Below, in pieces: positions 1 to 64,000 of a stretch of DNA of 64,000 nt. Every line of letters begins with the position of its first letter. Within the stretch, counting starts at the first letter, position 1. The DNA comes from Natrinema mahii (lineage in GTDB: Archaea > Halobacteriota > Halobacteria > Halobacteriales > Natrialbaceae): the NCBI GenBank assembly GCA_000690595.2, contig JHUT02000001.1, forward strand, positions 806,001-870,000, written 5' to 3'. The position numbers and the translations under genes were made by a program. The notes below the pieces were generated by a model. The model had not been told where the DNA came from, ran no database searches, and saw nothing but the letters and a program-made list of their open reading frames with translations.

Positions 1-215
1 AGCCCGATCGACACCGTTCCCCAGTACGGGCCGAGGTACAGTCCCATCAGGTAGACGACGAGGACCCCGAGCGATATCGGGACCGGCGAGAACGGGATCG
101 GAATCGATCCCACCACGGCCGCGGCCCCCATCAGCGCCGCGAGGACGGCCGCCCGCGCGAACGAGCGGACGGCGTCGTCGTCGACTAACTCGACCGAATT
201 CCGTTCCGTTGCCAT
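1..215 (-). CDS. bioY: Biotin transporter BioY, N-terminal part (cut by window edge)
   Basis: The reverse strand opens with ATG at 215 and reads without a stop to the window edge, giving 71 residues. The visible part has a short acidic N-terminus and then two hydrophobic segments. Between them lies the stretch IPIPFSPVPISLGVLVVYL, which matches the conserved first part of BioY, the substrate-binding S component of ECF-type biotin transporters in the cytoplasmic membrane. A biotin-protein ligase gene lies about 6 kb downstream in the same orientation, which fits a biotin role. AT-rich sequence about 30 nt before the ATG could be the promoter. The C-terminal two thirds are outside the window. 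Confidence 0.85.
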   Translation of the reverse strand, partial: MATERNSVELVDDDAVRSFARAAVLAALMGAAAVVGSIPIPFSPVPISLGVLVVYLMGLYLGPYWGTVSIG

Positions 216-625
216 ACCCCCGCTCTCTCGTAAACTCGGATCAATACTTCGGTTTCCGAAACAGCCGGTCGATGGGATGACAGAACGGCTCGAGCGGCGG
301 TTCGATACCGAGACGACCCGGCCGAAACAGGGCGCTTCGTTCCAGTTCGCGTGACGGTCCCGGTCGCCGCTTGAGGCCGTCGAGAGCGGACCTACCGGCC
401 ATCTACAGCGGGTTCGCACGGGCCGGGATGCGGTAATCATCGATTGTCTCGCCGCGCTAACCGAAACGACCGGTCGTGCTTATGGCTCGATTCGACCCCC
501 TGATGGGGGATGGGAGTCCGTACTGCGAGCGCCGAGCGGGGCCGTAACGGGTGGTGGGCAACCGAACGCGTCGCCGACGGACCGGCGGCGACGGCTGTGG
601 AGTCGGTGATCGACGGGGGCAACCG
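216..625. other. Intergenic region between divergent bioY and the surface protein gene
   Basis: This stretch separates two divergent genes and must hold both promoters. Short AT-rich patches lie near 236-256 (bioY side) and 432-445. No convincing gene is visible; the frames here are arginine-rich shadows. The downstream gene could begin with a GTG at 551, but that would put 25 charged residues before the signal peptide, so ATG 626 is preferred. Confidence 0.5.
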
Positions 626-3600
626 ATGAGCCGCCGGATTGCCGTGGTCGTCGTGATCGCCGCCGCGATGATCGCCAGCGTCGTCGCCGTGCCGCTGCTC
701 GGGGGGCTCGAGGGGGTCGGCGGGAACGACGCGGGAACGGAGACCGACGCTGCATCGCCTCCCAGTCCCGGGGCGCAGGCACAGTTTCAGAACGAGAGCG
801 AGGGTGACGCGGCGGGCGGAGACGGGTTCGATCCGATACGGCTGCCACCGCCCGGAGCGACCGAGGAGACGGGAACCGACGCGGACGCCGGCGGGACGAC
901 CGCGGAGGCGGCCCAGAACGACCGCGAGGACGCCGTCGAGGAGGGCGTCAGCGAGGGGATCGCGCTCGTCCAGTCACAGGGGATCGAGGTGACCCAGGAA
1001 CAGCGAGCGGCGGCGCTCGAGGGCGCGAGCCAGTCGGTGTCGCAGTCCCGGACCGTCGACGCCGAGCAGGTGCAGGCGGCGACGGCGGGGGCCGTTCACG
1101 GCACGTTGCTACAGCAACAGTCGGTCAACGTCACGCAGGTCCAGTACGCCGTCGGCGGGGCGACCGGCGGGGCGCTCTCGCAGTCACAGTCGGTCAACGC
1201 GACCCAACTCCAGAGCGCGAGCTGGGGGGCCGCACACGGCGCGGTCGCCCGGAGCCAGCGCGTCAGCGTCGAGCAGTTGCAGGTGGCCACCAGCGGCGCG
1301 GCCGCCGGAGCCGCCAGCGAGGCGGGCGCGAAAGACATCGGCGCGGTACCGAAGATCCAGGAGGCCGCACAGGGGGCCGCCTACGGTGTCCTGACGCAGT
1401 ATCAGTCGATCTCGGTCGAGCAGCGCCAGCGAGTGACCCTCGACCACGTCCAGCACGCCGCGGCCGGGGCTGCCGCCGGCGCGCTCGAGGGAAGTACGAC
1501 CGCCGCCCTCGAGCAGCGCCAGCGGGCGACGATCAAGCAGATCCAGAAGGCCGCGGCGGGCGCGGCAAAGGGCGCGCTCGTCCAGAAACAGCGCGTGTCG
1601 GTCGAGGGGACGCAGGCCGCGGCCCGGGGCGCGAGCCGCGGCTCGCTGAAACGGGTCCAGTCGATCCGGCTCGAGCAGGTCCAGCGAGTCTCGATCACGC
1701 AGGTACAGGAGGCCTCCTTCGGCGCGGCCACGGGTGCGATCTCCCAGGGTCAGGACGCGAGCGCCGAGGCAATCCAGGCGGCCGCCGACGGCAGCGCCGG
1801 CGGGGTCTTGGTCCAGCGACAGTCGGTGTCGGTCACGCAGATTCAGGCCGCGGCCGTCGGGGCCGCGGAGGGCGCGGTCACGGCGGCCGTGCAGCGACAG
1901 GACGTGACGGTCGAGGGGGTTCAGGCCGCCGCGTTCGGTGCCGGCCAGGGATCGGTTACCCAGACGCAACTCGTCGACGTGACGCAGGTCCAGCGGCTCG
2001 CGTCCGGCAGTGCCAGCGGAGCGCTCGTTCGGGCACAGGACGCGTCGGTCACGCAGATCCAAGTGGCGGCCAGCAGCGCCGCGACGGAGACCGCTCGAGT
2101 CGTCCAGTCCCAGCGGATCAGTATCACGCAGCTGCAGACGATAACGCAGGAGACCGCGGCCGACGCGACCGCCTACGCCGTCGCCGAAGGGACCGACGAG
2201 ATCACGGTGATCAGCCAGTACGTCGAGATCGAGGTCGAGCAGCGTATCGAGACGGTCGACCGGATCGAGGGTACCGCATCGATCGATGTCCGCGATCAGG
2301 AGAGCGACGGCGACGCGGTCACCGTCGCCGACGTCTCGCTCTCGGAGGGCGGGTTCGTCGCCGTCTACGACGGCGTCGCCGTCGACGCCGATCCCGACGC
2401 GGTCGTCGGTGTCTCGAACTCCCTCGCAGCCGGCGACCACGAGAACGTGACCGTCGACCTCGACGAACCGCTGAACGAGAGCGGCCCGATCGTGGCCGTT
2501 GCCCACCACGACACCGACGGCAACGAGGCGTTCGGGTACGCCGAGTCCGACGGCGAGGACGACGTGCCCTACGTCACCGCGAGCGGCGCGCCGGTCCTCG
2601 ACGGCGCGTTCGTGACCGTTGCCGACGCGCCCGCCGAACCCGAGGCGACGCTGTCGGTCGACGATCAGGAGGGCGAGGGCGAGTCCCTCGAGATCGACGC
2701 GGCGAGCGCGACGGTGCCGTACGTCGTGACGGCCGAGTACGACGGGGAGCGGGTCGATAGCGACCGGTTCGAGGGCAACGAAACGATCGCGGAGGCGTCG
2801 ATCGACCTCGAGCCGTCCCTCGAGGACAACGCGAGCATCGACGTCTCCGTTCGAGCGGCCGCGGACGACGCGATCCTGGCGAACGACTCGATCGAGTACG
2901 CCGTCGTCGAGCCCGACCCCGGCGAGCCGACGGCGACCCTCTCGGTGGCCGACCAGACCGGCGACGGGGAGACACTGACGGTCACCTCGGCCAACGCCTC
3001 CGTCGAGTACGCGCTGACGGTCGCCGACGGGAACGGGACCCGGATCGCGGAGACCGAGCGCTTCGCGGCCAACGAGACGGTCGGCCCGCGGGAGATCGAC
3101 CTCGAGCCGCCGCTGTCGGCGAACGCGACGCTCGAGGTGTCGGTCGTCGCAGCTGACGACGGCACGCCGATCGAGACGGACGAGGTGGCCTACACCGTCG
3201 ACGGGGCGGTCCCCGACTTCGGCGTCGAGTTCACGAACTGTTCGCGGGCGGTCGTCGAGGCCGACCTCGAGGCGGGCGAGAGCGTCGCGGCGAGTACGGG
3301 CTTTTACACCACCGGCGGCTTCGGCAACACCATCATCGATGACTACGTCACCGCCGGCGAGAACGTCGAGGCACCCTTCGACGGGACGATCGTCTTCGAG
3401 ATCGGCGACGAACGGAACGTCACGACCGACGGCGACGAGGTGACCGTCGAAGTGCCCGACTACGGCACCTTCGGGACCTACATCTCCGGGATTAGCTCGC
3501 CCGAGGCGGTCCCGTTCGCGTCGATCGATCACCCGAACCCCGACCTCGAGGCCTGCGACGACGAAGCCCGCCCCGAACTCCCGTCGCTGTCACTCGAGGA

Positions 3601-4609
3601 GACGGCGCCAACCGGTGACGGCGACGCGATCGCGGTGACGTTCGGCTACGAGAACCCCAACGACGCGGCGGTTGCCGCGAGCAGCGAGTTCGTCGAGGGG
3701 ACGACCGCAGACGAGCCCCCGAGCGGGTTCGACCCCGGCGAGAACGAGGTCACCGTCGAGTGGACGCCCGAGAGCGACGACGAACGGCTCGTCTGGCTGG
3801 CCGACTTCGCGAACCACGGCTACGAGGAGCCGGTGACGGTCGCGACGCCGCCCGCCGGCGAGATCCGGCCGTCCGAGCCCGCCGCGTTCGACGTCTCGAT
3901 CGCGTCGGTCACCGATCCGGTCACACAGGACGACGAAGTCGACGTCGACGCCGATATCGAGAACGTCGGCGGCGAGGCGGGCACACAGGAGGTCACGCTC
4001 GCGATCGACGGGACCGTCGTCGACACCGAATCGGTCTCGCTCGAGGCCGGCGAGAGCGGGGCCGTCTCGCTGACGGCCGACGCCGCGGGGCTTTCGCCCG
4101 GCGACCGCGCGGTCGCGGTCGCGACGGCGAACGAGACCGCCGAGACGACCGTAACCGTCGAGGAATCCGGCGAGCCGGCGACGGTCGCGGTGACCGACCT
4201 CGCCGCACCCGAGAGCGGCGAGCCCGGCCAGCAGGTGACGGTGACCGCGACCGTCGAGAACCAGGGCGATCTCGAGGGGACGGAGACGGTGACCTACAGC
4301 GTCGACGGGCAGCCGGTCGCCGAGGCGACCGTGACGCTCGCCGGCGGCCAATCGGCGTCGATTCCGTTCACGTCGTCGGTACCCGAGGGCGCGTCGACGC
4401 ATACGGTCGCGACCGCCGACGACGAGGCGTCGGTCGCGATCGAGGCGGCCGCGCGGGAGACGGCGGCGTCGAGCCCGCCCGGAGACCAGCAACCGGCGGC
4501 GGAACCGGAACCCGGAGGGAACGGACCGTCCGCTACCGGACCGGATCTCGGCGGCGAGGGGACCGGCGACGCCGGAAACGCGACCCCTGGCAACGAGACC
4601 GCCGGATAG
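626..4609 (+). CDS. Large secreted repeat protein with DUF7282-like and CARDB-like domains
   Basis: The 1327-residue product starts with a classical signal peptide (MSRRIAVVVVIAAAMIASVV), which is why ATG 626 was chosen over GTG 551. An acidic linker follows. Residues about 107-520 contain some 16 degenerate copies of a 23-residue unit of the type LVQRQSVSVTQIQAAAVGAA. Residues about 550-665 resemble the haloarchaeal DUF7282 surface domain. Two copies of a beta-rich module beginning TLSVxDQ follow, and two CARDB-like beta sandwiches lie at about 1085-1152 and 1185-1270. There is no C-terminal membrane anchor or PGF-CTERM signal, so it is probably released or bound non-covalently at the cell surface. 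The function is unknown; adhesion or a matrix role is inference. Confidence 0.8.
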   Translation: MSRRIAVVVVIAAAMIASVVAVPLLGGLEGVGGNDAGTETDAASPPSPGAQAQFQNESEGDAAGGDGFDPIRLPPPGATEETGTDADAGGTTAEAAQNDREDAVEEGVSEGIALVQSQGIEVTQEQRAAALEGASQSVSQSRTVDAEQVQAATAGAVHGTLLQQQSVNVTQVQYAVGGATGGALSQSQSVNATQLQSASWGAAHGAVARSQRVSVEQLQVATSGAAAGAASEAGAKDIGAVPKIQEAAQGAAYGVLTQYQSISVEQRQRVTLDHVQHAAAGAAAGALEGSTTAALEQRQRATIKQIQKAAAGAAKGALVQKQRVSVEGTQAAARGASRGSLKRVQSIRLEQVQRVSITQVQEASFGAATGAISQGQDASAEAIQAAADGSAGGVLVQRQSVSVTQIQAAAVGAAEGAVTAAVQRQDVTVEGVQAAAFGAGQGSVTQTQLVDVTQVQRLASGSASGALVRAQDASVTQIQVAASSAATETARVVQSQRISITQLQTITQETAADATAYAVAEGTDEITVISQYVEIEVEQRIETVDRIEGTASIDVRDQESDGDAVTVADVSLSEGGFVAVYDGVAVDADPDAVVGVSNSLAAGDHENVTVDLDEPLNESGPIVAVAHHDTDGNEAFGYAESDGEDDVPYVTASGAPVLDGAFVTVADAPAEPEATLSVDDQEGEGESLEIDAASATVPYVVTAEYDGERVDSDRFEGNETIAEASIDLEPSLEDNASIDVSVRAAADDAILANDSIEYAVVEPDPGEPTATLSVADQTGDGETLTVTSANASVEYALTVADGNGTRIAETERFAANETVGPREIDLEPPLSANATLEVSVVAADDGTPIETDEVAYTVDGAVPDFGVEFTNCSRAVVEADLEAGESVAASTGFYTTGGFGNTIIDDYVTAGENVEAPFDGTIVFEIGDERNVTTDGDEVTVEVPDYGTFGTYISGISSPEAVPFASIDHPNPDLEACDDEARPELPSLSLEETAPTGDGDAIAVTFGYENPNDAAVAASSEFVEGTTADEPPSGFDPGENEVTVEWTPESDDERLVWLADFANHGYEEPVTVATPPAGEIRPSEPAAFDVSIASVTDPVTQDDEVDVDADIENVGGEAGTQEVTLAIDGTVVDTESVSLEAGESGAVSLTADAAGLSPGDRAVAVATANETAETTVTVEESGEPATVAVTDLAAPESGEPGQQVTVTATVENQGDLEGTETVTYSVDGQPVAEATVTLAGGQSASIPFTSSVPEGASTHTVATADDEASVAIEAAARETAASSPPGDQQPAAEPEPGGNGPSATGPDLGGEGTGDAGNATPGNETAG
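945..2175 (+). repeat. Tandem 69-bp repeats encoding a 23-residue glutamine-rich unit
   Basis: About 16 degenerate tandem copies lie inside the surface protein gene. Each copy has a polar Q-x-Q half (for example SVNVTQVQ) and a small-residue half (AxxGAAxGA). Three consecutive clean copies at about 1105-1320 are exactly 23 residues each; others carry 3-8 residue insertions. The regular alternation suggests a repetitive beta or beta-helical fold, which is inference. Confidence 0.75.
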
Positions 4610-4693
4610 GCGCCGATCGTGAGTTCTCGAGGCAGTTCCGGCCGCTATGCGGTGAGCCATCGGAGAGGACAGTGCCGCGACCGCGGGGGGCCG

Positions 4694-4984
4694 TTAGTGC
4701 TGGTGGCCGGTCGCTTCGCCGAACGTGACGCCGAACCGCTCCTCGAAGCGGTCCATCACTGCTTCCTCCTGAGCCTCGAGTTCCGGGTCGGCGTCCTCGC
4801 CGTGGTGGACGATGTGGTGGGCCCGGCTGGCGAAGGACAGCAGCATGATGTCGCCGACCGTCTCGGCGTCGGTCTGGTCGCCCTCGGCGACGAGGTCGAC
4901 GAGTCCCGATGGAACCGTCACGTCGTCGGTCGCGCCGTCGTCGGAACTGATCGAGAAGGTCGTCGTCTCGACTTCGTCTGTCAT
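4694..4984 (-). CDS. Conserved small haloarchaeal protein (DUF7545-like)
   Basis: A 96-residue acidic soluble protein beginning MTDEVETTTFSISSDDG and ending in a histidine-containing GEATGHQH tail. The overall pattern (short beta-rich start, a helical middle LVDLVAEGDQTDAETVGDIM, and a C-terminal FEERFGVTF) resembles a small haloarchaeal family that I recall as DUF7545. The ATG at 4984 was chosen because residues upstream of it are arginine-rich and frame-shadow-like. It is convergent with the surface protein gene. The function is unknown. Confidence 0.7.
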   Translation of the reverse strand: MTDEVETTTFSISSDDGATDDVTVPSGLVDLVAEGDQTDAETVGDIMLLSFASRAHHIVHHGEDADPELEAQEEAVMDRFEERFGVTFGEATGHQH

Positions 4985-5157
4985 ACTCCTACGGTCGGGA
5001 ACCGCACCTAAAGGTGCTGTGGCTTGCAGCGACTGCCCCGCCACTGCGGCCCCCGGCCACAACCGGGTCCCCGGTTGCGTTTTTCCTGATCGAGGGCCCA
5101 CGACCGGGTATGCCGGCCGTCGAACTCGAGGCGGAGCCGATCGGACGGCTGAATGCG

Positions 5158-5622
5158 CTACGCGTCGGCGACGCTCTCCCGGACCGACTCCCAACGGCCC
5201 GTCGACTCGAGATGCGACTGGAGTTGCTCCGCGTACTCCCGAGTGAGTCGTTCGGCCGCCTTCCGCTGCTCGGCCTCCGAGGGGCCGCTGTCCCCGCCCA
5301 CGCCGAGCGCGCCCATGATCGAGTCGACGATCCCGCCGTCCGACGAGTCCGATCCGCCGGGCCCGCCCGGCCCGCCGGCCATCGCACCCATGCCGGCCTG
5401 GACGTTCTCGAGTTCGGGGATGACGCCGTCGAGTTTGTCGGTGTCGGCGACGATCCGCGCCCGGTCGGGATCGTCGGGGTGTTCGATCTCGAACTCCGTG
5501 GCGGTCATGATCAGGCTCCACTGCTGGTTGGAGAACCGGGACTCCTCGATCCGCGCGGAGAACTCCTGATCGACGGCCATCCGCTCGCCGACGATCCGGT
5601 CCGTCCACGGGTTGTCGCTCAT
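5158..5622 (-). CDS. Conserved haloarchaeal protein (DUF5799-like)
   Basis: A 154-residue soluble acidic protein starting MSDNPWTDRIVGERMAVDQ. The first 80 residues form an alpha/beta region (SLIMTATEFEIEHPDDPDRA). A glycine-rich linker with MGAMAGGPGGPGG follows, and then a charged helix. The pattern matches the haloarchaeal family I recall as DUF5799. No catalytic motif is evident. The gene is divergent from the universal stress protein gene, and the 154-bp gap between them carries the AT-rich promoter of both. Confidence 0.7.
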   Translation of the reverse strand: MSDNPWTDRIVGERMAVDQEFSARIEESRFSNQQWSLIMTATEFEIEHPDDPDRARIVADTDKLDGVIPELENVQAGMGAMAGGPGGPGGSDSSDGGIVDSIMGALGVGGDSGPSEAEQRKAAERLTREYAEQLQSHLESTGRWESVRESVADA

Positions 5623-5776
5623 GCCACTCGGTTGGGGCGGCCGCTGTATCAGCGTTTCCCTCCCGCTCGCCCGCGAACGGCCGAACCGGCCGTTCACGAA
5701 GCCGTCAGCCCGATTGACGGTCGGTCCTGTCAGAATAACACTCATATAGTGGCAAGTTGTACGATAACACACCACA

Positions 5777-6253
5777 ATGTACGACTGCATCCTCGTCCCG
5801 ACCGACGGCTCCCGCGAAGTCGAACGGGCCCTCGAGCATGCGTTCGATCTCGCCCGACTGCACAACGCGACGATCCGTGCGCTCTACGTCGTCAACGCCG
5901 CCGGCTACGGCGGGCTGCCGATGGAAACCGCCCTCGAGGGCGTCAGCGACGCGCTTCGGGGCGAGGGGCGGGCGGCAGTCGACCGGGTCGCGGAACTCGC
6001 GCCCGACGACGTCACCGTCGAGACCGAGATCCGGGAGGGGTCACCGAGCCAGGTCATCGTCGACGAGGCCGGGCCCGAGGCCTGCGATCTAATCGTGATG
6101 GGGACCCACGGCCGCGGGGGGATCGACCGGCTGTTGCTCGGCAGCGTCACCGAACGGGTCGTCAGGCGCGCTTCGGTGCCGGTCCTGACGGTACAGGTCG
6201 ATCCCGACGACGTCGAGGAGCAACCCGAGGAGCCGCGACTCGCCGTCGAGTGA
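5777..6253 (+). CDS. Universal stress protein, UspA family
   Basis: A 158-residue protein with the Usp Rossmann-like fold. It starts MYDCILVPTDGSREVERAL (first strand with the ATP-contacting aspartate). It ends with the nucleotide-binding motif GTHGRGGIDRLLLGSV and then VPVLTV. The G-2x-G-9x-G(S/T) pattern indicates an ATP-binding subclass. Haloarchaea carry many paralogues, with roles in stress survival that are rarely assigned one by one. A TATA-like box (CATATAG) lies about 30 nt upstream of ATG 5777, consistent with a leaderless transcript. Confidence 0.93.
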   Translation: MYDCILVPTDGSREVERALEHAFDLARLHNATIRALYVVNAAGYGGLPMETALEGVSDALRGEGRAAVDRVAELAPDDVTVETEIREGSPSQVIVDEAGPEACDLIVMGTHGRGGIDRLLLGSVTERVVRRASVPVLTVQVDPDDVEEQPEEPRLAVE

Positions 6254-6310
6254 GGATCGGGACGCCGCGGTCGATGCAGTCGTCTCGTTTCTTCCCGCCG
6301 CTCGAGATCG

Positions 6311-7249
6311 TTATACCGGCCGGAGATGTTCGCAGTCGCCCGCCGACACCGTCACCTGCCCGTCGTCAGTCTCGACTACGAGCGCGCCCGATTCGGTCAC
6401 GTCGACCGCCTCCCCGACGATCTCGCCAGCGGGGCGATCCACCCGCACCCGCTGGCCGAGCGTCAGCGCCAGCTCGCGCCACGCGGGGACGACTCCCTCG
6501 AGGTCGTTGCGGTGATCGTCGAAGGACTCGAGCAGGCGTTGGACGAACCGCCGGCGGTCGACGTCACCCGCCTCCGCGCGGATGCTCGTCGCACCCTCTG
6601 GCAGCGCGTCGGCGTCGATGTTCGCATTGATGCCGGGCCCGACGATGACCCACTCGACGCGATCGGTCTCGCCTTCCATCTCCGTGAGGATCCCCGAAAG
6701 CTTTCGATAGTCGCCGTCGTCGCCGACCGGGACGACCACGTCGTTGGGCCACTTGATTCGGGCATCGACGCCCGCCTCGCGGGCCGCTCGTGCCGTCGCG
6801 ACCGAGATTGCGAGCGTGTACAGCGGGGCCTGCGCAGGCGCAATATCCGGCCGGACGACGACGCTCAACCAGACGCCGCCCGGTGGCGCCGTCCACTCGC
6901 GCTCGAGGCGGCCGCGGCCGCCGGTCTGTTCGTCCGCGAGGACAACCACGTCGGTCGCGCCCTCGCCCGCGAGTTCGCGCGCCCGGTCGTTGGTACTCCC
7001 CACCGAATCGTGGTACTCGAGCGCGAACGGGGCCTCGAGCCCGAACTCGACTGCGGGTGCGTTGTACGCCCCTATCTCGCCGAGATCGTAGCCGTTCGGT
7101 CCGCTCTCGATCTCGAATCCCGCCTCGCGCAGCGCCTCGATGTGCTTCCAAACGGCCGCCCGCGAGACGTCGAGGCTCTCGGCCAGTTCCGGTCCCGAAA
7201 CGGGGCCGTCGGCGAGCGCCTCGAGGACCGCGCGTCGCGTGTCGTTCAT
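6311..7249 (-). CDS. birA: Bifunctional biotin--[acetyl-CoA-carboxylase] ligase / biotin operon regulator BirA
   Basis: The 312-residue protein has an N-terminal winged helix (about 1-60, LDVSRAAVWKHIEALREAGF). The biotin-protein ligase core follows, with GSTNDRAREL, the biotinyl-AMP loop GGRGRLEREW and KWPNDV. An SH3-like C-terminal domain comes last. It forms biotinyl-5'-AMP and transfers biotin to acceptor lysines; with the HTH it may also repress biotin genes. ATG 7249 was chosen because the ten residues before it precede the HTH without similarity. The distant bioY in the same orientation supports the assignment. Confidence 0.95.
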   Translation of the reverse strand: MNDTRRAVLEALADGPVSGPELAESLDVSRAAVWKHIEALREAGFEIESGPNGYDLGEIGAYNAPAVEFGLEAPFALEYHDSVGSTNDRARELAGEGATDVVVLADEQTGGRGRLEREWTAPPGGVWLSVVVRPDIAPAQAPLYTLAISVATARAAREAGVDARIKWPNDVVVPVGDDGDYRKLSGILTEMEGETDRVEWVIVGPGINANIDADALPEGATSIRAEAGDVDRRRFVQRLLESFDDHRNDLEGVVPAWRELALTLGQRVRVDRPAGEIVGEAVDVTESGALVVETDDGQVTVSAGDCEHLRPV

Positions 7250-7275
7250 AGCCTCGGGAGGGGGCCGCGTACACT

Positions 7276-7605
7276 TCAATCGGCTGGATCGGCCGTCGGT
7301 CGGGACGGAACCCAGAGCAGCCCCTCGGCGATGCTATTCCTCTGGATCTCGCTCGTCCCGTCGTAGATCTCGGTGATCCGGGCGGCCTCGTAGCCGTCGA
7401 CGTCCGTCGGCGTGAGGACGACGTGATCCCCGCGTGGCCCTTTTCGGGCGAGGTCTTTGCCACGATACCGGCCACGTCGGCGACGGTGCCGTTGGTGATC
7501 CAGGTCTTCTCCCCGTGGCTGACTCACTCGTCGCCCTCCTCTCTCGTGCGCGTCTCCATCCCCGCGACGTTCGAGCCGTGTGCGGGCTGATGGGACGGGT
7601 GCTGT
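7276..7605 (-). pseudogene. Acyl-CoA dehydrogenase remnant (frameshifted, internally deleted)
   Basis: On the reverse strand the motif PAHGSNVAGMETR appears near 7590. It is followed by an in-frame TGA where a tryptophan is expected, and then by SHGEKTWITNGTVADVAG and KTSPEKGHAGIT. The frame then shifts, and the family C-terminal signature ITEIYDGTSEIQRNSIAEGL appears just before a stop at 7276. These are all acyl-CoA dehydrogenase motifs in the right order. The segment between the substrate-binding region and the C-terminus (over 150 residues) and the N-terminal half are missing. It is a decayed gene, probably with a functional parent elsewhere. Confidence 0.85.
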
Positions 7606-7613
7606 ATCGGCAG

Positions 7614-7913
7614 TTAGCCGACGACGAACTCGGGACTGAAGAGGGTCGCAGCGAGGAGAGACAACAGTACGAGAATCGCCGCCAGACGGAGCACACCGGC
7701 CGTCAGTCGCCGGTCCTTCGGAAGGGACTCGGCGATGCCGGCCAACGCGGATCCGACCACCATACCGAGTAACCAACGGCCCGAGTCGGCGCTGCCGGCG
7801 ATTCGGGAGTAGACGTACAGCCCCGAGAAGGCGAGCGAGCCAGCGAACTGGATCAACGCGGCGGAACGACCGGACGGCTCACTGAACACGACTTCGGTGA
7901 CGGTGGAGGGCAT
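7614..7913 (-). CDS. Small haloarchaeal membrane protein, three predicted helices
   Basis: The 99-residue product has hydrophobic segments at about 18-35 (ALIQFAGSLAFSGLYVYS), 46-62 (WLLGMVVGSALAGIAES) and 73-93 (VLRLAAILVLLSLLAATLF), joined by short polar loops. It abuts the acyl-CoA dehydrogenase remnant. Spacing and hydrophobicity argue for a real gene, but I recognise no family. Function unknown. Confidence 0.6.
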   Translation of the reverse strand: MPSTVTEVVFSEPSGRSAALIQFAGSLAFSGLYVYSRIAGSADSGRWLLGMVVGSALAGIAESLPKDRRLTAGVLRLAAILVLLSLLAATLFSPEFVVG

Positions 7914-8083
7914 CGAGAGTACGTTCTCACTCGACCCACAAATACTGTCGGTAGCCCTACAGCTCGGCGGGGTGGTCCGTCACCGATACGGAGCACCGTC
8001 GACGCCGGTACGGTGACATCACTGACGTGCTACTGAAACGTGATTCAGCATCCGCCTCGTACCGGGAGAACGCGTCGTCACGC

Positions 8084-8102
8084 CCCCTCGAGCGTCGAGG
8101 GG
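8084..8102 (-). terminator. Hairpin downstream of tyrS
   Basis: A perfect 8-bp stem (CCCCTCGA / TCGAGGGG) with a three-base loop begins 10 bp beyond the tyrS stop codon. Archaeal termination depends mostly on U-tracts, and none is adjacent, so it may be a 3'-end stability element rather than a terminator. Confidence 0.45.
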
Positions 8103-8111
8103 ACCGACCGG

Positions 8112-9107
8112 TCAGCCCCGGATCTCGCGCAGTTTCTCGCGGCCCGGCGCGATCAGTTCGTCGAGGTAGGTCGCCAGCGTCCCCTTCGCGTCGGCGGGGT
8201 GGAGTTCCCCGGACTCGAGGTCCGCGGCGAGGGCCTCGTAGCCCTCGTAGGTCAGGTCGCCGCCGTACTTCTCGGGGCGTTCGACCACGACCTCGTCGAA
8301 GCGGGGGAAGACGTGGTACTCGAAGAGTTCGAGGACCGGGTTCTCGCGCTCGTTGCCCTCGTCGTCGGGCTCGGGATCCCGCGTCGGCGGGCAGTACGCC
8401 GAGTTGACCTTCTCCTCGAGGTCGTCGGTCGAGTCCTCCATCGAGATCGTGACGCCCTCGCTCGAGGACATCTTCCCCTCGCCGGTCGTGAGGTCGGCGA
8501 GGATGGGGGTGTGGATCGCCGGCCGGACCTCGTAGTCGAGTTCCGGCAGCTTCTCGCGGGCGAGCATGTGGACCTTCCGCTGGTCGAGCCCGCCAACGGC
8601 CAGATCCAGATCGAGGTATTCGATGTCGAGCGTCTGCATCAGCGGGTAGACCAGATGGCTCACCTTGGCCGTCTCGTCGCCCTGAATCTCGGCCATCGCA
8701 CGCTGGGCGCGGTTCATCGTCGTCGCCTGCTCGAGGGTGTGCAGATCGCGGGTGTACGCCTCGTCGAACTGGAACGTCGAGCCGTAGACGAACTCGGTTC
8801 GCTCCTCGTCGAGGCCGTACGCGAGGAACTGGGCTTTCATCTGCTCGGCGGTCGCCCGAATCTCCTCGAGCGACCCCTTCTCGTTGAGGTAGGCGTGGGC
8901 GTCCGCCAGCAGGATCACGACCTCCACGCCGGCCTCTTGGAGGTCGATGAGCTTGTTCGCGGTCAGGAGATGCCCCAGATGGAGGACGCCGGAGGGTTCG
9001 TAGCCGACGTAGGCCCGCTTGCCCTCGGGATCCTCCGCGAGGTCGCGGACCTCCTCGTCGGTGACGACCTCCTCGGCGTTTCGCGTGAGTAACTCGTAGG
9101 CGTCCAT
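8112..9107 (-). CDS. tyrS: Tyrosine--tRNA ligase
   Basis: The 331-residue protein is a class I synthetase of the archaeal/eukaryotic TyrRS type. The HIGH signature is HLGH at residues 43-46 inside PSGVLHLGHLL, and KMSSS lies near residue 213. It charges tRNA-Tyr in the cytosol. Family length (about 310-340) is met and no domain is missing. ATG 9107 follows an AT-rich stretch (ATTTATACC) about 20-30 nt upstream, which is a plausible TATA box. Confidence 0.96.
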   Translation of the reverse strand: MDAYELLTRNAEEVVTDEEVRDLAEDPEGKRAYVGYEPSGVLHLGHLLTANKLIDLQEAGVEVVILLADAHAYLNEKGSLEEIRATAEQMKAQFLAYGLDEERTEFVYGSTFQFDEAYTRDLHTLEQATTMNRAQRAMAEIQGDETAKVSHLVYPLMQTLDIEYLDLDLAVGGLDQRKVHMLAREKLPELDYEVRPAIHTPILADLTTGEGKMSSSEGVTISMEDSTDDLEEKVNSAYCPPTRDPEPDDEGNERENPVLELFEYHVFPRFDEVVVERPEKYGGDLTYEGYEALAADLESGELHPADAKGTLATYLDELIAPGREKLREIRG

Positions 9108-9253
9108 GTGTGACAGGAACCGGAGGAGGAATTTATACCTCCTGAAAGGCGCTCGAGCCGTCGCGCCGGACCCGATCGGCGGATCCGGATCGGAACGGGG
9201 CCGGAATCGGCTCGAGCACGTCCCGGCCGGGCCACCGAGTCAGCGGTGTGCGA

Positions 9254-10033
9254 TCAGAGATCGCCCGACCGGATCCGCTCTTCCGCCTCCTCGAGCGCCC
9301 GGTCCCGGTCGAAGGCCGCGACGATCGCCCGCAGTTCGTCCTCGTCGGCGTCGGCCAACTCGCGGGCGTGTTCGGTGATGTTCGGCACGGCCCGGATGAT
9401 GTTGTCGACGATCGGCACGTCGGCGACCTGCGGCGACCGCGAGAGGGGGTTGAGATCGATCACGATCTCGGTCTTGTCCATCTCGTCTAACGCCTCGGCG
9501 CGGTCGCCGTCCTCGAGGGGGACCAGCACGACATCGGCCGCGTAGATCCCGTCGGCGTCGACCTTCGCCCGTTGGTGGTCGAGGTTCGGGATCCGCGCGT
9601 CGGCCTCGAGCCCTTTCACGTCGTCCGCGCCGTGTTCGCGGAGGTGCTCGGCGATGGCCTCGATGCGCTCGGGCGTCCGGTTGAAGAGGTTGACCTCGAG
9701 GTCGGCACCGGTTGCGTCGGCGAGTTCAGCCATCTCGCCGGGGACCAGCGCCGCGACGTTACCGTTGATCGAGAGGACGGGACGGTCGGCCAGCAGGAGG
9801 TGTGCCGCGGCCGCCCGTTCGGCCGCGTCGGCGCTGGGTATCGTCTCCTCGCCGAGCAGGTAGTCGAAGGCGCTGCCCCGCCCTTCCGCGTGCATCCCCT
9901 GGAGGTGGGTGATCCCCTTCTCGACCCCCCGTTCGATGCGGTGACGAGTGAGCAGATCCTGATATCGGGGGTGGTCTGCCGGGATCTCCTCCTCGTCCTC
10001 GACATCGGCGGAGACGCTGTCGTAATCGCTCAC
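9254..10033 (-). CDS. 4-phosphopantoate--beta-alanine ligase (archaeal phosphopantothenate synthetase)
   Basis: The 259-residue protein matches the archaeal DUF137 family. It opens with HPRYQDLLTRHRIERGVEKGI, carries SINGNVAALVPGEM, and has a conserved C-terminal VDNIIRAVPNIT. The enzyme joins 4-phosphopantoate to beta-alanine using ATP. This replaces the bacterial PanC route in archaeal coenzyme A synthesis. Its pathway partner, pantoate kinase, lies 5 kb away in the same orientation (14998-15825); the two are separated here by a repeat membrane protein and an HTTM protein. Full length, ATG start. Confidence 0.93.
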   Translation of the reverse strand: MSDYDSVSADVEDEEEIPADHPRYQDLLTRHRIERGVEKGITHLQGMHAEGRGSAFDYLLGEETIPSADAAERAAAAHLLLADRPVLSINGNVAALVPGEMAELADATGADLEVNLFNRTPERIEAIAEHLREHGADDVKGLEADARIPNLDHQRAKVDADGIYAADVVLVPLEDGDRAEALDEMDKTEIVIDLNPLSRSPQVADVPIVDNIIRAVPNITEHARELADADEDELRAIVAAFDRDRALEEAEERIRSGDL

Positions 10034-10159
10034 GATCGATCACTGGGTTCGGTCGATAAAAAACCGCCCGATCGCTCGCCGAGTCGGCTCGAGCGCGGGC
10101 ACCTGCATTCCTCGCAGGCAAACGGACCGGTCAGGGGTCGAGACGAGCCGCGGGCGCGA

Positions 10160-13063
10160 TCACTCGGTGAAGGTGATCCAGCCGTCGGGGGCCTGTGCCT
10201 TCACGTCGTTCATTGCCTCGCGGGCCTCGGTGCGGTTCTCGTAGGTCTGGGTACTCTCGGCCATCGTCGCGCCGTACTCGTCGATGAGCTGCCAGACCCA
10301 GCCGTCCTCGGCGGTGTGGAGTTCGAAGGAGACGCTGTCGATCTCGAGGATGCTCGCCGACTCGATCAGGCCGCGGACGTCCGCGAGGGCGTCGCGGGCG
10401 TCGTCGGCCGTCTCGTGGGTCTCGGAGCCGGTCGCGACGGTGCGGCCGTCCTCGTCGATGAGCCGCCACCGCCAACGGTCGTCCTCGTCGGCGACGAGTT
10501 CGAAGGAGGCGACGTCGAAGTCGACCCGGCCGGCCATCGGCGCGAGCTGACGGACTTCCTCGATCGCCTCGAGCAGGGCGTCCCTGTCGGGCTCGTCGTC
10601 GACCGCCTCGGCGATGACGGTCCGGTCGGCGTCGACGAGGTCCCACGACCAGCCGTCCGCGTCGTCGACGCGGATCGCCGCGTCCTCGATCGCGAAGATC
10701 GGCGCGTCGGCCGCGTGTCGCTTGAGGTCCTCGACGCCGTCCATCGCCGCCTCGCGGTCGTCGTAGGAGACGGTCGCGTCGGCGATCTCCTCGCGGTCGC
10801 GATCGAGCAGTCGGAAGTGCCACTCGTCGGTGCCGTAGAGCTGGACCGAGACGTCACCGATCGTGTGCCGACGGGCCGTCACCGCCGCCTCGCGCACGTC
10901 GTCGAGGCTGTCGACCAGTTCGTCCTGGGTCGGGTGTGCCTCGCCGGCGACGGCGACGGTCTCGCCCGACGGCAGGACGAACCGCCAGTGCCAATCTTCC
11001 GTCGCGTACGGCTGGAAGATCGCCCGGTCCATCGTCCGTACGTCCGAATCGAGATGCTCGAGCAGGCGGTTCATCGCCTGTCGGGCGGCCCCGCGGGTCG
11101 GGTGGGTCGCGGGGTCCTCGGCGACGAGCTTGCCGGCCTCGTCGATAAGCCGCCAGCCCCACTCGTCGTCCTCGTTGACGAAGAGTTCGAACGCCGCGGT
11201 CTCGATCTCGAGCAGTTCGGCCTCGGGAGCCTGCTCTTTCAGCGTCATCATCGCCTCGGCGGCCTCGCCGCGGGAGGTGTGCTCCTCGCCGCTGTCGGCC
11301 AGGACGTTGCCGTCCTCGTCGATGAGCCGCCAGCGCCACTCGCCGGAGTCGGCCTCGTAGACCTGGAAGGCGGCGTTCTCGAACTCGATGAGTTCCGCCT
11401 CGCTGGCCTGCTGGCGGACCCGCTCGATGGCGTCGGTCGCCGACGCGGCGTCGGGATGGGGTTCGGTACTCGCGGCGACAACGTCGCGGTCGTCGGTGAT
11501 GAGTCGCCAGTGCCACGGGCTCGCGTCCTCGGCGTCGGAAGCGTCGACGGCCGTCCCGCCGTCTGCCGCCGGTTCGGGCTCCTCGATGGCCGCGGGGAGG
11601 TCGTCGTCGGGCGTCGAGGCGGCGCTGCCGGCGTCGACGTCTTCGGCCGGGAAGACCTCGTACTCCGCGTCGTCGATCTCGACGACGTCGGCGTCGGCGG
11701 CGTTGTCGCCGAACTGCTCGGTCCACGTGTCGACCGCGAGACGGTCGTCGGTCCCCTCGGGACTGCGCGCGACGACGTGTTCGCTCTCGTCGACGAGCCG
11801 GTAGCGCCACTCTGTGCCGGACTCGTAGCATTCGTAGGTCGGCTCGCCGGCTACGGTGACCGACGCCGACTCGAGTTCGGACAGGAGCGCTTCGGCGGCC
11901 TCCTCGGCGTCGCGCCGGGAATCGAAGGCGTCGGTACTGGTCGCGAGGACGTCGTCGGCGGCGTCGACGAGCCGCCAGCTCCAGCCGTCGGCCCGCTCGC
12001 GGAGTTCGACGCCGACGTTCTCGACGTCGAGGACCCGTGCCCGGTCGAACCGCTCGGCGAAGGTCCGGGCGGCCTCCTCGGCGCGTTCCTGGGTCGAGTG
12101 GCCCGTCTCGCTCGAGGCCAGCGGCACGCGGTCGTCGTCGACCAGTTGCCAGTACCACTTGTCGCGGCGCTCCTCGTAGGTGAACGCGGCCCCCTCGATC
12201 TCGATCACGTCGGCGTCCGGCCCCTCGTCTTTGAGGAAGCTCACCGACTCCTCGGCCCCATCGCGCTCGTCGAACTCGCCGGCACAGGCACCGACGATCG
12301 AGCCGTCGTCGCGCGCGAGCGTCCACTGCCAGGTGCCGTCGCGGTCCTCGTAGAGCCGGAACGCGGAGGTCGTCAGCTCCATCAGCCCCGCGGAGCTGAT
12401 CTGTGATTTCACTCGCTCGATGCCCTCCGTGGCCTCCGGCCGCGTCACTGCGCTCTCCGTACTCCGGGCCAGTGCCTCGAGGTGGAGGACGTGCCACTGC
12501 CAGTCGCCGTTGTCGTCACGGAAGGCGGCGAACTGGGCGCTTTCCATCTCGTCGCCGGTGAGGATCGGCGGGTCCTCGGTCTGGCCCTCCTCCTCGACGA
12601 ACATACCGCGCTGGCCGGTCAGAACGGGGACGAGGGCCGTCACGCCCGCGATGATACCGATTCCCAACGTGTACACGGAGATGACCTCGACGCTGTAATC
12701 GGTCCCCAGCTCTCGCCAGTTGTACGGATACGCCCAGCCGAAAAACCCGACGCCGCCGAGCGCGACGGCCAGCCCGACAACGCTGGCCTGTACCCCCCGT
12801 TTCCGTACCGGCAGCATCAACACGATTCCGAACAGACAGAGGGCGAGTCCCGTCGCCGCCGTGATCCCGGAGATGCGGATCAGCGCATAGGAGTTTGCCT
12901 CGCCCGCGTATCCGACGACGAACGTCGCCACGCCCGCAGCGCCGATAACGTAGCCGACGATGAACAGCCAGTACCCGTATACGTCCTTGCTCGAGTCCGG
13001 TTCACCGACATAGTGTTCGTACAGCTGGAACAGGTTGCGGTGGAGATTGCGTCGTGAAGCCAT
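10160..13063 (-). CDS. Membrane-anchored protein with thirteen DUF1508-like repeats
   Basis: The 967-residue protein starts MASRRNLHRNLFQLYEHYVG. Four or five membrane helices follow within about residues 28-160, resembling a haloarchaeal membrane domain (DUF7139-like). The rest consists of 13 units of about 55-65 residues. Each holds a core of the type FQVYEADSGEWRWRLIDEDG followed by VLADSGEEHTS, which is the DUF1508/YegP fold also seen in HVO_2922-like proteins. The core W-x-W-x-L is kept in nearly all units. The long soluble part is very acidic. The 23 residues before ATG 13063 are not conserved-looking. The function is unknown; DUF1508 units are thought to form small beta structures, and a scaffold or stress role is inference. 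Confidence 0.85.
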   Translation of the reverse strand: MASRRNLHRNLFQLYEHYVGEPDSSKDVYGYWLFIVGYVIGAAGVATFVVGYAGEANSYALIRISGITAATGLALCLFGIVLMLPVRKRGVQASVVGLAVALGGVGFFGWAYPYNWRELGTDYSVEVISVYTLGIGIIAGVTALVPVLTGQRGMFVEEEGQTEDPPILTGDEMESAQFAAFRDDNGDWQWHVLHLEALARSTESAVTRPEATEGIERVKSQISSAGLMELTTSAFRLYEDRDGTWQWTLARDDGSIVGACAGEFDERDGAEESVSFLKDEGPDADVIEIEGAAFTYEERRDKWYWQLVDDDRVPLASSETGHSTQERAEEAARTFAERFDRARVLDVENVGVELRERADGWSWRLVDAADDVLATSTDAFDSRRDAEEAAEALLSELESASVTVAGEPTYECYESGTEWRYRLVDESEHVVARSPEGTDDRLAVDTWTEQFGDNAADADVVEIDDAEYEVFPAEDVDAGSAASTPDDDLPAAIEEPEPAADGGTAVDASDAEDASPWHWRLITDDRDVVAASTEPHPDAASATDAIERVRQQASEAELIEFENAAFQVYEADSGEWRWRLIDEDGNVLADSGEEHTSRGEAAEAMMTLKEQAPEAELLEIETAAFELFVNEDDEWGWRLIDEAGKLVAEDPATHPTRGAARQAMNRLLEHLDSDVRTMDRAIFQPYATEDWHWRFVLPSGETVAVAGEAHPTQDELVDSLDDVREAAVTARRHTIGDVSVQLYGTDEWHFRLLDRDREEIADATVSYDDREAAMDGVEDLKRHAADAPIFAIEDAAIRVDDADGWSWDLVDADRTVIAEAVDDEPDRDALLEAIEEVRQLAPMAGRVDFDVASFELVADEDDRWRWRLIDEDGRTVATGSETHETADDARDALADVRGLIESASILEIDSVSFELHTAEDGWVWQLIDEYGATMAESTQTYENRTEAREAMNDVKAQAPDGWITFTE

Positions 13064-13433
13064 TGCGAAACTTGACCAAGTAATTTGAACGGAACATAAT
13101 AAAGTTCCGGCCAAGAGTACGTTCACTGTCACGTGAGTGTGCGACGGTCGCTGGCTCGTCAGGCAGTCCTGAAACCCCTCGGGTCGCTCGGCCAGATCAG
13201 ACGGTACTAGTCTTCTATGGTGGCTTAAGAGCGATATCGATGTCGTACCGGTTTCGATAACTAATCGTAATCGATGGATTCAACCCCAGTCTAGCGAACG
13301 AAATCGGGTGACACCGTTCGCCCGTCGGTCCGCCGGGTCGTTTTCACCCGACGCTGACAGATGCGGGTGGTATTTAAATAGAAGCGACGGTGGAACACGA
13401 CGAGTTCGGTTACGGTCGTGAGACCGACGTCGG
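13064..13433. other. Intergenic region with an orphan TATA-like box
   Basis: The first 60 bp are AT-rich and hold the promoter of the upstream repeat protein gene (reverse strand). At 13370-13380 there is a strong TATA-like palindrome (TATTTAAATAG) with no matching gene start on either side. On the plus strand it would drive a transcript antisense to the end of the HTTM gene. No protein gene is visible. Confidence 0.4.
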
Positions 13434-14915
13434 TCACTCGCAGGCGACGGCGGCCCGTTCCTGCGGGAGCGGGTCACCGACCGGGCCGTCCGCAGTGACA
13501 CGCTGTTCGACGCGGTAGATCGTCACCGACTCGACGTCGGCCGGTGACCGTTCACAGACGTACGCCGCGGCAGACTGGGCGGGGACGGCAGAACCCTGTG
13601 ACTTCGTGCCGTACCGTTTCCAGAGCGTCGTCGGATACCGGTCCATGGCGTTCGGCGGGCGATCGAAATCCACCGTCTCCCCATCGCCGAGGTCAGTCGT
13701 CACCCCGGACTCGCGTTCGGCTTCGACGACGTACCAGCTGTAAGAGTCCGGTGGATCGGGCGCGAAAAACGCCCAACTCGAGCCCCCCAGCGCGGCCGGT
13801 TCCGCCGAGGACGGCGTCTCGACGAGTCCCGCGGCGGCGAGTTGCCACCCCACGAGAGCGACGAGAGCACAGACGAGAAGGGCCGCCGCAGTGAGCCGTG
13901 CCCCTCGACGGACGGACGGCGAACGGACGACGTCGGACCGCGCCGGTCCGGCGCTCCGGTTCGACGCGACGTCGAGGCGGGAGCGGCGGCCGCTGTCGGC
14001 GATTCGTCGGTCGACGGGCCCCCAGATCTGCGGCGGGAGAAACAACAGTAACACGGCACTCATGACGAACGGAAAGGCCCCCAACCGCATCGTTGCGGCC
14101 ATCCCGAGGTGTGCGGTGATGAACGCGACGACGGTAGCGGCCCGGAGCCACCCGGTCGCGAACACGAGCAGGACCGACGCGGACAGTACGGCGACCCAGA
14201 GCCAGTTGATCGCAGTGAGGACCGCGGGATACTCCGCAACGACCGGCCCCAGCAAGTAGCGGAAGTCCTCCAGACGGAAGATCCGCCGGACCGCGACACC
14301 GCTCATCCACGCGTCGCTCTCGAATTTGAGGACCGCGTTGATCGCGTAGATCCCGACGACATGCAGGAGGATCGTGGCAGTCGCCACCGAAACGATCCGG
14401 TCGTCGCCCGACCGGTGCCGACCGCGGAGCGCCCATCGCGCGTCGAGCGGTAGAAACGCCGCGAAGAGCAGCAGCGAAATGAGGATCGTGTCGCCGCCGT
14501 TGACCAGATACGGGTTGCGAGCGTGCAGCGACGCGAGCAACAGTGCCGAGCCGACCGCCGCCAATCGCGGACGGTACCCGACGAGCAGACACGCGGCGAC
14601 GACGACGGTGATCCCCAGCAACAGGGCCTGCACCCAGACGGAGCCGGAGACGGCGTACAGGGACCACTGCTCGAGCGATGGGGCGACCGCCGCGAGTGCC
14701 GATCGGGGAAAGACCCCGGAATCCGTGTAGAACGTCTTCAACCCCGGCGCGCGAAGGAAGAGCAGATCGAAAACAACGACGAGGCCCAGCCCGATCCGGA
14801 ACGCGCCGAGCGCCCGGGGATCGATCCCGAGGCGGCTCCGTGCGAACGCCCGAAGCGACGAGAGCACGGCGGTGGCACCGTCAGTCGTCGTCGATTCGGA
14901 TGGAGCGACAGTCAT
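13434..14915 (-). CDS. HTTM domain membrane protein
   Basis: The 493-residue polytopic membrane protein has helices from about residue 40 to 310. The pattern GAFRIGLGLVVVFDLLFLR followed by FYTDSGVFPRSAL is characteristic of HTTM (vitamin K-dependent gamma-carboxylase-like) proteins. An additional helix at about 375-400 is followed by a soluble C-terminal domain of about 110 residues. Haloarchaeal HTTM proteins are not biochemically defined and gamma-carboxylation should not be assumed. ATG 14915 fits: it is the first methionine before the conserved region and has AT-rich sequence upstream. Confidence 0.88.
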   Translation of the reverse strand: MTVAPSESTTTDGATAVLSSLRAFARSRLGIDPRALGAFRIGLGLVVVFDLLFLRAPGLKTFYTDSGVFPRSALAAVAPSLEQWSLYAVSGSVWVQALLLGITVVVAACLLVGYRPRLAAVGSALLLASLHARNPYLVNGGDTILISLLLFAAFLPLDARWALRGRHRSGDDRIVSVATATILLHVVGIYAINAVLKFESDAWMSGVAVRRIFRLEDFRYLLGPVVAEYPAVLTAINWLWVAVLSASVLLVFATGWLRAATVVAFITAHLGMAATMRLGAFPFVMSAVLLLFLPPQIWGPVDRRIADSGRRSRLDVASNRSAGPARSDVVRSPSVRRGARLTAAALLVCALVALVGWQLAAAGLVETPSSAEPAALGGSSWAFFAPDPPDSYSWYVVEAERESGVTTDLGDGETVDFDRPPNAMDRYPTTLWKRYGTKSQGSAVPAQSAAAYVCERSPADVESVTIYRVEQRVTADGPVGDPLPQERAAVACE

Positions 14916-14997
14916 AACAACCGGCGAGCGTACTCGTCGGGTTGTTAGTCGTCCTATAAGTGTTTTCTCCTGACCGCGGGACGGAGTGGCGGTCCGC

Positions 14998-15825
14998 TCA
15001 CCGCAACACTGCGCCTGCGGGATGTGTCGCACAGACCGACGGCTCGTAGCCGGCGTCGGAGAGACCGGTCCCGAGCGCGAAGACCGTCTCGCCGAGCATC
15101 GCCATCGAGGCCTGTCCGTCGGCGTCCGACACCTCGGCGATCGTCTCGCGGACCCGATCGGTCAGCAACTCGGCGTCACGGGCGAACAGCCGCGAGGCGT
15201 ACATGAAAGACAGCAGCGTCGGTTCCTCGACGACGCGGGAGAGCGCCTCCCGGCCGGCCGCGGTCAACTGCTCGGTATCGCCCGAGAGAACGTCGGCCGT
15301 CGACAGTTCGCCGAAGGTGACGTACTCGACGCGCGCCCGTGCGGGAACGGCGTCGAGTTTGTTGTCCTGGGGGCCACCCGGCTCGAGGCGGATCGGGACG
15401 CCGCCGTGGGCCTGTGCGACGACGTCGCCCAGCCCCGTCCCGGCCTGTACCTCGGCCCCGTGAGCGATCGTCACGAGTTCGTTCATCGAGAGCTTGCAGC
15501 CGAACACGCGGTTCGCGGCCAGGGCCGTTCCGAGCGCCATCGCCCCCGAGACGCCGAACCCGGACCCGATCGGGAGGTCCGAGGTTGCGTCGATCCGAGC
15601 GGTCACGCCGAGCGTCTCGAGGACGGTCTCGACCGGTTCGATCTCGATCTCGATATCGTCGAGGAAGACCGTCGTCTCCGCCGCTCGTTCGACCGTTACC
15701 TCGACACCGTCCGTAAGCGTCAGTCCCGCGCCCCGCGATCCTGCCTTCGTCGGGTCGTCGTCCGGGTGGGCGCTGAAAAAGCCCGTGACGTGGCCGGGAA
15801 CGAACGCCGTCGCCTCCTCGCGCAT
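14998..15825 (-). CDS. Pantoate kinase (GHMP family)
   Basis: The 275-residue protein starts MREEATAFVPGHVTGFFSAH. The GHMP ATP-binding loop is DLPIGSGFGVSGAMALGTAL at about 95-114. A later VQAGTGLGDVVAQAHGG segment is characteristic of archaeal pantoate kinase. It phosphorylates pantoate with ATP, the step before the phosphopantothenate synthetase encoded at 9254-10033. The ATG at 15825 was chosen because everything upstream in frame is arginine-rich and lacks family similarity. Length agrees with the family (about 270-300). Confidence 0.93.
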   Translation of the reverse strand: MREEATAFVPGHVTGFFSAHPDDDPTKAGSRGAGLTLTDGVEVTVERAAETTVFLDDIEIEIEPVETVLETLGVTARIDATSDLPIGSGFGVSGAMALGTALAANRVFGCKLSMNELVTIAHGAEVQAGTGLGDVVAQAHGGVPIRLEPGGPQDNKLDAVPARARVEYVTFGELSTADVLSGDTEQLTAAGREALSRVVEEPTLLSFMYASRLFARDAELLTDRVRETIAEVSDADGQASMAMLGETVFALGTGLSDAGYEPSVCATHPAGAVLR

Positions 15826-16063
15826 TACGCCCCCGCTTTCTGCCCGAACGATATAACCTTGCAGGTTCGCGCCTGCACGCGCCGTATTCGGATTCGGCGG
15901 CCGGCCGCGAGTCGGGCGGCTCGCGGCGACGGCCGTGCCCGCCGCTCGAACGAACCGAGGGGCCGATCGTCTGGGGCTCCCGTCGTCCGTCCGACGGGTT
16001 TTGAATACGCTCGGTATAGAGACGGAAACGACAATCATCGGTTCGTCGAAGTACTCGTGGATC

Positions 16064-16912
16064 ATGGCACACAATGACTGCCACGGTGAGCGTTCACCTG
16101 CGACCGAATCGACGACCGACCGACGGACCCTCCTGAAAGCCGCCGGCACGACGCTGGGCGGCGGTGCGGGACTGGCCGCCGCGTCCAACCCGGTGTCGGC
16201 CCAGTTCGGCGGCCCCGAAGTCATCGAGGTCGACGACGGCTGGTTCGGCTGGAGCGCCGCCGACGACCTGCCGGTCACGGACGACCTGCTGGTCTTCATC
16301 CACGGCTGGTTCGGCGACACGACCGTCTCGAGCCAGGCCACCGACGTCAGGGACTCGCTCGTTGCCGGCGGCTATACGCCCGACGAGACCGTCGCGATCG
16401 AGTGGCCCGCCACCACGATCAACTACTTCGGCGCCGAAAGCGACACCGAGGACGTCGGCGAGGTCGTCGCCGGCCTCGTTGAGGACTTCACCGACGCCGG
16501 CGGCGGGAACGTCCACCTCGTGGGGCACTCGCTGGGCGGTCGCTGCGTCTACTGGACGGCGGCCAAACTCGCCAGCGGGTACGAGATCGAGACCGTCGCC
16601 GGCCTCGGGACGGCCGCCGACGGCTCCGAGATCTGTGGCGACCCGTGGAATCCGGGCCTCGGAAACGCCTGCGAAGTCCGGAACTATCACTCCGAGAACG
16701 ACTCGGCGGTCGGGTCGGCCTACGGCGGCTTCGGCGACACCGCCTTGGGTACCGAGGGCGCGGGCTGTGATCCCGCCTCGACCTACGCCGACGTCGACGT
16801 GACCGACAGCGTCGGCAGTCACCTGACGTATCTCGGCGACGACGCCGTCGGTTCGGATCTGGCAGCTGCCATCAACAGCGGCCCCTGCGACGACAGCAGT
16901 GGCGACGGTTAG
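16064..16912 (+). CDS. Tat-exported alpha/beta hydrolase (lipase-like)
   Basis: The 282-residue protein has a twin-arginine signal (TTDRRTLLKAAGTTLGGGAG, residues about 17-36) ending near VSAQ. The hydrolase core contains an oxyanion region LLVFIHGWFG and a nucleophile elbow GHSLGG. A late histidine in SHLTYLG is the likely third triad member. The likely activity is ester or lipid hydrolysis outside the cell; the substrate is unknown. Folding before export by Tat is typical of secreted haloarchaeal enzymes. Four cysteines in the second half could form disulfides. It is convergent with aspS. Confidence 0.82.
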   Translation: MAHNDCHGERSPATESTTDRRTLLKAAGTTLGGGAGLAAASNPVSAQFGGPEVIEVDDGWFGWSAADDLPVTDDLLVFIHGWFGDTTVSSQATDVRDSLVAGGYTPDETVAIEWPATTINYFGAESDTEDVGEVVAGLVEDFTDAGGGNVHLVGHSLGGRCVYWTAAKLASGYEIETVAGLGTAADGSEICGDPWNPGLGNACEVRNYHSENDSAVGSAYGGFGDTALGTEGAGCDPASTYADVDVTDSVGSHLTYLGDDAVGSDLAAAINSGPCDDSSGDG

Positions 16913-16980
16913 GAGAGCCGACACTCCCGAGTCGGCCGCCGTGAGAAGTAATGGCTCGAGGCTGCGGACTCGAGACCGTT

Positions 16981-17171
16981 CGCGCTCGCTCGAAGCGCGT
17001 CAGACGTTGCCGATCACGCAAGACTTGAGCAACGCGGGAGTCTTGCTGGCGCTTAGGTCTGTCGCCCACGGCGACAGACGCTGACGATCTCGCGGGAACA
17101 ACGCGGGATCAAAGATCCCGCGAGCCCCCGCCCGACGGTCAGCGATCTCGCCTACGGCGAGAGTCGCTGAC
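16981..17171. repeat. Chain of five hairpins between two convergent genes
   Basis: Five inverted repeats follow one another: 16981-16999 (6-bp stem), 17019-17045 (7 bp), 17057-17079 (10 bp, loop CAC), 17102-17122 (9 bp, loop AAA) and 17138-17171 (15 bp with one bulge, loop TAC, spanning the aspS stop codon). A stretch at 17073-17103 repeats the 3' end of aspS (28 of 32 bases alike), so part of the structure arose by tail duplication. It may act as a bidirectional 3'-end processing or termination region. Confidence 0.6.
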
Positions 17172-18456
17172 GGTCTCGCGGGAACAGCACCGCTTCCCGG
17201 ATGTTGTCAAGTCCGAGGATGGTCATGATCAGGCGCTCGCCGCCGAGGCCGAAGCCGGCGTGGGGCGGCATGCCGTACTTGAACATCTTCGTGTAGTACT
17301 CGAACTGGTCGGGGTCGAGTCCCTGCTGTTCGAAGCCCTCGATGAGCTTCTCGTGGCGGTGTTCGCGCTGGCCGCCCGAGACCAGTTCCATCCGCGGGTG
17401 CATCAGGTCGAAGCCGGTCGAGAGCTGGGGATCGTCGTCGTGATCCTTGATGTAGAAGGGCTTGATCTCGCTGGGCCAGTCGGTGATGAAGTAGTGGCCG
17501 CCGACGTCCTGTCCGAGGGCTTCCTCGGCCGGCGTCGAGAGGTCGTCGCCCCAGACGAGCTGTTCGTCGAGTTCGCCCGTCGCGTTGATGCGCTCGATCG
17601 CCTCCTCGTAGCTGATGCGTGGGAAGGCGTCGTCGGGCGCGCCGAACTCCTCGGCGAGGCCGAGCGCCTCGAGTTCGTCGGCGCAGTTCGCCTCGACGGC
17701 TTCGTAGGCGGCGCGGACGACGCCCTCGACGACGTCCATGGCGTCGTTCTGGTCGCAGAACGCGCCCTCGAAGTCGATCGAGGTCGCCTCGTTGAGGTGT
17801 CGCGGCGTGTTGTGTTCCTCGGCGCGGAAGATCGGGCCGATCTCGAAGACCCGCTCGACGTTCGAGCCGGCGATCAGCTGCTTGAACAGCTGGGGCGACT
17901 GGTTCATGAAGGCCTCCTCGCCGAAGTAGGTGATCGGGAAGAGTTCGGTGCCGCCCTCGGTGCCGGTCGCGACGATCTTCGGCGTGTTGATCTCCGTACA
18001 GCGGAACTCGCGGAACTGTTCGCGCACGGCGCGGAGGATCTCCGAGCGGATCTCGAAGATGGCCTGCACCTCGTCTTTGCGCAGGTCGAGGGTGCGATTG
18101 TCCAGTCGCGTCGAGAGGTCGGCGTCGACTTTCCCCGAGGGGTCGAGCGGCAGTTCGGGGTCGGCTGGCGCGACGACCTCGAGCGACTCGGGCGTGACCT
18201 CGACGCCGGTCGGCGCGCGGGGCTCCTCTTCGACGTCGCCGGAGACCTGAATAACGCTCTCGCGGGAGACGTCGAGTCCCGTCTCGACCAGGTCCTCGTC
18301 CATCTCGTCTTTCTCGAACTTGATCTGGATCTTTCCAGTGGTGTCCCGGAGGATCAGGAAGGCGATCCCGCCGAGGTCGCGGATCTCGTGGACCCAGCCG
18401 GCGACGGTGACGTGGTCGCCCGGCTCGGCGTCGGCCGTGTAGGTTCTGTCCTGCAT
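17152..18456 (-). CDS. aspS: Aspartate--tRNA ligase, archaeal type
   Basis: The 434-residue protein has an N-terminal OB-fold anticodon-binding domain (about 1-105, [18 protein letters not shown]). The class II catalytic domain follows. Motif 2 is [17 protein letters not shown] and motif 3 is [20 protein letters not shown]. It ends [10 protein letters not shown], as archaeal AspRS typically does. It charges tRNA-Asp; many archaeal enzymes also misacylate tRNA-Asn when AsnRS is absent, which cannot be judged here. ATG 18456 is preferred to the upstream TTG/ATG options because it begins the OB domain. Confidence 0.95.
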
Positions 18457-18542
18457 ACCACTCGATTCACGCAGGCGCAACTTAAGCCCAGCCGTTCGGA
18501 TCGAGCGTAACGTTTTGCCGCATCGGAAACGATACGACCCGT

Positions 18543-19352
18543 ATGGACGACCTCGAGCGACTCGCGACCGCGGTCCGAAACGCGGACACCGCCGTCGCCT
18601 TCACCGGTGCGGGCATCTCCGCGCCGTCGGGCGTGCCGACGTTCCGGGGCGACGACGGCGTCTGGGAGCAGTTCGACCAGGGGCAGTTCGCGTACGGCCG
18701 GTTTCGGCGCGATCCCGAGGGGTTCTGGGCCGATCGAGTCGACCTCCAGCGGGCGATGTTCGACGGGGATTTCGAGCCGAACGCAGCCCACGAGGCGCTG
18801 GCCGCGATGGGACGGGACGGCCACCTCGAGGCGGTCCTGACCCAGAACACGGACGGACTCCACGGCGACGCCGCGGCGGCGGTCGGCGAGGAGGACGCCG
18901 CCGAAGCGGACGGCGACCCCGGCGCGACGGCCGCCGGCGAGCCGACGGTCCTCGAGTTACACGGCAACTCCCAGCGGGTCCGCTGTACGGACTGCGGGAA
19001 ACGCAGGGCCGGGGATCCCGTCTTCGAGCGGGCGGCCGGCGGCGAACTGCCGCCGACCTGCGACTGCGGCGGCGTGTTCAAACCCGACGTGGTCCTCTTC
19101 GGCGAGCAGTTGCCCGGTGCGGTCCTCCAGCGAGCGCGGTCGCTCGCGCGCGAGAGCGACGCCTTCCTCGCGATCGGCTCCTCGCTGGTCGTCGAACCCG
19201 CCGCGTCGCTGCCCCGGCTGGCGGCCTCGACCGGCGGGACGGTGGGGATCGTCAACCTCGAGTCGACCCCGTGTGACGACGTCGCCGCCGCGGTCGTCCG
19301 CGAGGACGTGACCGAGGCGCTCCCCCGCCTGCGGGACCTGGTCCGCGAGTAG
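18543..19352 (+). CDS. NAD-dependent protein deacylase, Sir2 family
   Basis: The 269-residue sirtuin carries the NAD-binding motif [15 protein letters not shown] (residues about 22-36), TQNTDGLH, the catalytic histidine in ELHGN, and a zinc site CTDCG...CDCGG. The phosphate contacts GSSLVVEP and the final helix are present. It removes acyl groups from protein lysines using NAD. A non-conserved acidic insertion of about 25 residues ([20 protein letters not shown]) sits between TQNTDGLH and ELHGN, near the substrate cleft. Divergent from aspS with an 86-bp gap. Confidence 0.93.
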
Positions 19353-19371
19353 TCTCCTGACGGCGGCCCGG

Positions 19372-20022
19372 TCAGTCGACGACGTGCGCCTCGACCAGCC
19401 GCGCCTGCCCGCGTCGCAGCCGTTCGCTGACCGCCTGGTTCGAAATCTCGAGTTGGGCGGCGAGCTCGGCCAGTTTCGCCTCGCGGGGGACCTCGAAGAA
19501 GCCGCGTTCGTGGGCCAGCGCCAGCGCCTCCCGCTGGCGGTCCGTCAGCGTGGGATCGCCGACCCGCCGCGAGCGGGCACCGGCCTCGGCGAGTCGGTGG
19601 AGGTCCACGGAGACGCCCTCGTCGACGAGAAAGTCGTGGTACCGGCCGAACGATGCCCGGTCGGGAAACCGCATCTCGACGTTCCAGCGACCGTCCGCGC
19701 CCCGGCACTCGAGCAACTCGCCGCCGGCGGCGACCCACTGGCGGTACGCCCCGACGACGTCCGTCTCGCTTCGCTGCAGTCGGTAGCGGTGGTGGCCGTC
19801 GAGGCCGGCGATTCTGTCGACCCGCGCGACCGTCGGGTCGGCGGCCAGCGCCCGCTCGAGTCGGTCGCGATCCCGACAGCGGACCACGCAGAACGCGATC
19901 GGCCGGTCGGGATCGAGCGCGTACTGGCGCTCGAGGTTGACCTCGAGCGAGGGGAGGGCGTCGAAGGTCGGGCCGAGGACCAGCGACGGCGACGACGCCT
20001 CGAAGGCGACGTGGAGACTCAT
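19372..20022 (-). CDS. Bat-type helix-turn-helix regulator
   Basis: The 216-residue protein has an N-terminal GAF-like/BAT sensor-type domain. It ends with the HTH-10 domain: LTDRQREALALAHERGFFEV followed by AELAAQLEISNQAVSERLRR. This family includes the bacterio-opsin activator and many haloarchaeal paralogues that control single neighbours or stress genes. The target is unknown. The start at 20022 gives the usual MSLHVAFE opening. Convergent with the sirtuin gene, 19 bp apart. Confidence 0.9.
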   Translation of the reverse strand: MSLHVAFEASSPSLVLGPTFDALPSLEVNLERQYALDPDRPIAFCVVRCRDRDRLERALAADPTVARVDRIAGLDGHHRYRLQRSETDVVGAYRQWVAAGGELLECRGADGRWNVEMRFPDRASFGRYHDFLVDEGVSVDLHRLAEAGARSRRVGDPTLTDRQREALALAHERGFFEVPREAKLAELAAQLEISNQAVSERLRRGQARLVEAHVVD

Positions 20023-20096
20023 GCGGGGTCGTCCACCGCGAAGCGATAAAACAGTTGAGGCCACAGTCGGGTTCGCCGACCGGTCCGGTCGCGTCC

Positions 20097-20798
20097 TTAC
20101 GCGTCGTTGGCCGCCTCGACGGTCTCGCGGACCGCCTCGATCCCCTCGTCGTGTGCGAGGTCGCCGACGACGACGACGTCGGCGTACTGGGCCATCGAGT
20201 ACGCGGAGTCGTAGTCGTGGATGCCGCCCCCGTAGAACAGCGTCGACTCGTCGGTCGCTTCGCCGGCAGCCTGGACGACGCCCTCGTCGCCGAGGATGCC
20301 CGAGTACTCGACGTAGACGATCTCCTGGCCGAACATGTGTTCCGCGACGGTCGCGTAGGCGGCGACGTCGTCGGCCCCGAGGTCGCAGTTGGCCTCGGTC
20401 AGTTCCGCGACGTCGGCCTCGGGGTTCATGACGATGTAGGCCTCCGTCGTCGTCCGTTCCCAGTCGAGATCGCCCTCGAGACGGACCCACTCCTTGTGGG
20501 CCTCGGTGATCCAGAAGGGGGAGCCGGCGTTGAAGACGGTCGGAATGAGATAGCCGTCCAGCGCGTCGTCCTCGAGGACGACCTCGGGGTTGGAGGGCTC
20601 CTGATAGAGGGCGACGTCGTGTTCGGCACAGGCCTCGATGACGGCGCTCATGTTCTCTTCAGTGATACCCATGGTCCCACCGACCTCGATGGCGTCCGTG
20701 CCGGTCGCACAGAGGTCACCGTAGGTCACACCCTCGGGTAACTCCTTGTCGGGATCGAGTTTGAGAACGTGATTCCAGTCGTCCCAGGGGGTAGTCAT
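20097..20798 (-). CDS. Geranylgeranylglyceryl phosphate synthase
   Basis: The 233-residue TIM-barrel protein begins [20 protein letters not shown]. It carries [11 protein letters not shown] (phosphate-binding side), [42 protein letters not shown] and LFYGGGI. It makes the first ether bond of archaeal membrane lipids by joining geranylgeranyl diphosphate to sn-glycerol-1-phosphate. Length and motifs match the haloarchaeal group. ATG 20798 was chosen over upstream starts whose residues are shadow-like. Confidence 0.95.
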
Positions 20799-21034
20799 AC
20801 CGCGTCGTTTCCCGACAACCAGCAAAAACGCTACGGAACGACCCCGTCGCGAGGGAAAGGGTCGCAAGCGTCGCCCGCTGGCCGGTCGGCTCGAGCCAAC
20901 GGTCGCGCTCGGGGACGACCGTCTCCGGCTCCTCGGGCGCGCTCGATCCCACCTCCGGCCGCGGGCGGGCCGACACCGGCGCGGCGATCCCCTCCTCGAG
21001 TGGCGATCAGCGCGCCGAGCGAGGGCGATCCAGC

Positions 21035-21208
21035 CTACAGCTGTTCGGCGCTGACGGCCCGCATCGAACTGTCGTTCTCGACTTCCCAGATCCGTAGCAC
21101 CAGGTGTGCCTTACAGTAGTATTCGGCGGTCTCGAGACCAGTCTCACCGTTCTCGAGGACGAGCTGGCACGTGACCCCGTTCGAACACTCTGGTGAATGT
21201 TCACACAT
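21035..21208 (-). CDS. Small cysteine-rich protein (57 residues)
   Basis: The reverse strand from ATG 21208 reads [20 protein letters not shown], then a short acidic middle, [16 protein letters not shown], and a TAG at 21035. Four cysteines and two histidines in C-x5-C-x5-C...C-x2-H order suggest a small zinc-binding fold, a class that is abundant in haloarchaea. AT-rich sequence upstream could be its promoter. I recognise no family; the acidic, tryptophan-containing composition differs from random frames here. Confidence 0.6.
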
Positions 21209-21343
21209 TTGAACTCGGTTCGTCTACTCGTCTCGGAGTCAAGGCTCTGTCGGTGAAAGCGTTCGGCTCGCCGGTCCCGACTGGACGCCCGATAGCGGTT
21301 ATATCGGCTGTATTCGGCGGTAGTACCCGGTACTGGGCGGTGA

Positions 21344-22537
21344 TTAAATGCCCTGTCCCATCAGGTGGCTTCGCAACACGTCGGCCTCCTTGTTACCCGC
21401 GCCCGTCGAGACGATCACGACCGTCTCGTCGCCGTCGAACGCACCGCGGTCGGCGAGTTCCCACGCGCCGCTGGCGGCCGCTGCCGCGCTCGGGGTCGGC
21501 TCGAGGCCGGTCGTCTGGGCCACTCGCACGGCGCTCTCGAGGATGTCGGGGTCGTCGGTCGCGACCGCGTCGCCGTCGGTCTCGCGCAGCGCCTCGAGGA
21601 CCCACGAGCCGGCCGGCGGGTCGGGAATCTCGAGTTCGCCACAGATCGTGTCGGGCCGGTCGACGGGGTCGTGGTCGTCGCGGCCGTCGGCGACGGCATC
21701 CGCGATCGGGGCACAGCCGGACGCCTGCGCCGCGTAGAGTGTGGGCGTCTCGTCGATCAGCCCCAGTTCCTCGAACTCGCGGGCGGCCTTGGCGAGGCCG
21801 ACGATCCCCGTCCCGATTCCCGTCGGGTAACAGATCGCGTCCGGCGCCGTCCACTCGAGGTCTTCGACGAGTTCGTAGAACAGCGTCTTGAGGCCCTCGT
21901 GGCGGTACGGCGTCTCGAAGGCCCGCAGCGAGTACCAGTCGTCGTGTTCGGCGAGCGCCTCCTCGAACGCGCCGACGGCGTCGCCGTAGCGGCCGCCGAC
22001 GACGTTCATGTCGCCGCCGTGGACGTTGACCATCGCCTTGTTCGTAAAGCCAGAGCGCGAGGGGAGGTAGGCGTGGGACTCGAGGCCGGCCCGGCCCGCG
22101 TAGGCCGCCGCGGCCTGGCCGCCGTTGCCCGTCGACGGGAGCGCGACGTCGTCGGCGTCGCTTCGGGTCGCGGCCGTGACCGCGACCGACGCGCCGCGGT
22201 CGCGGACCGAGCCCGTCGGGTTCCGGCCCTCGTCCTTGAGCAGGACCCGTCCGACGCCGAGTTCGTCTGCCAGGTCGGGGCAGTCGACCAGCGGCGTCGC
22301 GCCCTCCCGGGTCGTGACGGCCGTCTCGCGGGCGAACGGCAACAGCTCGGCGTAGCGCCACTGCGAGTCGGCCGGCCGACCCTCGAGCGTCTCGCGATCG
22401 AGCTCGATCGCGTCGTAGTCGTAGCTCGCGTCGAGCGGGCCATCACACTCCGGACACCGGTGAGCCTCGGCGGTGGCCTCGACGGCGGCCCCGCAGTCGG
22501 CGCACTCGAGCCCCGCGAAGGCGTCAGTCGTCTCCAT
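21344..22537 (-). CDS. Threonine synthase-like PLP-fold protein lacking the Schiff-base lysine
   Basis: The 397-residue protein has an N-terminal four-cysteine zinc ribbon (CADCG...CPECD) and then the fold-type II core. The substrate motif is KDEGRNPTGSVRDRGASV, where threonine synthases have GSFKDRG with the PLP lysine; arginine occupies that position here. The STGNGGQAAAAYA segment, the phosphate loop GIGTGIVG and a C-terminal VSTGAGNKEAD are kept. It is therefore related to ThrC but may not form the internal aldimine. It could be a non-catalytic paralogue or act on another substrate. ATG 22537 gives the zinc ribbon immediately. Confidence 0.85.
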   Translation of the reverse strand: METTDAFAGLECADCGAAVEATAEAHRCPECDGPLDASYDYDAIELDRETLEGRPADSQWRYAELLPFARETAVTTREGATPLVDCPDLADELGVGRVLLKDEGRNPTGSVRDRGASVAVTAATRSDADDVALPSTGNGGQAAAAYAGRAGLESHAYLPSRSGFTNKAMVNVHGGDMNVVGGRYGDAVGAFEEALAEHDDWYSLRAFETPYRHEGLKTLFYELVEDLEWTAPDAICYPTGIGTGIVGLAKAAREFEELGLIDETPTLYAAQASGCAPIADAVADGRDDHDPVDRPDTICGELEIPDPPAGSWVLEALRETDGDAVATDDPDILESAVRVAQTTGLEPTPSAAAAASGAWELADRGAFDGDETVVIVSTGAGNKEADVLRSHLMGQGI

Positions 22538-22672
22538 ACGCGATCCTTCGGGGCGGCGAACTAAGGGTTGTCCATCGGCGGCTCGCTCGCGGGTCGGGGC
22601 GAGCGGGTGTCGACGGGCGGACACCGACGGCTATCGGGTCGGTGTTCGAAAGGAGAGCGAGAGAGAAACCGA

Positions 22673-22849
22673 TCAGTTGTCGCCGGACTTCGACTGCCAC
22701 TCGTACCCGCGGCGCTTCGCGGACTTGCCGAAGCCACACGACGAGCATTCCTTCTTCTTGGTGTGGTAGGACTTCTCTCCGCAGCGACGACACTTGGTGT
22801 GGGTCGTCTTGTTCTTCTTTCCTTGGCTCGGGGTTCCTGCACCAGTCAT
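22673..22849 (-). CDS. rpl37e: 50S ribosomal protein L37e
   Basis: The 58-residue basic protein begins [20 protein letters not shown]. It carries the L37e zinc ribbon CRRCG...CSSCG, followed by [13 protein letters not shown]. It is a component of the archaeal/eukaryotic large ribosomal subunit. Its start codon overlaps the stop of the LSm gene (ATGA), the conserved archaeal LSm-L37e operon, so the two are translationally coupled. Confidence 0.97.
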
Positions 22850-23070
22850 GGAGTAATCGAGACGACGTTGTCGCCGCGTATAATGGTTGTGTCTTCGGCC
22901 GGAGCCTCCTGATCGACGCCCTCGACGGGGATCGTCACGTCCTCGAGGACGAGGTTCATGTGCTGGTCGTACCCGGAGAGATCACCGACGTACTCGTCGC
23001 CGCTCTTGAGTCGTACCGTGACGCGTTCGCCGAGCGACGCCTCGAGGACGTCCAGCGGTCGTCCACTCAT
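22846..23070 (-). CDS. LSm (Sm-like archaeal) RNA-binding protein
   Basis: A 74-residue Sm fold protein. Sm1 is [23 protein letters not shown] and Sm2 ends [12 protein letters not shown], the latter carrying the RNA-contacting RG. It assembles into a ring that binds uridine-rich RNA and small RNAs in haloarchaea. It is the first gene of the operon with L37e, sharing 4 bp. The 397-bp upstream gap holds the promoter. Confidence 0.96.
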
Positions 23071-23467
23071 ACGCAACACCGCAGGTGATGGACACTTAAT
23101 CGTACCGGTCCAGACTCCGTACACCCACCGTCGAAGGTGAGTCGTCCGCGATTCCCCGACGATCCGTCGCTGGCAGATCCACTCTCGATAGCCGTCCGGA
23201 GATAATCGGTACTTCGCGACAGCTCTCAGTCGAAGCGGGCGAGTATACGTCCGACTCGTCACGTGGTAGGTGCGCGCGGAATCTCTACGAACCGGCCAAC
23301 GTGCCGTACTCGCCTTCTCTACGACCACATCGGCACCCGGGTAGACGGAACGGAAGCAACGGGATTCGACGCGTTCGACGGAGGCTACGAAGCAACCGTA
23401 GCACAGAGCACGGAACGTCTGGGACACGGGAGAAAGCGAGTACGGGCGTCACGAGCGATCCGTGTAT
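23071..23467. other. Intergenic region upstream of the LSm operon
   Basis: The gap marks the change from GC-rich core to a lower-GC island. The first 30 bp include TTAATCGTACC, a possible LSm promoter element on the reverse strand. No protein gene, tRNA or long repeat is visible; small frames here have no coding character. Confidence 0.4.
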
Positions 23468-24316
23468 TCACTCTCCGATGACGGTCGCAGTTCGCCGGCA
23501 CTGCCGATATCGGCTCCGTACCCACTCGTCGACGGCTGCCTGGTCGGAGGTGGCTTCCAAGATCGCGTGAACGTGTTGGTTATCGTCGAAAACGACGCTC
23601 ACTGCAGTCTCGTCGAGTGTCCCGACACCGACGGACGGACTGCCTGCCTCATCGATTTCATGAACCGTCCCGTTCGTAATCACGGCCTCGGTAAGGGCTG
23701 ATCGGGTGGTCGCGAAATGGTTGAGGACCGCCTTCGGGAAGATCAGTTCGAACGAGGTCGAGTCGGTGATCTGATCGGCGACGATCTGAAGGTGTTTCGG
23801 TGAAAGATGCGGCGAGAACAGTTGTACCGATTCGCTGGCGGTGAGGAGTCGCTGCAACCGTTCCTGTGGTGCATAGGGATTATGCGGCGTAACAGCCGTA
23901 ATACAGCACTCGCTCAGACACGCCGCATCAGCCGGTGCCTCCGCGGGGAACTGAGAGAGAAACGTACCGAGCTGTCCAGCCGTCTGAGCGGCGGCCATCG
24001 CTCGTTGAAGCGCTTCGAGAAACAACTCCCCCGGCGGTGCGATCCGATAGATGTCCTCCGTCGGATTACTCCGAATGCACTGTTTTTCATGCAGGAGTTC
24101 GAGATTCCGTTGAAGCGTCGTCCGGTGTACGTCTAATATATCGACCAGTTCAGTCGCGGTACGAGGCGATTCGCTTAATCGATCGAGAATTCGCAGTCGA
24201 GTCGGCGATTGAGTGAACACTGCCAGATCAGAAAGCATGGTATCGAGGGACCGTTCGTCTATTTTCGAGTGATTGTTACCGGGTTGCTTGCCCATAACAC
24301 GACCGTTTGTTACCAT
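23468..24316 (-). CDS. Winged-helix transcriptional regulator with C-terminal sensor domain
   Basis: The 282-residue protein has an N-terminal winged helix at about 25-90 (SPTRLRILDRLSESPRTATE, then LDVHRTTLQRNLELLHE). A C-terminal alpha/beta domain follows, carrying VQLFSPHLSPKHLQIVADQI and ELIFPKAVLNHFA. This architecture matches haloarchaeal HTH proteins with a FilR1-like middle domain. ATG 24316 is supported by a TATA-like box (TTATATT) 28 nt upstream, giving a leaderless message; ATG 24295 is the alternative. It heads the low-GC island and may regulate the next two genes, which lie upstream of it in the same orientation. Confidence 0.78.
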   Translation of the reverse strand: MVTNGRVMGKQPGNNHSKIDERSLDTMLSDLAVFTQSPTRLRILDRLSESPRTATELVDILDVHRTTLQRNLELLHEKQCIRSNPTEDIYRIAPPGELFLEALQRAMAAAQTAGQLGTFLSQFPAEAPADAACLSECCITAVTPHNPYAPQERLQRLLTASESVQLFSPHLSPKHLQIVADQITDSTSFELIFPKAVLNHFATTRSALTEAVITNGTVHEIDEAGSPSVGVGTLDETAVSVVFDDNQHVHAILEATSDQAAVDEWVRSRYRQCRRTATVIGE

Positions 24317-24454
24317 ATACAACAATTATTGATGGTCAATATAATAGTAACTTGCGATGAAATAAGGTGTGCGGGCTATCGTTATGGGGACGGGCCCTCG
24401 TACCCATAGTCAATCCGTTTCTCACCGAATCGAAGGAAACGTGGGCGAAGACGG

Positions 24455-25276
24455 TTAGAAAAAGATCCAAATAACAGCGATACTAGTCAGTAACGCAACG
24501 GAGATACCACCTGATTTGGCCATCCGAGTCCTGAGAGCCCTTCGGAGTCCATCGAATCCTTGATCCGAGATGACAAGCGGAACCGCGTCGGTTCCGTATA
24601 ATACCGGTTTGCCCTGCTCGAGGCGAATCTTCCCGTGAACTGCGATCGTACTACCGTCACGGATCGGCTTCGCCTCGAGATAGTATTTGTCTAACTTACT
24701 CTGCTTGTTTTCAGGGATCCGTACGTCGATCAGATCCGAGATGCCGTCGAGGGTTCGCGAAGTCTTTCCAGTTGTAAGATGAAGGGACGACGACTCCCAG
24801 AGCGGAATTGCGATCTTAATATGACTGTGGAACCCGGAGACGGAGAGTTCCGACAGCCGAATGCCGTTGCCGGTATCGAGGAGCCACGTAGAATCGATGT
24901 CGATCGATCCATGATTACTCCTAACACCGAAGGTCCCGGATTCGATTCCGGATTGAAGGGTAACTCTGCCCTCCCGTACTGTTCTATTCTCGAAATCGAT
25001 TACGTTGTTCCGACTCGGAAAGGTCGCTCGCCAGAGATAGAACCCCACCGACGGACCGGTATTTTCGACGACTCTATCGCTCGCATAGGCGGACTCCTCG
25101 ACAGTGACGGGACCCTCGATCGCAGCCGGTTCGCCGTCGACGATCTCACGAGACGTATCGACATCGCTCCGGAAAACCGATCGAAACGTACTCATGCTAC
25201 TCACTGCTCGATTAGCGTAGTGTAGAAATAGGATTCCAATAGCGATGCTCAAGACGATCTTTATAACGTCGTCCAT
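24455..25276 (-). CDS. Membrane protein with GIDE-like domain
   Basis: The 273-residue protein has an N-terminal helix (IKIVLSIAIGILFLHYANRA) and a C-terminal helix (GISVALLTSIAVIWIFF). A soluble beta-rich region between them contains EPAAIEGPVTV and later YYLEAKPIRDGSTIAVHGKI. The two-helix layout and the central region resemble GIDE/mulan-type membrane domains found in archaea; this is a tentative match. A TATA-like TTAATTG lies 28 nt before ATG 25276. Codon use is less GC-biased than in the core genome. It sits between the regulator and a Tat-exported protein; a membrane immunity or processing role for that export product is only inference. Confidence 0.6.
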   Translation of the reverse strand: MDDVIKIVLSIAIGILFLHYANRAVSSMSTFRSVFRSDVDTSREIVDGEPAAIEGPVTVEESAYASDRVVENTGPSVGFYLWRATFPSRNNVIDFENRTVREGRVTLQSGIESGTFGVRSNHGSIDIDSTWLLDTGNGIRLSELSVSGFHSHIKIAIPLWESSSLHLTTGKTSRTLDGISDLIDVRIPENKQSKLDKYYLEAKPIRDGSTIAVHGKIRLEQGKPVLYGTDAVPLVISDQGFDGLRRALRTRMAKSGGISVALLTSIAVIWIFF

Positions 25277-25442
25277 CAATTGATATCCAGTATTCTCTCA
25301 ATTAATGTTTTGCGAACGGATTTTTATACACCGTCGAAGAGGCGGTCAAACGAGGGCGGAGATCGAAATAACACCCGGTACTGGTGTCCGAGTGCTGATG
25401 ATCGTTCTGACTTGGAGCGATGAGCAGAGACTATATCGAAAC

Positions 25443-26252
25443 TTACAGCGCTTCACTCAGGTCGAATCTGACCTTCTTACACGCCTCGCAGCTGATCACT
25501 TTGCAGGGGTCTGCACAGATGCTCACCGAACCGCCGATGCTAAAGTCCGAACCGCTGTACGAAGCGGTTCCGCACACGTCGACGTCTAAATCGAGTACGG
25601 AGTAGGAGGCCTTGATGTTACTGAGGCAGAACTGCTTTCCGCTGACACCGTAACCGACCGAGAAATTGGAAATAGCGATAGAGACACCGCCGATATAGAG
25701 ATCGAGCGAGAGTTCCGCTGAACCACCGACACCCGTCGTCGAAATCTTGACCCCAACGCCCACGCCGACGTTGAACGTGTAACCGGCTAGACTAACGGAG
25801 CCGATGTTTTCCTTGAGATAGAACGAGGGAACGCTCGCTGCCGTAGAGATCGTGTCGGTAGTTAGCGACGAACCCTGATAGTACGTGGCAGGGAATCCCG
25901 GAGGTGCTTCTCGATCGAGGTACTCATCGTAACTCTCGATCTCGTAGGGTTTGCCCGCCGGCGTTTCTGCATTCTTATGCTTCCCGACGTATATTTCGGC
26001 GTCGTCCATGACGTCGCCGGATGGACTGTCCGCAGTTGCTGGGCGAACGGACGACCCGTTGGTTGGAGTCGTGGTCGGACGGACTTCCATCTCGGCGAGT
26101 GCTCGTTTCACTTCTGCCTCCGTCAGTTCGTCCTGGTCCGATTCATCCTCGGACTCCGCCGCCGCCCCAGTCGACATTGCCATTACGGCACTGCCGAGGG
26201 TCCCAGTACTCATCAATACTTTCCGACGCTCGATGTCTGGTTCTTTCGACAT
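25443..26252 (-). CDS. Tat-exported protein with six-cysteine C-terminal domain
   Basis: The 269-residue precursor begins MSKEPDIERRKVLMSTGTLG, a twin-arginine signal with a hydrophobic stretch and AAA cleavage region near residue 33. An acidic, low-complexity propeptide-like part (about 34-135) follows. The C-terminal domain is rich in glycine, serine and beta-branched residues (SLAGYTFNVGVGVGVKI). It ends with six cysteines (FC, VC, IC, DPC, ISC, EAC), enough for three disulfides. The layout recalls secreted haloarchaeal peptides such as halocins, which mature from Tat preproteins, but no halocin family motif is seen. ATG 26252 has an AT-rich TATA-like region about 25 nt upstream. Confidence 0.65.
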   Translation of the reverse strand: MSKEPDIERRKVLMSTGTLGSAVMAMSTGAAAESEDESDQDELTEAEVKRALAEMEVRPTTTPTNGSSVRPATADSPSGDVMDDAEIYVGKHKNAETPAGKPYEIESYDEYLDREAPPGFPATYYQGSSLTTDTISTAASVPSFYLKENIGSVSLAGYTFNVGVGVGVKISTTGVGGSAELSLDLYIGGVSIAISNFSVGYGVSGKQFCLSNIKASYSVLDLDVDVCGTASYSGSDFSIGGSVSICADPCKVISCEACKKVRFDLSEAL

Positions 26253-26879
26253 CAAATGGAAGATATTTTACTATAATATCAAATTAGTTCATGCACATGT
26301 GCAGGTCCTGCACACACCTCGGAGTCATCGATTTCGTCCTCCCACCGTCAGTTTCGAACGCTTTCGAGTCGGTATCCCGGACACACCGGCACGAAAGACA
26401 GGATCGCCACCGGGTATCGAAGCCTGACTCCGGATCGTCGGTCCGGCGACGATAGTAGCCACTGAAAGTCATTGCACACCTGATCGTACGATAGCGACGC
26501 GATCAGTGTGTGAATCGTTTCAGTGGCTACTATAACTCCGGTACGAGGTGGAGGATACGTTTTATTTACACCGAATTTCAGGGCGATCGGATCGAGGGTC
26601 ACCCTCCGGATCGAAACGCGCGGTGCATCGTCGGTCTTCGAGTGCTGGTTTTGTCACGCAATGGGCAAAGAGGGACCGAGGGGGGAGTGACAGAATACAT
26701 ATAGTAGAACAGGACCAGTCTGTTCGCTACCCGAGGGTGACGGCCCCGTCCGAAAGCGGCGAAGTCACGTGATGACGGGATCAATAGCCGCTAAACCGCT
26801 GGATACGCACTCGTACTCGGTTCGCAGTCCCATGAACTTCGGCAAACAGTATAAGTAGCTACTCCACGAAACCCTCAGT
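26253..26879. other. Intergenic region holding a palindromic element
   Basis: The region contains the promoter of the Tat-exported protein gene (26256-26290), the 82-bp palindromic element at 26452-26533, and a probable promoter with TATA-like ACAGTATAAGTAG just before the gene at 26880. No open frame here looks coding. Confidence 0.5.
26452..26533. mobile_element. 82-bp palindromic MITE-like element
   Basis: The arms ATAGTAGCCACTGAAA (left) and the complement of TTTCAGTGGCTACTAT (right) match perfectly. The similarity continues inward (CATTGCACACCTGATCG against CGATCAGTGTGTGAATCG) to a small centre. The whole folds into one hairpin of about 34 bp with a few mismatches. The size and the precise ends suggest a miniature inverted-repeat element derived from an insertion sequence. 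No transposase is present and the target duplication cannot be defined with confidence. Confidence 0.65.
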
Positions 26880-27188
26880 ATGGGCGACACGAAGTTCACC
26901 CTCATCGAGTTGCATCTGGACGGCGACACCCAGTTCGGACCCGGTTCCATCGGGAGTGCGCTCCCGTTCGGTCCCAGTGAGAGCGAGTCCGAGGAGACGC
27001 CGGAGTACGGGACCGAGACCGATTTCGACGACAGCGAGGACGAGGAGTCGGGCGGTAGCAAGGCCATTGGGGCCGTCGTCGCGCTCGCTCTCCTCGTAGC
27101 CGTCGCCGCGGCCGCCAGAAAGTTCCGCGGCGACGACGAGGAGTCCGACCTCGAGGCCGAGGAAGAGCCCGACGTCATCGTCAACTGA
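26880..27188 (+). CDS. Small single-span haloarchaeal membrane protein
   Basis: The 102-residue protein opens with a beta-hairpin-like segment (MGDTKFTLIELHLDGDTQFG). An acidic linker follows, then one membrane helix (AIGAVVALALLVAVAAAARKF, about 62-82), and an acidic cytoplasmic tail. The compact layout recurs in haloarchaea without assigned function. A TATA-like box lies about 30 nt upstream. It precedes the DUF2342 gene in the same direction by 65 bp. Confidence 0.7.
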   Translation: MGDTKFTLIELHLDGDTQFGPGSIGSALPFGPSESESEETPEYGTETDFDDSEDEESGGSKAIGAVVALALLVAVAAAARKFRGDDEESDLEAEEEPDVIVN

Positions 27189-27253
27189 TCGCCGGCCGTC
27201 GAATCGGCGAGCCGAGCCGAACGCTTTTGCGCGTCCTTCCCCTATTCGGGACC

Positions 27254-28210
27254 GTGAATCTCTATCGTAGCGCCCGGGCAGTCGCCGGGGCGTCCGGTGA
27301 CGACGCGATCGACTGGCGGTCCGCCGCGGAGGCCGCCAAGGCCGCGACCGACCCCGGCTCGCTCGACCTCGAGGCCGGCGAGCGCGAGGCCTACGCCCGC
27401 GACGTCCGCGACGCCAGGGCGGCCGTCCGCGCCGTCTCCGGGGCCGAGTTCGACGTCCCCGAGACGATCGAGATCCAGAACCGCCACCACTGGATCGACG
27501 CCAACGTCGCCACCTTCGAACGAGTCATGGGCACCCTCGAGACCCACACCGGCACGTTCCCCGGGATCGCACGGACGATCAACACGGGGACGATGACCGT
27601 CATGCTCTCCTTTCTCGGGCGGAACGTCCTCGGTCAGTACGATCCGCTGTTGCTCGCCGAGGCCCCTGCCGACGACCACGCGCTGTATTTCGTCCGGCCG
27701 AACATCCTCAACGCGGCCGACCAGCTCGACGTCGACGCCGACCGGTTCCGCCGCTGGATCGCCTTCCACGAGGTGACCCACGCCGCCGAGTTCGGGGCCG
27801 CGCCGTGGCTCTCCGACTACCTCGAGACCCGGATGGAAGACGGGATCGCGAACCTCTCGGAGGGGTCGTTCGACCGCGAGGCGTTCCGCGACTTGGACGC
27901 CGCGATGACCGTCGTCGAGGGGTACGCCGAACTCCTGATGGACCACGCCTTCGACGACGAGTACGAGGACCTGCGACGCAAACTCGACGAGCGCCGGCAG
28001 GGGCGGGGCCCGATCCAGCGGGTCTTCCGACGGCTGCTCGGCCTGGGGCTCAAAGAGCGCCAGTACGAACGCGGCAAGGACTTCTTCGAACACGTCGTCG
28101 CGGTTCGGGACCTCGAGACGGCGAGTCTCGTCTGGGAGGGGCCGGAGTACCTGCCGAGCCACGACGAACTCGACGCGCCGGGGACGTGGCTCCGGCGCGT
28201 CAACCGCTGA
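27254..28210 (+). CDS. DUF2342-family zinc metalloprotease-like protein (F420 biosynthesis-associated annotation)
   Basis: The 318-residue protein contains a zincin-type motif HEVTHAAEF at about 176-184 and a downstream glutamate in EGYAELLMDHAF. The N-terminal region includes WIDANVATFERVMGTLE, typical of DUF2342. This family is often labelled coenzyme F420 biosynthesis-associated because of genome context in actinobacteria; direct evidence for protease activity is limited. The GTG at 27254 is chosen because it begins VNLYRSARAVAG, similar to family starts, with the previous gene ending 65 bp upstream. Confidence 0.85.
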   Translation: MNLYRSARAVAGASGDDAIDWRSAAEAAKAATDPGSLDLEAGEREAYARDVRDARAAVRAVSGAEFDVPETIEIQNRHHWIDANVATFERVMGTLETHTGTFPGIARTINTGTMTVMLSFLGRNVLGQYDPLLLAEAPADDHALYFVRPNILNAADQLDVDADRFRRWIAFHEVTHAAEFGAAPWLSDYLETRMEDGIANLSEGSFDREAFRDLDAAMTVVEGYAELLMDHAFDDEYEDLRRKLDERRQGRGPIQRVFRRLLGLGLKERQYERGKDFFEHVVAVRDLETASLVWEGPEYLPSHDELDAPGTWLRRVNR

Positions 28211-28439
28211 ACTGAACCAGCGCTTTTCAAATCGGGTTGAGGTCGACGGTGGCGCTTCCGAAAACGGAACGCAACGACGAGCGCCCTGCGATCGTGGCAA
28301 CTAGGGAATGCCACGCCCTCCCCAGCCGATTCGTTCGGACTACGTCCTCACTCATCCCTCGCACAGCGCCGTCGACCGCCCTCACTGTCGTTCGGTCGGT
28401 CGCCAGTGCGCGCCACCGCATAGCGGGTGCTGGGTCGAC

Positions 28440-28655
28440 TCATCCGGTCGTGATCCAGAGCAGGTACCAGAGCAACGCGCTCCCGGCGACGATACCGCCG
28501 AGGACCGCCGCACCGATCACCACCGGCGACGCCTCGCCCTGGAACGCGACCAGCCCGCCCGACAGACCGACCAGCAACACGAAGGCGGCCTTGAGCTGCG
28601 TACTCGCGTCCGTAACGTCCCTCGAGCCCGACGGCTCCCGACCCCGTCGGCTCAT
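28440..28655 (-). CDS. Small two-helix membrane protein
   Basis: The 71-residue protein has a charged N-terminus and two hydrophobic helices (LKAAFVLLVGLSGGLVAF and VVIGAAVLGGIVAGSALLWY). Its start overlaps the stop of the SnoaL-like gene by ATGA, indicating a translationally coupled two-gene operon. The function is unknown. Confidence 0.65.
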   Translation of the reverse strand: MSRRGREPSGSRDVTDASTQLKAAFVLLVGLSGGLVAFQGEASPVVIGAAVLGGIVAGSALLWYLLWITTG

Positions 28656-29050
28656 AGCTCGTGCGGGGCGCTGACGTGCATGAGCGCGAACCGCCAGTCG
28701 GGCCCGCTCGAGTCGTCCGCGGGGACCAGCGTTCCGCTCCAGCGGCTGTCGAACCGGTGTCGGTCACCACTCTCCGTGTCGGTCCAGGCCATCGTCACCT
28801 CGTCGGCGTAGGTCGCGACCCCCTCGCGCCGATCGACGACGGGGTTGTGGCTCTCGATCGTCCAGTCCGTGGTCGTCTTGGTCTGTTCCGCGAGGGCCGC
28901 GGCGACGGCCCCGCCGCCGAACAGCGACTCGCTGATGCCGAACTTCACCGTCGACTCGTCGGCGAGGAAGTACGGCTCGAGGGGGTCGCCGTTCCGGAGC
29001 GCGTCGTAGTAGTCGCGGACGACGGTCTCGGGGCTCGCGGTCGCTGACAT
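28652..29050 (-). CDS. SnoaL/NTF2-like protein (DUF4440-type fold)
   Basis: The 132-residue protein starts MSATASPETVVRDYYDALRNGD, the usual helix of NTF2-like cone folds. It continues with a curved beta sheet (DWTIESHNPVVDRREGVATY, then VTMAWTD and DWRFALMHVS). Such proteins bind small ligands or act as small enzymes, and no substrate can be named. ATG 29050 was chosen because it begins the first helix directly. Divergent from vapBC, with a shared 97-bp promoter region. Confidence 0.75.
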   Translation of the reverse strand: MSATASPETVVRDYYDALRNGDPLEPYFLADESTVKFGISESLFGGGAVAAALAEQTKTTTDWTIESHNPVVDRREGVATYADEVTMAWTDTESGDRHRFDSRWSGTLVPADDSSGPDWRFALMHVSAPHEL

Positions 29051-29147
29051 GGCTGTATCCTCGGCGGCCGTTTTCAAAGAGCCATCGGACGCGGGAGCGG
29101 TCTCGAACGGTAGTAAGCATTTTGCATACGCATACGTATTCCCATAC

Positions 29148-29375
29148 ATGGGAGACACGTCGATCCGCGTTTCTGACGAAGCGAAAGACCGACTGGATCT
29201 CCATAAGCGTGAGGACGAAAGCTACGAGGACGTGATTCTACGACTCACGGAAGGCGACAAGTGGGCCGGCTTCGGCGTCCTTTCGGAAACGGACACGGAA
29301 ACGCGGGCGGGGCTGGAGACGATGCGAGAAGAGTTGCGGGCGGGAACGCGGGACCGAATCGAGGAATCAAAGTAG
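29148..29375 (+). CDS. vapB: VapB-type antitoxin
   Basis: The 75-residue protein begins MGDTSIRVSDEAKDRLDLHK, a ribbon-helix-helix DNA-binding segment. A C-terminal toxin-binding arm with acidic and charged residues follows. Its stop is immediately followed by the VapC start, the normal type II operon order. The short upstream region contains overlapping CATACG repeats and the palindrome ATACGTAT, possible autoregulatory operator sites. Confidence 0.85.
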   Translation: MGDTSIRVSDEAKDRLDLHKREDESYEDVILRLTEGDKWAGFGVLSETDTETRAGLETMREELRAGTRDRIEESK

Positions 29376-29780
29376 ATGCTCGTACTTGATAACAACCTCC
29401 TCAGCGATTATCTCGACGGAACCGACGACGCTCGTCGCTTCCTGCAGCGGTACGAACAGGAGGCGTGGGGAGTGCCGGCGATAGTCCTCTACGAGGCGTA
29501 CATGGGTGCCGTACACGGCTACATCGACGGTACCCCGGACGCGATCCGACGGGCCGTCACATCGTCGATGGACGTACTCGACGTGACCGCACGGACGGCC
29601 GACGAGGCCACATCGTTGCAGCGCGAATTGCTGGATCGAGGCGTCCCGGCGGACCACCCGGACGCGCTCATCGCGGCGGTCGCTCGCGAACACGGAGCGA
29701 CGTTCGCGACCGCCGAGAAACACTTCTGGGACGACGAGGTGCAGCCGGTCCTCTCCGTTGCGGAATACGATCCGTACTGA
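29376..29780 (+). CDS. vapC: VapC-type PIN-domain toxin (ribonuclease)
   Basis: The 134-residue PIN domain has the acidic cluster D5 (LVLDNN), E40 (LYEAYMG), D96 (HPDALIA) and a later acidic residue in the TAEKHF region. These would coordinate a divalent metal for RNA cleavage. VapC toxins usually cut specific tRNAs or rRNA; the target is unknown. Zero spacing with vapB indicates co-translation. Confidence 0.88.
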   Translation: MLVLDNNLLSDYLDGTDDARRFLQRYEQEAWGVPAIVLYEAYMGAVHGYIDGTPDAIRRAVTSSMDVLDVTARTADEATSLQRELLDRGVPADHPDALIAAVAREHGATFATAEKHFWDDEVQPVLSVAEYDPY

Positions 29781-29809
29781 ACGCGAACGCCTCGACCGCG
29801 TCCCGACCG

Positions 29810-30361
29810 CTACATGAAGCCGCGATCGACCTCGTCGGTCTCGATCAGGTCCTCGAGTTCGCTGTTCAGCAGTTCGTCGGCTTCTTCGAACCGCTCCGAG
29901 AGGGCCGCGAGGTCGTCGGGGCGGTCGTACTGGTCGTACTCCATCGGGCCAAAGGCCGGACTGTCGAGCGCGTCCATCACGTCGTCGAACAGGTCCTGCG
30001 GCCGGGTCGGTGCGTCCGCGTGGGTCTCGAGTACCGTCTCGAGGCGCTTCCCGACCGTCTCGGCCTGCGCCTCGTCCTCGGGGGGTGACTGGACCGCGAA
30101 GCGGCCGCCCGACTCTCGCTCGGGCATGAACGACCCGATCTCGTCGTCGAGATTCCGGGCGACGCGGGTACCGACGCCTCGGACCTCGAATGGGTTTTTG
30201 GCGTACGTTTTCAGGAAGAAGACGCCGGCCCGGGGATGCGCGAGGTACATGTCTTCGCCGACGCCGCCGGCGCGGTCGCCGGCGACTGCGCGCCAGTCCT
30301 CCGGATCGACGTCGCGCTCCGTGACGTCCTCGAGTACGTCCTGCCACTCGCGTATCCGCAT
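29810..30361 (-). CDS. Conserved haloarchaeal protein of unknown function
   Basis: The 183-residue acidic protein starts MRIREWQDVLEDVTERDVDP. It contains a hydrophobic core with YLAHPRAGVFFLKTYAKNPF and a long acidic helical C-terminus (FEEADELLNSELEDLIETDE). No known domain is recognised. The chosen ATG at 30361 removes an upstream arginine-rich extension. Convergent with vapC, 29 bp apart. Confidence 0.65.
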   Translation of the reverse strand: MRIREWQDVLEDVTERDVDPEDWRAVAGDRAGGVGEDMYLAHPRAGVFFLKTYAKNPFEVRGVGTRVARNLDDEIGSFMPERESGGRFAVQSPPEDEAQAETVGKRLETVLETHADAPTRPQDLFDDVMDALDSPAFGPMEYDQYDRPDDLAALSERFEEADELLNSELEDLIETDEVDRGFM

Positions 30362-30509
30362 AGGTGAGAGTTGGATCGCCGGCAGAAAAGAACGTATCGG
30401 TTCCACCGAAAAACGCCGAGAACGGACTGTTACGCGCCGTAACGGACCGTTCCGGAACCGAAAGGAATACACTGGGCCCGCCGACAGAAAGCGTAACCGA
30501 CGCTTTCCA

Positions 30510-30749
30510 ATGTCAACTCGTCGCTCACCGTCGCTCGTCGACCTGTTTCGCGCCGCACCCGCCAAGAGTTCGCTGCTGACGGTCGCGCCGCTGGCGCTGG
30601 CGCTTGGCCAGCTCTGGAACAGTTACGTCAACGGCGTCTCGCCGGTCGTTTCGATCGGCTTCGCCGTCGTCATGATCGCCTTCTCGGTCGTCGCGATGGG
30701 CCACCACGCCGCCGAACACCGGCTCCGCCGGCTCGAGGCCGACCCTTAG
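30510..30749 (+). CDS. Small two-helix membrane protein
   Basis: The 79-residue protein has helices SLLTVAPLALALGQLW and VSIGFAVVMIAFSVVAMG and ends with a histidine- and arginine-rich tail (HHAAEHRLRRLEADP). Its 3' end overlaps the convergent gene by 4 bp. The function is unknown. Confidence 0.65.
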   Translation: MSTRRSPSLVDLFRAAPAKSSLLTVAPLALALGQLWNSYVNGVSPVVSIGFAVVMIAFSVVAMGHHAAEHRLRRLEADP

Positions 30750-31318
30750 ATCCCCGTGCCGGAGTCGGTCGCGACCGTTCGGGCCTCGCGGGCTTCGTAG
30801 GCGTTGTACCCCGCGAGCCCGGCGATCAGGAGTCCGGTCACGAGCGTACTCCAGAACAGCCCGCCGGTCATCCCGAGCAGGGCGGCCGAGACGATCAGCC
30901 AGATCCCGAGCAGCGCGACCAGCGAGGCGACGGCCGGGCTGAGCGGGATGTCGTTCGTCACGCGATAGTAGTTGTAGCCGGCGGCCAGCGCGACCGCGAG
31001 TCCGACGAGGACGTCGTTGGACGCGGGAGCGCCACCGCTCTGGAAAACCAGCACCGAAAGCGCGACCCACGCGCCGAGGACGGCGACCAGCAGACAGACG
31101 ACCGCGGTCTTGCGCCGTCGTTCCTCGCTGGCGACCTGTGTCGACTCGTCCTGCGGGTCGCGGCCGCCGGTGCGCTCCCCGTCGCCGACGCCGGTCCCCG
31201 AGTCGATGTCGGCCGACGCCGATTCCGGTCGGTCGAGCGGGCCGTCGTCGGTCGGCGGCTCGTCGCCGGCTCCGGGCCCGTCACCCCGCCGACGGTCGTC
31301 GCCGTTCGGGTCACTCAT
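30746..31318 (-). CDS. Four-helix membrane protein with acidic N-terminal domain
   Basis: The 190-residue protein has a disordered, acidic first 70 residues. Helices follow at about 72-92 (TAVVCLLVAVLGAWVALSVL), 101-117, 127-147 and 150-170, with short loops. It ends with a charged tail and TGI. A haloarchaeal membrane protein with no assigned role. ATG 31318 gives the common MSDPNGDDRR start. Confidence 0.68.
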   Translation of the reverse strand: MSDPNGDDRRRGDGPGAGDEPPTDDGPLDRPESASADIDSGTGVGDGERTGGRDPQDESTQVASEERRRKTAVVCLLVAVLGAWVALSVLVFQSGGAPASNDVLVGLAVALAAGYNYYRVTNDIPLSPAVASLVALLGIWLIVSAALLGMTGGLFWSTLVTGLLIAGLAGYNAYEAREARTVATDSGTGI

Positions 31319-31504
31319 AGTACGGCCGTTCGGGTCGCGATTGCAAAAACCGCCCGTCCGTTCCACTCGCGGCCGGCCGGGAGCGGAGCCCGGGAACGCC
31401 GGTAAGTGAATGTTATCGTGGGAATCGCGTCCCGCGAGCGGGGAGGCGAGCCGATCGCCGCCGGGACCGATAGCGTTTTTGATCGCTCGCTCGTGACGAT
31501 AGCT

Positions 31505-34282
31505 GTGTACGTACGCGGAACCGTCGCCGGCGAGGTCGACGTGCGAACGGTGTCGACGAGCTACGGCGAGAGCGACCTCGCCGAGGTACCGCTCCGACTC
31601 GCGACCGGCGACGAGCCTGCCGGCGACGCTACGCCGACGCGCAGCGACGGCGGCACGGCGGCCGTCGCGGACGGCCGCGAAACGACGGTGACGCTCTGGA
31701 ACAAGTGGACCGAGTCGGCCGAGTTGCTCGAGCCGGGGATGGAACTGGTCGTCACGAACGCGAAAGAAGAGGAGTATCAGGGCGAGACGACGTACGCGAC
31801 GACGGGTGACTCCTACGTCGTCGTCGAGCCCTCCTTTCTCGTCAGCGTGACCTCGATCCGCAACTGGGTGGAGTGTCCCCGGCTGTACTACCTGAACAAA
31901 CTCTCTGGCGTGCCGCTGAACTACCCCGTGGTGAAAGGGACCCTCGTCCACGAGGTCTTCGGCGACCTGTTGCGGGGCCGGGACATAGCGGAGTCGATCG
32001 ATGCCCGCGTCGAGGAACGAGGCCTTCAGTTGGGGCTGCTGGGCGAAACGCCCGACGCAGTCAAAGAAGAGATCCGGGAGAACGCCACGGCGATCGAAGG
32101 CTGGCTCGAGCAGGGCCGGCTGACCGAGGAAGACAGTTGGCGCTCGGAGCAGCTCTTGATCAGCGAGACGTTCGGCATTCGGGGCCGGGCCGACGCCGTG
32201 CGCCGGGGCGCGCCGGTCGAACTCAAGACCGGCAAGAACCTCAAGAAGGAGCCGCGGTTCAAGGACAAGGTGCAGGCCGCCTGTTACGCGCTCTTGCTCG
32301 AGGAACACGGCGGCGACGTCGACACCGGCACCCTGCTCTACACGAAGAACTCGGCGCTCGATCGCAACGAGGAGACCGGCGACCTGACCCCGGCCAAGGA
32401 GTTCTCGATGGGCGACGGGCTCCTGAAGTACGTCGTCCGGCTCCGCAACGAGATCGCCGCAAAGGAGATGAGCGGCGAGATTCCGACCGGCTACGAGGCC
32501 GACGCGAAATGCGAGTACTGCTTCGAGCAGGACACCTGCATGGTCGTCTCCGGCCGACTCGATCAGGAGTCGAAGGCGGGCCAGATCGGTCAGGCGCTGC
32601 CCGACGAGGAGATCGAGTACTTCGACCGGTTCTACCGGGCGATCGAGGAGGAGCGCCGGGAAGTTCACCGCGAGTACGCCAAGCTCTGGGAGCAGACCGC
32701 GCAGGAACGGGCCGACGACGACCGCGCGCTGATCGACCTCGAGTTCGTCGCAAAACGGCCGCTCGAGGGCGGGCGCTGGGAACTGCGGGCCCGGCGGACC
32801 GGCGGCGCGAACTCGAAGCTCCGCGAGGGCGATCTGGTGCTGGCAAGCGACGGGGATCCGGTGCGGGGCGACTCGGAACTCGCGCGGATCGAGCGCTTAG
32901 ACGACGAGGTCGTGATCACGGCGGACGAGCCGGTCGAGGTCACCCGACTCGACGTCTACCCCTCCGAGCTGACGACCGACCGGCTGCTCGTCGCGATGCA
33001 CGACGCGCTCCTGAAAGGCGACGAGCGGCGAAAGGACGTCCTGTTCGGGCGCGCGGAGCCCGAGTTCGCGGAGATCGACGAGACGTTCATCGACAACAAC
33101 GAGAAGCAAAACGAGGCCGTTCGGAAAGCCGTCGGTGCTGAGGACTGCGCGCTGATTCACGGCCCGCCGGGGACCGGGAAGACCTACACTATCGCCCGGG
33201 CCATCCGCGCGATGGTCGAACGCGGCGAGCGCGTCCTGCTCTCGGCGTTTACGAACCGGGCCGTCGACAACGCCTTGGAGGCCCTGCTCGAGCAACTCGA
33301 GGACGTGATCGACGAGGACAGCGTTGCGTCGGAGACGCAACGGAGTGGAGACGGCGAAGCCGTCGACGTCGTCCGCGTCGGCTCCGAGAGCGGGGTCAGC
33401 GACGAGATGGAGCCCTACCGGCTCGAGCGGGCGGGCGAGCCCGCCGAGCGGGTCGCCGAACTCGAGGAGGCACAGGTGGTGGCGGCGACGACCGCGACCT
33501 GCGGCTCGCGGATCATGAAAGAGCAGGCCTTCGACGCCGCGCTGGTCGACGAGGCCGCCCAGTTGACCGAGCCCGGCACCTGTGCGGCGGTCAACCTGGC
33601 CGACCGGTTCGTGCTGGTCGGCGACCACGAGCAGCTGCCGCCCGTCGTGCGGGCCGAGAACGACCTCACCGAGTCGCTGTTCGAGCGGCTGGTCGAGCGC
33701 TATCCCGACGCCGGCGTCATGCTCGATCGCCAGTACCGGATGAACCAACGCATTCAGGTCTTCGCCTCCACTGAGTTCTACGACGGGGGGTTGCGGCCGG
33801 CGACGCCCGCGGTCGCGGGGCGAACACTGGACGACCTCGAGGGCGTCTCCCGGGACGCCCTGCCCGAGGGCCTGTCCGATCCCGTCTCGTTCGTCGACGT
33901 CGAGGGCGACCGGAGCCAGTATACCGACAGCGAGGAGGCCGAACGAATCGCCGACCTGATCGAGCGCTACGAGGCGGCCGGCCTCGACCGGTCGGAGATC
34001 GGCGTCATCGCGCCGTTTCGGGCACAGGTCTCGGAAATCGCGAGTACGGTCCCCGACGACGTCACCGTCGACACCGTCGACCGCTTCCAGGGCTCGAGTC
34101 AGGAACTCATCATCGTCTCCTTCACCGCGACCGGGTCGCTCGAGGGGCCGATCTTCGAGGACTATCGGCGGATCAACGTCGCGCTGACCCGCCCCAAGCG
34201 GGCGCTGGTACTGGTCGGCGACTCGCGGGCGCTCGCGAGCGATCCGGTCTACGAGCGCATGCTCGAGTGGGCACAGCGGTGA
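31505..34282 (+). CDS. Dna2-like nuclease-helicase with iron-sulfur cluster
   Basis: The 925-residue protein combines a PD-(D/E)XK nuclease of the Cas4/RecB type with an SF1B helicase. The nuclease has VECPRLYYLNK (first cluster cysteine), KGTLVHEVFG, ADAVRRGAPVELKTGKN, and CEYCFEQDTC (three remaining cluster cysteines). The helicase carries Walker A GPPGTGKT, LVDEAAQL, VGDHEQLPPVV, DRQYRMNQ, DRFQGSSQELIIVSF and LTRPKRALVLVGD. It likely processes DNA ends, flaps or replication intermediates. The GTG at 31505 begins VYVRGTVAGEV, typical of this family, with T-rich promoter-like DNA before it; GTG 31406 would add 33 residues. Confidence 0.9.
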   Translation: MYVRGTVAGEVDVRTVSTSYGESDLAEVPLRLATGDEPAGDATPTRSDGGTAAVADGRETTVTLWNKWTESAELLEPGMELVVTNAKEEEYQGETTYATTGDSYVVVEPSFLVSVTSIRNWVECPRLYYLNKLSGVPLNYPVVKGTLVHEVFGDLLRGRDIAESIDARVEERGLQLGLLGETPDAVKEEIRENATAIEGWLEQGRLTEEDSWRSEQLLISETFGIRGRADAVRRGAPVELKTGKNLKKEPRFKDKVQAACYALLLEEHGGDVDTGTLLYTKNSALDRNEETGDLTPAKEFSMGDGLLKYVVRLRNEIAAKEMSGEIPTGYEADAKCEYCFEQDTCMVVSGRLDQESKAGQIGQALPDEEIEYFDRFYRAIEEERREVHREYAKLWEQTAQERADDDRALIDLEFVAKRPLEGGRWELRARRTGGANSKLREGDLVLASDGDPVRGDSELARIERLDDEVVITADEPVEVTRLDVYPSELTTDRLLVAMHDALLKGDERRKDVLFGRAEPEFAEIDETFIDNNEKQNEAVRKAVGAEDCALIHGPPGTGKTYTIARAIRAMVERGERVLLSAFTNRAVDNALEALLEQLEDVIDEDSVASETQRSGDGEAVDVVRVGSESGVSDEMEPYRLERAGEPAERVAELEEAQVVAATTATCGSRIMKEQAFDAALVDEAAQLTEPGTCAAVNLADRFVLVGDHEQLPPVVRAENDLTESLFERLVERYPDAGVMLDRQYRMNQRIQVFASTEFYDGGLRPATPAVAGRTLDDLEGVSRDALPEGLSDPVSFVDVEGDRSQYTDSEEAERIADLIERYEAAGLDRSEIGVIAPFRAQVSEIASTVPDDVTVDTVDRFQGSSQELIIVSFTATGSLEGPIFEDYRRINVALTRPKRALVLVGDSRALASDPVYERMLEWAQR

Positions 34283-34386
34283 CGACCGGCGCGATCGTCC
34301 GGGCGGTCGCGGCCGATCGAGCGGGACCCGCGAAACGTCCGCCGAAACGAACGTTTAGGTAGCCGACGCATCACGTGCCAGCCGAG

Positions 34387-35232
34387 ATGCGACTCGAGGC
34401 CCAGAGCGAAGCGATCCGCGGCGTCGTCCCGACCGAGTATGCGGACCTGGTCGTCTTCGTGACCGAACTCGGCGGGACGACCGCGCTGATGTTGCTGCTC
34501 GCCGTGCTGTTCTGGTGTGTCGACCGCCGCCGCAGCGCGCTCGTGATCAGCTACGCGGTGGCCGGACTGGCGCTGTTGCTCTCGCTCAAGGCGTTGTTTG
34601 CCCTCCCCAGACCGCCGGCCGACGCGATGTTGGTCCCGCTCGAGGCAGAACGCGAGGGCTACGGCTTCCCGAGCGGGCACGCCTTCGCCGCGGCGGTCGT
34701 CTACGGCGGCCTCGTCTCGGCGTACGACCGGGCGGGTGAGCCGCGGGCGCTGGCGGCCGCCGGCGCGCTCGTCGTCCTCGTCTCGCTCTCGCGGGTCGTC
34801 TTGGGGGTCCACTATCTGGGTGACGTGATCGTCGGCGCGGCGCTCGGGATCGCCTTCGTCGTCGCCATGGATCGCCTCACGCGCGGCGATCCGACGATCG
34901 GGTTCGCGATCGCGCTCGCCCTCTCGGTGCCCGCGTTCGTCATCGCCGGCGGACGAGAAGACGCCCTGCTCGGTCTCGGGGGCGCGATCGGCGGGCTGCT
35001 GGGCTCGCGGCGACTGTCCGCCCTGCCGGCGCTGCGCTCCCGACTCGAGGCCGCCGTTGTCCTCGTCGTCGGCGTGGGGTTCGTCGCGCTCGTTCGCGGA
35101 CTCGAGTCCATCGTCACGACGGTCGAACCGCTGTTGGTCGTCCTGTACGCGATCCTGGTCGCCGGCATCTTCCTCGCGCCGGCCGCCGTCGGGCGGCTCG
35201 AGATCGGCCCGCTCGAGTCGACGCGGCCGTGA
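34387..35232 (+). CDS. PAP2-family membrane phosphatase
   Basis: The 281-residue protein has about eight membrane helices. It carries the three PAP2 signature elements: KALFALPRPP, PSGHAF, and SRVVLGVHYLGDVIVG. The histidines of the second and third motifs are the catalytic pair. It probably dephosphorylates a lipid or polyprenyl phosphate at the membrane. ATG 34387 is preferred to GTG 34375. Same strand as the nuclease-helicase upstream, 104 bp apart. Confidence 0.9.
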   Translation: MRLEAQSEAIRGVVPTEYADLVVFVTELGGTTALMLLLAVLFWCVDRRRSALVISYAVAGLALLLSLKALFALPRPPADAMLVPLEAEREGYGFPSGHAFAAAVVYGGLVSAYDRAGEPRALAAAGALVVLVSLSRVVLGVHYLGDVIVGAALGIAFVVAMDRLTRGDPTIGFAIALALSVPAFVIAGGREDALLGLGGAIGGLLGSRRLSALPALRSRLEAAVVLVVGVGFVALVRGLESIVTTVEPLLVVLYAILVAGIFLAPAAVGRLEIGPLESTRP

Positions 35233-35376
35233 GCCGATTCCGTTTGGAGCAGGAGCCGGCGCGGACGACTCGGACTGTCGAATGGCGGTCGAGACGCCGT
35301 CCGTCACGAACTCGCCCACGTCTCCGGTGTGCCGGGACCGACGGGGATTTACCGCCGGTGCGGGCGTAGGAGCAGT

Positions 35377-36546
35377 ATGCTCGAGGCGTTTCGTCAGCGT
35401 CGGTCCGACGGCCGCGTCGCGATCGTGATCGTCACCGTCATCGCACTCATGTCGATCGCAACCGGGATCGGTGCGATTCTTACCCGGCCGGCCCTCGAGG
35501 GTGGCGGCTCGCTCGCCGATCTCCAGACCGCGGCGGAGTTCAGCGGGACCGTCGTCGGCTTCGCGTTGCTCGTCACCGTTTGGGGAATGCGCCGTGGCTA
35601 CCGGGTGGCGTATCTCGTTGCCGTGGGCCTCGTCTTTCTCTCCGGGGCACACGGCGTTGCCCAGTTCCGGGCGCTCTCTCTCCCGCTCGTCCTCCTCTCG
35701 ATCGGCGGGCTCGTCGTTCTCGTAACGGCGAGCCGACGGTTCACGCGTGCGAGCCACCTCAACGCGACCCAGGTCGGCGCGTTGCTTGCAATCGTCGGCG
35801 TCTGCTGCTACGGAACGGCCGGTGCGTACGCGCTCCGAAGCGGGTTCGACGGGGTCGAGGGCGTTGTCGACGCGGTGTATTTCACCGTCGTGACGGCGAG
35901 TACGGTCGGCTACGGCGACGTCCACGCGAGAACCGAGGCGGCGCGGCTGTTCGCCGTCTCGCTGGTCGTTCTCGGTCCGGCGACGCTCGCGGCCACGGCC
36001 GGCAGTCTGCTCGGTCCCGCGGTCGAGGCGCGTCTCGCGCGGGCCGGCCGACGCGCGACGGGGCAGGAGGACCGAACGGTCGGTGACGAACCAAGTGGCC
36101 GGATCCACGACGAGTCGCGGGTCGTCGTCGTCGGGGCCGGCGAGACGGTTCGGCCCGTGATCGCGGCGCTCGCCGGACGGGCATCGATCACGGTCGTGAC
36201 CGGCGAGGAATCGACCGCGGTGCTACCTGACGGTGTCGAGTCGATCGACGGCGACCCGACCGCCGAGCGGACGCTCGAGCGTGGCGCTCTCGACACCTGT
36301 GACGCGGTCCTCATCGGAGCCGGGAACCGAGACGGGGCGCGGCTGGTGGCGGCCGCCCGGTCGATGACGGACGCTCGAATCGTGGCGCTCGCCGACGGCG
36401 GGACGGTCGAAGCGCTCGAGCGGGCCGGTGCGGACGTCGTCGTCGACCCCGAAGCCCTGGTGGTCGAGGCGACGCTCGGCGCGCTGTCGGACCGGGGCGG
36501 GAACGGGAGTCAGTCGTCCGCGTCGGCTCGCTCCCAGAGCGGGTAG
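35377..36546 (+). CDS. Potassium channel protein with RCK/TrkA-N domain
   Basis: The 389-residue protein has four N-terminal membrane helices, then a pore module with the K+ filter TVGYGD (VVTASTVGYGDVHA, about 180) flanked by helices. A cytoplasmic Rossmann domain follows, carrying RVVVVGAGETVRPVIAAL and SIDGDPTAERTLERG. It is likely a ligand-gated K+ channel, important for salt-in osmotic balance. The last 37 bp overlap the convergent PurM-like gene. Confidence 0.9.
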   Translation: MLEAFRQRRSDGRVAIVIVTVIALMSIATGIGAILTRPALEGGGSLADLQTAAEFSGTVVGFALLVTVWGMRRGYRVAYLVAVGLVFLSGAHGVAQFRALSLPLVLLSIGGLVVLVTASRRFTRASHLNATQVGALLAIVGVCCYGTAGAYALRSGFDGVEGVVDAVYFTVVTASTVGYGDVHARTEAARLFAVSLVVLGPATLAATAGSLLGPAVEARLARAGRRATGQEDRTVGDEPSGRIHDESRVVVVGAGETVRPVIAALAGRASITVVTGEESTAVLPDGVESIDGDPTAERTLERGALDTCDAVLIGAGNRDGARLVAAARSMTDARIVALADGGTVEALERAGADVVVDPEALVVEATLGALSDRGGNGSQSSASARSQSG

Positions 36547-37517
36547 AGGTCGTCCTCGATCGGCCCGGTGATCGGCTCGCTGTCGAGGACGAGTGCCGGG
36601 TCGCCCCCCTCGAGGCCTCGCACCGTGCCGATTTCGGCGCCCTCGATTCCCGCGTCCGAAAGCGCCTCGAGACGGTCGTCGACGGCGTCGCCGGGAACGG
36701 TCGCGACCAGCGCGCCGGAGCCGAATATCCGCAGCGGATCGACCCCGGCCGCCTCGCACAGCCGCGCGGTCGCCTCGCGGACCGGGACGGCGTCGCGATC
36801 GACCTCGAGGCGAACGCCGGACGCGCGGGCCACCTCGAGCAGGCCGGCCGCGACCCCGCCCTCCGTGGGGTCGTGCATCGCCGTCGCGTCCGCACGGACG
36901 AGTCGGGCCTCGGGGGCGACGCTGATCTCGTCGAGGAACGACTCGGCGCGCTCGCGCGTCTCGGCATCGACCCCGAGGTCGTCGCCGAAGTCGGCCGCGA
37001 GGACGGCCGAGCCCTCGAGGCCCGCCGCCTTTGTCAGGATCACCGCGTCGCCGGGCTCGGCCCCGCCGGTCGGGACGAACCGATCCGTCGCTCCCATCGC
37101 CGTCAGCGAGAGCAGCGGCCGCTCGAGCTGGTCGACGTACTCCGAGTGGCCACCGACGATCGACGCGCCGATCTCGCCGGCGGCGGCGTGGAGGTCGTCG
37201 GCGATTTCCTCGAGGAGGGAGCCGTCGGCACTGCCGTCGGTGTCGCTCGGAAGCAAGACGACGGCGGTCAGCCAGCGCGGGTCCGCGCCGGAGACGGCCA
37301 CGTCGTTCGAGGCGACGGAGACGGCGAGCCTGCCGACCGCCGAGGCGGCCAGCGAGATCGGGTCGGAGCTGACCACGAGCGTTCCCTCGCCGTCTGGCCA
37401 GTCGATCGCGGCGGCGTCCTCGCCGTCAGCGGGGCCCTGTAGCACCGTCTCGTCGGCCGTCTCCGTCCGCTCGAAGACGTGCGCGAGCAGGTCGTCCGGA
37501 CTCACCTTGCCGGGCAT
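36510..37517 (-). CDS. PurM/HypE-superfamily protein (AIR synthase related)
   Basis: The 335-residue protein has the two-domain AIR synthase fold. The first domain contains GEGTLVVSSDPISLAA and VASNDVAVSGADPRWLTAVV. The second contains GDAVILTKAAGLEGSAVLAA, AMHDPTEGGVAAGLLE and the glycine-rich FGSGALVATV. It resembles the archaeal HypE-like group more than PurM itself. No hydrogenase genes are nearby, so a role in hydrogenase maturation is doubtful. It may bind ATP and a small substrate. Confidence 0.82.
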   Translation of the reverse strand: MPGKVSPDDLLAHVFERTETADETVLQGPADGEDAAAIDWPDGEGTLVVSSDPISLAASAVGRLAVSVASNDVAVSGADPRWLTAVVLLPSDTDGSADGSLLEEIADDLHAAAGEIGASIVGGHSEYVDQLERPLLSLTAMGATDRFVPTGGAEPGDAVILTKAAGLEGSAVLAADFGDDLGVDAETRERAESFLDEISVAPEARLVRADATAMHDPTEGGVAAGLLEVARASGVRLEVDRDAVPVREATARLCEAAGVDPLRIFGSGALVATVPGDAVDDRLEALSDAGIEGAEIGTVRGLEGGDPALVLDSEPITGPIEDDLYPLWERADADD

Positions 37518-37727
37518 AGCAGGAACTGGGAGGATGCACGGTTTGTAGCTGTCGGAGCGCCCACCGTTCGAGAGGGGCCGACGAGAGGCTGGCGCGATCC
37601 GGTTCCCGGCAGTGTCCGTTTCGACCACGGATTTCCGGTGCGTACCGACGGCGATGCTACCGGAACGGGAGTCCCTGTCGCTCTGCCGGGCAGCGCCTCG
37701 AGCAGCGGGGAGCGATTCAGCCGTCCG

Positions 37728-38414
37728 CTACTCGGGAAGCGGCGGCCACGTCGTCGCGACCGTCTCCTCGATGAGATGCGTTTGCGCGCGGCGAAGCCGC
37801 TCCGATACCGACGACGCCGAGATCCCTAATTCCGTCCCGATCGCATCCAAGGACGTCCGGCGAGGAACGTCGAAATAGCCCATCTCGTAGGCCGTTCTGA
37901 GTGCCTCACGTTGGCGATCGGAGAGGCCGTCGCCGGGCGGCTCTGGTGCCCCGTCGTGAGTGAGACGGCTCAATCGAAACCCCGCGTTTCGTTGCCAGAA
38001 CGACGAGAACTCGTCGAACGCCGCTCGGGTGGCGAACCACCCCGACTGGCGCCACCCGTCGGCGGTCACTTCGATCCGTTCGATGGTTGCTTCGGCGGTG
38101 GCAAGCGCCTCGAGTCCGGCGAGGTCGTCGACGTGGTCGCCGAGTTGTTCCGCCAGACTGAGTGCCGGTGTCGCCTGATATCGTCGCGTGGTCCCGGCCG
38201 TTCCGATCGCCATCCATTCGTCGACGTCTTCGGCGTCAGTTAAGGCCGCCTCGACCGTCGTTCGCGAACCGCCCGTCACAGTGGTGATAAACAGCGGCCG
38301 ATCGCCGTGGTTGAACTGCAGCGTGAGAACGATCGTCGCCTCGGGCGCTGCGCTCGCAACACCGACGAGCGGAAGCGCATCGCAGTGGATGTCGAACTCC
38401 GCGACGAGGCCCAT
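37728..38414 (-). CDS. Bat-type helix-turn-helix regulator
   Basis: The 228-residue protein is the second HTH-10 regulator in the window. The N-terminal beta-rich sensor domain begins MGLVAEFDIHCDALPLVGVA. The C-terminal domain has LSDRQREALRTAYEMGYFDV and LGISASSVSERLRRAQ. It is divergent from the alpha/beta hydrolase gene at 38538, which could be its target given the shared 123-bp promoter gap. Confidence 0.88.
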   Translation of the reverse strand: MGLVAEFDIHCDALPLVGVASAAPEATIVLTLQFNHGDRPLFITTVTGGSRTTVEAALTDAEDVDEWMAIGTAGTTRRYQATPALSLAEQLGDHVDDLAGLEALATAEATIERIEVTADGWRQSGWFATRAAFDEFSSFWQRNAGFRLSRLTHDGAPEPPGDGLSDRQREALRTAYEMGYFDVPRRTSLDAIGTELGISASSVSERLRRAQTHLIEETVATTWPPLPE

Positions 38415-38537
38415 ACTGCGTCGTTTTCCCCCGTGCAAATGGACGTGTCGAAAAGGCGGTCGCCTCCCCATCCCTACTTAAAATCCCCCATCACTGAGAG
38501 AACCGCTTAGCTCGGTCCGCCTCGAACGCAGTGTCGC

Positions 38538-39332
38538 ATGCAGACGACACAGTCCGACGCCGGAATCGAGGTAACGTACGAACGCCACGGTGACGGCCCG
38601 CCGCTGATTCTCCTTCACGGCGGAATGGCCCCTAAGGAATACTGGCAGCCGGTCGTTCCACACCTGGACGGATACGCCGCGATCGTCCCGCAACGCCCGG
38701 GGTTCGGGACGTGTCTCGACGATCGAACCGAGACCAGCGCCGACGAGGTACTGGCCCGAGAGGTCGAATACGTCCGAACGCTCGTCGACGCGTTCGACGA
38801 AGAGCCGGTCCTCTTCGGTCACTCCTACGGCGCACTCACCGCGATCGAAACCGCGACGAAAGCGGCGGTCGCGGCAGTCGTCGCGTATGAACCGGCGATC
38901 CTTCCCGACGACTACCGCGCGGACGCCGACCTCGCGGACCGGATGCAGACGCTCATCGACGCGGGGAACCGACGTGAGGCGGTGAAGCGGTACGTCGAAC
39001 AGGTCCTCCACCCTGACGGGATCGACGACCTCGACGCGTGGCTCGCGGAGTGGCCGGTCTGGCCGGCGTGTACGGACCTCGCCGAGGAGGTCGTCCGGAT
39101 GAACCGCGCCGTCGAGCGATACCGCCTTCCGAGCAGTCTGGCCGTTGCCGCCCCCGGACTCGTCTTGACCGGCACCGACGGCCCCGGGTTTCTCCGAGAG
39201 AGCGCCCGCGCGACCCACGATGCGCTCCCACACAGCCGCCTCGTCGAGTTCGACGGTGTAGGCCACAGTGGCCCCGCCGAGGCCCCGGACGTAATCGCTG
39301 CAGAAATCGACTCCTTCCTGCGGACGCGATAG
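38538..39332 (+). CDS. Alpha/beta hydrolase
   Basis: The 264-residue protein has the strand-turn ILLHGGMAP (oxyanion region) and nucleophile elbow FGHSYGALTA (serine at about 97). The acid is in VLTGTDGPGF and the histidine in GVGHSGPAEAP. Broad esterase/hydrolase superfamily; the substrate is unknown. Its divergent neighbour is a Bat-type regulator, a common pairing in haloarchaea. Confidence 0.88.
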   Translation: MQTTQSDAGIEVTYERHGDGPPLILLHGGMAPKEYWQPVVPHLDGYAAIVPQRPGFGTCLDDRTETSADEVLAREVEYVRTLVDAFDEEPVLFGHSYGALTAIETATKAAVAAVVAYEPAILPDDYRADADLADRMQTLIDAGNRREAVKRYVEQVLHPDGIDDLDAWLAEWPVWPACTDLAEEVVRMNRAVERYRLPSSLAVAAPGLVLTGTDGPGFLRESARATHDALPHSRLVEFDGVGHSGPAEAPDVIAAEIDSFLRTR

Positions 39333-39387
39333 CAGTCCGCAGCCGACGCTGCTCCGAGGGGAGCCGAAACCCCGTTTCGGAACCGGG

Positions 39388-40389
39388 TCAGTTCTCGGGC
39401 GCGACCGCTTGCATCGTCTCGCGGATCTGGTCCTCGTCGGCCCCGCGCGGGAAGCTGACAGCGATGGCGTCGAGGCCGTCGACGTCCTCGTAGCGCTCGA
39501 GTTGTTCCCGGGCGGTTTCGGGGCTGCCGGCCGCACAGAGGTCGTCGAGAATGTTCTCGTCGACCAGCTCGAGGGCGTGTTCGCGGTCGCCGTCCTGCCA
39601 CGAATCGTAGATCTCGGTGGCCTCGTCGTAGCCCTGTCGCTCGAGGGCGTCGCGGTAGAAGGTACCCATGCCGCCGACGTAGAAGCCGATGTGCTGGCGG
39701 GCGAGCGCGCGGGCCTCGTCGGGGTCCTCGAGCGCGCAGGCGGTGACGCCGGCGGTAACCTGGACGTCATCCGGGTCGCGGTCGCCCAGATCGGCCCCGC
39801 GTTCGATGTCCGCGATGCGCTCGTCCATTCCGTCGGGGGTGAGCATGATGCCGTGCCAGCCGTCGGCGAACCGGCCCGCGAGTTCGACGGCCTTCGGGCC
39901 CATCCCCGTGACCTCGATCGGCGGTTTCGTTTCCGGCGGGTCACAGCGCAGCCGGAACCCCGAGAGGTCGAACTCGTCGCCGTCGTAGTCGACCGTCTCG
40001 CCGGAGAGGACCTCGCGGACGATCTCGACCGTCTCGCGGGTGCGCTTGAGCGGGTTGCCGAACTCGACGCCGTGCCAGTTCTCGATCACGACGGGACCGC
40101 TCGGGCCCAGTCCCAGTCGGAAGCGGCCCTCGGAGAGTTCCTGCAGCGTCGCCGCCGTCTGGCCCAGCAGGGCCGGCGACCGCGAGTAGGTGTTGAGGAT
40201 GCTCGAGCCGATATCGATCTCCTCGGTGCGCTCGGCCATCGCCGAGAGGACGGTCACGCCGTCCCGGCCCCACGTCTCGGGGAGCCACGCGCAGTCGTAG
40301 CCGCCGTCCTCGGCGGTCCGTGCGTAGTCGACGATCGAGTCGATCGTCGGCTGTGCAGCGACCGGAAGGTGGACATCTCTGTCTGTCAT
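39388..40389 (-). CDS. F420-dependent LLM-class oxidoreductase (Mer-like)
   Basis: The 333-residue protein has the luciferase-like TIM barrel. It contains CAWLPETWGRDGVTVLSAMA, LGLGPSGPVVIENWHG (cofactor region), PPIEVTGMGPKAVELAG and GIMLTPDGMDE. It resembles methylenetetrahydromethanopterin reductase and its haloarchaeal relatives (the TIGR04024-like group), which use reduced F420. Haloarchaea are not methanogens, so the substrate is probably different. ATG 40389 gives MTDRDVHLPVAAQ. Confidence 0.88.
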   Translation of the reverse strand: MTDRDVHLPVAAQPTIDSIVDYARTAEDGGYDCAWLPETWGRDGVTVLSAMAERTEEIDIGSSILNTYSRSPALLGQTAATLQELSEGRFRLGLGPSGPVVIENWHGVEFGNPLKRTRETVEIVREVLSGETVDYDGDEFDLSGFRLRCDPPETKPPIEVTGMGPKAVELAGRFADGWHGIMLTPDGMDERIADIERGADLGDRDPDDVQVTAGVTACALEDPDEARALARQHIGFYVGGMGTFYRDALERQGYDEATEIYDSWQDGDREHALELVDENILDDLCAAGSPETAREQLERYEDVDGLDAIAVSFPRGADEDQIRETMQAVAPEN

Positions 40390-40541
40390 CGTTGTCCACA
40401 GACGAAACCGTCCCTTTTGGGTGTATGGGAACCGGCGGCGTGGGGATGGCCGTTTACGAACGCTACGGACGCGGGCCCCGAACCCGGCGGTCGGCAGCGG
40501 TCACCGCTTGACGTCGGAAGCCGACGTGAGCGCGTGGCCGG

Positions 40542-41318
40542 CTACACGTCGTGGTCTTCTTCGATCTGTGGGACGCCCTGGGCCGTGATCGTCTCGCCGA
40601 CGATGTAGGACGAGGCCGGACTGGCGAGGAACTGGGTGAGGTCGGCGATCTCCTCGACGGTGCCGATCCGCCGGGCGACGTCCGTGCGATCGATGTCGTC
40701 CGCGGAGACGCCCATCTGGCTCTCGACGCCGGGCGTGGCGACGAAGCCGGGCGCGATACAGTTGACCCGTACGTCGTCGTCGGCCCACTCGTAAGACAGC
40801 GTCGTCGTGAGGTTGATGACCGCGGCCTTGGCCGCGCCGTAGGGACTCATCAGGGGCGAGCCCCGCTGGCCGGCGACGCTGGCGAGGTTGATCACTGCAC
40901 CGCCGCCGTCCTTGAGGTGTTCCGCCGCAGCGTGGGTGCAGTGGTAGGTGCCGTTGATGTTGATGTCGATAATCGTCTCCCAGCCGTTCGGGGAGATGTC
41001 GTCGAAGTCGGCCATAAAGGAGGCCCCGGCGTTGTTGACCAGCACGTCGAGTCCGCCGAACTCCTCGACGGTGGCCTCGACGAGGGCCTCGACGGCCTCG
41101 CGGTCGGTCACGTCGCACTCGACGGCCAGCGCCCGCCCGGGACTGTCGCTGTCGTTGATCCCCTCGGCGACCGGATCGACGTTGTCCTGCTCGCGCGAGC
41201 AGACGACCACGTCGACGCCGTCCGCGGCGAACCGCTCCGCGATCGACTTGCCGATCCCGCTCGAGGACCCGGTCACGATGGCGACGTCGCCATCGACGCT
41301 GAATCGGTCGGTACTCAT
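40542..41318 (-). CDS. Short-chain dehydrogenase/reductase
   Basis: The 258-residue classical SDR has TGSSSGIG (about 16-23), NNAGASF, and catalytic SPYGAAKAA with the YxxxK pair. It also has the PGFVATP turn and a C-terminal ASSYIVGETITAQGV. It uses NAD(P)H to reduce a ketone or acyl intermediate; it may be FabG-like, and the phosphotransferase and HADH genes lie nearby. ATG 41318 follows an AT-rich promoter region. Confidence 0.92.
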   Translation of the reverse strand: MSTDRFSVDGDVAIVTGSSSGIGKSIAERFAADGVDVVVCSREQDNVDPVAEGINDSDSPGRALAVECDVTDREAVEALVEATVEEFGGLDVLVNNAGASFMADFDDISPNGWETIIDININGTYHCTHAAAEHLKDGGGAVINLASVAGQRGSPLMSPYGAAKAAVINLTTTLSYEWADDDVRVNCIAPGFVATPGVESQMGVSADDIDRTDVARRIGTVEEIADLTQFLASPASSYIVGETITAQGVPQIEEDHDV

Positions 41319-41585
41319 ACGCGATCACCGGCGACTGCGTGCGTGTTGGTTTCCATTGTTAGCTCCGACTGGCTATTTGCAGTAACTGTTAATAAAGATG
41401 GGTATGAATACCGTACCGTTAAGTGAATGCGAATCACCTGCACACATACTCATTCGACGGCGATCGGTCACCGACCGTCGCCGGGACCCAAGCTATGAGA
41501 GGACCCACGCAAGCGAGCGGCGGATTCGACCAGACGAGTACGGAGACGGACGAGCACGAACCGACCGAGGTCAGGAGGCGAGTCG

Positions 41586-42320
41586 ATGAGCAGTGATGGA
41601 GCCGATGGCGCGGCCACCCGAACGGACGCCGAGTGGGAGGCCGTCTTCTGGGACATCGGCGGCGTCATCCTCGGGCTCGAGTCGGTACAGGGGGCCCACG
41701 CCGAGTTCGTCGCGCGGCTCTGTGAGCGCCACGACCTCGAGGCGACCGTCGACGAGGCCGTCGAGACCTGGCGGACGACCGTCGGGGACTACTTCCGCGA
41801 GCGCGACGGCACCGAGTTCCGGTCCGCGCGCGAGGGGTATCACCGCGCCGTCGCGGCCATCGTCGGGGAGGACGTCCCCCGCGAGGAGTGGGAACCGCTG
41901 TTCGAGGGAATCGTCGAGGCGTCGATCGAGCCGGTTCCGGGGGCCGTCGAGGCGATCGAACGGCTGGCCGACCGGGACCTCCACGTCGGCGTCATCAGCG
42001 ACGTCGACGACGCCGAGGGGAAGCGGATGCTCGAGCGGTTCGGCGTTCGCGAGTACTTCGACTCGATTACCACCTCCGAGGAGGTCGGCTACACCAAGCC
42101 CGACCCGGCGATGTTCGAGACGGCCATCGGGAAGGCCGGCGTCGCCCCCGAGCGGTCGCTGATGATCGGCGACCGGTACGATCACGACGTGAAGGGAGCC
42201 GCGGAGGCGGGTATGCACGGCGTCGCCTTCGGCGCCGAGGACGGGCCCGCCGTGGCCTATCGGATCGAGTCGCCCGAGGAGATCCTCGAGATCGTCGACG
42301 GGGCGCGAGACGCGTACTGA
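41586..42320 (+). CDS. HAD-superfamily hydrolase
   Basis: The 244-residue protein starts with an acidic tail and then FWDIGGVILG (motif I with the nucleophile aspartate and the DxGG variant seen in YihX-like phosphatases). A helical cap follows, then SDVDDAEGKRMLE, a lysine in VGYTKPDPAMFE, and MIGDRYDHDVKGA (motif IV). It likely removes phosphate from a small metabolite. Upstream DNA has no other gene for 267 bp. Confidence 0.9.
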   Translation: MSSDGADGAATRTDAEWEAVFWDIGGVILGLESVQGAHAEFVARLCERHDLEATVDEAVETWRTTVGDYFRERDGTEFRSAREGYHRAVAAIVGEDVPREEWEPLFEGIVEASIEPVPGAVEAIERLADRDLHVGVISDVDDAEGKRMLERFGVREYFDSITTSEEVGYTKPDPAMFETAIGKAGVAPERSLMIGDRYDHDVKGAAEAGMHGVAFGAEDGPAVAYRIESPEEILEIVDGARDAY

Positions 42321-42510
42321 CCGCAAGCGGCGTATCGATTCGGGACGCCGGACGCTCCCGACGATCACTTCGCCCGTTTTGGGCCCGGTTGCAACTGCGC
42401 CGTCGGCGAGATCAGTATGCCGTATGGTAACTTCCAACTCGCAAACATTGTAAAAGAGAGTTCGCGGCGTAACTATTTTCGTAAAGGGGGAGATATAGTA
42501 GCACACGACA

Positions 42511-42591
42511 ATGCCCACTGCAAAGCGAACCGCCACGAACGACACCGTATCGGCCCGCGACGCCGGCCGTAGCACCCGTCCGTTCCCATGA
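42511..42591 (+). CDS. Possible 26-residue upstream ORF coupled to the phosphotransferase gene
   Basis: An ATG at 42511 opens MPTAKRTATNDTVSARDAGR and ends with a TGA overlapping the next gene's ATG (ATGA). Promoter-like AT-rich DNA with TATA-like elements ends just upstream (42465-42500). This makes it the first codon of a short leader. The overlap suggests translational coupling. It could equally be an untranslated leader with a chance frame. Confidence 0.4.
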   Translation: MPTAKRTATNDTVSARDAGRSTRPFP

Positions 42592-43649
42592 GCGAGAGCT
42601 ACTACGAGCGGCTGGTCGACGAGGACGCGCTGGTCACGTATCTGGAAGCCGAGATCGGCGAAGTCGACGAGTACGACATCGCCCGCCACCAGGAGGGTCA
42701 CTCCAACGAGACGCTGTTCGTCACCTGGGGCGACCGGGAACTGGTCATCCGGCGGCCGCCGCCGGGCGAGACCGCCGATACGGCCCACGACGTCATTCGC
42801 GAGTACCGCGTGACAAACGCGGTCGCCGACACCGACGTCCCGGTACCGACCCCGGTACTGGCCTGTGAGGACCACGACATCATCGGCAGCGACTTCTACG
42901 TGATGGAGCAACTCGAGGGCGACGTCCTCCGGGAGGAAGAGCCCGAACGGTTCGCCGACCCCGATCACCGCGAGCGCGTCGGCGAGGAACTCGTCGACAC
43001 GCTGGCGACGATCCACGACCTCGACTACGAGGCCCTCGGCCTCGGCGAGTTCGGCCGTCCGGAGGGGTATACGCAACGGCAGGTCGATCGCTGGGGCAAA
43101 CAGCTCTCGTGGGCCTTCGAGGTCACGGAGGACGAACGCGAGGTTCCCGACCTCCACGAGGTCGGGGACTGGCTCCGCGACAACGTGCCCGACGAACACC
43201 CACACACGCTCGTCCACGGCGACTACAAACTCGACAACGTGATGTTCGGACCGGGGACGCCGCCGGAACTGATCGGCGTCTTCGACTGGGAGATGGCCAC
43301 GCTGGGCGATCCCCGGGCCGACCTCGGCTGGATGCTGTCGTACTGGCGCGACGCGAAGGATCCCGATCCCGAACTCCCGGAACTGGTCACCCGGTTCATG
43401 GAACGGGAGGGGTATCCGACCCGCCGCGAACTGGTCGACCGCTGGGAATCACAGACTGGCTACGAGTTCGAACACGAGCGGTTCTACCGCGCGCTCGCGG
43501 TGTACAAACTCGCCGGGCTCGGCGAGATGTTCTTCCGGCGTTACCTCGAGGGCAACAGCGACGACCCGATGTACCCGAAGATGCGCGATCGCGTGCCGGC
43601 GCTGGCCGCGCGCGCGAAACGGATCATCGAGGGCGACGAGCCGCTGTAG
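42588..43649 (+). CDS. APH-type phosphotransferase family protein (ACAD10-like)
   Basis: The 353-residue protein has the aminoglycoside-phosphotransferase kinase fold. It carries NETLFVTWGDRELVIRRPP (ATP loop), the catalytic LVHGDYKLDNVMF, and the metal-binding FDWEMATLGDPRADLGWM. This subgroup sits next to acyl-CoA metabolism genes and is related to the kinase domain of ACAD10/11, which acts on hydroxyacyl-CoA. Here it is followed by a HADH-ECH fusion and a thioesterase, matching that context. Confidence 0.88.
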   Translation: MSESYYERLVDEDALVTYLEAEIGEVDEYDIARHQEGHSNETLFVTWGDRELVIRRPPPGETADTAHDVIREYRVTNAVADTDVPVPTPVLACEDHDIIGSDFYVMEQLEGDVLREEEPERFADPDHRERVGEELVDTLATIHDLDYEALGLGEFGRPEGYTQRQVDRWGKQLSWAFEVTEDEREVPDLHEVGDWLRDNVPDEHPHTLVHGDYKLDNVMFGPGTPPELIGVFDWEMATLGDPRADLGWMLSYWRDAKDPDPELPELVTRFMEREGYPTRRELVDRWESQTGYEFEHERFYRALAVYKLAGLGEMFFRRYLEGNSDDPMYPKMRDRVPALAARAKRIIEGDEPL

Positions 43650-43952
43650 GCTCGCGTCGTCGGGTCCGGTTTTCTTCGGACGGGACACGCGTTCAGCGGT
43701 CGCGATAGCCATCGGACGCTGCCGACACGCCACCACGACGTCGGTCGACCGTCCGCGCGAAACGTCGACGCCGCAGAACGGGCGCGTACGAGTCGGCCGG
43801 TCGACCCGTCCGCCCGGCCGCTCACCGACCGCCGTTACCGACGGTCACGATGAACGCGAATCGACGTACGTGATGTGCAACGGCCGACAACGGGCTTAAC
43901 ATTGCTAATTCGGTTCGGTGGTATTAAGACGGTTCCCGGCAATGGAACGACC
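43650..43952. other. Intergenic region before the HADH-ECH gene
   Basis: About 300 bp without a gene. AT-rich elements (TTAACATTGCTAATTCGG and GTATTAAG) at 43898-43927 lie 25-50 nt before ATG 43953 and probably form its promoter. An earlier ATG at 43942 is out of frame and is not considered a start. Confidence 0.5.
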
Positions 43953-45905
43953 ATGTCACTGGACAGCATCGACCGCGTGGCAGTGCTGGGCGCGGGCAAC
44001 ATGGGACACGGAATCACCGAAGTAACCGCGATGGCCGGCTACGATGTCACGATGCGTGACATCAAAGACGAGTTCGTCGAGGATGGCTACGAATCGATCA
44101 AGTGGAGCGTCGAGAAACTCGAGGAAAAGGAGATGCTCAAGGACTCCGCCGAGGAAGTCCTCGGCCGGATCGACACGACGACGGATCTCGAAGAAGCGGT
44201 CGCCGACGCCGACCTGGTCATCGAGGCCGCACCCGAGGATCTCGACCTGAAACACGACATCTTCACCGACTTAGAGGAGTACACCAGCGGCGACACGCTG
44301 CTGGCGACCAACACCTCGAGCCTGCCGATCTCGGACATCGCGGAGGCAGTCGACACGCCCGAGCGCGTGCTCGGCCTGCACTTTTTCAACCCGCCGGTCA
44401 AGATGGACCTCGTCGAGGTCATCTACGGCGAGGACACCAGCGACGAGGCGGCGGAAGCCGGCTACGAGTGGGTCGAGTCGATCGACAAGACGCCGATCTA
44501 CGTCCGCAAGGACGTCCGCGGCTTCGTCGTCAACACGATCGTCGGTCCCTTCGGCGGCGAACCCGCGTTCATGGTCTCGAACGACGAGGCGACGATCCGC
44601 GAGGCCGACGCGACGATGGCCCACGAGCGGGGCTACCCGATGGGGCCGTTCGAGCTCGGCGACCTCACCGGTATCGACGTCGGCTATCACGTCCGCAAGG
44701 AGGGCGACAGCCCGATCCCGCCGATCACCGAGGAGAAAGTCGAGGCCGGCGACCTCGGCCAGAAGACCGGCAAGGGCTTCTACGACTACGAGGACGGCGA
44801 CGGCGCGGACTACGAACCCGAGGACGCGGGCGACTTCGACTGGCTCCGCGTCGAGGCTCGCATGATAAATCGTGCGGCCTTCCTCGTCGGCGAGGACGTC
44901 GCGACCCCCGAAGAGGTCGACACCGGCGTCCAGCTCGGGCTTGGCTTCCCCGAGGGTATCTGCCGACGCGGCGACAAGATCGGCCTCGACACCGTCCTCG
45001 AGAAGCTCGAGACGCTCTACGAGGAGACGGGCGCGGACCGCTTCGAGCCCCACCCGTACCTCGAGCAGCTCGTCGAAGAGGGCAAGACCGGCGAGGAAGC
45101 CGGCGAGGGCTTCTACACCTACGACGACGACAGCCTCGGCCCCTACCACGACCTGAACTACGACCTCGAGGACGGCGTCCTGTCGGTCGAACTCGACCGG
45201 CCCTCGCGGATGAACGCGCTCTCGGACGACCTGCTCGCCGAGATCGACGACCTGTTTTCGAACGTCGACACCGACGAGGTCCGCTGTGCGACCATCGAGG
45301 GCGCGGGCGATCAGGCATTCTGTGCCGGCGCGGACGTCTCCGGCTTCAGCGACGCCGATCCGACCGACCTGATGGACGTCACGCCGGCCTTCGAGACGGT
45401 CAACGACTTCGAACGGCCCGTGCTGGCGAAGATCGACGGCTTCTGTCTCGGCGGCGGCCTCGAACTCGCCTTGGCCTGTGACCTGCGGGTCGCGACCGAG
45501 CGCTCCGAGTTCGGCGCGCCCGAGATCAACCTCGGCCTGATCCCCGGCGGCGGCGGCACCCAGCGGCTCACCCGCATCCTCGGCGAGACTCGCGCGAAGG
45601 AACTGGTCTTCCGGGGCAACCACATCGACGCCGACCGCGCCGAGGAGTGGGGTCTGATCAACCGCTCGGTCGAGCGCGAGGACTTCGACGACACCGTCTC
45701 CGAGTTCGTCGACGACCTGGCCGGCGGCCCGCCGATCGCCCTCAAAATCGCAAAGAAGGTCATGAACGAGGGCGAGGACGCCAGCATCGCGGCCGCCGTC
45801 GCCATGGAGAGCCAGGGCTTCGGCCTGCTTTCCAGCACCGAGGACGTCATCGAGGGCACCGCGGCGTTCGCCGAAAACCGCGAGCCCGAGTTCGAGGGGA
45901 AGTGA
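43953..45905 (+). CDS. 3-hydroxyacyl-CoA dehydrogenase / enoyl-CoA hydratase fusion
   Basis: The 650-residue protein begins with the Rossmann motif VAVLGAGNMGHGITEV. The 3HCDH signature LHFFNPPVKMDLVEVI follows, and then two C-terminal dehydrogenase domains (to about 380). A complete crotonase domain occupies about 395-650, with QAFCAGADVSGF and INLGLIPGGGGTQRL, the latter carrying the catalytic glutamate region. It catalyses two consecutive steps of fatty-acid beta-oxidation, hydration and NAD-linked oxidation. The order (HADH first) is the archaeal type, opposite to FadB. A thioesterase gene follows one base after the stop. Confidence 0.94.
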   Translation: MSLDSIDRVAVLGAGNMGHGITEVTAMAGYDVTMRDIKDEFVEDGYESIKWSVEKLEEKEMLKDSAEEVLGRIDTTTDLEEAVADADLVIEAAPEDLDLKHDIFTDLEEYTSGDTLLATNTSSLPISDIAEAVDTPERVLGLHFFNPPVKMDLVEVIYGEDTSDEAAEAGYEWVESIDKTPIYVRKDVRGFVVNTIVGPFGGEPAFMVSNDEATIREADATMAHERGYPMGPFELGDLTGIDVGYHVRKEGDSPIPPITEEKVEAGDLGQKTGKGFYDYEDGDGADYEPEDAGDFDWLRVEARMINRAAFLVGEDVATPEEVDTGVQLGLGFPEGICRRGDKIGLDTVLEKLETLYEETGADRFEPHPYLEQLVEEGKTGEEAGEGFYTYDDDSLGPYHDLNYDLEDGVLSVELDRPSRMNALSDDLLAEIDDLFSNVDTDEVRCATIEGAGDQAFCAGADVSGFSDADPTDLMDVTPAFETVNDFERPVLAKIDGFCLGGGLELALACDLRVATERSEFGAPEINLGLIPGGGGTQRLTRILGETRAKELVFRGNHIDADRAEEWGLINRSVEREDFDDTVSEFVDDLAGGPPIALKIAKKVMNEGEDASIAAAVAMESQGFGLLSSTEDVIEGTAAFAENREPEFEGK

Positions 45906-45906
45906 G

Positions 45907-46362
45907 ATGACCGACGGGCCGTCGGACGCGTCGGGCTGGCCGGAGTGGGCGTCGTTCGTCCAGCAACACGGCTACCTGTCGTGGCTCGACATCGAGGTCG
46001 AGTCCCTCGAGGACGGCCGCGCGGTCATCGTCATCGAACGCAACGAGGAGTTCGAGAACCCCATCGGCACCGACGGGCTGGATCCGGTCCACGGCGGCAT
46101 CGTCGCGACGCTGATCGACACCTCGAGCGCGTTCGCGTTGCGGAGCACGTTCGAGAACCCCAGCGAGTCGCACCTGACGACGACCGATCTCAACGTCTCG
46201 TATCTGCGGCCGGCGACCGGTGACCTCCGCGCCGAAGCGGAGGTCCTCCGAGTCGGCGGTTCGACCGGCGTGACGGACGTCTCGGTGACGGGCGACGACG
46301 GCGAGGCCGCCGTCGGCCGCACTACCTATCGGCTCTTCCGGGACGGTATCGACAGCGAATAA
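45907..46362 (+). CDS. PaaI-family hotdog thioesterase
   Basis: The 151-residue hotdog-fold protein has NPIGTDGLDPVHGGIVATLI (helix entry with the HGG motif) followed by DTSSAFALRS, and a beta region ending GRTTYRLF. It hydrolyses acyl- or aryl-CoA esters, probably relieving CoA sequestration. One base separates it from the beta-oxidation fusion gene, so the two form an operon. Confidence 0.9.
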   Translation: MTDGPSDASGWPEWASFVQQHGYLSWLDIEVESLEDGRAVIVIERNEEFENPIGTDGLDPVHGGIVATLIDTSSAFALRSTFENPSESHLTTTDLNVSYLRPATGDLRAEAEVLRVGGSTGVTDVSVTGDDGEAAVGRTTYRLFRDGIDSE

Positions 46363-46477
46363 CGCCTTTCGAGGGGGCGTTCCCGACTCCCGGAGCCGTC
46401 GCGACTCCGGCTCTCGAGGCCGGCGGTGCCGTGCGTTCGATTGCTCTGGCGTCGCCGAACCGTCGCCGCGAGAGCGG

Positions 46478-47002
46478 CTATCGGTCGCTCCGGTCTTCGC
46501 CGAGTTCCTCGTAGATTCGCGGATCAGTCTGGAACTTGAGGACGTTGTGGATCGCCGAGTTGCGGATGTTGGCGATGACCGCGCCGTGTTCGGAGTAGCA
46601 GTCGTGGATCCACTGGGACACCTCCTGTCGGTCCCGGAACATCATAACCGTCTTCCACTGGTACTCCCCGTCCGAGAGGAAGAAAAACAGGGTGTGTTTG
46701 TCCCGTTTGATGTACTCCATCGCGTCGCGCCAGTACTCGTCGAAGTGTTCGGGATTGAACTTGAACTCGAACAGCGCGAAGATGTAGTACTCCTCGTTGG
46801 GGATGATCGCCTCGCGAAAGACGCCCTCGTCACGCATCCGCCGGATCGACTCGCTGACGGTGACGTGGGAGACGTCGATATCGTACTCCGATTCGAGTAC
46901 CTGTGTCAGCTCGCGTGAAGACAACTGCGGATCGGTCGAGAGTTCGCTCAGGATCGCGATGTCGCGGTCCTTGAACTCCCAGTTCGGTGGGTCGCCGCTC
47001 AT
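46478..47002 (-). CDS. Lrp/AsnC-like winged-helix regulator
   Basis: The 174-residue protein begins with a winged helix (DIAILSELSTDPQLSSREL, then SHVTVSESIRRMRDEG). An alpha/beta region with YYIFALFEFKFNPEHFDEYW follows, comparable to an Lrp ligand-binding domain. It lies 30 bp downstream of the dehalogenase-like hydrolase gene on the same strand and may regulate that gene or the neighbouring acyl-CoA cluster. Confidence 0.8.
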   Translation of the reverse strand: MSGDPPNWEFKDRDIAILSELSTDPQLSSRELTQVLESEYDIDVSHVTVSESIRRMRDEGVFREAIIPNEEYYIFALFEFKFNPEHFDEYWRDAMEYIKRDKHTLFFFLSDGEYQWKTVMMFRDRQEVSQWIHDCYSEHGAVIANIRNSAIHNVLKFQTDPRIYEELGEDRSDR

Positions 47003-47032
47003 GTTATCGTGAGTATCGTCGCGGGCATGGTT

Positions 47033-47887
47033 TTATCGTTGCGCTCCGGCCAGAAACGCACGGAGGCGTTCGGCGTACGCGTCCGATCGGTCCTCGGGGA
47101 CCCAGTGGTAGGCCGCCGACAGCGGCGCGAGTTCGGCGTCGTCGATGTCCTCGGCCAGCCGCTCGGCGTAGCCGTAGGGTTGCATCACGTCGTCTTCGCC
47201 CCACAGAAGCAGCGTCTCGGCATCGATCGCCCCGTACTCGATCTCGGTCGTGTGGTTCGTATTCGTCGCGACGGCGTTGCGAACCAGCGACAGATGGCCC
47301 TCGTCGGTCAGCCACGGCGCTTTCATGCCCGCGACGAACTCGGGATCGGCCTCGCCGTAGGCTCCTTCGACGAACGCCGCGTCGAGGCGGCCCTCGAGTT
47401 CGTCGCGCTCGATGTCGGCGGTCGCGGGCAGGCCCAGATTCGAGACGAACTCGACGGGCCAGGAGTCATAGCAGACGGCGTTCGAGAGGACGAGCTGGTC
47501 GACGACGTCGGGGTTGTGCGCGGCAAAGCGCAGGGCGACGCCGCCGCCGATGTCGTGGGCGACCAGCGCGATCTCCTCGAGACCGAGATCCTCGAGCAAG
47601 GCCTCGAGGACGCCCTCCTGGGCGCGGATCGAGCGGTCGAAGCCGTCGTCCATTGCGGAGTTGCCGTAGCCGGCCATATCGAGCGCGATCGTCCGGCGGT
47701 CCTCGGCGACCGGCGGGACGACGTCACGCCAGAGATACGACCACGTCGGGATGCCGTGGACGAAGACGACCGGCGGGTCGTCGGCGTCGGCGGGGCCGGC
47801 CTCGTGGTAGGCGATCTCGAGGTCGTGGCCGTCGACCGATACCGTCGTGGCCGACTGCTCGTCGGACCAGGTCTCGTGGTCGACCAT
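47033..47887 (-). CDS. Alpha/beta hydrolase with aspartate nucleophile (dehalogenase-like)
   Basis: The 284-residue protein has PVVFVHGIPTWSYLWRDVVP (oxyanion HG and halide-type tryptophan). Its nucleophile elbow is VAHDIGGGVALRFA, where aspartate takes the place of serine as in haloalkane and haloacetate dehalogenases and epoxide hydrolases. The triad acid is in LLLWGEDDVM; the final histidine is in AAYHWVPED. Which substrate it uses cannot be read from sequence. ATG 47887 was chosen. Confidence 0.87.
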   Translation of the reverse strand: MVDHETWSDEQSATTVSVDGHDLEIAYHEAGPADADDPPVVFVHGIPTWSYLWRDVVPPVAEDRRTIALDMAGYGNSAMDDGFDRSIRAQEGVLEALLEDLGLEEIALVAHDIGGGVALRFAAHNPDVVDQLVLSNAVCYDSWPVEFVSNLGLPATADIERDELEGRLDAAFVEGAYGEADPEFVAGMKAPWLTDEGHLSLVRNAVATNTNHTTEIEYGAIDAETLLLWGEDDVMQPYGYAERLAEDIDDAELAPLSAAYHWVPEDRSDAYAERLRAFLAGAQR

Positions 47888-47978
47888 CTATCGACCACCC
47901 GCGGTCGCCGTGCGGTCGGGTTCGCGGACCGGCTCGGTACTCCCAGCGCCGTGTCGTGTGGTGGGCCCTCGCATTATC

Positions 47979-47998
47979 ATTGGTGACATGCCACCAAT
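47979..47998. promoter_or_regulatory. Palindromic operator-like site
   Basis: ATTGGTG-6 nt-CACCAAT lies about 92 bp upstream of the dehalogenase-like gene. The symmetrical 7-bp arms are the type of site bound by a dimeric regulator, and the regulator encoded in the same operon at 46478-47002 is a candidate. Confidence 0.5.
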
Positions 47999-48100
47999 TC
48001 AGTTTCCAAGATAAAGTCAGTTTGGGAGCAGACTACCGCTGTTAACTCGATCGCCGAACGACGGCGGGGACGCGGTTCTATCGACCGTCTGGGCGGATCG

Positions 48101-50923
48101 CTACTCCTCGTCCGCTCCGGCGGTAATCCCCGCCAGCGACTCCTCGCCGATCTCCTCGAGGACCCGGTCGTGAAACGACTGGAGGGCCGCGCTCTCGTCT
48201 TCGGCGAGAACGACGTCGCTGGCCGAGAGCGTGGCCAGCCCGAACGCCCGCGGCGTCGGCGAGTCGAGTAGCTGGCGGGTGATCTCGAGCTCGCCCGCGT
48301 CGATCGCCGCGACGATGTCTTCGATTTCGTCGACGGTGAGTTTGTCCTCGAGGATCTCGCGGTAGGTCTCCTCGATGACCGCAAACTCCTCGAGATCCTC
48401 GGCGAAGCCAAGCAGCATCTCGCTGGAGACCTGCTGTTCGCTCGCCGACTTCTCGTAGCCCTTGTACCGTTTCAGGATCATCAGCGCGCGGGTCGCGTTG
48501 ATCCGGAAGTACCGCTGGAGCAGGTCGGTCCCCGACAGCGAGGCCCGGAGATCGTCCCGGACCTGCTCGGCCTCGAGGTCGGCGAGGATCCCCTCGAGGT
48601 CGACCTTGCGGTTGAGCGGCATCGAGAGGACGAAGCCGTTGTCCGCGACCGCGACGCGGACGTTGGCCGTCGCCTCCTGGGCGCAGCGGTAGGCCAGCAG
48701 TCGCGAGAAGCCGTCGTTGACCTTCCGGCCGTACGTCGAGTGGACGTAGTAGTGGCGCTCGTACTCCTCGCGGTCGCGGACGACCTCGACGGCGAGCCGG
48801 TCGGGCGTGCTGACGCTCTCGATGCCGGCGTACCGACACTGGTGGTCGAACAGGCGGGCGATCGCACGCACGCTGTCGTCGTCCAGCGGGAACTCACGGA
48901 GCCACGCCCGGACCCGCGGCGGCCCGCCGGCCGCGTAGCGCTCGAGGAGGTCCCTCTGGAAGGCCAGGATCTCGCGGCCGAGGTCGGAGGACAGCGGCAG
49001 GCGTTCGGAGTACCACGAGGGGACGGTCGGCCGGGCGCTCGTCCGGTCGACGTAGACCTTCGAGCCCCGGCGGTAGCGGAACTCGAAGTGATCGCCGCCG
49101 AGGACGAAGACGTCGCCCTTCTCTAAGGTGTCGAGGTAGTTCTCGTCGAGTTGGCCGACCCACTCGTCGCTCGCGCGCGTGTAGACGTCACAGGTGAAGG
49201 AGTCGGGGATCGTCCCGATGTTGGTCATGTAGATGACCCGCGCGAGGCGGCCGCGCTTCCCGATCAGGGGTTCGCCGACGGGGAACGCCTCGTGGTGGTG
49301 CTGGCCGTCGGGCGGGTCGTTCTCGTCGCGCCAGACCTTCGCGTAGACGTTTTTCTCCTCGAGGCCGGCGTAGTCGGCCGTGAGATAGCGCATGAGCGAC
49401 TCGTACTCCGCCTCGGAGTAGTTCCGGTAGGGATACGCGCGGCGGAGCGTCGCTTTCAGGTCGGCCTCGGGGCGGATCTCGGCGATGGCCATCCCGTAGA
49501 CGTGCTGGGCGGCGACGTCCTGGGCGTTCTCGGGGATCGACACCGAGTCGACGAAGCCCTCTTCGGCCTTTTTGAGCATGACTGCACACTCGAGGAGTTC
49601 GTCCCGATCGAGCGCGATCACGCGGCCGGTGACCGTCTGGCCGACCCGGTGGCCCGCGCGGCCGACCCGCTGGAGGAGGGCGGCGACCGATTTGGGCGAG
49701 CCGACCTGGACCACGAGGTCGACGTGGGGCATGTCGATCCCAAGCTCGAGGCTGGTCGAGGAGGTGACGACGTCGAGGTCGCCCGACTTCAGGCGGCCCT
49801 CGATGTCCTGTCGGACCTCCTTCGAGAGGCTGCCGTGGTGACAGCCGGAGTTTCCCTCGTCGTAGGCGTCGAACCGCTCGCGAAGGTTGTGCAGGACCCG
49901 CTCGGCCCCCGAGCGGGTGTTGGTGAACACGAGCGTGTTCGTGTGGTCTTGGACGTGATCGTGGAGGATGCGGTAGAACCTGTCTTGGACGACCTCGCGG
50001 GGCGTGTTGATCAGGTCGTCGGTCGGACATTCGAGTTCGATGTCGAACTCGCGGGCGAAGCGGGCGTCGACGATCTCGTAGTCGCGGGAGCGGCCGCCCG
50101 GTTCCTCCCGCCCCACGAGGAACTCCGCGACCGCCTCGAGCGGTTCGATCGTCGCCGAGCAGCCGATTCTGGTAATGTCGTGCTCGGTCATCGACTCGAG
50201 GCGCTCGAGGCTGACCGAGAGGTGGGTGCCGCGTTTCCCCGCGGCCAGCGAGTGGATCTCGTCGACGATGACGTACTCGACGGTGCGGAGCTTTTCGCGG
50301 AACTTCGGCGAGTTGAGCAAGATGGCGAGCGTCTCTGGGGTCGTGTTGAGGATGTGGGGCGTCTCCTCGAGCATCTTCCGGCGCTCGCTGTCGTCGGTGT
50401 CGCCGTGGCGGATGGCGTGGCGGATCTCGCCCATTGCCTCGCCGTCGCGTCGGTCGACGACGGACGCGATCCCCTCGAGGGGCACCGTCAGGTTGCGGTG
50501 GATGTCGTTGGCCAGCGATTTGAGCGGCGAGACGTAGAGACAGTAGACGGAGTTCTCGAGGCCGTCGGGAGATGCCGTCTCCCGAGCAGACGGACTTCGT
50601 CCGTCGACGCCGGACGACTCGCGGTCGCGCCGGTAGAGTTCGTCGATGATCGCGGTAAACGACGCGAGGGTCTTGCCCGACCCTGTTGGCGCACAGATCA
50701 ACGTGTTCGTCCCCGCGTGGACGTTCGGGATCGCGCCTCGCTGTGGCGGCGTAAAGAAGCCCCCGTTCTCGGGGACGAACTCGCCGAACTCCTCGAGCCA
50801 CCACTCCTGGACGGCGGGCTCGAGCGAGTCGAAGACGTCGCGGTCCGCGATCGTCGTGGCGTCGGGATCGAAGGGCAACTCGGCGTCGGCGACCGGCAAC
50901 TCGAGGCCGTCGTTCCCGTCCAT
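48101..50923 (-). CDS. Lhr-type ATP-dependent helicase
   Basis: The 940-residue SF2 protein has TPPQRGAIPNVHAGTNTLIC and the Walker A APTGSGKTLASF. It also has YVSPLKSLANDIHRNL, VIVDEIHSLA (DEIH), GCSATIEP, LVFTNTRSGAERVLHNL, SSTSLELGIDMP and LLQRVGRAGHR. A C-terminal half of about 480 residues matches Lhr large helicase-related proteins, including ADNGFVLSMPLNRKVDL. Lhr helicases unwind DNA, forks or RNA-DNA hybrids and act in repair. ATG 50923 avoids a non-conserved extension. Confidence 0.93.
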   Translation of the reverse strand: MDGNDGLELPVADAELPFDPDATTIADRDVFDSLEPAVQEWWLEEFGEFVPENGGFFTPPQRGAIPNVHAGTNTLICAPTGSGKTLASFTAIIDELYRRDRESSGVDGRSPSARETASPDGLENSVYCLYVSPLKSLANDIHRNLTVPLEGIASVVDRRDGEAMGEIRHAIRHGDTDDSERRKMLEETPHILNTTPETLAILLNSPKFREKLRTVEYVIVDEIHSLAAGKRGTHLSVSLERLESMTEHDITRIGCSATIEPLEAVAEFLVGREEPGGRSRDYEIVDARFAREFDIELECPTDDLINTPREVVQDRFYRILHDHVQDHTNTLVFTNTRSGAERVLHNLRERFDAYDEGNSGCHHGSLSKEVRQDIEGRLKSGDLDVVTSSTSLELGIDMPHVDLVVQVGSPKSVAALLQRVGRAGHRVGQTVTGRVIALDRDELLECAVMLKKAEEGFVDSVSIPENAQDVAAQHVYGMAIAEIRPEADLKATLRRAYPYRNYSEAEYESLMRYLTADYAGLEEKNVYAKVWRDENDPPDGQHHHEAFPVGEPLIGKRGRLARVIYMTNIGTIPDSFTCDVYTRASDEWVGQLDENYLDTLEKGDVFVLGGDHFEFRYRRGSKVYVDRTSARPTVPSWYSERLPLSSDLGREILAFQRDLLERYAAGGPPRVRAWLREFPLDDDSVRAIARLFDHQCRYAGIESVSTPDRLAVEVVRDREEYERHYYVHSTYGRKVNDGFSRLLAYRCAQEATANVRVAVADNGFVLSMPLNRKVDLEGILADLEAEQVRDDLRASLSGTDLLQRYFRINATRALMILKRYKGYEKSASEQQVSSEMLLGFAEDLEEFAVIEETYREILEDKLTVDEIEDIVAAIDAGELEITRQLLDSPTPRAFGLATLSASDVVLAEDESAALQSFHDRVLEEIGEESLAGITAGADEE

Positions 50924-51086
50924 GCTCGTCGTCTCAGGGGGCGGCGTGTAAGAGGGTTTGGACGGCGCGGTGAAAGTGAAACCGCGGGTGGGGAGCGTCT
51001 GCGGTGGTCGTGCCGGGAGTCGCCGAACCGCGGCAGTCACGGGGAAGCCACAATACAGATATCCCCTCGTTCGTGACTGTCAGGAA

Positions 51087-52370
51087 ATGCTATCGTCGCG
51101 AACCCTGACCGCCGTCGTTCTCGTCATCGGCCTGCTCACCGCGGGGGTCGTGGCGGGAACGACGATCGTCGACCTCGACGGCGACGGGCGGTCGGTGGTC
51201 GCGGAGGTCCGGGATGGGACCGCGCCGCTCGAGGCCGATACCGACGGTGACGGGCTCGACGACGACGTGGAGCGCCGGCTGGGGACGGATCCGACCGCGG
51301 CCGATACCGACAGCGACGGGCTCGCGGACGGTGCCGAGGTCGACGAGTACGGCACGGACCCGACCGCGGCCGATACCGACGACGACGGGCTGGACGACAG
51401 AGCGGAAGTCGACGAGTACGAGACCGATCCCACGGCCGCGGACACGGACGACGACGGCCTCGCGGACGGCCTCGAGATCGAGGCCGGCACGGACCCCCAC
51501 GACAGCGACACGGACGACGACCGGCTGAACGACGCCGCGGAACGCCGTGAGTACGGCACCGACCCGACCGATCCGGACACCGACGGCGACGGCCTCGAGG
51601 ACGGCGTGGAGCGGCGCTTGCACGGCACGGACCCGACCGCGGCCGATACCGACGCCGACGGCCTCGACGACGGTGCCGAGGTCGACGAGTACGACACCGA
51701 TCCGACCGATCCGGACACCGACGGCGACGGGTTCGCGGACGGTACGGAGGTCCACCGAGAGGACCGCCTCCCCAACGCGGACCCGCTTCGGACGGATGTC
51801 TACGTCGAGATAGACACCATGGCGGGAACCGACCTCTCGGAGGCGGAAGCCGACCGGATCGTCGAGCGGTTCGCAACCGCTCCGCTCGAGAACCCGGACG
51901 GGTCGACGGGCGCGGACCTCCATCTCGTCTTCGACGAGACGCTGCCCCGGGAAGACGAGACGGACGTCGACGACTTGACGCGGTATCGGTCCCAGTACTT
52001 CGACGGCTCGGGCGCGGGGTATCACTATCTGGTGATCGTCGACGACGTCGCGGGCGGAACGGCGACGACGAACGTCATCGGGAAGGCGACGCTGGGGACC
52101 ATGATGGTCGAGGATCAGCCCGAACGCCACGAGACCGGTTCGACGGCGATGCACGAACTCGGCCACTCGCTCGGTCTCACCGACGGGGACTTCGAGGGGA
52201 TCGACTCCGATCAGTACCCCTTCGCACAGTACCCAAGCGTGATGAACTACAACGCGCCGAGTGACTACTACGGCTTCTCCACCGGCGGCGGCTACCGGGA
52301 CTTCGACGACTGGGGCTATCTGGCCAAGTCCCTGTTCACGCCGGATACGACGGCCGTGACGGTGGAGTAG
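51087..52370 (+). CDS. Membrane-anchored calcium-binding metalloprotease with TSP3-like repeats
   Basis: The 427-residue protein begins with a signal or anchor helix (LTAVVLVIGLLTAGVVAGTT). About eight thrombospondin type 3-like repeats follow (residues about 46-225), of the pattern DTDGDGLDDxxE...GTDPTAAD, each offering calcium ligands. The C-terminal domain has HELGHSLGL, a metzincin-like zinc motif, and a methionine turn candidate in PSVMNYNAP. It is probably an extracellular protease stabilised by calcium. It is divergent from the Lhr gene, starting 163 bp beyond it. Confidence 0.88.
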   Translation: MLSSRTLTAVVLVIGLLTAGVVAGTTIVDLDGDGRSVVAEVRDGTAPLEADTDGDGLDDDVERRLGTDPTAADTDSDGLADGAEVDEYGTDPTAADTDDDGLDDRAEVDEYETDPTAADTDDDGLADGLEIEAGTDPHDSDTDDDRLNDAAERREYGTDPTDPDTDGDGLEDGVERRLHGTDPTAADTDADGLDDGAEVDEYDTDPTDPDTDGDGFADGTEVHREDRLPNADPLRTDVYVEIDTMAGTDLSEAEADRIVERFATAPLENPDGSTGADLHLVFDETLPREDETDVDDLTRYRSQYFDGSGAGYHYLVIVDDVAGGTATTNVIGKATLGTMMVEDQPERHETGSTAMHELGHSLGLTDGDFEGIDSDQYPFAQYPSVMNYNAPSDYYGFSTGGGYRDFDDWGYLAKSLFTPDTTAVTVE

Positions 52371-52431
52371 TTGCCACGGCCGAACCGGGCCCTCCCGGCC
52401 GGATCGACGCCGCGAACCGTCCCGTCCCGGA

Positions 52432-52707
52432 TCAGTTCTCGTTTTCGCTCCGCGTCGATCCCCCGGCCGAAACGTCCGCGGAGAGCTCTATTTCGCCCGA
52501 ATCGTCGATATGGATCCGATGACCGCGATAGGAGAACTCGACGGCGACGGGCGTCCACGACCCGTCGCCGACCGGCCGATACAGCGCGTCCAGCGCATCG
52601 GTATCCACGACCGCGTGCAACGGCGGCTCGAGATCGATCGGATCGACGCCTTCGCGTGCCGCCACCCCCTGTACAACCCGAATGCTGGTCGGAACCGTCG
52701 TGGGCAT
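52432..52707 (-). CDS. HalOD1 output domain protein
   Basis: The 91-residue protein shows the HalOD1 pattern: a first helix SIRVVQGVAAREGVDPIDLE, a PLHAVVDTDALDALY core, and a beta region VAVEFSYRGHRIHIDDSGEI. Such stand-alone haloarchaeal output domains are thought to belong to signalling pathways. Start ATG 52707 fits the domain exactly. Confidence 0.9.
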   Translation of the reverse strand: MPTTVPTSIRVVQGVAAREGVDPIDLEPPLHAVVDTDALDALYRPVGDGSWTPVAVEFSYRGHRIHIDDSGEIELSADVSAGGSTRSENEN

Positions 52708-52859
52708 ATGTCAGCGGCCAACGACGACGTAAATAAGCCCCTCGATCCTTTGCTGACGCACGGCAGACGCACGTCAGACACGTATCAGTTACCGTATCTT
52801 CCGTGGTCGACTCGAGCAGTCGGCCCCAAACGGTTACCAGGGTAGAAATCCCCAATACG

Positions 52860-52865
52860 TTTATA
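52860..52865 (+). promoter_or_regulatory. TATA box of the candidate ncRNA
   Basis: TTTATA with upstream AATACG (BRE-like) lies about 25 nt before the first stem of the structured RNA at 52887, the archaeal distance between TATA box and transcription start. Confidence 0.55.
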
Positions 52866-52886
52866 CCCGTTCTCCTTACACGTACA

Positions 52887-53024
52887 TAGCCCAGCAGAGC
52901 TGGTGCCACCGCCGCCCGGCACCAGTGGGCTGTCAGAGGCATTCCACCCACCGCCGAACGACCGTCTCTCGGGCGTCACGACGGCCGTTCGGTCACGCTT
53001 CCGGGCGTCGCGTTGCCGTTTTTT
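52887..53024 (+). ncRNA. Candidate small RNA with two strong hairpins and U-tract
   Basis: From the expected start (~52887), stem 1 pairs AGCCCA (52888-52893) with TGGGCT (52926-52931). Inside it, after a one-sided GCAGAG bulge, CTGGTGCC (52900-52907) pairs with GGCACCAG (52918-52925). Stem 2 pairs 52954-52965 with 52981-52992 (12 bp, one mismatch). A run of six T (53019-53024) follows as terminator. A TATA box lies 25 nt before. No open frame fits. It is convergent with the pilin gene at 53055-53498, whose 3' end it approaches. The class is unknown. Confidence 0.6.
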
Positions 53025-53054
53025 CGTTCACGGTTCGGGACGGACAGCCGCCGG

Positions 53055-53498
53055 TCAGATCGTGACCGCCCGCTCGAGGACGATCGACTCCGAACCCGGC
53101 GTGTGCGCGACGCCGGTGAGTTCGATCGTGGTGTCCCCCGACGGTACCTCTTCGAACGTGACCCGCTCGCCGCTTTCCCTGACGGTCCGGTCGATCGACG
53201 AGTCCGTCGTCGCGCCGGCGGTGATGTCGTCACCGCCGGTTTCGGCCGTGAGAGCGACGCGGTCGCTCGAGCCGATATCGAGGACGATCACCGTCACCGA
53301 GCCGTTATCGGTGCCGGGCGTGACCTCAGTTTCGACCGCGGCCCGGGCACCCCCATCGAGCAGGTCGCCGAAGCCGAGGAAGTACGTCCCGATGGCGGCC
53401 GCCAAGACGATTGCGACCGCGATCATGAGGACGGTCGAGACGACCGGGCTCACCCCCCGGTCGCCCCCTCGCCGTGACGGACTGTCGCCGGCGGTCAT
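53055..53498 (-). CDS. Type IV pilin-like protein (archaeal pilin, DUF1628-type)
   Basis: The 147-residue protein has a charged leader ending GGDRGVSPVVSTVLMIA, a class III prepilin peptidase site with the hydrophobic H-domain after it (LMIAVAIVLAAAIGTYFLGFG). A beta-rich C-terminal domain follows. It would be processed by PibD and inserted into a pilus or left at the membrane. It is clearly more distant from the five pilins at 54.9-61.2 kb. ATG 53498 gives a leader of usual length. A TATA-like box (53803-53812) lies far upstream, so the 5' region is unsettled. Confidence 0.82.
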   Translation of the reverse strand: MTAGDSPSRRGGDRGVSPVVSTVLMIAVAIVLAAAIGTYFLGFGDLLDGGARAAVETEVTPGTDNGSVTVIVLDIGSSDRVALTAETGGDDITAGATTDSSIDRTVRESGERVTFEEVPSGDTTIELTGVAHTPGSESIVLERAVTI

Positions 53499-54120
53499 CG
53501 ATCCACCCCCGGATCGAACCGTCGCGCGGCCCGCGAGCCCACCCCGGCCCGCGTCGGACTGCGACGGTGTCGGTGGCGCGTTCCGGCGTCGATCGCCGTC
53601 GGCACCCACCAACCACTGTCGTCACCTGGTCCCCTCGGATTGCTTGTCGGTCCTCCATTGTCCACCCGCCCCGCAGCCCCCGGACGGTCCCACTGGCTCG
53701 AGTCCGCGCCGGCCTCGAGCAATCGCGGTCGAGCCCCGCCCGACCGCCGTCGTTCGAGTCCATCCTGACGGCTGCGAGTGTATCCAGCCGATGGAAGCCC
53801 CATATAAGTACCAGATAGTGAGAGGAATCCGGCCGAGCGATACGGTGCGAGCGTTTTCAGCCGTAATAATCAGGGTCCACTGGAGCGGCTACAGCACGGG
53901 CTTGAAACGATATCGCCGTGCGATCGACTCGGAACGTGAGAGATCAACGTCTCTCACACGAGCGGGCAACCGGAGTTCGTTGTAGCGGGGCGGTGACGCC
54001 TGCACCCTCGAGCGAACCTGGATCGGCGACCCGTCGGCGAGCGGACGCTATCTGGTTCCTCAGGCCAAATTCCCGACCACTAACAGTAGATATAAGCCAG
54101 TTCGTGATAACAATCCGAAC
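53499..54120. other. Intergenic region between pilin and zinc-finger gene
   Basis: This gap holds a reverse TATA-like box (CTTATATGGG, 53803-53812). It also has hairpins at 53894-53921 (GCACGG/CCGTGC) and 53936-53957 (GTGAGAGA/TCTCTCAC), enclosed by GCTACA/TGTAGC (53888 and 53981). One copy of a 17-bp near-repeat (53973-53989, again at 54234-54250) lies here. A forward TATA-like AGATATAAG (54088-54096) precedes the next RNA candidate. No protein frame looks coding. Confidence 0.5.
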
Positions 54121-54227
54121 GGAAGCCAGTCTCCAACAGCGGACGCGACGGGGGCACGCGTCGAAATGCCCCGGGTGCAGGAACACCCGAGACGTGGCTT
54201 CCAACCCTGCAAGGGGATTTGAAAGCC
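54121..54227 (+). ncRNA. Candidate pseudoknotted structured RNA (riboswitch- or ncRNA-like)
   Basis: A TATA-like box at 54088-54096 predicts a start near 54118. P1 pairs 54121-54133 with 54189-54202 (13 bp, one bulged G). Inside is an H-type pseudoknot: 54142-54147 with 54157-54162, and 54151-54156 with 54167-54172, with loops of 3, 0 and 4 nt. P3 (54173-54177 with 54184-54188) stacks directly between pseudoknot and P1. A downstream stem (54196-54200 with 54223-54227, enclosing 54205-54208 with 54212-54215) is mutually exclusive with the base of P1. The layout resembles a riboswitch; the nearest gene is the zinc-finger protein at 54322. Class unknown. Confidence 0.5.
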
Positions 54228-54233
54228 ATGCTC

Positions 54234-54270
54234 GAGTTCGTTCTAGCGGGATATAAACGTCCCGCACGAC
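54234..54270 (+). promoter_or_regulatory. Possible promoter of the zinc-finger gene
   Basis: GGATATAAACG (about 54249-54259) lies inside a 6-bp inverted repeat (GCGGGA/TCCCGC) and about 70 nt before the ATG at 54322. It would give a leader of about 40 nt independent of the upstream structured RNA. The 17-bp near-direct repeat copy lies at 54234-54250. Confidence 0.4.
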
Positions 54271-54321
54271 AGTGGAATCAACCTCGACGACTGACGCCGA
54301 CTGCCACCCGCGGGGCCAGCC

Positions 54322-54510
54322 ATGGGTGAGGACCGGTCCTCGAGCGGGGATGACCAATCCGACGACGAGTGGTCGGTCCCGGACTGCCCCCGCTGTGGCC
54401 GCCCCGTCTGGATCGTGACCGTCTCCGGCCCCGGCCCGGGCACCGCCTCGCCCTGTGGCTGTCCCGTCGCGCCCGAACTGCTCGCGGACGACCCCGACCG
54501 CGAGCGGTAG
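54322..54510 (+). CDS. Small CPxCG-type zinc-finger protein
   Basis: The 62-residue acidic protein contains DCPRCGRPVWIVTVSGPGPG followed by PCGCPV, two cysteine knuckles that would bind one zinc. Small CPxCG-type zinc-finger proteins are numerous in haloarchaea and several affect motility, biofilm or stress when studied in Haloferax. Partner and target here are unknown. The gene sits between the structured RNA and the pilin locus. Confidence 0.8.
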   Translation: MGEDRSSSGDDQSDDEWSVPDCPRCGRPVWIVTVSGPGPGTASPCGCPVAPELLADDPDRER

Positions 54511-54704
54511 GGGTCGGCTCACGGCTCGAGGGGATTTATCGCGGCCGTTCATTCACGAATGTTCGTCGGAACCCGTCGTTCATCCAATCAGGATTCTGGT
54601 CGTCGGCGGATCGCACCCCTCATCCGTGAACGTGGGTCTGGAATGACGACTCCGCATCATCTCCGAACTCGAGTCGTGGAATCGCAACACGGGAATGGTT
54701 TCAA

Positions 54705-55125
54705 GACGACGCTGTAGCCCGGATAGCACCTGCTGATTTTCAGTTTTGAAATCCAAATCAGTTCATGAGAAACTCACTAACCTTTATCTATATATGGTAG
54801 CAGTAGCGTCTTGGCTACAAGCACCAAGTGGAACGGCAGGAAGGCGCGTCGGGTTGGTTGGAGGCTCCCAATCCCCCTTCGCGCATGAAGTGGTATCATA
54901 CCACTCTGCATAGACTTTCCGACCGTTCACAGCGGTGCTGTGGTACACATGGACTTAACGCAATACAGATCGAAGCTGATCGGAAACGAAGATGAACGGG
55001 CAGTATCGCCAGTTATTGGTGTTATCCTGATGGTTGCAATCACGGTCATTCTCGCGGCCGTGATCGCTGCGTTCGTTCTTGACCTCGGTCAAGGTCAAAG
55101 CGCAAATCCTCAGGCGGGGGTCACA
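54705..55125 (+). repeat. Left arm of 420-bp inverted repeat (pilin promoter, leader and N-terminal coding part)
   Basis: This segment is about 83-85 percent identical to the reverse complement of 61035-61460, with exact blocks of 24-31 bp (around 54781-54804, 54831-54859 and 54918-54948). It covers the TATA box, a leader of about 130 nt and the first 55-60 codons of the pilin. Similarity ends where the pilins diverge. Confidence 0.85.
54783..54948 (+). promoter_or_regulatory. Pilin operon A-B promoter and structured leader
   Basis: The TATA element TTTATCTATATATGG (54783-54797) lies about 155 nt before the ATG. The leader contains inverted repeats: AGTGGTA/TACCACT (54889-54905), CACAG/CTGTG and a bulged GGGTTGG/CCAATCCC stem. 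The other pilin operon has an equivalent leader with paired stems retained. Such a long leader is unusual in haloarchaea, where leaderless mRNAs prevail. Confidence 0.65.
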
Positions 55126-55365
55126 ACTGAAAACGTTGACACTGACAATGACGGTACTGACGACGATGTCCGTGTCACGATCAACAACATTCAGCGTGCA
55201 GATAAAATCGAATATCAGGTTGGAGGTTCTGGCTGGACAGAGATCGGATCGTCTGAAGTTGGGGATAGTGATACAGTTGGTGCATCGGATGGTGATAACA
55301 TAATCATCCGGGCTACTTATGAGGGAGATAGTGCTGTGTTAACCGAAACGACGGCAGAATTCTGA
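54949..55365 (+). CDS. Type IV pilin A (invariant H-domain family)
   Basis: The 138-residue prepilin begins [18 protein letters not shown]. It is cut by prepilin peptidase before VSPVIG, followed by the H-domain [20 protein letters not shown] and DLGQGQ. The remaining about 80 residues form an acidic, low-cysteine beta domain unique to this copy. The H-domain is identical in pilins A-E. It starts operon A-B, 5 bp ahead of pilin B. In Haloferax volcanii, adhesion pilins with a shared H-domain form pili and influence swimming versus adhesion; an equivalent role is plausible here. Confidence 0.88.
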
Positions 55366-55370
55366 TAGAT

Positions 55371-55832
55371 ATGGATCTGAAAGATTATCGATCATCGTTA
55401 ATCGGGAACGAAGACGAACGGGCAGTATCGCCAGTTATCGGCGTGATACTGATGGTTGCAATCACTGTTATCCTCGCAGCTGTGATCGCAGCCTTCGTGC
55501 TTGACCTTGGCCAAGGCCAGAGTGCAAATGCCCAGGCAGGATTAGGGTTTGAAACAACAGCACAGGACGACACTAGCACTAATGACGCAGCAGAAGGTGA
55601 AATGCGAATCACGATCAATTCTATCCAGAGAGCAGACTCATTCAGTGTCTCCGCTGATAACGTTGACGGTGGTTCAACAGAGTCTGCGCCGTCTACTTCA
55701 GGAACATCCTCATTCAGTGAAGTAGGAGATACGGCGTCTGTTAGTAACTTGGAAAATGGTGACACTGTCACAGTTACTGCAACCTACGATGGTTCCTCTA
55801 CTGTGATTGGTACCTACACTCACGAAGTCTAA
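55371..55832 (+). CDS. Type IV pilin B (invariant H-domain family)
   Basis: The 153-residue prepilin begins [18 protein letters not shown] and has the same [19 protein letters not shown]-domain and DLGQGQ. The threonine- and serine-rich C-terminal domain ([18 protein letters not shown]) carries no cysteine. It is the second gene of the operon; DNA differs from pilin A at many synonymous positions in the H-domain. A T-rich stretch follows the stop. Confidence 0.88.
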
Positions 55833-55837
55833 CTACG

Positions 55838-55852
55838 CTTTATTTTTCTTCG
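55838..55852 (+). terminator. T-rich terminator of pilin operon A-B
   Basis: CTTTATTTTTCTTC starts 5-6 bp after the pilin B stop codon, a typical archaeal U-tract terminator. A 6-bp hairpin (ATCGCT/AGCGAT) follows about 25 bp later. Confidence 0.55.
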
Positions 55853-56248
55853 TTATACAGATTTGTCGCCCGCTATCGCTCAAATAGCGATTTTGAAGCC
55901 TGCCTGTAGCTCTAATGTCGGAATCATACCCGCGATAAGTGGCAAACACTCCAATTATTGGTATCTCTGTAAATACAATGCTGCATGGGGTTGAATTAGA
56001 GCATATAAATGGAGCAGTTGCCGTCAATCCTCTTGGAATCTTACCAGAATTGTCGGGTTTATGGATTATCTCGGAGAGGTGAATTACTGACTAAGCACAT
56101 GGCTTTCCCAATCAAAAGAACGCTCCTATCATGACTTGTCGGGGAAATTAAATAGACCTGATAGGTGGCATTTTCACGCTGATTTTCATACCGGTATCGT
56201 TCCACAATTGGTTCGGTCACCACGCTGCAATTCAGTGACCAACTGACT
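55853..56248. other. AT-rich gap between pilin B and the recombinase module
   Basis: About 400 bp of low-GC DNA without a coding frame. It contains a TATA-like GCATATAAATGG near 56000 and the inverted pair CCTATCA...TGATAGG around 56125-56166. A recombination or attachment site could lie here, but none can be defined by sequence alone. Confidence 0.4.
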
Positions 56249-56389
56249 TCACGCTGACCAGCGCGTTTTACAGTGTCTGCGGGACGATTGTTGCGTTACT
56301 CTCTCGTTCGTTGCGTCGCGAAAAGTGGGACCGCCGAGGTCATCGATTCGTCCGTTACGCACGCGGGTCTGATCGGTCATCGTAGTCAT
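56249..56389 (-). CDS. Possible 46-residue protein coupled to the recombinase
   Basis: ATG 56389 overlaps the recombinase stop (ATGA) and opens MTTMTDQTRVRNGRIDDLGG, ending in a basic CKTRWSA tail. The overlap suggests translational coupling. In the pleolipovirus SNJ2 small accessory proteins assist the integrase; an analogous role here is speculation, and the frame could be fortuitous. Confidence 0.4.
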   Translation of the reverse strand: MTTMTDQTRVRNGRIDDLGGPTFRDATNERVTQQSSRRHCKTRWSA

Positions 56390-57471
56390 GCTGAATCCTC
56401 CGTAAGGAACTCTCGGCGGGACTGCATCCGCCGAATCGGGTCCGGATGATCGTAATGCTCCCTGATCACCTCTGGGGTGGCGTTCACTCGCTCCGCGACG
56501 ACTTCCGGCGGCCAGCCCTCGTCGCGCATGTGCGTGATCGCTCCCGTTCGAATCGGGTGGGGGGACCGGCTCGAGGGACACCGCGCCTCGAGCCCATGCT
56601 CCAGGGCTTCGCAGTTCGTCGTGTCGCGATCGTGTGGGCATCCGCCCCACCGACAGGGCTGGGTCATAATGTAGATCTCCCGCCGGATGCTCGACTTCGA
56701 GACTCGCGGGCGATCTCCCTTTTTGGTCGTCAGTAACGGCCGCCGGTCGTCCGGATCGACGCGCTCAACGCGGTTCACGTCGATGTACTCCCGAACGCGG
56801 TCCGCGACCTCCTGGTCGATCGCCACCGGACGCTCGCCTTCGCGTTTGTTCTTCAGCGGCGTCGACTCGCGGTGACGGAAGTACACGAACGGCAGTTCGA
56901 CCGCCTCGAGCGCCGCCGAATCGATGTCGTCCTGATGCTGCAACCGCTCGAGGTCCGACTCATCGAAGAAACAATCCCCCAGATCGAGCGAGCGGAGCCC
57001 ACCGAGTCGACACCCAGTGTGCCAGAGTAGTTCGAACATCACCTGTCGTCGCGACGCGCGCTCGTACCGGTGGAGGTTCTCCCGAACCGTCTCGGCGCGC
57101 TCGGCGGATAGCAGCTCGTCGTTGACCCGGTCGGCGAGGTCGACGGACGGAACCTCGACCTTCGCCGGAAGCCCCGACTCGACTGCGTCGATCCGCTCGC
57201 AGAACTGGATGAATTGCTTGAGCGTCCCGATCTGGTTGTTCAGGGTCGACACCTTCAGCCCATCCGCACGACGAGCCGAGTCGAACCGGAACACGTCGCG
57301 GCTCGTCAGGTCGTTCATGTTATCGATCCCTTCCGAGTCGCACCACTCGAGAAACGGCTTCAGTCGGTAGCGGTAGCTCTGTAGTGTCTCGTCGGCCCGC
57401 GTGGACTGCAGCCGGTCGAGCCACATGTCGACTGGCTCGCGCGGTGCGATCGGCTCAAGGTCGTCACTCAT
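56386..57471 (-). CDS. Tyrosine recombinase / integrase
   Basis: The 361-residue protein has an N-terminal SAM-like core-binding domain (about 10-110, TLQSYRYRLKPFLEWCDSEG). The catalytic domain contains HTGCRLGGLRSLDLGD (arginine I), a late HPIRTGAITHMRDEG (H-x-x-R) and REHYDHPD with the candidate tyrosine nucleophile. A CRWGGCPHDRD...CEA cysteine-rich insertion is typical of haloarchaeal viral-type integrases. Its start overlaps the end of the PadR-like gene by 8 bp. It lies between two inverted pilin operons and could integrate a provirus or invert the locus. Confidence 0.9.
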   Translation of the reverse strand: MSDDLEPIAPREPVDMWLDRLQSTRADETLQSYRYRLKPFLEWCDSEGIDNMNDLTSRDVFRFDSARRADGLKVSTLNNQIGTLKQFIQFCERIDAVESGLPAKVEVPSVDLADRVNDELLSAERAETVRENLHRYERASRRQVMFELLWHTGCRLGGLRSLDLGDCFFDESDLERLQHQDDIDSAALEAVELPFVYFRHRESTPLKNKREGERPVAIDQEVADRVREYIDVNRVERVDPDDRRPLLTTKKGDRPRVSKSSIRREIYIMTQPCRWGGCPHDRDTTNCEALEHGLEARCPSSRSPHPIRTGAITHMRDEGWPPEVVAERVNATPEVIREHYDHPDPIRRMQSRREFLTEDSA

Positions 57472-57886
57472 CCTGATCACCCTCGGAGCCGTCGGTCGCG
57501 GCGATCTCGAGTTCGCACGCGTCCGCAAGTCGCTCGAGGCGCTGGCGTAGCAGCCCACGCCCATCGCTGGTGAGGACGTATTCGTTCGTCCGCTTATCGA
57601 TGGCCGACTTCTCCACGAGCCCGCGCTCGACGAGCGTATCGAGGTTCGGGTACAGCCGCCCGTGATTCACGTCGCCGTACTGGGGCTCGAGTCGGCGCTT
57701 GATCGCGAGCCCGTAGCAGGTCTCGTCGTCGCGCTCGAGGTGAGCGATCGCCTCCAGGGCGTCGCGCTGGAATCCAGTGAGATCGCCCCATGTCGTGCCG
57801 CCGTCGGCCACGAGTCGCTGGTCAGAAAGGGTCGATGCGTCTGTCGTGTCGGGGCTTTCAAGGCCCCGCGAATTGTCGTCGTACAT
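57464..57886 (-). CDS. PadR-like winged-helix regulator
   Basis: The 140-residue protein has an N-terminal disordered part and a PadR-type winged helix (LTGFQRDALEAIAHLERDDE; GLAIKRRLEPQYGDVNHGRL, then YPNLDTLVERGLVEK). A short C-terminal helix with DGRGLLRQRLERLADAC follows. It precedes the recombinase gene and overlaps its start, so it is probably co-regulated with recombination. In SNJ2-like proviruses a similar small regulator sits next to the integrase. Confidence 0.8.
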   Translation of the reverse strand: MYDDNSRGLESPDTTDASTLSDQRLVADGGTTWGDLTGFQRDALEAIAHLERDDETCYGLAIKRRLEPQYGDVNHGRLYPNLDTLVERGLVEKSAIDKRTNEYVLTSDGRGLLRQRLERLADACELEIAATDGSEGDQDE

Positions 57887-58029
57887 GGCTTGCGTACCAC
57901 AGTTACGCGAGCCGCGCGGACCCGGTGCCACCAACACCGGCCCGCAATTTTCGTACGGACCCAACGGACAGTCGGGTCCACGTGAAACTCGCGTTAGCCG
58001 ATCACTCGAGAGCCCATCGTAATAAATCT

Positions 58030-58069
58030 GGCTACGATATCGTAATTCAAAAACTTCGATATTGTAGCC
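58030..58069. promoter_or_regulatory. Operator-like inverted repeat between divergent regulators
   Basis: GGCTACGATATCG (58030-58042) and CGATATTGTAGCC (58057-58069) form 13-bp arms with one mismatch. They lie in the AT-rich gap between the PadR-recombinase operon and the PhiH1-like regulator. One or both regulators probably bind here, a lysogeny-switch-like arrangement. Confidence 0.6.
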
Positions 58070-58120
58070 TATTTCTGATATATCGATGGACGTAAGAATA
58101 AGATCCGCCACCATCGGGTA

Positions 58121-58384
58121 ATGAGAAATCCCGGTAGCTGGATGCAGAATCCCACCGACGAGCGGATTCTGGAGGTTCTCGATACCGGGTTGATGCTGGG
58201 TCCGACGGCGATCGCGAAGAACATCGAGAAACACCGCGTCACAGTGAGTGATCGTCTCCGGACGCTCCGCGAATACGGGCTCGTCGACAGTCCCGAAGAC
58301 GGCTACTACAGTATCACCGACCTCGGCGAACAGTATCTCGCCGGGGAACTCGACGCCGACGATCTCGAGCCGGCAGAAGGCTGA
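58121..58384 (+). CDS. PhiH1 repressor-like winged-helix protein
   Basis: The 87-residue protein has a compact winged helix (DERILEVLDTGLMLGPTAIA, followed by EKHRVTVSDRLRTLREYGLV) and ends with an acidic tail. The pattern matches haloviral PhiH1-type repressors. ATG 58121 is used; a second ATG at 58142 is possible. It is divergent from the recombinase operon and probably silences it or itself through the palindrome at 58030-58069. Confidence 0.82.
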   Translation: MRNPGSWMQNPTDERILEVLDTGLMLGPTAIAKNIEKHRVTVSDRLRTLREYGLVDSPEDGYYSITDLGEQYLAGELDADDLEPAEG

Positions 58385-58389
58385 GCCCA

Positions 58390-58671
58390 TCACGCTTTGA
58401 TCCCCTCGAGTCCGATCCGTCGGAGCAGCGGCTCGAGCCAGCTGGGGTTCTCGTCGTCGATTCGCTGGCCGTTCTCGTTCAGCGTTAGAATCAACCCGGC
58501 CGTCCGGTCTTGGACGGCGAAAACCCAGTGTCGCCCACGCTCGACGCGAACGTCGATCCGCTTCTTGTTATCCGGTGAGCCGGTGACCTCGACGTCGACG
58601 GAGCGACCGTCCTCGAGTTCGCTACGCAACCGTGGTTCGTCGGGCCTCGTGCGGCCTGATTGAACGGACAT
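58390..58671 (-). CDS. Conserved small protein of haloarchaeal mobile regions
   Basis: The 93-residue protein has a basic N-terminus and a beta-rich core (RSVDVEVTGSPDNKKRIDVR, then HWVFAVQDRTAGLILTLNEN) and ends SWLEPLLRRIGLEGIKA. Such small orphans occur beside regulators in haloarchaeal proviruses. The function is unknown. It runs in the same direction as the Orc1/Cdc6-like gene downstream. Confidence 0.6.
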   Translation of the reverse strand: MSVQSGRTRPDEPRLRSELEDGRSVDVEVTGSPDNKKRIDVRVERGRHWVFAVQDRTAGLILTLNENGQRIDDENPSWLEPLLRRIGLEGIKA

Positions 58672-58812
58672 GGGCGAGTAAAAGCCACAGCCGTGAATAA
58701 GTCCAGAGCGGAGGTGAACGGAAAACAGCCGAAATCGCCTCTCGGGTCAGATATCGGCCGATAGAAGACTTCTATGTCGGTGAGCGGAAACCGAACGGAA
58801 TGAGCGGAAATC

Positions 58813-59823
58813 TCAAAACTCGGGGACGGCGTAGGTTTTTCCTCTCCCACTTCCGTTCGATTCGATTAGTCCGTACTTCTCTTCGAGGTTGGAGAGATAC
58901 CGACGCCGGGTGCTTTTGGCCTTCGGGTTCTGTACCCGCTGTTCGTAGGTATCGTGCAGTTCCGAGCCGGGAATCGTTCCCGATGCCTCGATGATATCGT
59001 AGAGTAGTCGCTTGTGCGTCCCAAGGTCTTCGACGCGCTCGAGGTGGATCTCCTCGAGGGCGGCCGTCCGAACCTCGTCGACGATATCGATCGTGATCTG
59101 TGATCGATCGCAGTCCCTCGAGACGGCTCGGGCGGCGCTTCGGAGGATCCCGATCGCTTCGCGGGCGTCGCCGGCGGCGACATCGGCGATGTAGCCGATC
59201 GCGTCGGTCGAAATCGTTCCCGGGCGCAACCCGGCCCGAATGCGGGCCTGGAGGATATCGACCAGTTGCCCGTGCGTGAATCGGTCCAACGTGATCGGTT
59301 GGGCGCTGCGGAGTCGGCTTCGAACGCGGGAGTCGAGGTGAGCAAAGAGATCGTCTTCGTCGATGGTGATCGCGACGATCGTCACGTTCGGAATGTCGAT
59401 GAGCGCCTGCAGCGTCATGTCGTCCTCGAGTACGTCGACCTCGTCGACAATCGCGACAACGCGCCGGTCGCTCTCGCGGAGTCGATCGACGAACGCGCTC
59501 GTCGGCGAGCCCATCTTCTTGAGGTTCGCTCCGAGACCCGCGTCCCGCATGATGCCATAGAGAACCTCCGCTTTCGACGAGCCGGAAATACAGTTGTGAT
59601 ATCCCCAGCGGAGATTGAGCGTCTCGCGCTCGAGTTCGCGAACGACGAACCGCGCGAGCGTCGTCTTCCCTGTTCCGCTCGGACCGAAAACCAACACGTT
59701 CTCGCCGGTGTCACCGTCGGTAATCGGCCGGAGCGCACCGGCTAACTGCTCGATTTTTCCGTCCCGGTGGTGGAGGTCACTCGGGACGTATGACGGGCGG
59801 AGGGCTCGAGCATCCGTAATCAT
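58813..59823 (-). CDS. Orc1/Cdc6-like AAA+ ATPase (short form)
   Basis: The 336-residue protein has the AAA+ core: Walker A FGPSGTGKTTLARF, Walker B VVAIVDEVDVLEDD, sensor 1 and the arginine region LDSRVRSRL. A C-terminal winged-helix segment (TRRRYLSNLEEKYGLIESNG) follows. It is shorter than chromosomal Orc1/Cdc6 (about 400 or more residues) and is the type found in haloarchaeal plasmids, proviruses and mobile regions. It may mark an element replication origin or regulate copy number; no obvious origin repeats were seen nearby. The start has an AT-rich TATA region about 28 nt before it. Confidence 0.85.
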   Translation of the reverse strand: MITDARALRPSYVPSDLHHRDGKIEQLAGALRPITDGDTGENVLVFGPSGTGKTTLARFVVRELERETLNLRWGYHNCISGSSKAEVLYGIMRDAGLGANLKKMGSPTSAFVDRLRESDRRVVAIVDEVDVLEDDMTLQALIDIPNVTIVAITIDEDDLFAHLDSRVRSRLRSAQPITLDRFTHGQLVDILQARIRAGLRPGTISTDAIGYIADVAAGDAREAIGILRSAARAVSRDCDRSQITIDIVDEVRTAALEEIHLERVEDLGTHKRLLYDIIEASGTIPGSELHDTYEQRVQNPKAKSTRRRYLSNLEEKYGLIESNGSGRGKTYAVPEF

Positions 59824-59911
59824 GATCGGTAGTTCCGAGACTATCTATTAATTATTGATGGATATGAAGAGAGATAACAAAGACTTCGGAAAGAGAGATG
59901 GGATTTAAAGA

Positions 59912-60355
59912 TTAGACGTGGTCATCGAACTGAGTGAGAACCGACTCACTACCTTCAACCACACCGATGATTTGGATGGTCTCACCAGAACAATCAATGT
60001 CCCCACTAGAAGCTGAACCGTAGTATGCTACGGCTGTGGCCCCTGCAGAGTCAAAGTTGCTACTACCATCATCGTATTTGCTACCACTCCCACTACCACA
60101 CTTAACATAGAGGTCGTCAGCTCGTTCAATGCTGTTCACTGTGATTGTTACCTTCTCATTGCTAGCGTCATGGTCAAATTGAATACCTGCCTGTGCATTG
60201 GCGGTCTGACCTTGTCCAAGGTCAAGCACGAATGCCGCAATCACAGCTGCGAGAATAACTGTGATAGCGACCATAAGTATCACACCAATAACGGGTGATA
60301 CCGCGCGTTCATCTTCACTCCCGACCAATTTCGATTTTGTTTTTGAGGGATCCAT
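59912..60355 (-). CDS. Type IV pilin C (invariant H-domain family)
   Basis: The 147-residue prepilin begins [18 protein letters not shown] with [18 protein letters not shown]. The C-terminal domain carries two cysteines (VKCGSG, IDCSGE) and a long serine/glycine stretch, so it differs from pilins A and B. It is the third gene of the reverse pilin operon, 4 bp after pilin D. ATG 60355 chosen from several in-frame starts. Confidence 0.87.
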
Positions 60356-60359
60356 TATA

Positions 60360-60836
60360 TTATCCCCATTCTTCTTCAGTGATGACATTCTGGCTACCAT
60401 CAACTTCGCCAATTACTTGGATAGTCACTGAACTACCCTGTGTATCACACTTTGGACTACTTGCGCCGGAGTAGCTGAAGGACCCACTATCATCACCTAT
60501 GGCGATTGTCTCTGATGACCCGGCAGATGGATTTAGACTAGATGATGATTTCCCAAATCCATCAGCAGAGTCACATCCAGACTGGCTGACCCAAACGTCA
60601 TCAGCACGGCTGACTGAGTTAACAGTAACTACAAGCTTGTTATTTGACGTGTCCTTGTCGAACTGGATACCTGCCTGTGCATTAGCACTTTGACCTTGTC
60701 CAAGATCAAGGACGAAAGCTGCAATGACTGCTGCCAGAATGACAGTAATTGCAACCATTAGTATTACCCCTATCACGGGAGAAACTGCACGATCATTTGA
60801 CTCGTTCGTCTCCGGCTTACTAATTCCGTTCATCAT
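60360..60836 (-). CDS. Type IV pilin D (invariant H-domain family)
   Basis: The 158-residue prepilin begins [17 protein letters not shown] (a different leader) and then the common [19 protein letters not shown]-domain. The C-terminal domain has cysteines in SGCDSA and PKCDTQ and is serine-rich. Second gene of the reverse operon; its start lies 2 bp from the stop of pilin E. ATG 60836 or 60833 are both possible. Confidence 0.87.
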
Positions 60837-60838
60837 AA

Positions 60839-61222
60839 TTATAGCGATTGAATGACTGCCTCGTTACCAGACTCAGTAACCCCAATGACATTCTCGCCCG
60901 TTGAGCAAGTGAACGTCCCACCAGCAGAAGTTGCGTACTCCCCACTGAAGCTACCTCCAGAGTAGCTCCCACCATTGCTACAATACACGCCCTGCGTGTT
61001 GGAGCCAAGATTATTTAGTGTAACTTCGCTGTTAGCCTCGTCAAATTGAATACCCGCTTGTGGATTCGCCTCCTGACCCTGCCCCAAGTCAAGCACAAAC
61101 GCCGCAATCACAGCTGCGAGAATAACCGTGATCGCAACCATAAGGATCACGCCGATAACTGGTGATACTGCCCGTTCGTCTTCGGTTCCGATCAACTTCG
61201 ATCTGTATTGTGTCAAGTCCAT
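60839..61222 (-). CDS. Type IV pilin E (invariant H-domain family)
   Basis: The 127-residue prepilin starts [18 protein letters not shown] and has the identical H-domain followed by [13 protein letters not shown]. The C-terminal domain is short and contains two cysteines (VYCSNG, FTCSTG). Its N-terminal DNA and upstream region are nearly a mirror copy of pilin A. It is the first gene of the reverse operon, reading inward toward the recombinase. Confidence 0.88.
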
Positions 61223-61460
61223 ATGTACCACAGCACCGCTGTGAACGGTCGGAAGGACTATGCGGAGTGGTGTGGTACCACTTCATGCGAGTAGGGGGAT
61301 TGGGCGTCTACGACCAACCCGACGCGCCTTCCTGCCGTTCCGTTTGGTGCTTGTAGTCAGGACGCAACTGCTACCATATATAGATAAAGGTTCGTGAGCT
61401 TCTCGTGAACTGATAGGGCTTTCAAAATTGAGAATCAGTGGCTCCTATCGGAGTTACAGC
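61035..61460 (-). repeat. Right arm of 420-bp inverted repeat
   Basis: Reverse-complement counterpart of 54705-55125, covering the end of the pilin E N-terminal coding part, its start, leader and promoter. Differences are scattered and keep the leader stems. Together the arms enclose 5.9 kb with three regulators, the recombinase and the Orc1/Cdc6-like gene. Confidence 0.85.
61223..61385 (-). promoter_or_regulatory. Pilin operon E-D-C promoter and structured leader
   Basis: The TATA element (reverse TTTATCTATATATGG, about 61373-61387) and leader mirror those of operon A-B. The stem AGTGGT/ACCACT and CACAG/CTGTG persist despite base changes in the loops. It would drive pilins E, D and C. Confidence 0.65.
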
Positions 61461-61547
61461 AAGCCCTTGAACTAACCTACGTTTTGTGGTTCCACCTCTT
61501 TCCCGCCGAGACGATACGAATTTGAGGACCCCGTAGTATTCCTATCT

Positions 61548-62354
61548 ATGGGACGAAACGGATCAGTCATTAGCGCACACGACTTTGCGCAAACCTACGA
61601 CGGGGGCGCGTATGCAGATTCGTGGGATACAGTCGAAGAGTACCGAAAGATCATGAGGTACGCCTCGAAGCACCCACAGAAAGGCTCACAAGCTGTCGCA
61701 ACCGCGACGGATACACCGAGGTCTCGAATTCGAACATGGATTGATGAGGGTGGTACACCTGATGTGATACGGGGGCTTGAGACCGCTCAAGAATATGGCT
61801 GGCTCGAAGCCGAGTACAGCGATCCAGAGTTCAAAGGACTGAACGCCCTCGTTGCGAATGTTTTCTCTGGTGGATCGATTGCTCAGCAGGACTATCGACC
61901 ATCGTTCGCACTTAATCACCGTGGTAAGGATTCGAACGTTGTCGATGCGCTCAAACTAACTGGCATCGATTATCAGTTCGTTCACATTGATGATCACGAT
62001 CGTGCAGATGAGGTCCGGCCTACGGAGAACGCACCAGTACTCGGGCGGATACTTGCGACGCTCGGCGCACCTGTTGGGCAAAAAGCGAAGCAGGACCTGT
62101 CATTGCCAACTTATCTAGATAATGCACCAGAAGATGTCCGCGAGAAGTTCGTTTACTGCTACCTCGAAAACCGGGCGAGCAAGCGCGACAGCCGAAACAC
62201 GATTAGATTCCGTGAGCAGCGATCAGAATCCTACCTTAGATCACTGACAGCGCTGATCGAGTCCGTCGCAAACGGTCCAGTCACGATATCCGAAAAGAAT
62301 ATCCATATCTCCCTTGAGGCCACAGAGAATCTCAATCTCGGTACAGTTCTCTAA
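61548..62354 (+). CDS. Possible LAGLIDADG homing endonuclease-like protein
   Basis: The 268-residue protein begins with a helical region including ASKHPQKGSQAVATATDTPR and a second helix-turn-helix-like segment. The C-terminal half has LPTYLDNAPEDVREKFVYCY and RSLTALIESVANGPV, which resembles a LAGLIDADG-type fold. Codon use is lower-GC than the core. It stands alone between the pilin locus and the next operon. The assignment is tentative; a DNA-binding protein of another type is possible. Confidence 0.5.
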   Translation: MGRNGSVISAHDFAQTYDGGAYADSWDTVEEYRKIMRYASKHPQKGSQAVATATDTPRSRIRTWIDEGGTPDVIRGLETAQEYGWLEAEYSDPEFKGLNALVANVFSGGSIAQQDYRPSFALNHRGKDSNVVDALKLTGIDYQFVHIDDHDRADEVRPTENAPVLGRILATLGAPVGQKAKQDLSLPTYLDNAPEDVREKFVYCYLENRASKRDSRNTIRFREQRSESYLRSLTALIESVANGPVTISEKNIHISLEATENLNLGTVL

Positions 62355-62518
62355 CGATCTACCAAAGTCGGCTTTTGACCGACATTCGGTATCGCAGCCC
62401 GATCACAGATGCATTTCCTATCGTCAGAATCGTCTTTGGATCACACTCCTCATGGGCATCGTCGATACTCTGCTCACTCTCGAGTAAAACTTCGAAGACT
62501 TGATTACAGGACTCTCAG

Positions 62519-62704
62519 TCACGCGTCAATCCCCTCGACTAACTCGAGGGACCACTGGCCGTCGTCGACGTGACGGATATGCATGTGATAGTCGCCGTCG
62601 ATCTCGCCGTCCTCGTCGAGAAGACCCTCGATGCGCATGTCGTCTTTCGGCATCGTGATGCCGACTGAATCGCGGTCGATCTTTCGCAGTTTGTTCAGCG
62701 CCAT
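62519..62704 (-). CDS. Small conserved protein (DUF8053-like), provirus-associated
   Basis: The 61-residue acidic protein begins MALNKLRKIDRDSVGITMPK, which looks like a small beta-strand AbrB-type start, and continues DMRIEGLLDEDGEIDG. Proteins of this pattern recur beside haloarchaeal proviral genes. Divergent from the membrane-protein operon with a 122-bp promoter gap. ATG 62704 chosen because upstream residues are non-conserved. Confidence 0.65.
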   Translation of the reverse strand: MALNKLRKIDRDSVGITMPKDDMRIEGLLDEDGEIDGDYHMHIRHVDDGQWSLELVEGIDA

Positions 62705-62742
62705 ATCCGGCGGGCAACCCGCCTTCTCATAAAACTTCGTGA

Positions 62743-63261
<519 letters not shown>

Positions 63262-63272
63262 GGGACCGAACG

Positions 63273-63413
63273 ATGGAAACCACTACTAACGACTCAAGCG
63301 CGGAGACGCCCCGGATCGTCCTCGAGAACTTCAGCGAGGGTCTCGAGCGCGACCGGATCATCGCGACGCTGAAGAGCGCCGGAATCCGGCGGGAGGCGAT
63401 CCATGTCGAATAG
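63273..63413 (+). CDS. Small 46-residue protein in the membrane-protein operon
   Basis: The frame from ATG 63273 reads METTTNDSSAETPRIVLENF and ends with AIHVE. It lies 11 bp after the four-helix protein gene, and its last 11 bp overlap the start of the next gene, indicating translational coupling. The function is unknown. Confidence 0.55.
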   Translation: METTTNDSSAETPRIVLENFSEGLERDRIIATLKSAGIRREAIHVE

Positions 63414-63924
63414 ACTCGCGACTGCGCTGCTGGCGCTGGTCGTCCTTGGCTCGCTCGTCGGTTTCGTGGCGATCGGCACTGCGCAGTCGTCTGAGTTCTC
63501 CACTAACGAGACGGTGACCGTCTCGAACGACTCGACTCCGATCAACGTCTCGGTCACGTGGAACGAATCCGTCACGGACCCGGCGAACACGTCGGCGTCG
63601 GTCACGTTCTACAACGAAACCGAATACGCAAACGACCCGGCCAACGCCACGATCGCCCTCGAGGACACGATCGGGGCCGACGCTGGGAACACGACGACGG
63701 CCAGCTACGACGAGAATGCCAGCGGTCTCGAACTGGACACGGATTACCGAGTCGTCGTTTCGGGCGGGTCGGCGATCGACAGTGCATCAGTTGAAGACAG
63801 CTCTGGCTACCTCGGCGGCGTCTTGCCGAGCGGCGGTGACTCACTCGGCGGCGGGATACTCGTCGGAGGCGCGGTGATCGGGGTCGCCGCAATCGGTGCG
63901 GCGCTCTGGACCATTCGCGACTAA
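63403..63924 (+). CDS. Secreted protein with C-terminal membrane anchor
   Basis: The 173-residue protein has an N-terminal signal (MSNRLATALLALVVLGSLVG), a beta-rich threonine/asparagine-rich ectodomain (SVTWNESVTDPANTSASVTF) and a C-terminal helix (GILVGGAVIGVAAIGAALW). It may be a small surface or virion protein. Overlaps the upstream gene by 11 bp. Confidence 0.65.
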   Translation: MSNRLATALLALVVLGSLVGFVAIGTAQSSEFSTNETVTVSNDSTPINVSVTWNESVTDPANTSASVTFYNETEYANDPANATIALEDTIGADAGNTTTASYDENASGLELDTDYRVVVSGGSAIDSASVEDSSGYLGGVLPSGGDSLGGGILVGGAVIGVAAIGAALWTIRD

Positions 63925-63935
63925 GAGATACATCA

Positions 63936-64000
63936 ATGATTCCATCAATCTTTGACAGTACGGACGCTGAGTTGTACAGACCCGCTTCGATCGCTGGTAC
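63936..64000 (+). CDS. Start of a further operon gene (cut by window edge)
   Basis: ATG 63936 opens MIPSIFDSTDAELYRPASIA without a stop to the window end. It follows the secreted protein by 11 bp in the same direction. Too little is visible to assign a family. Confidence 0.5.
   Translation, partial: MIPSIFDSTDAELYRPASIAG

Follow-up and report, generated by a model that had tools for sequence, protein, structure and literature searches.

What is the RNA-like element that begins at position 54121 of the window (the whole 64,000-nucleotide stretch of Natrinema mahii DNA analyzed here), and does it act on the genes behind it? The first-pass annotation had described a compact pseudoknotted RNA at this locus whose enclosing stem competes with a second stem downstream, and had likened the arrangement to a riboswitch. 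We delimit a leader RNA element at 54121 to 54230 on the forward strand, running from the 5' strand of helix P1 through the start codon of the first downstream open reading frame (ORF). It is matched by both of our covariance models: R1, built from 31 copies, and R2, a second, broader model trained mainly on diverged copies (E = 7.7e-21 for R2 in the covariance-model search of the window). We put at roughly three in four the probability that this element is a member of a previously undescribed class of cis-acting, translational RNA switches in haloarchaea.

The TATA-like box that had been placed near 54088 is present as GTAGATATAAG at 54086 to 54096 and predicts a transcription start at about 54119 to 54121, that is, at the first base of P1. 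A TATA, TTAA, or ATAA motif begins 28 to 30 nt 5' of P1 in most of 103 copies from the Natrialbaceae, suggesting that the transcript begins at P1 or close to it. Many copies outside the Natrialbaceae (e.g., L256, L261, and L277) carry an inverted repeat, such as ACCATTACA...TGTAGGAGATGGT, between the TATA motif and P1, possibly the binding site of a regulator.

The leader folds around a long closing stem on the forward strand. P1 joins GGAAGCCA (54121 to 54128) to TGGCTTCC (54195 to 54202), with compensatory changes among copies, and P2 joins GTCTC (54129 to 54133) to GAGAC (54189 to 54193). The two stack into a 13-bp helix with a one-base bulge, GGAAGCCAGTCTC (54121 to 54133) with GAGACGTGGCTTCC (54189 to 54202), which is the enclosing stem already recognized in the first-pass annotation. 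Inside it lie the P3 hairpin (GGGGCA/TGCCCC, 54151 to 54172), whose arms at 54151 to 54156 and 54167 to 54172 enclose a loop with a conserved GAAA in its 3' part, and the P4 hairpin (GGGTG/CACCC, 54173 to 54188; arms 54173 to 54177 and 54184 to 54188), previously numbered P3. P3, P4, and P2 abut without linkers and form a three-way junction. The 3' strand of P1 is common to P1 and to a rival, anti-P1 hairpin, the rest of which occupies 54203 to 54227 and ends in the anti-P1 segment GAAAGCC (54221 to 54227). That this strand could pair again downstream had been seen in the single sequence, and the rival stem turns out to be conserved in homologues; absent from the earlier description were the ATG at 54228 and the short ORF that the rival stem abuts.

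Is this fold a product of chance in GC-rich DNA, as had been considered? The leader has a folding z score of -2.8, and 0 of 200 dinucleotide shuffles were as stable. Covariation in homologues, named beforehand as the check, is extensive. In alignment A4 (51 distinct rows of close and distant copies), compensatory change was seen in 20 of 24 base pairs, with 175 cells against 42.6 +/- 6.1 in shuffles; in A6 (65 copies, mostly from other families), both sides change in 23 of 24 base pairs, with 301 compensatory cells against 77.5 +/- 8.8 in shuffles and at most 50 in a control with partners slid by 1 to 3 columns; these pair counts are not probabilities, because a model of this structure was used to fit the alignments, and the copies are related by descent. 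The margin over the shuffles is very large despite the model-fitted alignments and the kinship of the copies. Pair counts from a further alignment, A3, were set aside as being of low information, because its copies had been fetched by a fixed sequence pattern. Taken together, the z score and the compensatory changes rule out chance folding, and the secondary structure of the domain that would correspond to the sensor of a riboswitch is conserved with covariation.

The element is widespread among haloarchaea. This Natrinema genome has seven, and a DNA search found that each of the six further copies comes with a promoter, the RNA, the rival hairpin, a short ORF, and a zinc-finger ORF. Of 125 genomes sampled from the family, R1 matches 83, the richest of them with 33 copies, and it also finds one or a few diverged copies in other haloarchaeal families; R2 finds the element in 159 of 292 haloarchaeal genomes, spread over 62 of 77 genera (E <= 1e-4), and in these large searches per-genome copy numbers are lower bounds and E-values are rough. 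R1 is specific, since all six of its matches over 197 genomes drawn across the phylum fall within the window's own family. Hosts include Natrinema, Natrialba, Halovivax, Halostagnicola, Halopiger, and Natronorubrum, and, outside the family, a plasmid of Haloarcula halobia (R2 E = 1.4e-14). Two weak DNA matches, L008 and L031, were judged to be chance and rejected as copies. No Rfam 15 family reached its curated gathering score on the element, the sole subthreshold match being a spurious mir-135 on the opposite strand, and the literature searched does not describe this RNA. That such an RNA class exists is very likely, and it was apparently undescribed until now.

Dispersed copies might also be expected of a DNA repeat or of the end of a mobile element, conserved as DNA and not as RNA. 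The multicopy distribution would suit this explanation, as would the fact that some copies are plasmid borne and one lies on a viral contig. However, it leaves the compensatory changes, the constant promoter spacing, and the constant position against the start codon without a reason, and the copies within one genome are diverged and stand beside unrelated genes, not as recent identical insertions would. We regard an origin by chance or by conservation as DNA as highly improbable. Another DNA-level idea, that TTCCAACCCTGCAAGGGGATTTGAAAGCC is a CRISPR repeat, arose from its resemblance to haloarchaeal CRISPR repeats and was rejected: the sequence occurs once in the window, is absent from viral contigs, and varies in step with P1 pairing.

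Phage records gave no match to the element, and in viral contigs the exact RNA-core pattern and one further pattern were unmatched. The anti-stem pattern was found in two viral contigs, of which only L320 (IMGVR_UViG_3300048114_000341) also matches R2. On this predicted viral contig, the RNA lies at 1316 to 1394 on the forward strand (R2 E = 8.4e-9) and precedes the gene for a 59-amino-acid CxxC protein, suggesting that haloviruses or proviruses may use the element too.

How could such a leader act? Only 0 to 1 nt separates the end of the rival hairpin from the start codon of the first ORF behind it. The two strands of this hairpin, the 3' strand of P1 and the segment before the ATG, covary among copies (GGCTTCC/GAAGCC, GGGTTCC/GAACCC, and GGTCTTC/GAAGACC). 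The longest Watson-Crick run between them averages 5.39 in A6, compared to 3.95 +/- 0.15 with shuffled partners (maximum of 4.48 in 2,000) and 2.62 at random ATGs; in A4, the rival stem has 14 double-changed cells against 5.9 +/- 1.9. A simpler origin of the anti-P1 segment, as a direct repeat of the P1 5' strand, was rejected because the segment tracks the complement of the 3' strand and not the 5' strand: among 128 informative positions, where the P1 5' strand base is a G-U partner or a mismatch, the pre-ATG base can form a Watson-Crick pair with the 3' strand at 104 and is identical to the 5' strand at 6. The rival stem is weaker in a large Natrialbaceae subgroup (22 of 146 copies), where GGCTTCC faces GGTTGCC with two U-U mismatches.

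The energies of the two states tell a similar story of competition. The P1 state is lower, with a median gap of 4.5 kcal/mol over 145 mainly Natrialbaceae copies and of 2.8 kcal/mol over 45 diverged copies of A6; shuffling the pre-ATG segment raises the latter gap to 7.0 kcal/mol, indicating that the rival hairpin is tuned to stay within reach. By sequence and by energy, then, the leader has a second stem that excludes its closing stem, as an expression platform does. Of the riboswitch-like architecture first proposed, the closing stem and the exclusive downstream stem are conserved, and the pseudoknot discussed below is not a defining part of it. Conserved helices, two mutually exclusive pairings, and a hairpin set against the start codon are what the comparison of copies establishes at the level of predicted structure.

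In the window element, no T-run follows the rival hairpin and the ATG comes directly, so that termination is unlikely; a translational switch is likely. P1 would stand at the 5' end of the transcript, as the promoter position suggests. With P1 closed, the ribosome would find the bases ahead of the start codon free and could initiate (ON). With P1 open, its 3' strand would become part of the hairpin that abuts the start codon, blocking translation of the first ORF (OFF) and also that of the zinc-finger ORF, which overlaps the first and would be coupled to it. Some factor that haloarchaea have in common, be it an ion, a small molecule, or a host protein, might shift the balance. P1 usually has the greater stability, and the default may therefore be simply ON with little switching.

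That stability would equally suit a passive structure, in which the helix at the 5' terminus keeps the mRNA stable and the second hairpin, a weak local fold, regulates nothing. The P1 state is the more stable one in most copies, and helices near the 5' end of an mRNA can protect it. However, the bases before the ATG show adaptation to the P1 3' strand in different families, and once they are shuffled the rival state loses several kilocalories per mole; a passive structure would have no need of such a fit. We consider a purely passive role unlikely.

What does the proposed switch control? The first-pass annotation had pointed to a zinc-finger gene beside a pilin locus. The zinc-finger ORF is indeed there, but a short ORF comes before it, and the pilin locus is incidental, since the neighbors of the copies in this genome are unrelated to one another. 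The start codon of the short ORF (54228 to 54329, forward strand) directly follows the anti-P1 segment, and the ORF encodes a basic peptide of 33 amino acids, MLEFVLAGYKRPARQWNQPRRLTPTATRGASHG. Its counterparts in Natrialbaceae copies have about 35 codons and the common core (G/R)(Y/H)KRPAR or KRLAR. At its end, the short ORF runs into the start of the second ORF (ATGGGTGA), which encodes a small zinc-finger protein of 62 amino acids (CPRCG...PCGC; 54322 to 54510, forward strand) with no family in Pfam or NCBIfam. The overlap is 4, 8, or 11 nt in 33 of 34 Natrialbaceae copies, which fits translational coupling, so that a gate at the first start codon could act on both ORFs. Both ORFs are unannotated in the plasmid records of Natrinema sp. 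SYSU A 869 (L234) and of Halopiger xanaduensis pHALXA02 (L235), suggesting that these microprotein families are probably widely missed.

Within the short ORF, a hairpin, CGGGA-TATAAACG-TCCCG (54247 to 54264, forward strand), alternates with CGAGA/TCTCG elsewhere; among Natrialbaceae copies, 46 have the CGGGA/TCCCG type and 38 have the CGAGA/TCTCG type. The change of type recodes residues (GYKRP to RHKRL) and keeps the pairing. No convincing covarying hairpin was seen at the coding start of the non-Natrialbaceae group. In the first 12 codons of the A6 loci L256 to L319, unrelated proteins are alike in having Q or E at codon 9 and E or K at codon 10, with A at nucleotide +29 in 94% and G at +37 in 90%, and Natrialbaceae copies also retain A29 and C36-G37. 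This shared N-terminal pattern looks as if the RNA module extends into the coding region.

Outside the Natrialbaceae, the genes behind the leader are different. First genes in other lineages encode SWIM zinc-finger proteins, PadR regulators, a TFIIB-repeat protein, small CxxC proteins, or a Cys-rich protein that opens a conserved plasmid operon. Such unrelated first genes in different lineages favor a common cue over control by any one downstream product. In one genome of another family, G268, which has at least 13 copies (L084, L100, L104 to L108, and L245 among them), most of the copies read stand ahead of a 45-amino-acid CARCGQPVARPRAHATGCPSW protein that overlaps a 179-amino-acid ORF; here the RNA has expanded independently, with another family of zinc fingers behind it.

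In the plasmid operon, the Cys-rich protein (CQVCG...) is followed by a hypothetical protein of about 310 amino acids with a GGARNFGAG motif (loci L085, L086, L093, L095, L102, L103, L256, L262, L299, L308, and L312; plasmid records H18 to H37). The larger protein recalls RAMP or Csf-type proteins, a resemblance that library and fold searches did not support. Nothing was found for the operon proteins in Pfam, NCBIfam, or PADLOC, the PDB search gave one insignificant match (E = 0.1), and the AlphaFold model has a pLDDT of 32; a reading of the operon as type IV CRISPR (Csf1/Csf2) is unsupported.

The window itself holds a second, divergent, and probable copy of the RNA architecture at 57884 to 57993 on the reverse strand (R2 E = 0.0022 over the whole window; E = 1.1e-6 at the orthologous locus L310). 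Its P1 is CGCGAG/CTCGCG, and its rival stem, GGCTCGCGTA/TACGCAAGCC, lies directly 5' of the ATG. Behind this leader, on the same strand, are an ORF for a PadR-like regulator (57464 to 57886; Pfam E = 9.9e-12) and then one for a tyrosine (phage-type) integrase (56386 to 57564). Four matches to this second leader were found in this genome, and as many as 11 in a relative.

If the leader is a switch, what does it sense? The H-type pseudoknot that the first-pass annotation placed within the enclosing stem is a possible pairing in this copy, where GACGCG (54142 to 54147) can pair with CGCGTC (54157 to 54162) in the P3 loop. Among the family, however, a pseudoknot helix of at least 4 bp is possible in only 40 of 91 copies, against 22 +/- 3.4 when shuffled. 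Judged from this pairing potential, the pseudoknot is optional: enriched, not universal, and not a defining feature. The constant feature is an A-rich strand (GAAA or similar) just 5' of the 3' arm of P3, which makes up most of the few unpaired bases conserved across families. These are fewer than a typical metabolite aptamer would show, leaving a protein or a physical trigger as open as a metabolite.

One way to read the junction is as a true riboswitch, in which P1 to P4 serve as an aptamer for a small molecule or an ion, whose direct binding stabilizes either P1 (ON) or the P1-open form (OFF). An aptamer-like junction with a closing stem and a competing stem is what such a reading expects, one RNA ahead of unrelated genes in different families fits a diffusible ligand, and the A-rich strand in the P3 loop is conserved. 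The downstream genes, on the other hand, point to no metabolic pathway, and both the scarcity of conserved unpaired bases and the lack of an Rfam riboswitch match speak against it; we hold a riboswitch to be possible, somewhat short of an even chance. Alternatively, the leader could be bound by a conserved host protein, or by its own basic or zinc-finger product in an autogenous manner, to control translation. The Natrialbaceae operon pairs a basic peptide with a zinc finger, both potentially RNA binding, and a pair composed of a small zinc finger and a small basic protein, brz-brb, is described as acting on bop in Halobacterium salinarum (PMC3184054, PMC2253796). With SWIM, PadR, TFIIB-like, and Cys-rich plasmid proteins as first genes, the autogenous form is unlikely for the class as a whole, and the form with a host protein is possible; binding of the leader by a protein is overall possible, well short of an even chance.

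Whatever its trigger, a translational switch in more than half of the sampled haloarchaeal genomes would, if true, overturn the picture of such leaders as untypical of this group. With dozens of natural variants in species that can be cultured, it would allow tests of how archaeal ribosomes are gated, and it would make a large set of mostly unannotated zinc-finger microprotein genes one possible regulon. Should the riboswitch reading prove true, the element would be a new natural class found throughout the haloarchaea that gates the start codon without a Shine-Dalgarno sequence and controls large zinc-finger microprotein families in Natrialbaceae and genes of mobile elements elsewhere.

How does the element compare with known systems? 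The fluoride riboswitch of Thermococcus kodakarensis was described in 2021 as the only experimentally determined natural archaeal one (PMC8241225), and the authors of a 2016 transcriptome study of Haloferax volcanii judged long 5' leaders to be scarce and translational control by structured leaders to be untypical of haloarchaea (PMC4983044). As in translational riboswitches, the closing stem of the leader shares a strand with a second stem that would occlude the initiation region. Unlike in the known ones, the occluding stem is set directly against the AUG, no Shine-Dalgarno-like motif was seen before it, the RNA has no match in Rfam, and it stands in many copies per genome ahead of small zinc-finger and mobile-element genes. 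The likeness is thus one of predicted architecture only. Autogenous leaders, such as those of ribosomal protein genes, likewise place a structured leader before genes for small, often nucleic acid-binding proteins; here, however, the downstream proteins are unrelated across lineages, and one common downstream protein therefore cannot be the ligand for the whole class. The third parallel, brz-brb of Halobacterium, consists of a co-transcribed small CPxCG zinc finger and a small basic protein that are described as acting together on bop, and the consulted parts of the two reports make no mention of an RNA leader of this kind (PMC2253796, PMC3184054). It resembles the operon studied here in pairing a zinc finger with a basic protein in a haloarchaeon, a parallel by description, and it differs in gene order as described: the zinc finger comes first in brz-brb, whereas here the basic ORF leads, and its end overlaps the start of the zinc-finger gene.
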